Notes under the pieces: model-generated
Databases searched by the model: none
Seen by the model: the letters and a program-made list of their open reading frames with translations, nothing else
What the model was told of the DNA's origin: nothing
Origin: Clostridia bacterium
GTDB taxonomy: Bacteria > Bacillota > Clostridia > Christensenellales > Aristaeellaceae
Assembly (NCBI GenBank): GCA_017545905.1
Contig: JAFWXL010000017.1
Coordinates: forward strand, 1 to 34,477
Length of the DNA stretch: 34,477 nt
Reading direction: 5' to 3'
Program-made: the position numbers and the translations under genes
Part shown: positions 1 through 34,477 of the stretch, in pieces
Layout: every line of letters starts with the position of its first letter
Numbering within the stretch: position 1 is the first letter of the stretch

Positions 1-890
1 GACGGTTTCTCACGTGTGGTCAGAATCAGCTGACGGCGATAGAAGCCGTCGCTGCGATCATACAGCGATTGCAGATCGCCATTGCTGAAGGCGAGAAGCC
101 GTGCATACATCCATCCCTGATAGCTCTGTCGGCCTTTCTTTTCCAGATCCATGCGCCCCTGCGCGGTGACGAGCGACTTGACATAGTTAGTCTGTTTGAG
201 CGCCTCCATGCGCATGTCGTCGTCAATCATCAGGTGAATGTGCTCCAGATCAGCACGGGCGAAGCGATTTTCGGACACCTTTCCCACGCTGCCATCCTTG
301 GCATTGCAGCCAAAGAGCCGAGAGAGTACCGTGCCGATCTGAGACTTTCCTTCGCCTCCGTTGCCCTTGATGACCATCATGCGCTGACCTTTGTTGCTGG
401 GAATCAAGCAGTAGCCGATGTATTCCTGCAGCGTGAAAATATCCTCTGGATAGAGTAATGTGTCGAGAAAGCGCAGCCATACCCGTGGCGGCGGCGCTTC
501 GGGATTGTAGGCGACAGGGAAGCGGATTCGGACAATCGACTCCATGGATGAATCAAAGGTGCCGTCAAGCAGCAGCGTGCCGTTGGACAGATGAATCCGA
601 TCTGAGGTAGGAGGGAAATCTTCGACGAAAGCGGTGATTTTGAGCAATTCAATGATGTTGGTGATTTTCTTAGGGATATTGGTTACAGCGAAGTTTTTAA
701 GCGCGTGATAGATTTCAACCTTGAGTGGCGTTTCGTCAACCATGCGACCATTGACGGTGAAGAAGGTTCCTTCCGTGAAAAGCAGCTTGTGGCTGGAGAG
801 AAATTCCTGACAGAACAGCGCTTCGTTGATACTTTGCCCGTCATACCAAGAGGGCCACGCCTTAGGCGGCGTGGAGGGTGGGTTCTTCAT
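1..890 (-). CDS. D5/P4-family SF3 helicase, primase C-terminal part (partial, runs off left edge)
   Basis: An open frame on the minus strand starts at ATG 890 and is still open after 296 codons at the window edge, so the C terminus is missing. An SF3 helicase core is visible: Walker A GNGGEGKS at residues 176-183, Walker B-like HLMIDDDM at 219-226, a motif C-like strand ending in SNG (about 265-271), and an arginine-finger-like DGFYRRQ near 281-287. This is the phage/plasmid P4-type helicase that unwinds a replicon's own origin. The start is supported by GGAGG about 8 bases upstream. It overlaps the end of the zinc-finger gene by 29 bases, so the two are translationally coupled. The family call is strong. 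Whether the element is a phage, plasmid or integrative element cannot be told from this fragment. Confidence 0.88.
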   Translation of the reverse strand, partial: MKNPPSTPPKAWPSWYDGQSINEALFCQEFLSSHKLLFTEGTFFTVNGRMVDETPLKVEIYHALKNFAVTNIPKKITNIIELLKITAFVEDFPPTSDRIHLSNGTLLLDGTFDSSMESIVRIRFPVAYNPEAPPPRVWLRFLDTLLYPEDIFTLQEYIGYCLIPSNKGQRMMVIKGNGGEGKSQIGTVLSRLFGCNAKDGSVGKVSENRFARADLEHIHLMIDDDMRMEALKQTNYVKSLVTAQGRMDLEKKGRQSYQGWMYARLLAFSNGDLQSLYDRSDGFYRRQLILTTREKP

Positions 891-1479
891 GTGCATCCTC
901 CTCTCTCCAAATGTCAAGCTGGGCCTGGATATTGTCCAGCGCGCCGCTATGTAGCAGGTCATGTGCGGTGTTCATTCTGATTTCGGGATCGGCTGAGTAC
1001 AGTGTGTCTATCAGGTGTGAGATATAGGGGAGCTTTTCGCAGGCTTCAGCAAAGTGGATGTTCCAATCATCATCATCGGGGGAGGGCGCAAAGCGCGCCT
1101 TTCTCTCCTTGAGCATGCATTCGTATTCGATCAGAATAGCGGTACATTCAGACTCTTTTGTTCTTTGCTGCATTATTTTTTTGTAGGCAGAGACCGACAC
1201 TGCAGCAGATGCAGGTGTGGTTGGATCGATGTGAAAATCGGCAGCCAGCTTCTTTGCTGCCTCATAGGGAGAGAGGCCGAACAGCTTTCCGACGAAGTCG
1301 ATGACATCGCCGGTTTCATGGCAGCTGAAGCAGTAGTAGCGGATGTCAACCTTCATAGAAGGATGACGGTCAGGGTGGAAGGGACAACAGAGCATGCCGT
1401 TAGTTTTTACCTGAAGACCGTAAAACTCGGCAGCCTGCCTGGTGGTCACATGGGACTTTAAGGTGTCATAGAGATTCAC
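862..1479 (-). CDS. CHC2 zinc-finger DNA primase-like protein
   Basis: A 205-residue protein. The N-terminal zinc finger typical of bacterial and phage primases is clear: C32-x2-H35 and C50-x2-C53, with the usual HPSMKV and CFSC-x4-GDVIDFV context. After about residue 85 there is no recognisable TOPRIM catalytic domain; the rest is helical and acidic. It therefore looks like a template-recognition subunit working with the SF3 helicase encoded just downstream (29-base overlap). I chose GTG at 1479 because AGAGGG lies 4-5 bases upstream and the protein then begins with the family-like VNLYDTLKSH. An ATG at 1569 in the same frame would add 30 residues with no primase character. The gene diverges from the XRE regulator at 1649, the usual layout of a mobile-element replication/control region. 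Confidence 0.85.
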   Translation of the reverse strand: MNLYDTLKSHVTTRQAAEFYGLQVKTNGMLCCPFHPDRHPSMKVDIRYYCFSCHETGDVIDFVGKLFGLSPYEAAKKLAADFHIDPTTPASAAVSVSAYKKIMQQRTKESECTAILIEYECMLKERKARFAPSPDDDDWNIHFAEACEKLPYISHLIDTLYSADPEIRMNTAHDLLHSGALDNIQAQLDIWREEDAHEEPTLHAA

Positions 1480-1594
1480 AATACCCTCTTTCTGACGTCT
1501 TTTATTTGCCGGCAAAACGAGCATATCACAAAGGATCAGACCCTGCTTGAATCTGCCGCAGAACTGCAATTTTGGAATTTAAAGGATGAAAAGT

Positions 1595-1619
1595 ACGCAG
1601 ATTTGCGTCATATTATATA
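1595..1619 (+). promoter_or_regulatory. Probable promoter and operator of the XRE regulator
   Basis: An inverted repeat ACGCA-gatt-TGCGT (1595-1608) lies directly upstream of an AT-rich -10-like stretch (TATTATATA, 1611-1619), about 30 bases before the XRE start codon. Such small palindromes are typical operators for XRE repressors, so autoregulation is a reasonable inference. No convincing -35 box is seen. Confidence 0.45.
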
Positions 1620-1648
1620 CAGACGAACTACACAGAGGTGAACTGTAA

Positions 1649-2497
1649 ATGAGAATGAGGGATACAACGATTCATGGTGAACGGATTGTAGAACTGAGAA
1701 AAGAGATGAAGATCAATCAGGAAGAGATGGCAAAGAGAATAGGGATGTCTAAATCGCAGCTGAGCCGGATCGAGAACGGAGAGACAAAAACGCTGAACAG
1801 CAATCTGCTGATAAGGCTGGCTGACGAGTTTGACGTGTCGACGGATTACATCCTGGGGCGTTCCAACATCCAGAGCAGACGGAACTACGATGTTTCCTCT
1901 CTTGGGCTTTCTGAAAAAGCAATCCAGCAGCTGGTGACCAAGCGAGTGAATGTGCAAGTAGTCAGCTGTCTGCTGGAACATAAGACCTTTCCATATCTGA
2001 CACGACTTATCTATACGTATTTTGCGGATATCACGGCGCGGGGCATCCAGAGCAGCAATGATGTGCTTCAGTTTGGCTATAATCTTCTTGCCAATGCGGA
2101 GTTGACGGATCCAAAGCAAAAGGCTGAGAGAAATCGGGATCTGATGGCGATCCGGTCTCAGATGCACAAACCGAACGAGGCTGATCTGGAGGAAATCAAA
2201 AAAGTCTTTCTTGCAATCCTGAAGGATGTCAAGAAAGACTTGAATGAGCAGAGTGAAAAGCAGGCGGCTGCCGATCGAGAAGTAATTTACCGGATTCAGG
2301 GAGAAGCGATGAAGCTTGGACCAGGAAATGTTGACTTTAATGCGATCGTGGAGATTGTTACCGGCATGATCGGAGATCTGACAAATCTGGATGCTGAGGG
2401 ACAGCAGAGGCTTGGCGAGATGTTCAAGGAGATGGCAAACGCTGCGGGAGCAGAGCAGACCAGAGAGAATGGTTCCGAAAAAAGATTGACATTATAA
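1649..2497 (+). CDS. XRE-family HTH transcriptional regulator
   Basis: A 282-residue protein with an N-terminal lambda-repressor-type helix-turn-helix (about residues 10-70: IVELRKEMKINQEEMAKRIG, then SKSQLSRIENGE, ending with the family-typical VSTDYILG). The remaining 210 residues are mostly helical and charged, with no domain I recognise. GAGGTG precedes the start; a second ATG two codons later is an equally good start. It is transcribed away from the primase/helicase pair, and a small palindrome in its promoter suggests autoregulation. It probably controls the mobile element's replication or transfer genes; that role is inferred from position only. Confidence 0.85.
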   Translation: MRMRDTTIHGERIVELRKEMKINQEEMAKRIGMSKSQLSRIENGETKTLNSNLLIRLADEFDVSTDYILGRSNIQSRRNYDVSSLGLSEKAIQQLVTKRVNVQVVSCLLEHKTFPYLTRLIYTYFADITARGIQSSNDVLQFGYNLLANAELTDPKQKAERNRDLMAIRSQMHKPNEADLEEIKKVFLAILKDVKKDLNEQSEKQAAADREVIYRIQGEAMKLGPGNVDFNAIVEIVTGMIGDLTNLDAEGQQRLGEMFKEMANAAGAEQTRENGSEKRLTL

Positions 2498-2506
2498 CTG
2501 TCAATC
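2484..2506. repeat. Perfect 8-bp inverted repeat over the XRE stop codon
   Basis: GATTGACA (2484-2491) and TGTCAATC (2499-2506) flank a 7-base loop that contains the TAA stop of the XRE gene. No T-run follows, so it is not a standard terminator. It could be a protein-binding site, for example at an element boundary, or an mRNA 3'-end hairpin. Confidence 0.4.
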
Positions 2507-2986
2507 GAATTAATGGTGATAAAGGTAGAGGAAGTAGCAATTCCGGAATTTATACGGTTTAATATCGTTGAGAGCGAGGTGCGTAATGTTATCTGAATGC
2601 AAGGTAAAGAGAATGCAAGGCAAAGATTACGAAAGAAAACATTGACACCTATCTCAAAGCGGTTGCCAAGGAGTATCGCAAATTGGTAGGCAAGAACGAG
2701 CCCGAAAGATGATGATGCGCTCGGCTGAGTGTGATCTCGGCCGGGCGTTGTTTTGTGGGGTTGGGATGTGGAATGATGGGGCAGGGATACGGATAGCCCT
2801 TGCTGCCGTCGAATACCAGCTGGAAGCAAAGCGCTATTGCTAACAAGTTTCAGACTTCCGATGTTGCAAGGTCTAACACACTAGACTTTGCAGGCAAAGT
2901 CGTGTGCCAACAGGAGCTGCGGCCCTATTGGAAACCCCATTGAGGAAGTGTGCGCTTTGCGTCAGACGGCATGCGCACAAAAGCTT
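2498..2986. other. Gene-free stretch, probable mobile-element scar
   Basis: About 490 bases hold no convincing gene. Short open runs look like debris: a 34-codon frame at 2608-2712 ending in KEYRKLVGKNEPER, and an upstream run in another frame ending VESEVRNVI just before 2597. A 16-base near-perfect tandem duplication sits between them. One ATG frame (2709-2843, 44 codons) overlaps the stop of the first run but resembles nothing known. A weak hairpin lies at 2722-2743. Confidence 0.5.
2595..2626. repeat. 16-bp tandem duplication
   Basis: GAATGCAAGGTAAAGA (2595-2610) is immediately repeated as GAATGCAAGGCAAAGA (2611-2626) with one difference. Sixteen is not a multiple of three, so in a former gene this duplication would have shifted the frame. 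Confidence 0.75.
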
Positions 2987-3631
2987 TTATATCAACAGCC
3001 GTGTTTTGTTCATTTCACTATAGGGATCACCAAAATGTGCTATCGCATTGAGCGTAATTAGACGACGGTTTCCATCCTTGCTTTCAATCACGCTGATGGA
3101 GCCGTTGCTCACATCAAAACAGGCATAGTTTTCAAGCGGAATGCCGGCGACGGCGGCGAGCAGTGCCTTGAGCAGCGCGCCGTGAGAGACGACCGCGATA
3201 CGCTCGCAGCCGGCAGCGTCCTGTTCGATGAAAGCAAGCGTCTCCAGCGCACGCTGCTGCACCTGATACAGCGATTCGCCCTCCGGCGGCGCGCCGTTGA
3301 TCCGGTCGGCAAAATAGTGCGCGTAGGCGTTCGGGTATTTTTCGCGAGCAAGCTCGTGGTTCAGCCCTTGAAACACGCCGAGACAGACCTCATTAAAGCC
3401 CTTGCAGGGAAAGAGAGGCGCACCGGATGCATCTGCAATCACCTGTGCAGTCTGCGCGGCGCGAAGGAGCGTGCTGTGATAGATGCGCTCAAAGCCCAGC
3501 TGCGCACAGCGCACAGCCGCAGTGCGGGCCTGCGCAAGGCCGGCTTCGTTCAGGGGAATGTCGCAGGTGCCCTGAAAGCGGCGCTGGATATTCCAATCGG
3601 TCAGACCGTGACGGACAAAGAAAATAAGCAT
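2987..3631 (-). CDS. Histidine phosphatase family protein (phosphoglycerate mutase-like)
   Basis: A 214-residue cytoplasmic phosphatase of the branch-2-like histidine phosphatase superfamily (GpmB/CobC/PhoE type). The signature RHG (FVRHGLTDWN, residues 5-14) carries the catalytic histidine. The second motif is VVSHGALLKAL in the C-terminal half, and the acidic partner lies in FNEVCLGVFQG. Start ATG 3631 was chosen because GGAGG lies 6 bases upstream and the protein then begins directly at the first beta strand (MLIFFVRHG); an in-frame ATG at 3706 adds 25 unrelated residues. The substrate cannot be told from sequence: members act on phosphoglycerate, alpha-ribazole phosphate or sugar phosphates. 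It is divergent from the Fbp importer and seems to be a single-gene unit. Confidence 0.88.
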   Translation of the reverse strand: MLIFFVRHGLTDWNIQRRFQGTCDIPLNEAGLAQARTAAVRCAQLGFERIYHSTLLRAAQTAQVIADASGAPLFPCKGFNEVCLGVFQGLNHELAREKYPNAYAHYFADRINGAPPEGESLYQVQQRALETLAFIEQDAAGCERIAVVSHGALLKALLAAVAGIPLENYACFDVSNGSISVIESKDGNRRLITLNAIAHFGDPYSEMNKTRLLI

Positions 3632-3781
3632 AAAAGCCTCCGCTTCATCAAAATGCATCCATATGCATAACAGTATAGCAAAACCCGTTGGGAATCTCAA
3701 GGGCAAAGCGGAACTGACCGGTGAGGATTCAAATAGAAATGAACCGAGTGCATAAAATTTGCGCGATTGACTGGAATAATA

Positions 3782-3811
3782 TTGACAAAAAATACAGGGT
3801 TACAGTAAAAT
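3782..3811 (+). promoter_or_regulatory. Sigma-A promoter of the Fbp-type importer operon
   Basis: TTGACA (3782-3787), an 18-base spacer and TAAAAT (3806-3811). The predicted leader has a possible 7-bp hairpin (3827-3833 with 3846-3852), then AGGAGG before the ATG at 3881. No Fur-like palindrome was recognised. Confidence 0.75.
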
Positions 3812-3880
3812 CTATGTAAAACAGGATGCTGGTAGGACGTTATAGACCGGCAGCCTAAATTTACAAGGAGGATTTCTTTT

Positions 3881-4873
3881 ATGAAGAAACTCGTCACGCT
3901 GGTTCTCACTCTGGCTCTTGTCGCTGTTGCGTTTGGCGCGATGGCTGGCGGCAAGGTCATGCTGTATTCCTCCATGCAGGAAGCGCAGTTGCAGGCTGTC
4001 AAGGAGGCCTTTGAGGCCAAGTATCCGGACATCACCATGGACTACTACTTCGCCTCTGGCGGCAAGGTCATCACCAAGATGTCCACCGAGCACCAGGCCG
4101 GCCAGATTGAGGCCGATGTCGTGTGGCTGGGCGACCCGTCCGACTACGAAGGCTTCAAGAAGGCCGGCTATCTCCAGCCGTACACCTCTCCGGAGACCGA
4201 TCACATCGCCGACAACTATTCTGATAAGGACGGCAACTATACCGCCGGCCGTCTGGTGACCATGGGCATCGCGTGGTGCACGCTCGATGGCATCGGCATC
4301 ACCGAAGAAGAAGCCCCGAAGACCTGGAACGATCTGCTTGATCCGAAGTGGAAGGATCAGCTCATCATGACCGATCCGGCTCAGTCCTCCACCTCTAAGT
4401 ACTGGATGGCCGCGATGATGCAGAACGAGAAGTACGGCCCAGCCTACTTCGAGAAGCTCCGCGACAACGGCCTGCAGCTTGAATCTGGCACCACCGCGAC
4501 CCACAACGTCGTCGCCGCCGGTTCCTATCAGGTTGGTATCTGCCTTGACTACGTCTCCGCGAACCTCATCAACGAAGGTTCTCCGCTCGCCTTCCACTAC
4601 ACCACCGAGGACGTGTGCACCATGACCAGCCCGGTCGCCCTGATTGGCAACTGTGCCAACCCGGAGAACGGCAAGCTGCTCATCGACTTCATCCTCTCTA
4701 AGGAAGGCCAGGAAGTGCTCGTCGCCAACAACCTCGTTACCGTCCGTGACGACGTTGCGATGACCATCGACACTTCCGCGATCGCCGCGATCAACATGAC
4801 CGTTGACTTCGACGACCTCGCTGCCAACACCGATACCTACCTCGAGACCTTCAACAAGATCTTCAACAAGTAA
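3881..4873 (+). CDS. ABC importer substrate-binding protein, Fe3+/AfuA-FbpA type
   Basis: A 330-residue secreted binding protein. The N terminus is a clear signal peptide (MKKLVTLVLTLALVAVAFGA, cleavage likely after AMA at about residue 22). The mature protein begins GGKVMLYSSMQEAQ, followed by the family pattern of a type II periplasmic binding fold: ADVVWLGDPSDYEGFKKAG near 85 and a TWNDLLDPKWKDQLIM hinge region. The family includes ferric iron, phosphonate and other small-anion binders, so the ligand is uncertain. There is no lipobox cysteine, odd for a Gram-positive binding protein. Codon choice is strongly biased to C-ending codons, suggesting high expression. It heads the operon, and a strong hairpin follows it. 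Start chosen by AGGAGG and the signal peptide. Confidence 0.88.
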   Translation: MKKLVTLVLTLALVAVAFGAMAGGKVMLYSSMQEAQLQAVKEAFEAKYPDITMDYYFASGGKVITKMSTEHQAGQIEADVVWLGDPSDYEGFKKAGYLQPYTSPETDHIADNYSDKDGNYTAGRLVTMGIAWCTLDGIGITEEEAPKTWNDLLDPKWKDQLIMTDPAQSSTSKYWMAAMMQNEKYGPAYFEKLRDNGLQLESGTTATHNVVAAGSYQVGICLDYVSANLINEGSPLAFHYTTEDVCTMTSPVALIGNCANPENGKLLIDFILSKEGQEVLVANNLVTVRDDVAMTIDTSAIAAINMTVDFDDLAANTDTYLETFNKIFNK

Positions 4874-4885
4874 TTTTCCCGCGAT

Positions 4886-4924
4886 GGGGCATGCGCAGGC
4901 AGGCGGCCACGCATGCCCCTTTTC
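4886..4924 (+). terminator. Hairpin terminator/attenuator after the binding-protein gene
   Basis: GGGGCATGCG (4886-4895) pairs with CGCATGCCCC (4910-4919), followed by TTTT. It lies inside the operon, between the binding protein and the first ATPase, so partial termination would give more binding protein than transporter. Confidence 0.8.
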
Positions 4925-4957
4925 TTATCAGTATCCAACATTGATATGGAGGACCAA

Positions 4958-6031
4958 ATGGCAAACGTACGATTTGAAAACATCACGATCAAGTACGGCA
5001 ATCATTGCGTCCTGAAGGATTTCTCCCTCGTGGTGGATAGCGGTCAGATTATGTGTCTGGTCGGCCCCAGCGGCTGCGGCAAGACAACGCTCGTGCGTGC
5101 GCTGCTGGGCCTGAACAAGCCGGAAACCGGCTCCATTTACGTGGGAGACCGCTGTCTCTACGACGCGAAGAAGCGCGTCAATGTTGCGGCGGAGAAGCGC
5201 AATATCGGCATCGTCTTTCAGGACTATGCGGTCTGGCCGCATATGACCGTCATTGAAAATGTCTCTTACCCGCTTAAAAAGCAGCGCAGGCCCAAGGATG
5301 AGATTAAGCGCCGCGCGATGCATGCCCTTGAGCAGGTGCACATGGTGGAATATGCCAACCATCTGCCCAGCCAGCTCTCCGGCGGCCAGCAGCAGCGCGT
5401 GGCGATCGCCCGTGCGCTGGTGACGGACTCTGACGTTGTCGTCATGGACGAGCCGATCACCAACCTGGATGCCAAGCTGCGCGAGGAGATGCTGCTTGAA
5501 ATCCGCATGATCCAGAAGCGCCTGGGCGCGACGATCCTCTACATCACGCATGACCAGCAGTCCGCGCTGCAGTTGTGCGACAAGATGGCGATTATGCAGC
5601 AGGATGGCTCCCTGTGCCAATACGGCACGGACGAGGATATCATCATGCGTCCGGCGAACCGCTTCACGTTTGAATTTATCGGCGTGTCGAACTTTATCCC
5701 GATCGTCAGGGAAGGCAAGGAACTCTGCCTTGACTGCGGCGAGAAGATTCCCTATACCGCCAATCTTCCGGCGGACTGCGAGGGCAAGGAGATGGGCGTG
5801 CGCCTCAATGACGTCGTGTTCGATCGCGACTCTGTGCTCAAGGCGGAGGTCACCAGCCGCATCTTCCTGGGCAGCGAATACAATTACTTCCTGAAGCTCG
5901 GCGGACGTGAGATCCGCGTACAGCAGAGTATGCTCGATGCGCGTACGTTTGGCACCGTGGCGGAGGGGGAGAAGGTTGGTATTCGTTTCCTGAATCCGCA
6001 TTTCTATGACAGGAAGGAGGCGGCACAGTGA
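4958..6031 (+). CDS. ABC importer ATP-binding protein 1 (FbpC/PotA type)
   Basis: A 357-residue cytoplasmic ATPase energising the importer. All nucleotide-binding motifs are present: Walker [10 protein letters not shown] (36-44), Q-loop FQDY (87-90), signature LSGGQQQR (140-147), Walker B VVVMDEP (160-166) and the switch histidine H198 in ITHDQ. The C-terminal 120 residues form a TOBE-like regulatory domain. ATG 4958 is chosen for its GGAGG about 6 bases upstream; an in-frame ATG at 4913 lies inside the terminator hairpin. Its stop overlaps the GTG of the permease gene (GTGA). It differs clearly in sequence from the second ATPase of the operon (7749-8861), yet both look catalytically intact. 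Confidence 0.9.
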
Positions 6032-7743
6032 GCAGAAACATGCATGCGGATATGGCTGCTGTTGACGGCCGCCGCAGAATCAACATGGATAAGCTGATGA
6101 CGGTCATCTGCTTCATCCTGTTGTTCATCATCGTCATCATTCCGATCTTCATGATCATCTACAATGCCTTCTTCTTTGAGGGTAAGTTTGAGCTGGACAT
6201 GTTCGTGACCCAGCTGACAGACTCAAAGAACCTCGCGGCGATGTGGAACACCCTCAAGATCGCGCTGTTTGCGACAGTGTTCGGCACGATCATGGGCGTG
6301 TTCTATGCGTGGCTTCTGGGCCGCAGCGACATTCCCTGCAAGGGCCTGATGCGGGCGCTGTTCTCGATCCCTTACATGTTCCCGCCGTTCCTCGGCGCGA
6401 TGGCGTGGGATCTGCTTTTAAACGGCCGCTCCGGTTATCTCAACCGCTTCCTCGTTTCCACCTTCGGTCTTAACGGCATGCCCTTTAACATCAACTCGAT
6501 TGCGGGCATCGTCTTTGTTGAGGTCAGTTATTACTTCCCCTTCGTCTTCATGCAGGTGGTCTCCGCGCTGGAGCGCATGGACCCGACGCTTGAGGAGTGC
6601 GCGCGTATCGCGGGCGCTAAGCAGAGCACCGTCATCTGGAAGATTACGCTGCCGCTAGTCAAGCCGGCCATCTCCGCCGGCGCGCTGCTGATCCTGACGA
6701 CCTCTCTGGCGCACTTCGGCGTGCCGTCGATTCTTGGCTATGCACAGGGCATCTACACATTGCCCACGCGCATCTACGCGGTTATTTACAACTCGGGCGG
6801 CAGCTTTGACGGCATCCGTCAGGGCGCAGCGCTATCGGTCATGCTGGTCGTGGTCGTGGCCATCGCGTTGGTGCTGCAGAAGAAGATCCTCTCCACAGGC
6901 AATTATGACATCATCAAGGGCAAGAGCATGCGCCCCACGCTCATCAAGCTGCGCGCGGCGAAGTATCCGCTGCTGCTGGTGGCGGTGTTCACTCTTGTGC
7001 TGATCGTCGTCGTGCCGCTGGTGATGATCGTGCTGATCTCCTTCATCAAGGCTTACGGCTTGCCGCTCAAGCCCGGCAACTTCACGACCGCGCAGTATGT
7101 CAAGGTCTTCAAGGCCAGCGGTACGATGGATTCCATCCGCAATTCCCTGTTCGTGTCCATCACGGCGGGTGTTGTGTGTATGTTCCTGGGCACGCTGGTG
7201 GCTTACGTCGTGCAGAAGATTCGCCCGAAGGGCAAGGAAGCGCTGGAGGTTATCTCTGTCCTGCCGTATTCCATCCCGGGCACGGTGCTTTCCATCGGTG
7301 TCATTCTGGCATGGTCCGGCAGCCTTGGCATCAAGCTGTACAACACCATCTGGATCATTCTGGTCGCCTACATGGCGCGCTATCTGTCCTTCTCGATGAA
7401 GACGTCCTCTGCGGCGCTGCTGCAGGTTCACTCCTCGCTTGAGGAAGCTGCGCGTGTGTGCGGCGCTTCCCATACGGAGAGTCTCTCCGACGTCACCCTC
7501 CCGCTGATCCGTCCGGCGATGGTTTCGGGCTTCTTCCTGATCTTCCTGCCGGCGATGCGCGAGGTCACGACCTCCATCCTGCTCTATGGTCCGTACACCC
7601 GCACGCTGGGCGTGCAGATCTACTCGCTGCGTGACGCGGGCATGATTCCGCAGGCCGCTGCGCTGGCCACGGTCGCCATCGGCATCATCATGCTGCTCAA
7701 CGCCATTGTCACCCAGATCACCAAGGATAAGAAGGGAGTGTAA
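6028..7743 (+). CDS. ABC importer permease, fused two-domain FbpB type
   Basis: A 571-residue membrane protein with two homologous permease halves in one chain, about 12 membrane spans. Each half has an EAA loop that docks on an ATPase: EECARIAGAK...TLPLVKPA near residues 190-215 and EEAARVCGAS...TLPLIRPA near 470-497. This is the FbpB/ThiP architecture for ferric iron, thiamine or phosphonate uptake. The start is GTG 6028, overlapping the stop of ATPase 1, with AAGGAGG 7 bases upstream. The fused permease forms a complete channel, so only one pair of ATPase subunits is needed. The operon nevertheless supplies two different ATPases. Confidence 0.9.
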   Translation: MSRNMHADMAAVDGRRRINMDKLMTVICFILLFIIVIIPIFMIIYNAFFFEGKFELDMFVTQLTDSKNLAAMWNTLKIALFATVFGTIMGVFYAWLLGRSDIPCKGLMRALFSIPYMFPPFLGAMAWDLLLNGRSGYLNRFLVSTFGLNGMPFNINSIAGIVFVEVSYYFPFVFMQVVSALERMDPTLEECARIAGAKQSTVIWKITLPLVKPAISAGALLILTTSLAHFGVPSILGYAQGIYTLPTRIYAVIYNSGGSFDGIRQGAALSVMLVVVVAIALVLQKKILSTGNYDIIKGKSMRPTLIKLRAAKYPLLLVAVFTLVLIVVVPLVMIVLISFIKAYGLPLKPGNFTTAQYVKVFKASGTMDSIRNSLFVSITAGVVCMFLGTLVAYVVQKIRPKGKEALEVISVLPYSIPGTVLSIGVILAWSGSLGIKLYNTIWIILVAYMARYLSFSMKTSSAALLQVHSSLEEAARVCGASHTESLSDVTLPLIRPAMVSGFFLIFLPAMREVTTSILLYGPYTRTLGVQIYSLRDAGMIPQAAALATVAIGIIMLLNAIVTQITKDKKGV

Positions 7744-7748
7744 TCGTT

Positions 7749-8861
7749 ATGGCAGATCAGATTATCCTGCGCAATGTGACCAAGCGATTCACGACCAAGA
7801 CCCTTGGCGATATCGTTGCGGTCGACAATTTCAACCTGAACGTCCGTGAGGGCGAGTGCTTCTCGTTCCTCGGCCCGTCCGGCTGCGGCAAGTCAACGAC
7901 CCTGCGCATGATCGCGGGCTTTGAAGACCTGACCGAGGGCGAAATCGAGCTGTGCGGACGTCTGGTGTCCAGCAAGAAGAAGAATCTCTACGTGCCGCCG
8001 GAGGAGCGCGGTTTGGGCATGGTGTTCCAGGCGTTCGCCGTCTGGCCGCACATGAATGTGTATGAGAACGTGGCGTTCCCGCTGCGCATTCAGAAAATCA
8101 ACAAGACGGATATCGACAAGCGTGTGCGCGAGGCCCTCAAACATACCAGCCTGACGGGACTTGAGAATGTCTTCCCAGGCGATCTCTCCGGCGGACAGCA
8201 GCAGCGCATCGCGCTGGCCCGCGCGATTGTCACAAATCCGAAGGTCATGCTGCTGGACGAGCCACTGTCTAACCTTGACCCCAAGCTGCGCGAGACGATG
8301 CGCTTTGAGATCAAGGCCCTGCAGCGCAAGTTCAACTTCACGATCATCTTCGTCACGCACGACCAGAGCGAGGCGATGGCAATTTCCGACCGCATGATGG
8401 TCTGCGATATGGGCAAGATCATGCAGATCGACACGCCGGAAAACCTCTACAATAAGCCGTGCAACCGCTTCGTGCACAACTTCCTCGGCGAGAGTACGTT
8501 CATCAGCGTCATCGTCAAGGATGGAAAGGTCTACGCCAAGGGCGATATGACCCAGCCGCTGGATCTTGCGATTCCGCAGGATGCGGCGCAGGAGATGGTC
8601 GTCGCGACACGCCCCAATGAGATTGCACTGACGGGCGTTTCTGACGGCGGCTACAAGACGCACATCGAGAAGCGTATCTTCCTGACCGACCGTACTGAGT
8701 ATCTGGTGCCGGTCGGCGAGCAGGTCGTCAAGATTCAGACGCCACACCGTGTCCACTTTGCCGAAGGCGAAGCCTGCTGCGTCAGGTTCCTGGAGCCGAT
8801 GTGGTATCCGGCAGACGACGGCAAGGCCGATCAGGAGCGCGCAAGGCGTCAACTTGTGTAA
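7749..8861 (+). CDS. ABC importer ATP-binding protein 2 (FbpC/PotA type)
   Basis: A 370-residue ATPase ending the operon. Motifs: Walker A GPSGCGKST (42-50), Q-loop FQAF, signature LSGGQQQR (146-153), Walker B VMLLDEP (166-172) and switch histidine in VTHDQ; a TOBE-like C-terminal region follows from about 245. The start lies five bases after the permease stop, with GGGAGTG upstream. It is not a recent copy of ATPase 1: the two share motifs but differ across most of their length, notably in the D-loop region (SNLDPKLRE here, TNLDAKLRE there). A heterodimer with ATPase 1 or alternative pairing is possible. A hairpin terminator follows at 8966. Confidence 0.9.
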   Translation: MADQIILRNVTKRFTTKTLGDIVAVDNFNLNVREGECFSFLGPSGCGKSTTLRMIAGFEDLTEGEIELCGRLVSSKKKNLYVPPEERGLGMVFQAFAVWPHMNVYENVAFPLRIQKINKTDIDKRVREALKHTSLTGLENVFPGDLSGGQQQRIALARAIVTNPKVMLLDEPLSNLDPKLRETMRFEIKALQRKFNFTIIFVTHDQSEAMAISDRMMVCDMGKIMQIDTPENLYNKPCNRFVHNFLGESTFISVIVKDGKVYAKGDMTQPLDLAIPQDAAQEMVVATRPNEIALTGVSDGGYKTHIEKRIFLTDRTEYLVPVGEQVVKIQTPHRVHFAEGEACCVRFLEPMWYPADDGKADQERARRQLV

Positions 8862-8965
8862 GTTCATTTGAAAAGCAAGACGATAATTTCATGAGTGCTT
8901 GTCATGGAGATAATGATGATTATTTCCAAATTGGGCAGATAAGCCATAAGTTGGAGCACTTATTT

Positions 8966-9000
8966 CGGAATCTCAGCAATGGGATTCCGATTTATTTTTA
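8966..9000 (+). terminator. Probable terminator of the importer operon
   Basis: CGGAATC (8966-8972) pairs with GATTCCG (8983-8989), followed by an AT-rich run with TTTATTTTTA. It closes the importer operon before the AT-richer island. Confidence 0.65.
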
Positions 9001-9136
9001 TAAAAAGAGCATACACGCATGTTGAAAAAGAATAATAAAAAGTTTAATTTTCAATTTGAGTATATAATCTGAATATATCATATTGACTCCAATCGGAATG
9101 GGATGTCTAGTTTATCAGAGAAGGGGGAGAAACATA

Positions 9137-9673
9137 ATGAGTACTGCAAATCAAAAGATTATGTCCCGTCTTGTAAAAATAGAAGAGAATGCCAGAAAAG
9201 CGCTTTCTATTCCCTTTAAACCGCAAAATATTGAAAAGCTTGATGCGATTGCAAAGGCGATGACAAAGCATTCTGGAAACACTACGACTCGAAATATGCT
9301 GATCGAAGATGCAATAGAAAGTTATATTGAAGAGGCTATGGCTGTTCTTGAAGAAGAAAGAATAGAGTTGGAAGCCGACGATGAGGACGGATTCGATACA
9401 ATTGTATGTCCTGCTAAGTTGGAAGATAAATATCAACAGGCGTTTTTTAATGAGCATGAATGGCGATTTGTCCGAGTGGCGGAATCGAAAATTGAGAAAA
9501 TTAAGTATATTGCGCTGTATGTTGGTGCACCACAGTCAGCAATAAGTCATTATGCCAATGTTGCAAAAAATGGTTTTGAATACGACTCTACTGAAAAGAA
9601 ATATAAGATTAAATTAGATGGCGATCCAATCCAATTGACGAAGCCGTTCCGCTGGGATCAACTTCTCCGCTGA
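9137..9673 (+). CDS. Ribbon-helix-helix plus PUA-like domain protein, function unknown
   Basis: A 178-residue protein. Residues about 20-75 read as a ribbon-helix-helix unit: a short strand (LSIPF), a helix (PQNIEKLDAIAKAM), a turn and a second helix (TRNMLIEDAIESYIEEA). This suggests a dimeric DNA binder such as an antitoxin or plasmid regulator. An acidic linker (LEADDEDGFD) leads to a C-terminal domain of about 90 residues (FVRVAESKIEKIKYIALYVG, then SAISHYANV, then LTKPFRW). That domain resembles, from memory, the PUA/EVE-like barrel found in some restriction-linked proteins; this is inferred. ATG 9137 is preceded by AAGGGGGAG. The gene is AT-richer than its neighbours and lies 127 bp before a DUF3800 gene with no terminator between, so the two probably form one unit. 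Confidence 0.7.
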   Translation: MSTANQKIMSRLVKIEENARKALSIPFKPQNIEKLDAIAKAMTKHSGNTTTRNMLIEDAIESYIEEAMAVLEEERIELEADDEDGFDTIVCPAKLEDKYQQAFFNEHEWRFVRVAESKIEKIKYIALYVGAPQSAISHYANVAKNGFEYDSTEKKYKIKLDGDPIQLTKPFRWDQLLR

Positions 9674-9800
9674 ATGTTCGCTCACCTAAATACACAATGT
9701 TACAAAGGTTGCTGGTTGCCAGTGAAGTCAAGGATCTGTATGGAGCAGATGATTGATTTGCTGCATTGATAATCTGAACTGTTTGATTAGGGAGATACAA

Positions 9801-10520
9801 ATGCATCTATATATCGATGAATCTGGCTCCATCAATAATCATAATGCGGCGCATTGCCCGTATTTTGTGATTGCAATTGTCCATGTAAAGGATAAGGAAA
9901 AGGCACAAAAAGCATATAAGCGCTTTGTATCCGGCAATTTTGAGTGGCTTCAGGAACTGGATCAACCTAAATTGAATGCCAAAGGCGAAATGATTCGTGA
10001 CGGCGGCAGGATGTTTGCAGATGGTAAGTTCAAGGAGTTGAAGGGTTCACAGTTTGATGCGGAGATGAAGAAAAAGTTTCTCTCCTTTTTTGCAGCAAAG
10101 AAGCATTTTGAGGTCTATTACATCAAGATCTCCAATGCGAAACTGACGGATAACCTTTGTGCCAATACTGCCCGCGCGTTCAATTATCCGCTGCGCCTTG
10201 CACTTGGTTACTATATCAAGCATGGAATCCTGCCCAATGAGGAGTGCATCATCCAATTGGATGAGCGCAATGAAAGAACGGAAAGCAAGCATTTCCTGGG
10301 AATTTATCTGAATACCGAACTGATTATGAATGGCACTTGTGTTGGCCCGTTTTCTGTGCAGTACTTTGATTCGGCAGACAATCGGTTGATTCAGATTGCT
10401 GATGTGTATGCGAATTGGTTCTATTCTCACCTGATGACTGGCGCGTACGAGAAGGAACTGAAGGGGCAGCAGGAAGCGGGAATTATCAAGGGAATCTTTG
10501 AATTCCCGCCGTCGGAATGA
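9801..10520 (+). CDS. DUF3800 RNase H-like protein
   Basis: A 239-residue protein of the DUF3800 family. The hallmark N-terminal strand MHLYIDESGS gives D6/E7. Further conserved acidic positions are D154/E155 in IQLDERNER and D190 plus D201 in YFDSADNRLIQIADVYANW, consistent with an RNase H-like metal-dependent nuclease fold. Family members are frequent in mobile and defence islands, but their activity is poorly defined. GGGAG lies 7 bases before ATG 9801. It follows the RHH/PUA-like gene and is itself followed by a small RNA gene within 100 bp. Base composition is AT-richer than the flanking importer and rlmD genes, suggesting transfer. No helicase or reverse transcriptase partner is present. 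Confidence 0.82.
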   Translation: MHLYIDESGSINNHNAAHCPYFVIAIVHVKDKEKAQKAYKRFVSGNFEWLQELDQPKLNAKGEMIRDGGRMFADGKFKELKGSQFDAEMKKKFLSFFAAKKHFEVYYIKISNAKLTDNLCANTARAFNYPLRLALGYYIKHGILPNEECIIQLDERNERTESKHFLGIYLNTELIMNGTCVGPFSVQYFDSADNRLIQIADVYANWFYSHLMTGAYEKELKGQQEAGIIKGIFEFPPSE

Positions 10521-10585
10521 TTCCTTTGAGGAACGGGTTTTCTTGATATGACAAGGATCCGTGCTGGAAAATTCTTCATGGAATA

Positions 10586-10614
10586 TTGACAGCATCCGAG
10601 GCGTATGCTAAGAT
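10586..10614 (+). promoter_or_regulatory. Strong sigma-A promoter of the small RNA
   Basis: TTGACA (10586-10591), exactly 17 bases, then TAAGAT (10609-10614). No reading frame with a ribosome binding site follows before the terminator at 10709, so the product is most likely an RNA. Confidence 0.78.
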
Positions 10615-10619
10615 ATAGA

Positions 10620-10735
10620 TACCAACAGTAAGTCCTGCCAAAGTGCCGTTTTCTAGGTAAGCGTCATGTGTTGGCGTCACTTGCAGGCAATTGGTATCTT
10701 GTTTATGACAGATCCGCGTAAGCGGATCTGTTTTT
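10620..10735 (+). ncRNA. Free-standing structured small RNA, about 115 nt, class unknown
   Basis: Bounded by a near-consensus promoter and an intrinsic terminator. The transcript folds on paper into one long rod. The closing stem is GATACCAA (10618-10625, partly at the start site) with TTGGTATC (10691-10698). Next come CCTGC (10634-10638) with GCAGG (10683-10687) and AAGTG (10641-10645) with CACTT (10678-10682), then CC/GG (10646-10647 with 10673-10674). A 25-base apical region caps it. It lacks the SRP RNA tetraloop motif and is too short for typical 6S RNA or tmRNA. The next gene, rlmD, is convergent, so this is not a riboswitch for a downstream gene. Confidence 0.65.
10709..10735 (+). terminator. 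Intrinsic terminator of the small RNA
   Basis: A 9-bp stem, CAGATCCGC (10709-10717) with GCGGATCTG (10722-10730), GTAA loop, then TTTTT. A textbook Rho-independent terminator on the plus strand. Confidence 0.9.
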
Positions 10736-10757
10736 CTATATACCGAAAAAGTGCAGA

Positions 10758-10790
10758 TAAAAACAAACTCCCGCATGCAGCGAGAGTTTG
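10758..10790 (-). terminator. Terminator of rlmD
   Basis: Read on the minus strand, CAAACTC (from 10790) pairs with GAGTTTG (ending at 10764) around a loop that can pair further, followed by a T-run (10763-10758). It lies just past the rlmD stop and faces the small-RNA terminator. Confidence 0.8.
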
Positions 10791-10795
10791 CTGGA

Positions 10796-12433
10796 TCATA
10801 TCATTTTGAAGTGTTCAAGCGCAGCCTTGATAGCGTCTTCCTTTTCCTTCGGGCACCTCGGCTGCCTGCTGTCCTCAGACTTGGGTTTATTGTAGCACTC
10901 ACGCTCAATGATCCCCAGCTTTTGCTTCACCTGCGCGATATTGAGGCTTGAAACCTTCAGTCTGGTCTGTTCAAGCACGTACGCCTTGATTTCCTCATAT
11001 GTTGCGCCTTTATCGCTTTCGGCCTCAGTCACGTCAAGCTCATCCATTTTCAGTTCAACGTCGATATGTTTTGCCTCTTTAAGTTTAGACAGCAACATTA
11101 CCGTCTCCACCGCGCCGGTCCAACAGAACATATCCACGCACTGCACCTTTTCGGCTTTGTATCCGCCCCCGGTGAGGATTTTTGCATCGCGCGCAAGCGT
11201 TGGCGCGCCGCAGGAGACATAAACCACGCGCTCGGGCCGGCTTTCGAGGATTGCCTGAAGGACGGCCTCTTCGCAGCCCTTGCGCGGTGGATCGACGACG
11301 ATTACATCCGGGCGCATGCCCTGCGCAACCAGCTTCGGCAGCACCTCTTCCGTTGCGCCGGCGATGAACTGCGCATTGGTTACGCCGTTTCGCACGGCGT
11401 TTGCGTTTGCATTCTCGATGGCAGGCTCAACAATCTCGATGCCGATTACCTTCTTCGCCTTTTTGGCGAGCATCAGCGAGATTGTGCCTGCGCCGCAGTA
11501 GGCGTCCACGACGGTTTCGCGGCCGGTGAGCTGCGCGTAATCGAGCGCAAGCTGGTAGAGCTTCTCCGTCTGTACGGGATTGACCTGAAAGAACGAGAGC
11601 GGCGATACGGAGAACCTGAGCCCGTGAATCGTATCCTCCATCACGCTTTCGCCAAAGAGCGCGTGGATCTCCTCGCCAAGGATCACATTGGTACGCCTGC
11701 TGTTGATGGACAGGCACAGACTCACAAGCCCGGGGACCGCTTTGCGCAGCGTGTCGATCAGGATATCCTTTTTCGGGATTTCGCGCTGGGTGACCACGAG
11801 CACGACCATCAAGCCGCCTGCCTGCGTAGAGCGCGTCATGATGTGGCGCACAAGCCCCTTGCCGGAAACCTCGTCATAGGCGCGCGCGCCGGTCTGCTTC
11901 ATCCATGCGAGCACGGCGCGCACGGCGTCGTTTGCATCGCTGCGCTGAATGGCGCAGCCCTGCTGCGGCAGGGGGATCAGATCATGGCTGCGCGGGGCGA
12001 AGAAGCCGCAGGCAGGCTCACCCTTGATATCGCCCACGGGATAGGCGCCCTTGTTGCGATAGGCAAACGGCTCGCCCATGCCCAGAACGGGCGGAACGAC
12101 GATGTCCAGACCACCCACGCGGGCGAGCAGCTGCTGCACCTGATCCTGCTTGAAGCGAAGGCTTGTCTCATAGGTCATGTGCTGACAGGAGCAGCCGCCG
12201 CAGCGCTTGTAGATCGGACAGAATGGCTCGGAGCGCTCCGGCGCGGTCTGAAGCAGCGCTTCGACGCGGCCGAAGGCATAGCGCTTTTCAGGCTTGACGA
12301 TGCGCACCATCGCGCGCTCGCCCGGCAGCATGCCCGGCACAAATACGGCCATGCCGTCATGGCGGCATACGCCCTGTGCGTCCTGACCAAAGCTTTCGCA
12401 GGTCATTTCAAATACGTCGTTTCTGCGCAGCAT
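10796..12433 (-). CDS. rlmD: 23S rRNA (uracil-C5)-methyltransferase RlmD with C-terminal extension
   Basis: A 545-residue SAM-dependent enzyme that methylates a uridine in 23S rRNA (U1939 in E. coli). The N-terminal TRAM-like RNA-binding region covers about 1-65. An iron-sulfur site is marked by C72, C78, C81 and C160, the same spacing as E. coli RumA. The SAM-binding strand is VVDAYCGAGT (308-317). Catalytic motifs are DPPRKGC (381-387), the nucleophile C408 in YVSCGAP and the base E443. From about 450 there is an extra 95-residue tail (TYEEIKAYVLEQ, then NIAQVKQKLGI, then YNKPKSEDSRQP) absent from the E. coli enzyme. I recall similar tails on clostridial homologues. Start ATG 12433 has GGAGG 5 bases upstream. 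It lies downstream of pfkA on the same strand, separated by a repeat element. Confidence 0.93.
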   Translation of the reverse strand: MLRRNDVFEMTCESFGQDAQGVCRHDGMAVFVPGMLPGERAMVRIVKPEKRYAFGRVEALLQTAPERSEPFCPIYKRCGGCSCQHMTYETSLRFKQDQVQQLLARVGGLDIVVPPVLGMGEPFAYRNKGAYPVGDIKGEPACGFFAPRSHDLIPLPQQGCAIQRSDANDAVRAVLAWMKQTGARAYDEVSGKGLVRHIMTRSTQAGGLMVVLVVTQREIPKKDILIDTLRKAVPGLVSLCLSINSRRTNVILGEEIHALFGESVMEDTIHGLRFSVSPLSFFQVNPVQTEKLYQLALDYAQLTGRETVVDAYCGAGTISLMLAKKAKKVIGIEIVEPAIENANANAVRNGVTNAQFIAGATEEVLPKLVAQGMRPDVIVVDPPRKGCEEAVLQAILESRPERVVYVSCGAPTLARDAKILTGGGYKAEKVQCVDMFCWTGAVETVMLLSKLKEAKHIDVELKMDELDVTEAESDKGATYEEIKAYVLEQTRLKVSSLNIAQVKQKLGIIERECYNKPKSEDSRQPRCPKEKEDAIKAALEHFKMI

Positions 12434-12490
12434 AGTTCCTCCAAGGGGGATACGTTGGGGATTTCATCTCTTGACCCTTCATCCGGGAAA

Positions 12491-12760
12491 CTCGCATAGT
12501 CGTGGCATGCCCGGAGAATTCGCATAGTCGCGATGTTCCATCGCTCCTTGCGACTCTCCACGCTTCGCCTCGCTGATTGCGTCCACTGGACGCGCTCGGC
12601 TTCGGTGCCCCTTGCGATTCCCGACGTTCCGCCTCGCTGATTGCGTCCACAGGACGCGCTCGGCTCCAGTCCACTTCGCGGCTGCTTTATGCTGCCGCGA
12701 AGCGGGAAAGGGGGCTGGGGACGATGTCCCCAGACGGGTTTTAGGGCGGTAGCCCTAACG
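12491..12760 (+). repeat. Structured intergenic repeat, copy A (with internal duplication)
   Basis: Copy A of a dispersed element. It has GCATAGTCG twice (12494, 12522), the hairpin GCGATG-ttc-CATCGC, and two tandem units of about 65-70 bp, each containing GCGTCC-ac(t/a)-GGACGC. An 80-base stretch (12610-12689) recurs exactly, inverted, at 22023-22102. A second module follows with hairpins CTGGGGAC-gat-GTCCCCAG (12715-12733) and TTAGGGC-ggta-GCCCTAA (12741-12758). It fills the gap between pfkA and rlmD. Confidence 0.85.
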
Positions 12761-12769
12761 TACTTTAAT

Positions 12770-13816
12770 TTAGATCGAGTTGATGGTGTTGTACAGCGCC
12801 AGGTTGAACTCGCGCTTCTGGCGCAGCGCTTCCTCGATGGGCATGAAGAACACGCGGGAATCCTTCACGCCGATCACCTGATTGCCAATGCCGTTCTTGA
12901 GCAGATTGACGGCGAGCACGCCGGCTTCAAAGGCAAAGCCGCTGTCATAGGCGGAGGGCTGGCGGCCGCGCTGGGTATAGCCCAGAATCGTGGTGCGCGC
13001 CTCGCAGCCGGTCAGGCAGCGCAGCACGCGGGTGAAAAAGCGGGTAGAGATGGGGTCGTCGTCATGCACGCGCATATTATGTTCGCGCAGCACACGACGC
13101 CAGTCATAGGGCTTCATGGAATCCCACGCGCCCTCGGCAACGACGACGGTCGCGCGCGGATTGCCCTCAGCGATGAGCTTGGAGAGGCGGTCTGCCACGT
13201 CGGGGATGGACCACTCCACCTCCGGCAGGATGCAGATCTCCGCGCCGGTGCCTGCGCTGGCTTTGAGCGCAATGTCGCCGCAGTGGCGGCCCATGACCTC
13301 GACCACAGCTGGACGGTCGTGGGAACGGCTGGTCGCGCGCAGGGCACGGATGTCATCGACGCAGGAATTGACGGCGGTATCATAGCCGAGGGTCATTTCG
13401 GTGTAGTTCAGGTCGTTGTCGATGGTGCCGGGGATGCCCACGCAGGGGATGCCCAGACGGCACAGCGCAAGCGCGCCCTTGTAAGAGCCGTCGCCGCCGA
13501 TGACGACGATGCCCTCGATGCCCATCTCGCGGATGTTGTTGGCGGCGCGCTGCTGCATCTCGGGCTTGAGAAAGTCGAGGCAGCGCGCGGTGCGCAGATA
13601 GGTGCCTGGACGGTCCGCGATATCCAGAACGGTATCCAGATCCAGCTCAATCATGTCGTCTGCAGGATTCTCGCTGCGGCGGAGCGTGCCGTTGTAGCCG
13701 CGCTTGATGCCGATGAGCTGCATATTCTGGTAACGGGCAGCCTTGGCTACGGCCATAACGGCTGCATTCATGCCCGGGGCGTCGCCGCCGGATGTCAAAA
13801 CGCCGATTCTGCGCAT
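12770..13816 (-). CDS. pfkA: ATP-dependent 6-phosphofructokinase
   Basis: A 348-residue glycolytic enzyme that phosphorylates fructose 6-phosphate to the 1,6-bisphosphate. The N-terminal nucleotide motif is TSGGDAPGMNAAV (8-20). GGDGS (107-111) is the form seen in ATP-using rather than pyrophosphate-using enzymes. GTIDNDL (130-136) carries the catalytic aspartate D133, and MGRHCG (175-180) contacts substrate. It is about 30 residues longer than the E. coli protein. ATG 13816 has AAGGAG 8 bases upstream; an in-frame ATG at 13855 adds 13 residues lacking any family feature. The gene sits directly upstream of, and divergent from, rpmH, a place usually held by dnaA in Bacillota. Confidence 0.94.
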   Translation of the reverse strand: MRRIGVLTSGGDAPGMNAAVMAVAKAARYQNMQLIGIKRGYNGTLRRSENPADDMIELDLDTVLDIADRPGTYLRTARCLDFLKPEMQQRAANNIREMGIEGIVVIGGDGSYKGALALCRLGIPCVGIPGTIDNDLNYTEMTLGYDTAVNSCVDDIRALRATSRSHDRPAVVEVMGRHCGDIALKASAGTGAEICILPEVEWSIPDVADRLSKLIAEGNPRATVVVAEGAWDSMKPYDWRRVLREHNMRVHDDDPISTRFFTRVLRCLTGCEARTTILGYTQRGRQPSAYDSGFAFEAGVLAVNLLKNGIGNQVIGVKDSRVFFMPIEEALRQKREFNLALYNTINSI

Positions 13817-14025
13817 AAAACAGTCTCCTTCCAGAATGCTGGTGAATGATGTCATTCAGGGTTTCTTCTGATATTATAGCCTTGCGCCGCGTATCAAGTC
13901 AAGCAGAGCGCGCAGCGCGGCGAGAACTTCTGCATGGCGCGAAAAAAGAGGAGCGCGGATTTGACACGGCTGTGCGGAGTTTTACAATTTCGTTACATTT
14001 TTTACTTCTTCGCAGGAAAATCCAC

Positions 14026-14055
14026 TTGACTTGGCTCGCACTGGTGAAGTATACT
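14026..14055 (+). promoter_or_regulatory. Promoter of the rpmH cluster
   Basis: TTGACT (14026-14031), 18 bases, TATACT (14050-14055); a second -10-like TATAAT overlaps at 14055-14060. The 335-base gap between pfkA and rpmH otherwise shows no gene and no cluster of DnaA boxes (TTATCCACA-like). Confidence 0.72.
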
Positions 14056-14150
14056 ATAATAGCTTTTGCATGGAACAACGAGCCGCATACCGGTGCGGTC
14101 AGCAACTATGTTCGAAACAAAAAACCTTTTATCATAAGGAGTGTGTAATT

Positions 14151-14306
14151 ATGGCTTCTTCCGTCAGAACTTATCAGCCCAAGAAGCGTCAGCGCGCGAA
14201 GGTGCACGGCTTCCGTTCCCGTATGTCTACCAAGAATGGCCGCAAGGTGCTTGCCCGCCGTCGTGCCCGCGGCCGCGCCCGCCTCACCGTTTCCAACCCC
14301 GTCTGA
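14151..14306 (+). CDS. rpmH: 50S ribosomal protein L34
   Basis: A 51-residue very basic protein of the large ribosomal subunit. The family core is unmistakable: [37 protein letters not shown]. The N terminus has a short extra MASSV instead of the usual MK, and the tail ends LTVSNPV. ATG 14151 is preceded by AAGGAG. An in-frame upstream ATG at 14031 lies in the promoter and is not used. It heads the rpmH-rnpA-yidD-yidC-jag cluster, with a terminator-like hairpin after it that probably limits read-through. Confidence 0.96.
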
Positions 14307-14370
14307 TTGATATGACATGGCGGCAGTGAATGCCGCCTGCACCTGCAGGGCGTTTGCCCGCGGGCGTTTC

Positions 14371-14406
14371 GGTCCGGCCCGGTAAGACCGGGAACGGACC
14401 CTTTTT
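14371..14406 (+). terminator. Terminator/attenuator between rpmH and rnpA
   Basis: GGTCCG (14371-14376) pairs with CGGACC (14395-14400) around a nested CCGGT-aag-ACCGG stem, then CTTTTT. It probably allows rpmH to be expressed more than rnpA. Confidence 0.85.
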
Positions 14407-14439
14407 GTATGCACATGATTTTCTGGGGGGCTAAAGACC

Positions 14440-14841
14440 TTGCAAAGAACGTACAGCCTCAAAAAGAACGCGCAGTTCAAATACGTGTACCGCCGCGGTA
14501 CGTCCGGCGGCTCGCATGAGATGGTCATGCTCTATGCGCGCGCAAATACGCTCAAGGTCGGCTTTTCAGTAGGCAAGAAGCTGGGCTGCGCCGTTGTGCG
14601 CAACCGCATCAAGCGCCGTCTGCGCGCGGCCTGCGCGCCCCTGCTGCCCCAGATGAAGCCGGGGCTCTATGTGTTCATTGCCAGACAGAGTGCAGCCACA
14701 GCGGATTTTGACAAGCTGTGCCGTTCCATGCAGTACCTGCTGCGCAAACAGAACAGACTCGTCACCGGGCCTAAAACTGGCCAGGACGGGCAGACAGATC
14801 AGAACAAGGCAGACGTGAAGAAAGCGGGCGATCCGGCGTGA
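14440..14841 (+). CDS. rnpA: Ribonuclease P protein component
   Basis: A 133-residue basic protein that binds RNase P RNA and helps process tRNA 5' ends. The family opening [18 protein letters not shown] and the RNR box [19 protein letters not shown] are clear. The last 25 residues (after LLRKQN) form a polar tail unlike the core. The start is TTG 14440, with a G-rich ribosome binding site 9 bases upstream; an ATG is not available. Its stop overlaps the GTG start of yidD. Confidence 0.94.
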
Positions 14842-15047
14842 TCAAAACCCTGATGCTCTACGCGATCCGGTTTTATCGCAGGTATCTCAGGCATGCGCCA
14901 TGCTGCCGCTTTTATCCCACCTGCTCCCAGTATGCTTTTGAGGCCATCGAAAAATATGGCGCGCTCAAGGGTGGATACCTCGCCGTGCGGCGCATTCTGC
15001 GCTGCCATCCCTTCTACAAGGGGGATCTTAATGACCCCGTGCCGTGA
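14838..15047 (+). CDS. yidD: Membrane protein insertion efficiency factor YidD
   Basis: A 69-residue small protein that assists YidC-dependent membrane protein insertion. The family motif [24 protein letters not shown] is present, followed by [10 protein letters not shown] and the terminal DPVP. In place of the usual GGxDPVP it has GDLNDPVP. It starts at GTG 14838, overlapping the rnpA stop (GTGA), so it is translationally coupled. An N-terminal amphipathic helix ([14 protein letters not shown]) probably lies on the membrane surface. Confidence 0.93.
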
Positions 15048-15145
15048 CGAAAGCCGGGCATGCGGGCGGCTATTGCTTGTAGTGAATAACGGCAAAATAT
15101 AGCCAAAGGACAGAAAACACACATAGCAAGGAGGACGCTACGTCC

Positions 15146-16144
15146 ATGGGTTTTCTCAATTCGCTGCTGCTGACCATCATGCGTGGTCTGCATGCGGTCA
15201 TCAACAACTATGCGATCACCATCATCATCTTTACGGTCCTGATCAAGCTGGTCGTCATGCCGCTCAACCTCAAGAGCCGCAAGTCTACCATGCGCATGAC
15301 CGCCGTGCAGCCCAAGATGCAGGCGCTGCAGGAGAAGTATAAGGACGATCAGGAAAAGCTCAATCAGAAGATGCAGGAGCTCTACCGCAAGGAGGGCGTC
15401 AGCCCCCTGGGCGGCTGCCTGCCGATGATCATCTCCATGTTCATCCTGTTTGCGATGTTCTACGCCATGCGTACCTTCGCCAACGAACAGCTGGTTACTC
15501 AGTTCCTCACCTTCTATCACAATCCGACCATCGATCCGGCCACGCTGACCGACAGCTTCCTGTGGATCAAGAACCTCTGGATGCCGGACAGCCCGTTCGC
15601 GACCTATATGCCGGACGTGCAGTCCCTGCAGCTGGTCGACTTTGACGTCTGGAACAGTGTCAGCGCGAATCTGGTCGCTTCCGGCGTGATTCCGGAGGCG
15701 CTGAACTTCGCTGACCGCAATGCCATGATGGCCTATATCACCGACGTGGTCACCCCGTTCATCGCCTCCGATGCGTATGCGCCGTATGTCGCGCCGGTTA
15801 CCGGCCTTGGCAACCTGAGCATCCTTGGCCTGATCAGGTTCACCATCTATGAGCACGGCAACGGCTGGTTTATCCTGCCGATCCTGTCCGTCCTCACGCA
15901 GATCTTCATGCAGAACATGACCATGGCCCAGACCATGGCGGCCAACCCGCAGGCGGGCAGCCAGAAGACCATGCTCTATGTCATGACCTTCATGTCTCTG
16001 TACTTCTGTGCGATTTACAACTCTGCCTTCGCGCTCTACTGGGTCATCTCCAACGTCTATGCGCTCGTCGAGCACATTGCGTTTGACAAGTATTTCAAGT
16101 CCCAGGAGCGTAAGGCTGCCACTGCTGAGGAGGTTGGCATCTGA
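15146..16144 (+). CDS. yidC: Membrane protein insertase YidC (Oxa1 family)
   Basis: A 332-residue integral membrane protein that inserts proteins into the cytoplasmic membrane. The first membrane span (about 22-41, ITIIIFTVLIKLVVMPL) is followed by the charged cytoplasmic hairpin (KSRKSTMRMTAVQPKMQ) and the second span (95-112). The conserved SFLWIKNLWMPD lies at 137-148. Spans from 238 onward (NGWFILPILSVLTQ) and the YNSAFALYWVISN core complete the fold. Between them about 80 extra residues (158-236) are inserted compared with typical family members. No lipobox is seen. AGGAGG lies about 11 bases upstream. Its stop overlaps the jag start. Confidence 0.93.
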   Translation: MGFLNSLLLTIMRGLHAVINNYAITIIIFTVLIKLVVMPLNLKSRKSTMRMTAVQPKMQALQEKYKDDQEKLNQKMQELYRKEGVSPLGGCLPMIISMFILFAMFYAMRTFANEQLVTQFLTFYHNPTIDPATLTDSFLWIKNLWMPDSPFATYMPDVQSLQLVDFDVWNSVSANLVASGVIPEALNFADRNAMMAYITDVVTPFIASDAYAPYVAPVTGLGNLSILGLIRFTIYEHGNGWFILPILSVLTQIFMQNMTMAQTMAANPQAGSQKTMLYVMTFMSLYFCAIYNSAFALYWVISNVYALVEHIAFDKYFKSQERKAATAEEVGI

Positions 16145-17442
16145 TGCGCAGCCAGGAATTTACCGGAAAAACGACGCAGGAAGCGATTGACGCCGGCCTT
16201 GCTGCGCTGGGCGTAACCATCGCAGACGTGCATGTCGACGTCATTCAGGAAGGCGCCAAGGGCCTGTTCGGCCTGTTCGGCAGCAAGCCGGCGTGCGTCC
16301 GCCTGACCGTGATGGACGACGAGAAGGAAGACGATCATGGCCTGAGCGATCTGCTTAGCTCCTTCAGCCTGAATGAGCCGCAGAAGAAGAAGCCGGCGCC
16401 CAAGGCTGAAAAGAAGCCGGAAGCCAAGAAGCCGGCTGAAAAGAAGACCGAAGCCAAGCCGGAAGCGAAGGCGGAGGCCAAGGCCGAAAAGAAAGCCGAA
16501 AAGGCCGAAGTGAAGGCCGAGAAGAAGGCTGAAAAGGCCGAGGTGAAGGCTGAGAAGGCCGAGGTGAAGGCTGAGAAGAAGGCTGAAAAGGCCGAGGCGA
16601 AGGCTGAAAAGAAGGCTGAGGAGAAGCCGGAAGAAAAGGCGGAAGCGAAGGCTGAGAAGCCGCGTGCGCCCAAGAAGCCGCGCGCACCCAAGGCCGAGAA
16701 GAAGCCGGCCGAAAAGAAGGCTGAGCCGCGCGAGTATGCGCCGATGGTTCCGGCCAAGCCGTTCACCCCGACCGAGCCGCCGGTTCTCCACGCGGAGGAT
16801 ACCCCGGCCGGCAAGGCGCAGCGCTTCCTGATGGAAGTGACCGGCCTGATGAACGTGAAGGTGGACGTTTATGTGGATGACACCCGCGAGGACGGCCTGT
16901 ACATCCATATGATCGGCGATACGCTGGGCATCCTGATCGGCCGCCGCGGCGAGACGCTCGATGCGCTCCAGTATCTGACCAGCCTGCAGGTGAACAAGGG
17001 CCGTGAGGGCTACATCCGCGTGACGCTGGATACCGAGAATTACCGTGCCAAGCGCGAGGACAGCCTGCGCCGTCTGGCGCAGCGCATGGCCAACCGTGCG
17101 ACCAAGACCGGCCGCAAGGTCGTACTCGAGCCGATGAATCCGTATGAGCGCCGCGTGCTGCACACTGCGCTGCAGAATCATCCGGGCGTGACCACGCACT
17201 CCGAGGGCGAGGAGCCCAACCGCCGCGTGGTGATCATGCTGGCGGGCCAGAGCGAGCGCGCCGAGCAGACCGGCCGCGAGGAGAAGGGCGCCAAGGCTGA
17301 ACACGGCGACAAGCCGTCTTCTTCCCGCCGCCGCCGCAGCCGCCGTGGCCGCCGCGGCCCGAAGAACGCGCAGCCGGCGGGTGAAAATGCCGCTGTCGAA
17401 ACCGCCGCGCAGGACGCGCCGGTTGACGTGCTGGGTGAATAA
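16144..17442 (+). CDS. jag: RNA-binding protein Jag/KhpB
   Basis: A 432-residue cytoplasmic RNA-binding protein. Order: Jag-N domain (1-57, with EGAKGLFGLFG), a very long Lys/Ala/Glu-rich linker (about 80-215), a KH domain from about 227 (LIGRRGETLDALQYL near 264), an R3H domain (MNPYERRVLHTALQ to GEEPNRRVVI), and a basic tail (SSSRRRRSRRGRRG) ending in an acidic segment. KhpB proteins bind RNA with KhpA and affect cell division and envelope growth. The linker is far longer than usual and built from a repeated KAEKKAE unit. ATG 16144 overlaps the yidC stop (TGATG), so the genes are coupled. A G-rich tail after R3H is an additional oddity. Confidence 0.92.
   Translation: MRSQEFTGKTTQEAIDAGLAALGVTIADVHVDVIQEGAKGLFGLFGSKPACVRLTVMDDEKEDDHGLSDLLSSFSLNEPQKKKPAPKAEKKPEAKKPAEKKTEAKPEAKAEAKAEKKAEKAEVKAEKKAEKAEVKAEKAEVKAEKKAEKAEAKAEKKAEEKPEEKAEAKAEKPRAPKKPRAPKAEKKPAEKKAEPREYAPMVPAKPFTPTEPPVLHAEDTPAGKAQRFLMEVTGLMNVKVDVYVDDTREDGLYIHMIGDTLGILIGRRGETLDALQYLTSLQVNKGREGYIRVTLDTENYRAKREDSLRRLAQRMANRATKTGRKVVLEPMNPYERRVLHTALQNHPGVTTHSEGEEPNRRVVIMLAGQSERAEQTGREEKGAKAEHGDKPSSSRRRRSRRGRRGPKNAQPAGENAAVETAAQDAPVDVLGE
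16385..16735 (+). repeat. Degenerate tandem repeats encoding the KAE linker of Jag
   Basis: Repeats of GCTGAGAAG/GCCGAAAAG-type triplets encode KAEKKAEKAEVKAE-like units about 14 residues long. Longer blocks recur nearly identically between 16500 and 16620. This low-complexity DNA is prone to length change by slippage. Confidence 0.8.
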
Positions 17443-17453
17443 GGCAAACAGGG

Positions 17454-17483
17454 ACGAGGCGGAGAAATCTGCCTCGTTCTTTG
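17454..17483 (+). terminator. Weak terminator after jag
   Basis: ACGAGGC (17454-17460) pairs with GCCTCGT (17471-17477), followed by TCTTT. The short T-run makes efficient termination uncertain. Confidence 0.5.
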
Positions 17484-17562
17484 CGCTTATAGAGAATTGT
17501 GCGCAGTAAAGCGACGCAATTGAGAAATGCTGAGGATTTTCGCAGGAAGGGGAATAAGCAAG

Positions 17563-19101
17563 ATGATGAAACGGGCAAACCGATTGCTTGCGAAAGCCGC
17601 GGATTGGATTCGCACGGTGCTGCTGGCTGCTGCGTCAAATGAGATGCTGTTCTTTTTTGCCGCATTTCTGCTGCCGGCTTTTGTGGATACGGAGCTTTTC
17701 CGCTGGCATCCGGAAGAAGTTGAAATGTATGGCAGCATGATCATCATGCCGTGGGGCATGGCTCTGTGCCTTTATCGCCTGGCGCGCAGAAGCCAAATTC
17801 GAGGCGGCGCGCTGCGAGCGGATATCGCTATGCTGTTTGCGCTGCTGGTTTGGATTGTTGTGCCTTTTTGCGTCCGGTTTGGCTTGACGGCCGAGAATAC
17901 GACGAGCTGGCTTGGATACGCCACGGTGTATTTTGTTCTGTATGCGATGACCACAGAGGAATCGTCCGAGCGGCGCGAGGCGCTCTTTGATCAGATTTGC
18001 GCGATGTTTTGCGTTCTGTCGCTGCTGCTGGGCGGCGCGCTGCTCTGGTGCGCATGGACGGGCGCGCAAATCGATGGCGACTGGGTTGTGCACTATGGCA
18101 CCTATGCCAGTGATGGATTCAGCTTTGGCGTGTATAATCTCTCGCAGCTGTGCCACGGAGAGCATTACAACAACACGGGCATGGTTGCGCTGTGCTGCAC
18201 GATGTTCTGTCTTGCGGGCGCGGAACGCGGCAAGCATGTATGGCAGCGTGTGCTGTATCTGATTGCGGCTGTGTTCATGATGATCGTCATTGTACTCACG
18301 CAGAGCAGGACGGCGCGCTATGCGCTCATTGCTGCGATGGGTGCAGGCGTATACAGCCACATGGTTTCGGAGCACAGGATTCCCCATGTGCTGGTTCGCC
18401 AGATGCTGGGTCTGCTGACGGCGGCGGCTGTCATATTCGTTTCGTATACCGGCGCGGCCACGCTGACGGATGCTGCGCTTGTGCATTATGCTGAGCGGGA
18501 GGCGAGCTTCCGTGCGGCGCTGATGCAGGAATCTGCTGCGCAGACGGAAGAGCCGGCACAGGAAGCCGTGCTCGCGCAGGGCGAAGAAGCGGAAAAGGAA
18601 GAGGCAGCAGCTCAGCCGGAGCAGGAGACCGTTAAACCGAAGAAAGCGCGTAATGCTGTCAGCAAGACCTTTTCTCTGAGAACCACCATTTGGGGTGGCC
18701 TTGTCGAGTATTGGAGGCGGAATCCCAAGAATCTGATCATCGGAGCGGGTGCGGGCAAGATCGCGGCTGCGGTGGAGATCATCATTGACTATCCCAAATA
18801 TGGATCCTTGTCCATGCATAACGCCTATCTGCAGCATACAGCGGACTTCGGTCTGATCAGCACAGCGCTGCTGGCTGTGTTCTTCCTGATTGTGCTGCGT
18901 CCTGTGCTGCGCGTGTTCTTTGCCGCTGGCAAGAAGCGCAAGCCAGGTTACAACGCGATGTGCATGATGGTCGTCGGCGCGTTGCTCACAGGCATGATGG
19001 AGAGCCAGCCGCTGATGGCGATGACGGCGGTTAATATGTCGCTGTTTGTCGCGTTGGCGCTGCTTGTTGCGCGGAGCCATGAACTCAAGGACGAGGGCTG
19101 A
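17563..19101 (+). CDS. O-antigen ligase-like polytopic membrane protein
   Basis: A 512-residue membrane protein with about 10-12 predicted spans. Two signatures fit the O-antigen ligase/Wzy family: LTQSRTARYALI after a central span, and the C-terminal SMHNAYLQHTADFGLIS, which carries the conserved HN of the catalytic loop. Between them lies an unusual soluble insert rich in Glu, Ala and Gln (about residues 330-375). In Gram-positives such proteins polymerise or transfer surface glycans; the substrate is unknown. Of two adjacent ATGs (17563, 17566) the first has GGAAGGGG upstream; an ATG at 17527 lacks a good site. No glycosyltransferase genes are adjacent, so it stands alone between jag and a secreted protein. 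Confidence 0.75.
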   Translation: MMKRANRLLAKAADWIRTVLLAAASNEMLFFFAAFLLPAFVDTELFRWHPEEVEMYGSMIIMPWGMALCLYRLARRSQIRGGALRADIAMLFALLVWIVVPFCVRFGLTAENTTSWLGYATVYFVLYAMTTEESSERREALFDQICAMFCVLSLLLGGALLWCAWTGAQIDGDWVVHYGTYASDGFSFGVYNLSQLCHGEHYNNTGMVALCCTMFCLAGAERGKHVWQRVLYLIAAVFMMIVIVLTQSRTARYALIAAMGAGVYSHMVSEHRIPHVLVRQMLGLLTAAAVIFVSYTGAATLTDAALVHYAEREASFRAALMQESAAQTEEPAQEAVLAQGEEAEKEEAAAQPEQETVKPKKARNAVSKTFSLRTTIWGGLVEYWRRNPKNLIIGAGAGKIAAAVEIIIDYPKYGSLSMHNAYLQHTADFGLISTALLAVFFLIVLRPVLRVFFAAGKKRKPGYNAMCMMVVGALLTGMMESQPLMAMTAVNMSLFVALALLVARSHELKDEG

Positions 19102-19112
19102 TTCAAACGTGC

Positions 19113-19142
19113 AGCCGGAGCGTTTTGCGCTCCGGCTTTTAT
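19113..19142 (+). terminator. Terminator after the ligase-like gene
   Basis: A 10-bp perfect stem AGCCGGAGCG (19113-19122) with CGCTCCGGCT (19128-19137), 5-base loop, T-run TTTT. Confidence 0.88.
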
Positions 19143-19160
19143 GATGGACAGGTGAAGTTC

Positions 19161-19190
19161 TTGTAAAAAGTCCTCTGCATGTGTTATAAT
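19161..19190 (+). promoter_or_regulatory. Promoter of the Ig-domain secreted protein
   Basis: TTGTAA (19161-19166), 18 bases, consensus TATAAT (19185-19190), about 40 bases before the start codon. Confidence 0.72.
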
Positions 19191-19232
19191 AAAAGTTACG
19201 AACATGAACACAACACCCGGAGGGGGATTTTG

Positions 19233-20792
19233 ATGATGAAGAAACGGGCGATGGCGCTGCTGCTGGGCGTGATGATGCTCCTTGCCGCTGGTGCACTGGC
19301 ACAGGGGGCGACGTATGTCTTTCCGTACGAGGGCTTCCGCTATACGCAGAGCGAAGCGGAAACCGTGCTCACGCAGACGAATCTGCATGAACATGAGGAG
19401 CTGATTGCCTCGCTGGGCACGACGAAGGAAGCCATCCTCGCAAGCTATATGGCCTCCGGCATTGTTATGGAGGTGCTCACGCAGGATGGCGGCCAGATCG
19501 CGGTGAGCGTCGCTGACGCCGGAGATTTTTCCGACGTGCAGTGGATGTCTGAGATCGGCGGGGAACGGCTGGAGGCGTTCAGGGCGCTCTTTGAGGACAG
19601 CGGTCTCTATGAAACGGTTGATCTGACCGATACCGAGCCGGTCTGTGTGCGCCTGACCAGCTCGGCGATGTATGCGTCCATGCCAGTGTATTCGCTGCGT
19701 TACGCGATGCTGCATCTGGGCCGCCTGTACATGATCACACAGACCATCGTGGGCCGTGCGCCGGAGAGCGCAGACGACGTGCGCATAGCCGAGGTGCTCT
19801 CGGGTATGAAGCTGCTCTCCACAGTGTCCGATCCGACGCCGGAACCCACGCCTGTGCCGACCCCGACCCCGGCGCCGACGCCTGTGCCCACGCCCGGCAT
19901 TGCCGAAGTGCTGGCCAGCGACGGCACAATGGAAGTCAGCGGCGTGCCGGCCTATACGAATAACCCGCGTATCACCGTTTCCGGCGTGACCGATCCGTCC
20001 GCCGAGGTGCGTGTGGCGGTGGATGACCGCACGCTTGGCACGGTGACGGCCAGAAAGGACGGCAGCTTCTCGCTGGATGTGACGCTGCCTGCGGATGGCG
20101 AGCAGACGCTGGCGGTCATGACCGATACAGCGGAGGTTATGCTTGCCGTGCACTATGAGATGCCGATGGCTAAGCTGATCATCACCGAGCCGGAGACGCC
20201 GAATTTCACCGGTGAATATGTCATGGTGCGCGGCGTGACGGAGCCTAATGCGACGGTCTATATCGCCGGCAAGGGCATGAACGCCAATGTCAAGGCCAAT
20301 AAGAACGGCGATTTCTCTATGCGCGTCTTTATAGAAGACGAGGGCGAGCAGACCTTCACGCTGCGTTCGAAGCTCAAGAATTATCGTGAAAATACGATGG
20401 AAATCACGCTCAGACGTGAGTTTACCCTGCGCGAGGGTATTGCTGATTTCCGCAGGAGCCTGATCGCCGTGGAATATGCGCAGCTGGCGAAGGCGCCGGA
20501 GCAGTATATCGGAAAGCACTTCTCCTATCGCGGCAAGGTCATGGCCTTTACCGATTACGACGGCAGGGCTTGCGCGCTGGTGTGCGTAGAAAACCCGACC
20601 GTCGGCAAATGGTATGCGCCCGTCTGGGCGGTGCTCAGCGGTGAGGCGGAGGGTCTTGCCGAGGGCAGCATTGCGACGTTCTATCTCGTCGGCGAAGGAC
20701 TGACCCTGCCGGCAGACGGCGAATACACCGAGGACGGCGCAGCAGCGGAAGCGCCGGTCGCCGTGGCCAGATACATCACGGAGATCAAATAA
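19233..20792 (+). CDS. Secreted protein with Pro-Thr linker and Ig-like repeats
   Basis: A 519-residue exported protein of unknown function. It has a signal peptide (MMKKRAMALLLGVMMLLAAG, cleavage probably after ALA near 23) and an N-terminal globular domain (about 25-200). Next is a proline-threonine linker of PTP[E/V/A] repeats (about 203-222), then two bacterial Ig-like domains with the VxGVTxPxAxVxV pattern (about 230-310 and 315-395). The C-terminal domain (about 400-519) reads like an OB-type barrel (YIGKHFSYRGKVMAF). There is no sortase motif or membrane anchor at the end, so it is released or held non-covalently. ATG 19233 is preceded by GGAGGGGG. It is transcribed alone, from its own promoter to its own terminator. 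Confidence 0.75.
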   Translation: MMKKRAMALLLGVMMLLAAGALAQGATYVFPYEGFRYTQSEAETVLTQTNLHEHEELIASLGTTKEAILASYMASGIVMEVLTQDGGQIAVSVADAGDFSDVQWMSEIGGERLEAFRALFEDSGLYETVDLTDTEPVCVRLTSSAMYASMPVYSLRYAMLHLGRLYMITQTIVGRAPESADDVRIAEVLSGMKLLSTVSDPTPEPTPVPTPTPAPTPVPTPGIAEVLASDGTMEVSGVPAYTNNPRITVSGVTDPSAEVRVAVDDRTLGTVTARKDGSFSLDVTLPADGEQTLAVMTDTAEVMLAVHYEMPMAKLIITEPETPNFTGEYVMVRGVTEPNATVYIAGKGMNANVKANKNGDFSMRVFIEDEGEQTFTLRSKLKNYRENTMEITLRREFTLREGIADFRRSLIAVEYAQLAKAPEQYIGKHFSYRGKVMAFTDYDGRACALVCVENPTVGKWYAPVWAVLSGEAEGLAEGSIATFYLVGEGLTLPADGEYTEDGAAAEAPVAVARYITEIK

Positions 20793-20840
20793 GGCGTACA
20801 GCAGCCGAAAGAGCAGATACGCATAAGCGACAAAAACTGA

Positions 20841-20866
20841 GAGCCGGGGTTTTCCGGCTCTTTTTT
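20841..20866 (+). terminator. Terminator of the Ig-domain protein gene
   Basis: GAGCCGG (20841-20847) pairs with CCGGCTC (20854-20860), then six T. The 290 bases from here to the next gene hold only the promoter/operator at 21073. Confidence 0.9.
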
Positions 20867-21072
20867 CTTTGTGTATATGATCCCGGAGTTTACGACGGCG
20901 AAACTGAAAGGCTGAAAACATGGATTTCGGTTTAGAAAACGTAAATCCTGCGTCATGTCTTACTGTTGCTGTAAAACTAAACAATATCAGGAAAAATGTG
21001 GGTTGTCGCCGAATGACCGCGGAGAAAAACCGAACATTTCCAAGAAAATGGACAGAAGATTTTCAAGATATA

Positions 21073-21108
21073 TTGACATGATGCGGATTATATGCTTTAA
21101 TCTGCATC
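21073..21108 (+). promoter_or_regulatory. Promoter with overlapping palindromic operator for the XRE-cupin gene
   Basis: TTGACA (21073-21078), 17 bases, TTTAAT (21096-21101). A 10-bp inverted repeat with one mismatch, GATGCGGATT (21080-21089) and AATCTGCATC (21099-21108), covers the spacer and -10 box. Binding there would block RNA polymerase, so autorepression by the XRE-cupin protein is the likely use. Confidence 0.7.
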
Positions 21109-21156
21109 GTAGATTAACCTGAAGTTATGTATTACTAAACCAAAGGGGGATTTTCC

Positions 21157-21699
21157 GTGGAGATCAACATCGGCGAGAAGCTGCGCAGCCTGCGTCAGAA
21201 AAACAACCTGACGCAGAAGGAACTGGCGGATCGCTGCGAATTGTCCAAGGGTTTTATTTCCCAGCTGGAGAGCAACCAGACGTCGCCGTCTCTTTCGACG
21301 CTGGAGGACATCCTGACAACGCTGGGCAGCTCGTTTCACGAGTTCTTCTCGGATGAGCAGGGAGATAATCCCGTCTGCCGCAAGGAGGACGTATTCATCA
21401 AGGAGAATGACGAAGGCGTGACGATCCACTGGCTGATTCCCAATGCGCAGAAGAAGGATATTGAGCCGATTCTGGTGACGATTGAACCGGGCGCAAAGAC
21501 GGAGACGGATCTGCCGCATATGGGCGAGGAATTCGGACATGTGCTCTCTGGCGCGGTGACACTGGTGCTGGGCGAGAAGAGCTACCGCGTGCGCAAGGGC
21601 GACAGCTTCTCGTACAAGCCGAATGTACAGCACTATCTGCACAACACCGGCAAGACGCCGGCGAGCGTGATCTGGGTTTGCACGCCGCCGAACTTTTGA
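21157..21699 (+). CDS. XRE-cupin transcriptional regulator (PuuR-like)
   Basis: A 180-residue regulator. Residues 5-60 are an XRE helix-turn-helix (LRQKNNLTQKELADRCELSK, FISQLESNQTSPSLSTLEDI). Residues about 105-178 form a small cupin barrel (HMGEEFGHVLSGAVTLVLGE and GDSFSYKPNVQHYLHN), the ligand-sensing part in PuuR-type proteins. GTG 21157 is chosen for AAAGGGGGA 7 bases upstream. It stands just upstream of potABCD on the same strand, as is common in Bacillota, so it probably senses a polyamine and controls uptake. A palindrome over its own -10 box supports autoregulation. About 500 bp of repeats lie between it and potA. Confidence 0.88.
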   Translation: MEINIGEKLRSLRQKNNLTQKELADRCELSKGFISQLESNQTSPSLSTLEDILTTLGSSFHEFFSDEQGDNPVCRKEDVFIKENDEGVTIHWLIPNAQKKDIEPILVTIEPGAKTETDLPHMGEEFGHVLSGAVTLVLGEKSYRVRKGDSFSYKPNVQHYLHNTGKTPASVIWVCTPPNF

Positions 21700-21727
21700 T
21701 GAAATAATCAATGTGCCTGCGGCGCAG

Positions 21728-21793
21728 TACGCGCTGCGCTAAGGAGACGCGCTGCGCTGAGGAGACGCGCTGCGCTGAGGAGACGCGCTGCGC
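21728..21793. repeat. 18-bp tandem repeat, 3.7 copies
   Basis: The unit ACGCGCTGCGCTGAGGAG occupies 21728-21745 (one difference), 21746-21763 and 21764-21781, with a 12-base partial copy at 21782-21793. It is intergenic, between the XRE-cupin gene and potA. Confidence 0.92.
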
Positions 21794-22015
21794 TGTGCCC
21801 AGAAGGATGAGGAGGGGCTCCTCGCCCCTCCTACATCCCTCTGGACTCCCATACCACCCTCGAACGCTGGGGAGGTATAAGGGACTTTGAGCAGCGAAGA
21901 TTCGTTTCCGGCGTACGCGTGCGACGGAGTCGCAACTGTGCTTTTGCGCAGGGGCTGGATTGAAGTACACGCGGCTTAAATCGAATGATGGAGACAAACA
22001 AAGTTTGCCATGATC
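21794..22015. other. Gene-free repeat-rich stretch with hairpins
   Basis: No gene is seen. A 9-bp stem AGGAGGGGC (21809-21817) with GCCCCTCCT (21823-21831) could act as a terminator-like or processing hairpin, but no T-run follows. A smaller hairpin TGCGAC-gga-GTCGCA lies near 21930. Confidence 0.6.
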
Positions 22016-22191
22016 AGCTGCTTAAAGCAGCCGCGAAGTGGACTGGAGCCGAGCGCGTCCTGTGGACGCAATCAGCGAGGCGGAACGTCGGGAATCGCAA
22101 GGAGCGGCAGAATGCCGCGACTATGCGAGTTCCCCGGAAGAAGGGGTTCGGGGACAATGTCCCCGAGCGGGGATTGGGGCGGCAGCCCCAA
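22016..22191 (-). repeat. Structured intergenic repeat, copy B, in the potA leader
   Basis: Inverted relative to copy A; 22023-22102 matches 12689-12610 exactly (80 bases). Read on the minus strand it has GCATAGTCG followed by hairpin GCGGCA-ttc-TGCCGC, then the GCGTCC-aca-GGACGC hairpin. The second module has TCGGGGAC-aat-GTCCCCGA (22148-22166) and TTGGGGC-ggca-GCCCCAA (22174-22191). It ends at the potA ribosome binding site. Confidence 0.85.
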
Positions 22192-22208
22192 AGAAGGAGG
22201 ACCGGAAT

Positions 22209-23303
22209 ATGGAAAATGCGATCCTTTCGATCAAGAATCTGCGCGTCGTCTTTGAGGATGGCTTTGTGGCCCTGGGCGGCGTGAGCATCGATATCGGCAA
22301 GAACGAGTTTGTGACGCTGCTGGGCCCGTCGGGCTGCGGCAAGACGACGCTGCTTCGGTGCATCGGCGGCTTTGAGCGCCCATCCAGCGGCGAGATCCTC
22401 TATAAGGGCAAGGATATCATTCCGCTGCCGCCGTATAAGCGCGCGATCAATACGGTATTCCAGCGCTATGCGCTCTTCCCGCATCTGAATGTGGCGCAGA
22501 ACGTGGCCTTCGGTCCGGATCTGCGCGGCGAGGACAAGCAGAAGACCGCGCGCGAGGTGAGCCGCATGCTGGAGATGGTCGGACTTGCCGGCTATGAAAA
22601 GCGCAAGATCAGCTCCCTATCCGGCGGTCAGCAGCAGCGCGTGGCGATTGCGCGCGCGCTGATCAACAAGCCGGACGTCCTGCTGCTGGATGAGCCGCTG
22701 GCCGCGCTGGACCTGAAGCTGCGCCGCGAGATGCAGCTTGAACTGAAACGCATCCAGCGCGAGAGCGGCATCACGTTTATTTTCGTCACGCACGATCAGG
22801 AGGAGGCGCTCACCATGAGCGACCGCGTGGCCGTCATGCGCTCGGGAGAGATCCTGCAGCTGGGCACGCCGGAGGATATCTATAACGAGCCGCAGAGCGC
22901 ATTCGTGGCAGACTTCATCGGCGACAGCAATATCCTGCCGGGCACGATGGTGTGCGACCGGAAGGTGCGCTTCCTCAACTGCGAGTTTGCCTGCGTGGAC
23001 GAGGGCTTCGGCGAGCAGGCCGAGGTCGATATCGTCGTGCGTCCGGAGGATCTCAAGCTGAGACCGATGGAGGACAAGCTCGAGAACGTGCCGCAGGGCG
23101 TGGTGGAGAGCCTGCTGTTCAAGGGCGTGCACTACGAGATGAAGGTGCGCTCGGGCGAAACGGTGCTGCTGGTGCATTCCACGCATGCGCGCCAGGTAGG
23201 CACGCGCGTGAAGCTGTTTGTTGCGCCGGAGGATATTCAGGTCATGCACAAGAGCGACTGCTCGCCGGACGTGCTCAAGAAGCATGCGGACCGCGCGAAA
23301 TAA
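22209..23303 (+). CDS. potA: Spermidine/putrescine ABC transporter ATPase PotA
   Basis: A 364-residue ATPase of the polyamine importer. Motifs: Walker [10 protein letters not shown] (39-47), Q-loop FQRYALFPH, signature LSGGQQQR (137-144), Walker B DVLLLDEP (156-163), switch histidine in VTHDQEEALTMSD. The C-terminal TOBE domain includes VVRPEDLKL. ATG 22209 follows AAGGAGG by 8 bases; upstream in-frame codons belong to the repeat element and are not real protein. First gene of potABCD. Neighbouring permease and binding-protein genes of the polyamine type make the assignment firm. Confidence 0.95.
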   Translation: MENAILSIKNLRVVFEDGFVALGGVSIDIGKNEFVTLLGPSGCGKTTLLRCIGGFERPSSGEILYKGKDIIPLPPYKRAINTVFQRYALFPHLNVAQNVAFGPDLRGEDKQKTAREVSRMLEMVGLAGYEKRKISSLSGGQQQRVAIARALINKPDVLLLDEPLAALDLKLRREMQLELKRIQRESGITFIFVTHDQEEALTMSDRVAVMRSGEILQLGTPEDIYNEPQSAFVADFIGDSNILPGTMVCDRKVRFLNCEFACVDEGFGEQAEVDIVVRPEDLKLRPMEDKLENVPQGVVESLLFKGVHYEMKVRSGETVLLVHSTHARQVGTRVKLFVAPEDIQVMHKSDCSPDVLKKHADRAK

Positions 23304-23315
23304 GGAGGGCCTGCG

Positions 23316-24284
23316 ATGATGAGAAGCAAGGCGCTGACCGTGCCGTTTGTCCTGTGGGCGATGATCTTCATCGTCGTTCCGCTGGTGATGATTGTGTGGT
23401 ACGGCGTGACGGTGGAGGAGCCGGTTCCCTACACGGAGATCGTGATGGAGGATGGAAGCGTGATCTACGAGCTGGAGGACGGCTCGCATACCACGGAAAA
23501 ACCGTGGCAGAAGCGCGCGGTTGTCTCGCTGGATAACTTCAAGCGCATGCTTGAGCCGACGTATTTAAGGCTGTTGCTGCGCAGCCTTAAGGTCGCTGTG
23601 ATCACCACGATCATCTGCCTGCTGCTGGGCTATCCTGTGGCGCTGATCCTGACGGGCAGAGATTTCAAGCGGCCGGCGCTGTGGCTGATGCTGCTGATTC
23701 TGCCGATGTGGATGAACTTCCTGCTGCGCACCTATTCCTGGATGAGCATTCTGGAAAACTCCGGTATCCTTAACAGCTGGATCACCATGCTGCGCGAAGC
23801 GATCCCTGCGCTGGACGAATGGCTGCTTTCCAAGGGCGTGCGCCGCAGGATCATCTTCCTGTATAACGAGAACGCCGTCATCCTGGGCATGGTCTATAAC
23901 TATCTGAGCTTCATGATCATGCCGATCTATACCGTCATTGAAAAGATTGACAAGAGCATGCTGGAAGCCGCTGCCGATCTGGGCGCAAGCCCGGCCAAGA
24001 GCTTTCTGCGCGTGACGCTGCCCTATTCCCTGCCGGGCGTGCTGGAGGGCATCACGATGGTGTTCGTTCCGGCGGTAACGACGTTTGTCATCAGTCAGCT
24101 GATGGGCGGCGGCAAGGTGCCGCTGATCGGTGATATCATTCAGAATCAGTTCGGCAAGAGCAGTGACTGGCACTTCGGCGCGACGCTGTCGCTGCTGGTG
24201 ATGGTGGTTGTGCTCGCGTTCATGGGCGCGCTGAACAACATCGATAAGGAGGACGAGCAGACGAAGGAGGTGCGCATCTTCTGA
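23316..24284 (+). CDS. potB: Spermidine/putrescine ABC transporter permease PotB
   Basis: A 322-residue membrane protein with six spans. The EAA loop that contacts PotA is LEAAADLGASPAKSFLRVTL, preceding PYSLPGVLEG. After the first span there is an extended extracytoplasmic loop (about residues 33-75, charged, with EDGSVIYELEDGS) longer than in the E. coli protein. AAGGAGGGCC lies before ATG 23316; a second ATG follows at once. It starts 12 bases after potA, and its TGA overlaps the potC ATG. Confidence 0.93.
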   Translation: MMRSKALTVPFVLWAMIFIVVPLVMIVWYGVTVEEPVPYTEIVMEDGSVIYELEDGSHTTEKPWQKRAVVSLDNFKRMLEPTYLRLLLRSLKVAVITTIICLLLGYPVALILTGRDFKRPALWLMLLILPMWMNFLLRTYSWMSILENSGILNSWITMLREAIPALDEWLLSKGVRRRIIFLYNENAVILGMVYNYLSFMIMPIYTVIEKIDKSMLEAAADLGASPAKSFLRVTLPYSLPGVLEGITMVFVPAVTTFVISQLMGGGKVPLIGDIIQNQFGKSSDWHFGATLSLLVMVVVLAFMGALNNIDKEDEQTKEVRIF

Positions 24285-25090
24285 TGAAAAAGCTGAGGAA
24301 AGCGTATATCTATCTGATTATGGCGTTTCTCTACGCGCCGATCGTCATGCTGATTCTCTACTCGTTCAACAACAGCAAGTCCCGCGCGCAGTGGGGCGGC
24401 TTTACGCTCAAGTGGTATCGCGAGCTGTTCACCGACGAGGCGATCATGGGCGCGCTGGGCACGACGCTGTCCATAGGCTTTCTGGCGGCGGCGATCTCTA
24501 CGGTGCTGGGTACGTTCGGCGCGATTGCGCTGTTCCAGATGAAGCGCCGCCCGCGTCAGGCGATGATGTCCGTCATCAACCTGCCGATGCTCAACTCAGA
24601 GGTTGTCACCGGCGTTTCGCTGATGCTGCTCTATGCCATGGCGCATATTCAGCTGGGCTATGTCACGCTGCTGCTCTCGCATATCGCGTTCTGCGTGCCT
24701 TACGTGGTGCTGAGCGTCATGCCCAAGCTGCGCCAGCTCGACCCGAACCTCGCAGAAGCGGCGCAGGATCTGGGCGCGACGCCCATGCAGGGCTTCCTGC
24801 GCGTGATCCTGCCGGACATCATGCCCGGCGTATTCTCCGGCTTCATCATGGCGCTGACGATGTCCATCGACGACTTCGTCGTCAGCTTCTTCACGACGGG
24901 CTCGGGCGTTTCCAATCTGTCCATCACCATCTACACCATGGCCAAGCGCGGCATCTCTCCGAAGATCAACGCGCTGTCCACGCTGATCTTCGGCTGCGTG
25001 TTTGTGCTGCTCATCGGCATCAATCTGCAGGATCTGCGCAAGGATCCGCGCAGCCAGGATAAGGTCGACAAGGTGCGCATTCCGTACTGA
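24284..25090 (+). CDS. potC: Spermidine/putrescine ABC transporter permease PotC
   Basis: A 268-residue membrane protein with six spans, second permease half of the polyamine importer. N-terminal FLYAPIVMLILYSFNNSKS is typical of PotC, and the EAA loop is AEAAQDLGATPMQGFLRVIL, followed by PDIMPGVFSG and the family-typical SIDDFVVSFFTTG. The start overlaps the potB stop (ATGA), showing translational coupling. It is followed after 13 bases by potD. Confidence 0.94.
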   Translation: MKKLRKAYIYLIMAFLYAPIVMLILYSFNNSKSRAQWGGFTLKWYRELFTDEAIMGALGTTLSIGFLAAAISTVLGTFGAIALFQMKRRPRQAMMSVINLPMLNSEVVTGVSLMLLYAMAHIQLGYVTLLLSHIAFCVPYVVLSVMPKLRQLDPNLAEAAQDLGATPMQGFLRVILPDIMPGVFSGFIMALTMSIDDFVVSFFTTGSGVSNLSITIYTMAKRGISPKINALSTLIFGCVFVLLIGINLQDLRKDPRSQDKVDKVRIPY

Positions 25091-25103
25091 CGGGAGGAAA
25101 GCG

Positions 25104-26243
25104 ATGAAAACAATTTTGAAGAAAAAGGGCTTCTGGATCCTCCTTGCGGTCATTGCCGTCTTCGTGTATCTGGCCTTCGGCGGCAGCGGCGAGCCGGCTG
25201 ACGATGCCGATGTGATCGAAGAAGAGGAGAGCGAGCCGTTTGTGGTCATGCCGGAAAATCCGGTGAAGATGACCGGCGAGACGATCTCCGTGTACAACTG
25301 GGGCGACTACATCGACAGCGAAGTGATCGACGTCTTCGAGGCGGAGACCGGCATCAAGGTGATCTACGAGACATTCGAGACGAACGAGGATATGTACGCC
25401 AAGATCGCCATGGGCGGCTCAAGCTATGATGTGATTATCCCAAGCGATTACATGATCGAGAGGATGATTCAGGAGGAGCTGCTCCAGCCGGTCAACTGGA
25501 ACAACGTGCCCAATGTGAAGAATATCGATCCCAGATTCACGCACGAGAGTTATGATCCGGAGTTCAAGTACAGCGTGCCGTATACGTGGGGCACGATGGG
25601 CCTGCTCTATAACACGGAAACCGTGCTCGAGGCGCCGGACAGCTGGGAGATTCTGCTCGACGACGAATACAAGATGGACATGTTCATGCTCAATGCGCCG
25701 CGCGATACCATGGCCATCGCGCTGGTGATGGCGGGGCATGACCTCAACTCGATTGAGCCGGGCGATCTGGCGGACGCCAAAAAGCTGCTCATCGATCAGA
25801 AGCCGCTGGTGCTGGCTTACGTGGTCGACGAGGTGAAGGACAAGATGATCGCGGGCGAGGCGTCGGTGGCGCTGGTGTGGAGCGGCGACGCAACATTCTG
25901 CATGAGCGAGAGCGATACGCTGAACTACGTCGTGCCCAGAGAAGGCAGCAACATCTTCTACGATTCGATGTGCATTCCGCATAATGCGCGCAACGTATCC
26001 GGCGCGGAGAAATTTATCGATTTCATGTGCCGGGCAGACGTTGCGGCGGCGAACTACGATTATGTCGGCTATGCGATCCCGAATACGGCGGCTATTGAGC
26101 TGTGGGGCGCGGAGGAATACAATGCCTCTCCGGTGAATAATCCGCCGCAGGAGACGCTGGACAAGTGTCAGGTATTCAGGTATCTGGGCGATAATACCAA
26201 GCTGTATGACCAGATCTGGACGGAGATCATCTCCGAATTCTAA
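25104..26243 (+). CDS. potD: Spermidine/putrescine-binding protein PotD
   Basis: A 379-residue polyamine-binding protein. Residues 8-27 form a hydrophobic N-terminal segment (KGFWILLAVIAVFVYLAFGG) with no lipobox cysteine, so the protein may stay tethered by an uncleaved membrane helix; an acidic spacer (DDADVIEEEE) follows. The binding fold begins VYNWGDYID, equivalent to the YNWxxY ligand region of PotD. SYDVIIPSDYMIERM, the VWSGDATF strand and FYDSMCIPHNARN are further family motifs. ATG 25104 has GGGAGG upstream; in-frame codons before it lie inside potC. Last gene of potABCD, closed by a terminator at 26272. Confidence 0.93.
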   Translation: MKTILKKKGFWILLAVIAVFVYLAFGGSGEPADDADVIEEEESEPFVVMPENPVKMTGETISVYNWGDYIDSEVIDVFEAETGIKVIYETFETNEDMYAKIAMGGSSYDVIIPSDYMIERMIQEELLQPVNWNNVPNVKNIDPRFTHESYDPEFKYSVPYTWGTMGLLYNTETVLEAPDSWEILLDDEYKMDMFMLNAPRDTMAIALVMAGHDLNSIEPGDLADAKKLLIDQKPLVLAYVVDEVKDKMIAGEASVALVWSGDATFCMSESDTLNYVVPREGSNIFYDSMCIPHNARNVSGAEKFIDFMCRADVAAANYDYVGYAIPNTAAIELWGAEEYNASPVNNPPQETLDKCQVFRYLGDNTKLYDQIWTEIISEF

Positions 26244-26271
26244 AGAAATATTATAAACCGGAGCAAAGTGA

Positions 26272-26306
26272 AAAAGGGCCTGGGGACGATGTCCCCAGAC
26301 CCTTTT
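26272..26306. terminator. Bidirectional terminator between potD and the TetR gene
   Basis: AAAAGGG, then CTGGGGAC (26280-26287), GAT, GTCCCCAG (26291-26298), then CCCTTTT. A-rich and T-rich flanks allow use in both directions, suiting convergent genes. The inner hairpin is the same as in repeat copy A (12715-12733). Confidence 0.88.
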
Positions 26307-26319
26307 GCGTCGAGCCGGT

Positions 26320-26904
26320 TTAAGCGACAAGCCGGTCGCAGGCGCCCTGCACCATCGTATAGAGCGCGGGGAAGAAACCCTCGCCGATATCGCCGATATT
26401 GAGAATCGACAGATACATCAACTGAATCACAGCCAGCACGATTTCGTCCGGCTGCGTGAAGCGGATGCGGGCTTCGCGCAGCGCGTCGAATATTCCGCGG
26501 GAGGAGGTCAGGCAATGCGCGCGCGCCTGCTGCATGGGCAGAAAGTCGTTGAGATACTGCAGATCCTCCTTCAGAAAACGGACGATTCCCAGCTGATGGA
26601 TGGACTCAAAGACGGCATAGACAAACCGCGCAGCCCGTTCCTTGTTGGAAAGATCGCCGCAGGAGGAAAGCGTCTGCTGTGCGCCGGAGAGGATCATGTC
26701 CTCCCACTGCGCGGCAATCTCGAAGAAGAGTTGCTCCTTGCTCTCGTAGAACTTGTAAAACGAGGACTTTGAAATGCCGGCTTCAGAGGTCAGCGTGTCC
26801 AGCGACGTCTTGATTACGCCGTCACAGATTGCATGTCGCTGCGCGCTCTGCCTGAGGCGCTCACGGATCTGACGGCGCTGTTCATCGGTGAAGGGAAGCG
26901 CCAT
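26320..26904 (-). CDS. TetR/AcrR-family transcriptional regulator
   Basis: A 194-residue repressor. The N-terminal DNA-binding domain ends with the TetR signature LTSEAGISKSSFYKFYESKE (about residues 38-57). The C-terminal helical part is the ligand pocket and dimer face and has no close family hallmark. ATG 26904 is preceded by AGGAGGTGA. It is the last gene of the efflux operon, 34 bases after the adaptor gene. It probably represses the operon through the long palindrome at 31288-31325. The inducing compound cannot be inferred. Confidence 0.9.
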   Translation of the reverse strand: MALPFTDEQRRQIRERLRQSAQRHAICDGVIKTSLDTLTSEAGISKSSFYKFYESKEQLFFEIAAQWEDMILSGAQQTLSSCGDLSNKERAARFVYAVFESIHQLGIVRFLKEDLQYLNDFLPMQQARAHCLTSSRGIFDALREARIRFTQPDEIVLAVIQLMYLSILNIGDIGEGFFPALYTMVQGACDRLVA

Positions 26905-26938
26905 ATCGTTGTCACCTCCTGATCGGATTGTGCTGCGC

Positions 26939-27976
26939 TCAGGGCAGCGTCACGGTTGCATTCATGCCCGGCAGAATATTTGCGCCCGGCGCGGCGGTGA
27001 TGCGCACGTCGAAATACGTCGCATTCTGGCGCGCCGTGCCGACGGGCCGGATCTCGGTGACCGTGCCGGTAAACGTCTGCTCGCCATAGGCGTCCAGCGT
27101 GTAGGAGAGCACGTCGCCCACACGGATGCCGGCAAGATCCAGCTCGTCCACCTCGGCGCTCAGCTCCAACGTGCTCAGATCCGCAATCTCGCACAGCAGC
27201 ATGCCGCGGTACACCTGTGCGCCGGAGCCGGCCTGCATCAGCGTCACCGCGCCGGAAACAGGCGCCTGAATCTGGCAGGATGCGCCCTTTTCGCTCTGCG
27301 CGTCGATCATCTCAAAGAGCAGATCGCCCGCAGCGACCTTGTCGCCCGGCTGAACGTGTACCTTCGCCACGCGGCCTGTGCCGCTCACGCTTACATCCTG
27401 ATAGCGCTTCACCTTGCCGCGGCCGGTTTCGCTGTCATAGGGCATGGAGCTCTCGCGGAAACAGCGGACGGTATCATCCACATCGTAGCTGCCTTCGAGG
27501 ATCTCGACAACGTACTTTTTGCCGCTCACGCTGACGACGCGGCCCTTGCCTTTTTCACTGTTGCACTTGAGATAGAGCGTTTCGCCTGCGTGCAGATAGC
27601 GGTTGTCGTCGTCATCATAGGCGTCGCCGGTGTCCGCATCGATGTAGAGCGCAAGCTCCGGCTCAATCACGGCCAGCGCGCCGTAGCGGCTGATCACACC
27701 GTCTGCGTCGTCGCCTTCGCTTGCCAGCACGGCAGCGACCGTGCCAGCCTGCTTGGCATAAACCGGAATGGTATCGATCTCAAAGAGCACGTCGCCTGCT
27801 GTGACGGACTCGCCTGCCGTCAGGTTGAACGGACGCAGCGTGCCGGCAAACGGCGCGGTGATTTTGATGGTTTCGGAGGCAACGATGGATGCGTTGGCGG
27901 TTGCGCCCAGCGCGCAGGCGCTGATCAGGGTCAGACAGAGAATGAGCGCGACGAAAACGGACAGCTTGGTCTTCAT
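26939..27976 (-). CDS. Efflux periplasmic adaptor-like protein (HlyD/MacA type)
   Basis: A 345-residue exported protein. The N terminus is a signal peptide ending in a valid lipobox, LISAC (C21), so it is probably a lipoprotein. Two biotinyl-lipoyl-like halves are visible: APFAGTLRPFNLTAGESVTAGDVLFEID (around 41-68, split in two by length here) and a second, APVSGAVTLMQAGS, near 240. A barrel-sandwich end (ADLSTLELSAEVDELD, then PGMNATVTL) follows. An internal SH3-like segment sits between. Such adaptors link an FtsX-type permease to export of peptides or drugs. It lies between the permease and TetR genes. ATG 27976 has AAAGGA upstream. Confidence 0.85.
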   Translation of the reverse strand: MKTKLSVFVALILCLTLISACALGATANASIVASETIKITAPFAGTLRPFNLTAGESVTAGDVLFEIDTIPVYAKQAGTVAAVLASEGDDADGVISRYGALAVIEPELALYIDADTGDAYDDDDNRYLHAGETLYLKCNSEKGKGRVVSVSGKKYVVEILEGSYDVDDTVRCFRESSMPYDSETGRGKVKRYQDVSVSGTGRVAKVHVQPGDKVAAGDLLFEMIDAQSEKGASCQIQAPVSGAVTLMQAGSGAQVYRGMLLCEIADLSTLELSAEVDELDLAGIRVGDVLSYTLDAYGEQTFTGTVTEIRPVGTARQNATYFDVRITAAPGANILPGMNATVTLP

Positions 27977-28020
27977 GGCAATGTTCCTTTCTGAAATGAA
28001 AATCGATATTTAATGCCTGC

Positions 28021-28100
28021 GGGCAGGACCTCATCCGTCATGCCTTCGGCATGCCACCTTCCCCAGAGGGGAAGGTCAATTTTCTCGCGGAGGATAATAT
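28021..28100. repeat. Palindromic intergenic repeat of a second type
   Basis: Two hairpins in tandem: CATGCC-ttc-GGCATG (28039-28053) and CCTTCCCC-aga-GGGGAAGG (28057-28075), preceded by CCTCATCCGT. From memory, very similar palindromes are scattered in many gut Clostridia. It lies between the permease and adaptor genes of one operon. Confidence 0.8.
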
Positions 28101-28123
28101 CCGCCCATGAATAGCATCTTTAA

Positions 28124-28197
28124 TCCGCCGCGAAGCGAGGAAGGGAGTTTGAGGGATGAAATCCCTCAAGCAGGTTTTAGGGCGGCAGCCCTAACGT
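28124..28197 (+). repeat. Structured intergenic repeat, copy D (two-hairpin module only)
   Basis: Begins CCGCGAAGCG like the module end of copy A. Hairpins are TTGAGGGAT-gaa-ATCCCTCAA (28149-28169) and TTAGGGC-ggca-GCCCTAA (28177-28194), in the same order and spacing as in copy A. The part with GCATAGTCG is missing. It ends a few bases from the stop codon of the permease gene. Confidence 0.82.
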
Positions 28198-28200
28198 TCC

Positions 28201-30513
28201 TTACTCCACGGACTTGAGCGCTTCAACCATGTCAATCGTGCGCACCTTACGCGTGAGCAGACGCTGGATCAGCTGGGAGAAGCAGTAAGTGACGATGCAG
28301 GCGATGAGCACGGATTTGACCGTCGGTACGCCGGGATAGAAGCCGGTCTCCGGCTCGCAGGCGTGCATAACGATGTCGGTGAGCAGAATACCCGGGCCGA
28401 TCCCCGCGAGCACGCCCAGAACTGAAATGATCGTGTTCTCGCGCAGGATCAATTTGCGGATTTCCTTCTGATGATAGCCGAGCACCTTGAGCGTTGCGTA
28501 TTCACGGATGCGCTCCACGAAGTTCATCAGGCCCATGTTGTAGCAGATGACGAACGCCAGCGCCAGCGCGATGAATGTGAGAATTGCAAAGACGGCAGAG
28601 AGCGTGTCGAGCATCTGAAGCATCTCGGAGACCTGCGTGTGCGGATCATGAATCTGGTCGACCTCATCCAGACTGTCCAGCTGGGCCATGCAGCGCTCGC
28701 CCGGGCCCTGAATCTGGATTGCCGTCGGTCTGAACTCGCCCTTGCGCAGCGATTCCCACATCGAGCGATTCATGTATACGCCCTGGGAAACGTTGTTTTC
28801 CACGATTTGACCAATTATCATGCGGACAGGCTCGTCGTCGCCGGGCAGATAGAGTTTCACTTCGTCGCCCGGAGCAAGCGAGAGCGTCTGGGAGAGCTTG
28901 TAGGTGACGGCGAGACGGTCATCCTCAAGCGCGATGAGCGCGTGATCTTTGCCCAGATGCTGCATCGTCTGGTTATCGCCAAGAATGCTCAGGCGCGTTG
29001 TACGCGAGCCGGCAGCTGCGCGCAGCGAAACCGAGGTGTCCATCACGCACTCGACCACATCCGCGTCAATGCGCTGCTCGTAGCTCTCGGCTGTGCCGAC
29101 TTCGCCCGCGAGGCTGGCATACAGATCGTAGCGCATGGTGCCGTAGTAGTAGTTTTCCGTCAGGCTCATGACCGAGTCCTGCAGGCCCAGCGATGTGATG
29201 ATGAGCATCGTGCAGCACAGAAGGCCTACCAGCGACATAAACGTGCGCAGCTTGTTGCGCAGCAGATTGCGCACGATCATCTTGGCATTGAAGGACAGGC
29301 GAGACCAGATGAACGTGATGCGCTCAAAGAGAATGCGTTTGCCGTCCTTGGGCGGTTTGGGCCGAAGCAGAGCGGCAGTCGTCTCTCTGGCGGCTTGGCG
29401 GTAAGTGAAATAGCAGATGCCCACGCTCATGGCGACCGTAAGACCAACCATGCCCCAGGCGGGCAGCGAGATCGGCGGCTCAAGCTGATAGGGCATCTCG
29501 CTCTGTCCCAGCAGCGCATCCCAGAGCATGTAGGGCAGGGTATGATGGGCGATCACGGTGCCCAATACGCCGCCCAGCAGCGACGGGACGACTGCATAGG
29601 AGAGATAGTGGTTTCGGATCTTCGAAGCCGAAAAGCCCAGCGCCTTGAGCGTGCCCATCTGCATGCGCTGATTGTCGATCATGCGCGAGAGCGTCGTCAT
29701 CACGATCAGGCCGGCAACGGCATAGGCGAGCACAGGGAAGATGTAGGTCATGTTTTCAAACATCTTCGCATCGCCGGTCGCACGGGCGGTGGAGTTGTGT
29801 GCGCCGCGATCCACGACCAGCGCATCCGGCAGCAGCTGCTGGATGGCACGCTGTACGTCGTCCTCGTCGGCGTCTTCGTCAAGGGTGATCACAACCTGCG
29901 TCAGCGGCAGAACGGGCATCGCACAGGCATTGATGAGGATGTAGCCATAGGTTGTGGGATCAGCCGCCACGCCGTTGGAGACGACGATGTATTCCGGGCT
30001 GACGACGACGCCGCGGATGACGAACGAATATTCCGCGCCGTTCAGCTTCACGGTGATGCGGTCGCCCAGGCCGAGGCCGTGCGTCTTGGCAAAGCGCTCC
30101 TCAATCAGGCAGCCGCGCCTGTCGCCGGGATCCAGCAGCGCGCCTTCGCGCACAAGCGGCAGGTTGATGTCCATCCCGCCGTCGTAGGCCGTGACGCAGA
30201 CGGTTACGTCATCGCCCAGCGTCGATTCCAGATCGCGCGTTGCGCGGGCGCACAGATCGTCCACGCCGCTAAGCGAGGAGAGCTTGTTCAGCGCAGCCCT
30301 GTCCGCGCTGGGCAGCGTCACCCAGAAGTCCGCCAGATTGTTTTCCTCAAAGTAGACGTCCACGGTTGTTTTCATCATGCGCGCCGTGCCGTCCAGCGCG
30401 GAGAAGGCAAACGAGCCGATCATGCATAGCACGATGATGGAGAGAAACTGCATCGCGGCGCGGCTCATGTCGCGATAGAGCTTTTTTTTCAGCGTGTTTT
30501 TTATTCGCGCCAA
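28201..30513 (-). CDS. ABC transporter permease, FtsX/MacB type
   Basis: A 770-residue membrane protein with two FtsX-like permease units. The first span is near 18-40 (FLSIIVLCMIGSFAF), then a large extracytoplasmic domain. Spans follow near 255-375 and again after a cytoplasmic stretch with KMIVRNLLRNKLRTFMSLVG, the entry to the second unit. A second outer domain and three C-terminal spans (from AVFAILTFIALALAFVICY) complete it. The start is TTG 30513 with GGAGGTGA 8 bases upstream; the nearby ATG is out of frame. It works with the ATPase gene 37 bases upstream and the adaptor downstream, probably in export or mechanotransmission rather than uptake. Confidence 0.9.
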   Translation of the reverse strand: MARIKNTLKKKLYRDMSRAAMQFLSIIVLCMIGSFAFSALDGTARMMKTTVDVYFEENNLADFWVTLPSADRAALNKLSSLSGVDDLCARATRDLESTLGDDVTVCVTAYDGGMDINLPLVREGALLDPGDRRGCLIEERFAKTHGLGLGDRITVKLNGAEYSFVIRGVVVSPEYIVVSNGVAADPTTYGYILINACAMPVLPLTQVVITLDEDADEDDVQRAIQQLLPDALVVDRGAHNSTARATGDAKMFENMTYIFPVLAYAVAGLIVMTTLSRMIDNQRMQMGTLKALGFSASKIRNHYLSYAVVPSLLGGVLGTVIAHHTLPYMLWDALLGQSEMPYQLEPPISLPAWGMVGLTVAMSVGICYFTYRQAARETTAALLRPKPPKDGKRILFERITFIWSRLSFNAKMIVRNLLRNKLRTFMSLVGLLCCTMLIITSLGLQDSVMSLTENYYYGTMRYDLYASLAGEVGTAESYEQRIDADVVECVMDTSVSLRAAAGSRTTRLSILGDNQTMQHLGKDHALIALEDDRLAVTYKLSQTLSLAPGDEVKLYLPGDDEPVRMIIGQIVENNVSQGVYMNRSMWESLRKGEFRPTAIQIQGPGERCMAQLDSLDEVDQIHDPHTQVSEMLQMLDTLSAVFAILTFIALALAFVICYNMGLMNFVERIREYATLKVLGYHQKEIRKLILRENTIISVLGVLAGIGPGILLTDIVMHACEPETGFYPGVPTVKSVLIACIVTYCFSQLIQRLLTRKVRTIDMVEALKSVE

Positions 30514-30550
30514 AGCGCATCACCTCCGTTGATCAAACATCGTGTTCTGT

Positions 30551-31255
30551 TTACCATTGGATGTCCTCAACGTTGGCCGGATGCTCGTTGATCTCGATGG
30601 ATTCGATGCCGCCGTTTTTGATGCGGATGACGCGATTGCCCAGCGGGGCGATCATCGCATTGTGGGTGATAATGACGACGGTTGCGTTGTAGGTCTTGCA
30701 GACGTCCTTGAGCAGGGAAAGCACCTGCACGCCCGTCTTGGAGTCCAGCGCGCCGGTGGGTTCATCGCATAGAAGCAGCGCCGGATTCTTGCACAGCGCG
30801 CGCGCGATGGACACGCGCTGCTGCTCGCCGCCGGAAAGCTGCGCCGGGAAATTGCGCAGGCGCTCGCCAAGCCCTACCTGCTCCATCACTGTTTTGGGAT
30901 CCAGCGCATGATCGCGGCAGACCTGACGCGCCAGCTCGACGTTTTCCAGCGCCGTCAGGTTGGGCATCAGGTTGTAAAACTGGAAGACGAAGCCCACGTC
31001 GTGGCGGCGGTACTGCGTCAGCTGCGGTCCGCGCATGCCGGTGATCTCCTTGCCGTCGACGATGATATGGCCGCTGGTCGCCTTGTCCATGCCGCCCAGC
31101 AGATTGAGCACGGTCGTCTTGCCCGCGCCAGACGGGCCGAGCACCACGCAGAACTCGCCCTTCTCGATGGTGAAATTGACATTGTCCACAGCCTTGACGA
31201 CGGTGTCGCCTGTCTGATAATGCTTGCAGACGTTTTCAAAGGTGATATAACCCAC
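30551..31255 (-). CDS. ABC transporter ATP-binding protein, MacB/LolD type
   Basis: A 234-residue ATPase, first gene of the efflux operon. Motifs: Walker [10 protein letters not shown] (40-48), Q-loop FQFYNL, signature LSGGEQQR (140-147), Walker B ALLLCDEP (159-166), switch histidine in IITHN. The length and the [10 protein letters not shown]-loop region are typical of the MacB/LolD class, which pairs with FtsX-type permeases. It starts at GTG 31255 with GGGAGG about 9 bases upstream. The operon is transcribed from a promoter at 31324-31353 that carries a palindrome. Confidence 0.93.
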
Positions 31256-31287
31256 TTGAACATCCTCCCGATTGTCAGGATCAAAGG

Positions 31288-31353
31288 ATAAAAACGTAAA
31301 AACGGTTTTGTTTTTATGTTTTTATTATAGGCGCTGCGCGGGGTGCGTGTCAA
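31288..31353 (-). promoter_or_regulatory. Efflux operon promoter with long palindromic operator
   Basis: On the minus strand TTGACA (31353-31348), 18 bases, TATAAT (31329-31324). Directly downstream, overlapping the -10 box by two bases, is an inverted repeat with 16-base arms and one mismatch: 31288-31303 and 31310-31325, around a 6-base centre. The arms read ATAAAAACGTAAAAAC and GTTTTTATGTTTTTAT. This is the expected place for the TetR encoded at the operon's end. Confidence 0.82.
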
Positions 31354-31431
31354 TTCAGATTCGGCAAAATCTGTTGACCCGAAAACAAATCTGTTTGCAA
31401 TATGATTCCTTCGAAAGGTACGTTTTCTCCC

Positions 31432-31461
31432 TTTACACTGATATGAAAAGTCATGTATAAT
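31432..31461 (+). promoter_or_regulatory. Promoter of lacL-lacM
   Basis: TTTACA (31432-31437), 18 bases, consensus TATAAT (31456-31461). No obvious operator or cre-like site was recognised between it and AGGAGG at 31501. Confidence 0.68.
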
Positions 31462-31515
31462 GATATATGGAATATTCTGCATCACACAATCTGTATATAC
31501 AGGAGGTACCTGAGC

Positions 31516-33393
31516 ATGCAGCCCAATATCAAGTGGCTCGACGATCCGCGCGTGTATCGCGTCGGTCAGCTCGACGCTCACAGCGATCATCTATACTACG
31601 AGACCGAGGCGGACGCCAAGGCCGGCACTCAGACGCTATGCCAGTCGCTTGACGGCGTGTGGAAGTTTGCCTATTCCGTCAACGCGGCTTCCCGTCCAGT
31701 CAATTTCTACGAGGAAGGCTACGACGTAACTTCCTTTGATGACATCACCGTCCCGGGCCATATCGAAATGGCCGGCTATGACAAGATCCACTACATCAAT
31801 ACGATGTATCCGTGGGAGGGCCATTATTATCGCCGTCCGGCGTTTTCCGGCATGCCGGGCGCTGTGATGGAGGGGCAGTTCTCCGAGGCGGATTACAATC
31901 CGGTCGGCTCTTATGTCTGCAAGTTTGACCTGAATGAGAGCCTGCGCGGCAAGCGTGTGATCGTGCGCTTTGAGGGCGTGGAGCAGGCGATGTATGTCTG
32001 GCTCAACGGCACGTTCCTTGGCTACGCTGAGGATACCTTTACCCCCTCCGAGTTCGATCTCACCGACGCCATCCGCGAGACGGGCAATACCCTGTGCGTG
32101 GAGGTTCATAAGCGCTCCACCGCCGCTTATCTTGAGGATCAGGACTTCTTCCGCTTCTTCGGCATTTTCCGCAGCGTCAGCCTGCTGGCCAGGCCGAAGG
32201 CGCATGTGGAGGATCTGTGGGCCAAGCCTGCGGTCGATCTGAAGACCCTGGCGGGCAAGGTCAGCGTTGATCTCAAGCTCAGCGGCCGCGCTGTGAAGGT
32301 CGCTGCGTGCGTGAAGGACGGCGAGACCGTTCTGGCGAGCGCCGAGGCCTATGCCGAGGAGAAGATGACGCTGGACATGGAGATGGAAGGCGCCGTGAAG
32401 CTCTGGCACAACCATCATCCGAACCTCTATACCCTCGAAATCCGCCTGCTGAACGAAAACGGCGAACTCATCGAGATCGTGTCGCAGCCCATCGGCTTCC
32501 GCAGGATTGAGATCGTGAACAAGGTCATGATGCTCAACGGCGAGCGCCTTGTCATCAACGGCGTGAACCGTCACGAGTGGAACTGCCGCTCCGGCCGCGT
32601 GATCACCGACGAAGACGAAATCTGGGATGTCGACTGCATGCTGCGCAACAACATCAATGCCGTGCGCACCTGCCATTATCCGGATCGCCTGTCCTTCTAT
32701 CGCCGCTGTGATGAGGCTGGTATCTACATGATGAGCGAGACCAACCTCGAAACGCACGGCTCCTGGCAGAAGGCCGGCATGGTCGAGCCGAGCTGGAATG
32801 TTCCGGGCAGCAATGACGCCTGGGAGGGCGTCGTGCTTGACCGCGCGAAGACCAACTTTGAAACCTTCAAGAATCACGTGTCCATCCTGTTCTGGTCCCT
32901 GGGCAATGAGTCCTACGCGGGTCAGGTGCTGCTGAAGATGAACAAGTTCTTCAAGGAGACCGACCCGAGCCGTCTGGTACACTACGAAGGCGTGGTTCAT
33001 GTGGACGAGCTCAAGCCGCATATCTCCGACGTGGAGAGCCACATGTACAGCTCCCCGGCGAAGGTCAAGGCCTATCTGGACAACGATCCGCCCAAGCCGT
33101 TCCTGCATTGCGAGTACATGCACGACATGGGCAACTCCCTGGGCGGTCTGGGATCCTACTATGAGCTGGTAGACAGCTATGCGATGATGCAGGGCGGCTA
33201 TATCTGGGACTACATCGACCAGGCCATCATGGTCAGGGATGAAGTGACCGGCCGTGAAGTGCTCCGCTACGGCGGTGACTTTGACGACCGTCCATCCGAT
33301 TATGAGTTCTCCGGCAACGGCATCGTCTTTGCGGACAGAACCGAGAAGCCTGCGATTCAGGAGGTTAAGTATTACTATGGACTGCACAAATAA
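31516..33393 (+). CDS. lacL: Beta-galactosidase large subunit LacL (GH2)
   Basis: A 625-residue glycoside hydrolase family 2 subunit that hydrolyses lactose and other beta-galactosides. It has the N-terminal sugar-binding and Ig-like domains, then the catalytic barrel. The acid/base E465 lies in WSLGNESYAG, and the nucleophile E533 lies in HCEYMHDMGNS; both are intact. Length and content match LacL of lactobacilli (about 628 residues), which lacks the C-terminal galactosidase domain. ATG 31516 has AGGAGG 9 bases upstream. Its last 17 bases overlap the lacM start. No lactose permease or regulator is adjacent. Confidence 0.92.
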   Translation: MQPNIKWLDDPRVYRVGQLDAHSDHLYYETEADAKAGTQTLCQSLDGVWKFAYSVNAASRPVNFYEEGYDVTSFDDITVPGHIEMAGYDKIHYINTMYPWEGHYYRRPAFSGMPGAVMEGQFSEADYNPVGSYVCKFDLNESLRGKRVIVRFEGVEQAMYVWLNGTFLGYAEDTFTPSEFDLTDAIRETGNTLCVEVHKRSTAAYLEDQDFFRFFGIFRSVSLLARPKAHVEDLWAKPAVDLKTLAGKVSVDLKLSGRAVKVAACVKDGETVLASAEAYAEEKMTLDMEMEGAVKLWHNHHPNLYTLEIRLLNENGELIEIVSQPIGFRRIEIVNKVMMLNGERLVINGVNRHEWNCRSGRVITDEDEIWDVDCMLRNNINAVRTCHYPDRLSFYRRCDEAGIYMMSETNLETHGSWQKAGMVEPSWNVPGSNDAWEGVVLDRAKTNFETFKNHVSILFWSLGNESYAGQVLLKMNKFFKETDPSRLVHYEGVVHVDELKPHISDVESHMYSSPAKVKAYLDNDPPKPFLHCEYMHDMGNSLGGLGSYYELVDSYAMMQGGYIWDYIDQAIMVRDEVTGREVLRYGGDFDDRPSDYEFSGNGIVFADRTEKPAIQEVKYYYGLHK

Positions 33394-34324
33394 GATTCAG
33401 ATCGTCTACGGCGACCTGACCCTCGGCGTGGGCGGCAAGGACTGGTATGTGATCTTCAATTATGGCCGCGGCGGCATCGAGTCCATCGTGACCGGCGGCC
33501 GCGAGTGGCTGTACCGCTCCCCGCAGCCGACCTTCTGGCGCGCGCTGACGGACAATGACCGCGGTAGCCGCTTCCATCTCAAGAGCGGCTGCTGGCTGGC
33601 GGCGGATACCTTCATCAAGCAGACCGGCGCGTCTGTTGCCATCGACGGTAAGCCGATCGCCATGCCCATCGCGCCGGAGAATAACAAGTATTCCCCGGTC
33701 GAATATGCCGAGTCTGCTGCGGTTACCTTTGAATTTGAGACTCTGACCGTTCCGGCGGCGAAGGTGAGCGTCACCTACACCGCGACCTGCGAAGGCGTGA
33801 ACGTGAAGGCGAAGTACTTTGGTCAGGAAGGCCTGCCGCAGCTGCCGGTGTTCGGCCTGCGCATGATCATGCCGACCCAGGCGACCGGCTTCACCTACGA
33901 GGGCCTCTCCGGCGAGACCTATCCCGACCGCATGGCCGGCGGCGTCGAGGGCGTGTACGAGGTCAAGGGCCTGCCGGTCACGCCGTACATGGTTCCGCAG
34001 GACTGCGGCATGCACATGCAGACCAAGTGGGTCGAGATTCACCGCAATACCCAGCTGGCCAACCATGTTGCCCCGGCTGCGAGCAGCCTGAAGATCACGA
34101 TGGACGACAAGCCCTTCGCGTTCTCCTGCCTGCCCTATACCGCCGAAGAGCTTGAGAATGCGACCCATCACGAGGAGCTTCCGCCGGCTCGCCGCACCGT
34201 GCTGTGCGTCTACGGCGCTGTTCGCGGCGTGGGCGGCATCGACTCCTGGGGCTCCGACGTCGAGGAAGCCTATCACGTCAGCGCACAGCAGGATCACGAG
34301 TTCTCCTTCAACATCGCGCTGTAA
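33377..34324 (+). CDS. lacM: Beta-galactosidase small subunit LacM
   Basis: A 315-residue protein equal to the C-terminal domain 5 of LacZ. The start of the domain, with the conserved FWRALTDNDRGSRFH, sits near residues 53-68. The C-terminal part has the strands and HYRLVPEELENA-like pattern of the small-chain domain. LacM (about 316-318 residues in lactobacilli) associates with LacL to make the active heterodimer, contributing part of the active site. ATG 33377 overlaps the lacL end by 17 bases, with AGGAGG at 33359-33364 inside lacL. The split is therefore a natural two-gene arrangement, not a recent frameshift. No clear terminator follows. Confidence 0.9.
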   Translation: MDCTNKIQIVYGDLTLGVGGKDWYVIFNYGRGGIESIVTGGREWLYRSPQPTFWRALTDNDRGSRFHLKSGCWLAADTFIKQTGASVAIDGKPIAMPIAPENNKYSPVEYAESAAVTFEFETLTVPAAKVSVTYTATCEGVNVKAKYFGQEGLPQLPVFGLRMIMPTQATGFTYEGLSGETYPDRMAGGVEGVYEVKGLPVTPYMVPQDCGMHMQTKWVEIHRNTQLANHVAPAASSLKITMDDKPFAFSCLPYTAEELENATHHEELPPARRTVLCVYGAVRGVGGIDSWGSDVEEAYHVSAQQDHEFSFNIAL

Positions 34325-34344
34325 TGGGGGCTGTTGGGGCTGCC

Positions 34345-34477
34345 GATCCGGGAAGCCGGCATAGTCGCGCAAGCGCTCCTTGCCGTTTCCGACGCTCCGC
34401 CTGCCTGTTTCGCCCACTGGGCGCGGCAGGCTCCGGTCCCAAACCCGCCTGAGGGATTTCCATCTCCTCGCTCGACA
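34345..34477 (+). repeat. Structured intergenic repeat, copy C (cut by window end)
   Basis: Same orientation as copy A. GCATAGTCG (34359-34367) is followed by hairpin GCGC-aa-GCGC, GCTCCTTGC, then GCCTGCC...GGCAGGC enclosing GCCC-act-GGGC. A GAGGGATtt-like arm begins near 34452. It lies just after lacM. Confidence 0.78.

Follow-up and report, generated by a model that had tools for sequence, protein, structure and literature searches.

A mobile, DNA-level structured three-helix element with a preference for hairpin targets in a genus of Clostridia

In the present study, we analyzed a stretch of 34,477 nucleotides (the window) from a Clostridia bacterium, which carries a structured intergenic element, here called X, at three sites (A, B and C). 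X is about 95-101 nt long and consists of three helices, P1, which encloses the variable hairpin P2, and then P3. The neighbors of site A are a gene with tRNA_U5-meth_tr and TRAM domains and a phosphofructokinase gene. The original prediction had described a three-copy dispersed element, and all of its named motifs and stems were present at the three sites. Exact matches to GCATAGTCG were located at 12494, 12522, 22118 (reverse strand) and 34359 of the window, and exact matches to GCTCCTTGC at 12543, 22097 (reverse strand) and 34375, as well as outside X at 19277 and 26733. Each motif alone, with at most one mismatch allowed, was in mild excess (16 matches against 8.45 expected for GCATAGTCG and 27 against 14.1 expected for GCTCCTTGC). 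Site A, which had been read as a single copy reaching 12760, proved to be one X nested in the P2 loop of another X within a palindromic host array (Table 1), and the letters from about 12673 to 12760 belong to that array and lie outside X. A near-tandem repeat with a period of 64 at 12546-12665 overlaps A-inner and the outer 3' half. Uninterrupted hairpins comparable to the arms around copy C were also found, namely TTAGGG-CTGCCG-CCCTAA and TTGGGG-CGGCAG-CCCCAA.

Table 1. Coordinates of X copies, their helices and the surrounding palindromic DNA in the window.
Feature	Position	Strand	Basis
Full copy A-inner of X	12511..12608	+	Covariance-model match 12510-12610 and sequence; ends within a few nt
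A-inner P1, 5' arm (partner 12549-12558)	12514..12524	+	Alignment A1, columns 4-14 and 39-48
A-inner P2 hairpin GCGATG-ttc-CATCGC	12530..12544	+	Sequence, host-copy alignment
A-inner P3; lower stem CAC/GTG covaries with GAC/GTC in other copies	12559..12607	+	Alignment
Outer X copy, 5' half, broken in P2 loop by A-inner	12483..12510	+	Sequence, nesting search
Outer X copy, 3' half (P1 3' arm and P3)	12609..12672	+	Sequence, nesting search
Palindromic host array at site A, left part	12443..12482	none	X-less orthologous array in genome G399
Palindromic host array at site A, right part	12673..12764	none	X-less orthologous array in genome G399
Full copy B of X	22038..22137	-	Covariance-model match; X in 0 of 11 orthologous gaps
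Full copy C of X	34347..34441	+	Covariance-model match; CCGGG core from 34348
Copy C, host-hairpin 5' arm TTGGG, seemingly interrupted by X, only 5 bp	34334..34338	+	Sequence
Copy C, host-hairpin 3' arm CCCAA, overlaps model-match end	34438..34442	+	Sequence

Several other repeats were observed in the same DNA. The window at 12443-12764 and its orthologue in locus L185 contained arrays of other GC-rich palindromes (GGGGATTTCATCCCC, GGGGACATTGTCCCC, GCTTCGCGGC...GCCGCGAAGC), which carried ACGT near both ends and whose presence or absence varied between species. The gap of copy B also held 3.7 copies of an 18-bp tandem repeat, ACGCGCTGCGCTGAGGAG, with 97% matches (window 21729-21795). Low-complexity repeats were found at 16387-16692 of the window, within a gene with Jag_N, KH and R3H domains.

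The consensus of the 5' part of X reads CCGGGGAAcTCGCA-TAGTC-(P2)-TCCT-TGCGATTCCC, and the 3' part that follows TGCGATTCCC reads GAC g C TCC GCCTGCC tgttt CGCCC act GGGCG c GGCAGGC TCC G GTC C. In P1, GGGAAcTCGCA pairs with TGCGATTCCC, with P2 inside and one bulged C. P2 was variable in both sequence and length, from GCGCAAGCGC upward, and P3 comprised a lower stem (GAC.C/G.GTC or CAC/GTG), an internal loop and two upper stems, with bulges. The conserved unpaired bases were TAGTC and TCCT beside P2, the bulged C in P1 and the bulges in P3. The two-hairpin plan proposed earlier was right for P2 and the top of P3 but overlooked P1 around P2. The ends of X, placed to within a few nt, had only CCGG in common. 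RNA folding of two typed X composites gave z values of -1.9 and -2.8 relative to shuffled sequences, indicating that they were only modestly more stable. Copies consisting of P1 and P2 only, followed by unrelated sequence, were observed in loci L007 (231-325) and L017 (1638-1732). A GAATCTCA stretch occurred in the flanks in L007 and L027, and its partner TGAGATTC followed P1-P2 in L007 and L017.

The element was far more numerous than the three copies first described, which were themselves real. In the host genome, a 2.53-Mb draft in 115 contigs that is 77.8% complete, a 203-nt query gave at least 48 matches (40 of 78 candidates scored). With a covariance model of 98 copies, at least 62 matches were obtained at E<=0.01 and at least 46 full copies at E<1e-10; the model E-values are rough, and the counts are lower bounds because 150 of 1819 candidates were scored. 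In contrast to the short motifs, the ordered X unit thus lies far above chance in the host genome. As the original prediction had proposed, the covariance model was also run against related genomes, nearly all of them draft metagenome-assembled genomes (MAGs). X matches were found in 19 of the 29 genomes of the genus, with 2-102 matches each (602 in total) and none in the others. A pattern scan of named genomes yielded at least 104 stretches; among the 80 listed, the titles were those of Clostridia or Clostridiales MAGs and one Candidatus Ventricola gallistercoris, and several named gut samples (water deer rectum, water buffalo cecum and sheep rectum). X was found in MAGs from several independent projects.

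Outside the genus, model matches of about 36-67 bits were obtained in other genera of the same order. The 19 such stretches examined retained CATAGTCG...CTCCTTG and GCCAC..GGC.GCG or close variants, and their P1 and P2 were strongly different yet mostly paired. In the wider class, at E<=1e-4 with strict filters, the host genome alone matched among 391. One X copy used as a query gave no matches in plasmid and phage collections. A loose pattern applied to viral contigs returned mostly chance matches, and X was present in 2 of the 80 loci scored by the model (120 fetched), which suggests that phages may carry X between hosts.

The covariation of the stems was analyzed in two alignments. Alignment A1 comprised 28 host copies, and alignment A2 comprised 98 of 133 regex-found copies (97 at <96% similarity, with copy C restored). 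In A1, 95.8% of the cells were paired and both-sided changes occurred in 14 of 32 pairs, with 69 such cells compared with 18.2 in shuffles. In A2, 96.8% of the cells were paired and both-sided changes occurred in 24 of 32 pairs, with 362 cells compared with 97.2 in shuffles and at most 36 in slid-structure controls. The number of further pair types did not separate X from the controls (24 vs 28.1 in A1; 51 vs 48.5 in A2). With a structure-blind, APC-corrected G statistic, helix pairs took ranks 1-7 and 15 of the top 16 column pairs. Parsimony on a FastTree tree required no fewer than 129 Watson-Crick-to-Watson-Crick switches, and two P2 pairs of uncertain alignment account for 37 of these; the slid control on the tree was uninformative, because no slid pair had enough Watson-Crick rows. 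The conservation of loops and P1 in A2 is partly built in, since the search patterns preset the loop motifs and part of P1.

These results indicated that the stems are altered in both arms and remain paired in numerous cases, as had been predicted, and that compensation exceeds chance. Selection on structure, which the original prediction inferred, explains the covariation most simply; the paired changes could nevertheless be partly mutational, through template switching inside palindromes. The similarity and covariation could also be attributed to chance or to assembly artefacts of GC-rich MAGs, given the mild enrichment of the short motifs and the draft state of the genomes; the recovery of X from MAGs of separate projects and from most of the genus, together with the shuffled and slid controls, makes the probability of this explanation practically negligible.

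We then considered whether the structure is that of DNA or RNA. The mismatches in X stems comprised 29 G.T and 30 A.C, vs 148 G-U (68 in varying pairs) and 5 A-C in an RNase P RNA control from 20 genomes of the genus, a contrast that is somewhat inflated because the predicted RNA structure favors G-U by design. Using a home-made gene model trained on open reading frames with a Shine-Dalgarno site, we determined the gene context of the 88 copies, out of 133, whose flanks reached 900 nt or more; on one side of one copy there was no neighbor. None of the 88 copies lay in predicted genes, though 80% of the sequence was coding. Among 87 copies, X lay between co-directional genes in 58 (23 forward and 35 reverse), between convergent genes in 28 and between divergent genes in 1; 37 of 302 background gaps were divergent. 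At least one gene lay upstream of 86 of the 87 copies, placing X downstream of a gene. Such a distribution fits an insertion that genes tolerate on their downstream side and does not fit a strand-specific regulator. The window had no matches in Rfam, and site A gave three weak matches far under the gathering threshold. The X consensus had no T run 3' of the hairpins.

The equal numbers of G.T and A.C mismatches and the mixed orientation indicated that the structure of X looks like DNA, not like strand-specific RNA. Its interpretation as a structured RNA under transcript selection, acting in 3' UTR processing or stability or as a terminator-like or regulatory element, would agree with the strong covariation of the stems and with the position downstream of genes, as expected if X is transcribed; the authors of PMC3733652 interpret such a location and G.T stem pairs as indicating that many REPs function at the RNA level. 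We regard it as very unlikely in view of the mismatch ratio, the occurrence of X in both orientations to genes, its range from as many as 102 matches in one genome to none in others of the genus, the consensus without a T run and the absence of Rfam matches. The proposal of an RNA element in the original prediction was thus not borne out, and a protein-binding cruciform, another of its three options, may exist as a by-product. In locus L430 (within 1501-1911), the RNase P RNA match of genome G400 was 411 nt long, compared with 328-344 nt in other full-length ones, and the extra sequence was an AT-rich, hairpin-like insert in the variable region.

The mobility of X was assessed by comparing orthologous gaps, counting one orthologue per genome and excluding genomes with a single flank (for the L028 locus, among others G406 and G399). 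At site A, X was found in 0 of 21 other genomes with both flanks. In the closest of these, G399, with 91-92% identity in the flanks, the palindromic host array was present and X was absent; G417 had a different gap of 367 nt with palindromes, and 19 genomes had gaps of 55-160 nt. At site B, X was absent from all 11 related genomes with both flanks, and in G399 a different hairpin element sat within another array hairpin. At the L028 locus, a third site of the host genome, X was present in 0 of 9 related genomes with both flanks, two of which had an X-less array. For site A, the simplest order of events would be that the host array came first, X was then inserted into it, and X was finally inserted into X. 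The X-within-X composite of site A also matched elsewhere in G399, suggesting that the composite may have moved as a unit. Together with the interrupted hairpins described below, the X-less orthologous sites make a transposable hairpin the best supported of the three options offered earlier.

The flanks of X often formed a hairpin of their own. Of the 124 copies analyzed among the 133 (short or duplicate flanks excluded), 45 had flanks that paired over 6 bp or more as an outer stem, whereas 300 re-pairings of flanks gave 17.4 on average and 28 at most. The other 79 copies had no outer stem of this length, so the hairpin target is, as far as these data show, a preference. Among 25 distinct outer-stem arms (48 copies), 23 also formed hairpins without an insertion somewhere in the 1.25 Mb of loci retrieved. 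These hairpins gave 768 finds (both strands, overlapping arms counted), whereas the control with five scrambled 3' arms each on a single strand gave 81. The loop letters on the 5' side of X equaled those of the empty loops (TTTCA|TCCC, ACATTG|TCCC and CTGCCG|CCC), which places X at the junction of the loop and the 3' arm. The 5' end of X carried 2-3 extra letters (GT, AT, AGT or AC), and no consistent target-site duplication was seen at the interrupted hairpins. A strict search of 152 5' halves recovered nested X copies, two in P2 (the window and L111) and one in P3 (L079), and further P2 nesting was seen by eye in L054 and L108.

Two related observations were made at other loci. In viral contig L267 (3620-3830), X lay between direct repeats of about 35 nt containing a hairpin, possibly a long target duplication. 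The gap in L224 held a second hairpin element, GGGCAG..GACAGCCC-ggt-GGGCTGTC..CTGCCC followed by GACGAGCGTCGAGCGAGG, inside a CCTGAGGG/TCCCTCAGG hairpin; this element, which also occurred downstream of X in L008, belongs to another family with the same target habit.

Based on sequence comparisons of structure and covariation, site occupancy between genomes, hairpin preference and gene context, we consider it highly probable that X is a non-autonomous, hairpin-targeting mobile DNA that works like REP dimers and organellar double-hairpins and is moved in trans by a putative enzyme. X would fold, probably as single-stranded DNA or as a cruciform, into P1/P2 and then P3. We infer that a trans-acting enzyme would read the shape of X and its unpaired bases, not the sequences of the stems; such recognition would explain, in this proposal, why the stems drift through paired changes. 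The enzyme would attach X where the loop of another DNA hairpin meets its 3' arm. Its targets would be the small palindromes of the intergenic arrays and the P2 and P3 loops of X itself, producing nested structures, and copies would persist where they are harmless, that is, outside genes and almost never in divergent gaps.

An enzyme-free spread, in which replication stalls at hairpins and template switching or cleavage and repair copies palindromes into palindromes, would likewise account for targets at hairpin tips and nested insertions. The intermixing of several palindromic families, the lack of a consistent target duplication and the lack of a partner gene among the families tested are also consistent with it. 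However, X is a bounded unit with copies at many unrelated loci, and its unpaired bases recur in other genera despite different stems, suggesting specific recognition; we judge the enzyme-free route improbable.

The putative mover was sought among known transposase families and among the genes beside X. PF01797 (Y1_Tnp) had no match in the host draft, and Y1_Tnp matches were found in 16 of the 29 genomes of the genus. Among the 16 genomes with at least 10 X, PF01797 was absent from 8, including G409 (96% complete, 45 X matches) and G212 (94%, 35), an absence that is not absolute because the genomes are drafts. IS110 (PF01548) was absent from 14 of the same 16, which does not fit an IS110 derivative, and 7 of these drafts had neither family. 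Over the 29 genomes, no positive correlation with X was found for Y1_Tnp (Spearman -0.33, p 0.08) or IS110 (-0.27, p 0.15). RAYT/Y1 and IS110 were rejected as the obvious mover, being absent from many X-rich drafts and not positively correlated with X. Around 10 Y1_Tnp loci, the highest-scoring model match reached 18.4 bits (E 0.04), and none was convincing as X. Open reading frames of at least 90 aa beside X (4404) were grouped, and 20 representatives from the 25 largest groups were compared with Pfam. Six matched families, such as ABC transporter, MatE, DNA polymerase III PolC and M42 peptidase, and none was a transposase; the other 14 had no Pfam match, and several of them were, by eye, frames through X or antisense to genes. 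As a separate and suggestive observation, X-less genomes tended toward more Y1 matches.

Among known systems, X was compared first with REPs, which are small repeated palindromes marked by a GT[AG]G or CGTC tag (PMC3733652; PMC6006769; PMC2817692). GTAG REPs are associated with RAYTs and are defined by GT[AG]G 0-2 nt 5' of a 7-20 bp stem (PMC6006769), and CGTC REPs have no known transposase; some REP dimers lie in small palindromes (PMC3733652). X resembles REPs, BIMEs and REPINs in being short, intergenic and high-copy, with paired hairpins downstream of genes. It differs in being one three-helix unit, not two inverted REPs, and in having no excess of G.T over A.C, and half of the X-rich drafts have no Y1 match. 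Inspection of the A2 consensus revealed no GT[AG]G at the base of any of the three helices. Since no such tag was seen and a REP-type transposase does not go with X throughout the X-rich drafts, X was not filed as a REP. It would nevertheless be a REP-type element if it were moved by a RAYT or Y1 (HUH) transposase that the drafts lack or that has diverged beyond the reach of PF01797. The likeness in working, including REP dimers within palindromes, and the presence of Y1_Tnp in part of the genus speak for such a mover. The X-rich genomes without Y1_Tnp, among them G409 and G212, the negative correlation, the consensus without a visible tag and the unconvincing Y1 neighborhoods speak against it, and we consider it unlikely.

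The CGTC-tagged REPs, including dRS3 of Neisseria, resemble X in their mosaic intergenic clusters and in having no dedicated transposase known, and on the reverse strand CGTC stood just before P1 in 62 of 98 X copies. As published (PMC3733652), these REPs have an unpaired tag (CGTC, TGTC or CCTC), an 8-9 bp stem and a 4-5 nt loop. In X, by contrast, three of the tag letters form base pairs (GAC/GTC, covarying with CAC/GTG), in a helix that leads into a second variable hairpin. A2 columns 51-53 paired with columns 97-99 in helix 3 in 99.2% of the cells, so the CGTC of X is not an unpaired tag.

The double-hairpin elements of Allomyces mitochondria and the hairpin elements of sponge mtDNA are mobile hairpin units scattered among relatives, and the Allomyces elements are reported to lack a flanking duplication, as cited in PMC2800124 and PMC5910586. 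X is likewise a mobile pair of hairpins with no clear target duplication, but it resides on a bacterial chromosome, not in an organellar genome, and inserts at hairpin loop junctions. X thus appears to work like a double-hairpin element, an analogy by which we claim no homology. Yeast mitochondrial GC clusters resemble X as GC-rich palindromic units that merge and shuffle; they differ in being organellar, with a proliferating cluster of 42 nt and a putative target duplication reported (PMC4478555). By analogy, these organellar double-hairpin or hairpin-forming elements and the yeast GC clusters seem closest in behavior to X. Bacterial MITEs are also small, non-autonomous and intergenic, but in X no long terminal inverted repeat or consistent target duplication was seen, apart from the direct repeat of unclear origin in L267, and no parent IS was found in the families tested. 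We found no published name for X in the literature searched, mostly outside subscription journals, and no Rfam match, in agreement with the earlier statement that no name was known.

Collectively, X is a real, abundant, mobile and DNA-level structured element, which constitutes a new family with an unusual target preference. We also put forward, tentatively and as a possibility short of an even chance, that X forms a class of its own among bacterial mobile DNAs, one that targets shape (the junction of a hairpin loop and its 3' arm), not sequence. Its enzyme would be of a type not yet linked to small palindromic repeats, and successive rounds would build the nested hairpins that fill intergenic regions in the genus and in some relatives of the order. 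X provides an unusually clean natural record of mobile DNA seemingly recognized by structure, in which stems are swapped by paired changes, unpaired bases are kept, target hairpins are found both empty and filled, and nested copies give the relative order of insertions. The range from 0 to 102 copies within one genus offers a route to the responsible gene by genome comparison. X also serves as a warning that strong covariation, often read as a sign of functional RNA, can stem from mobile DNA, and here the ratio of G.T to A.C separates the two.
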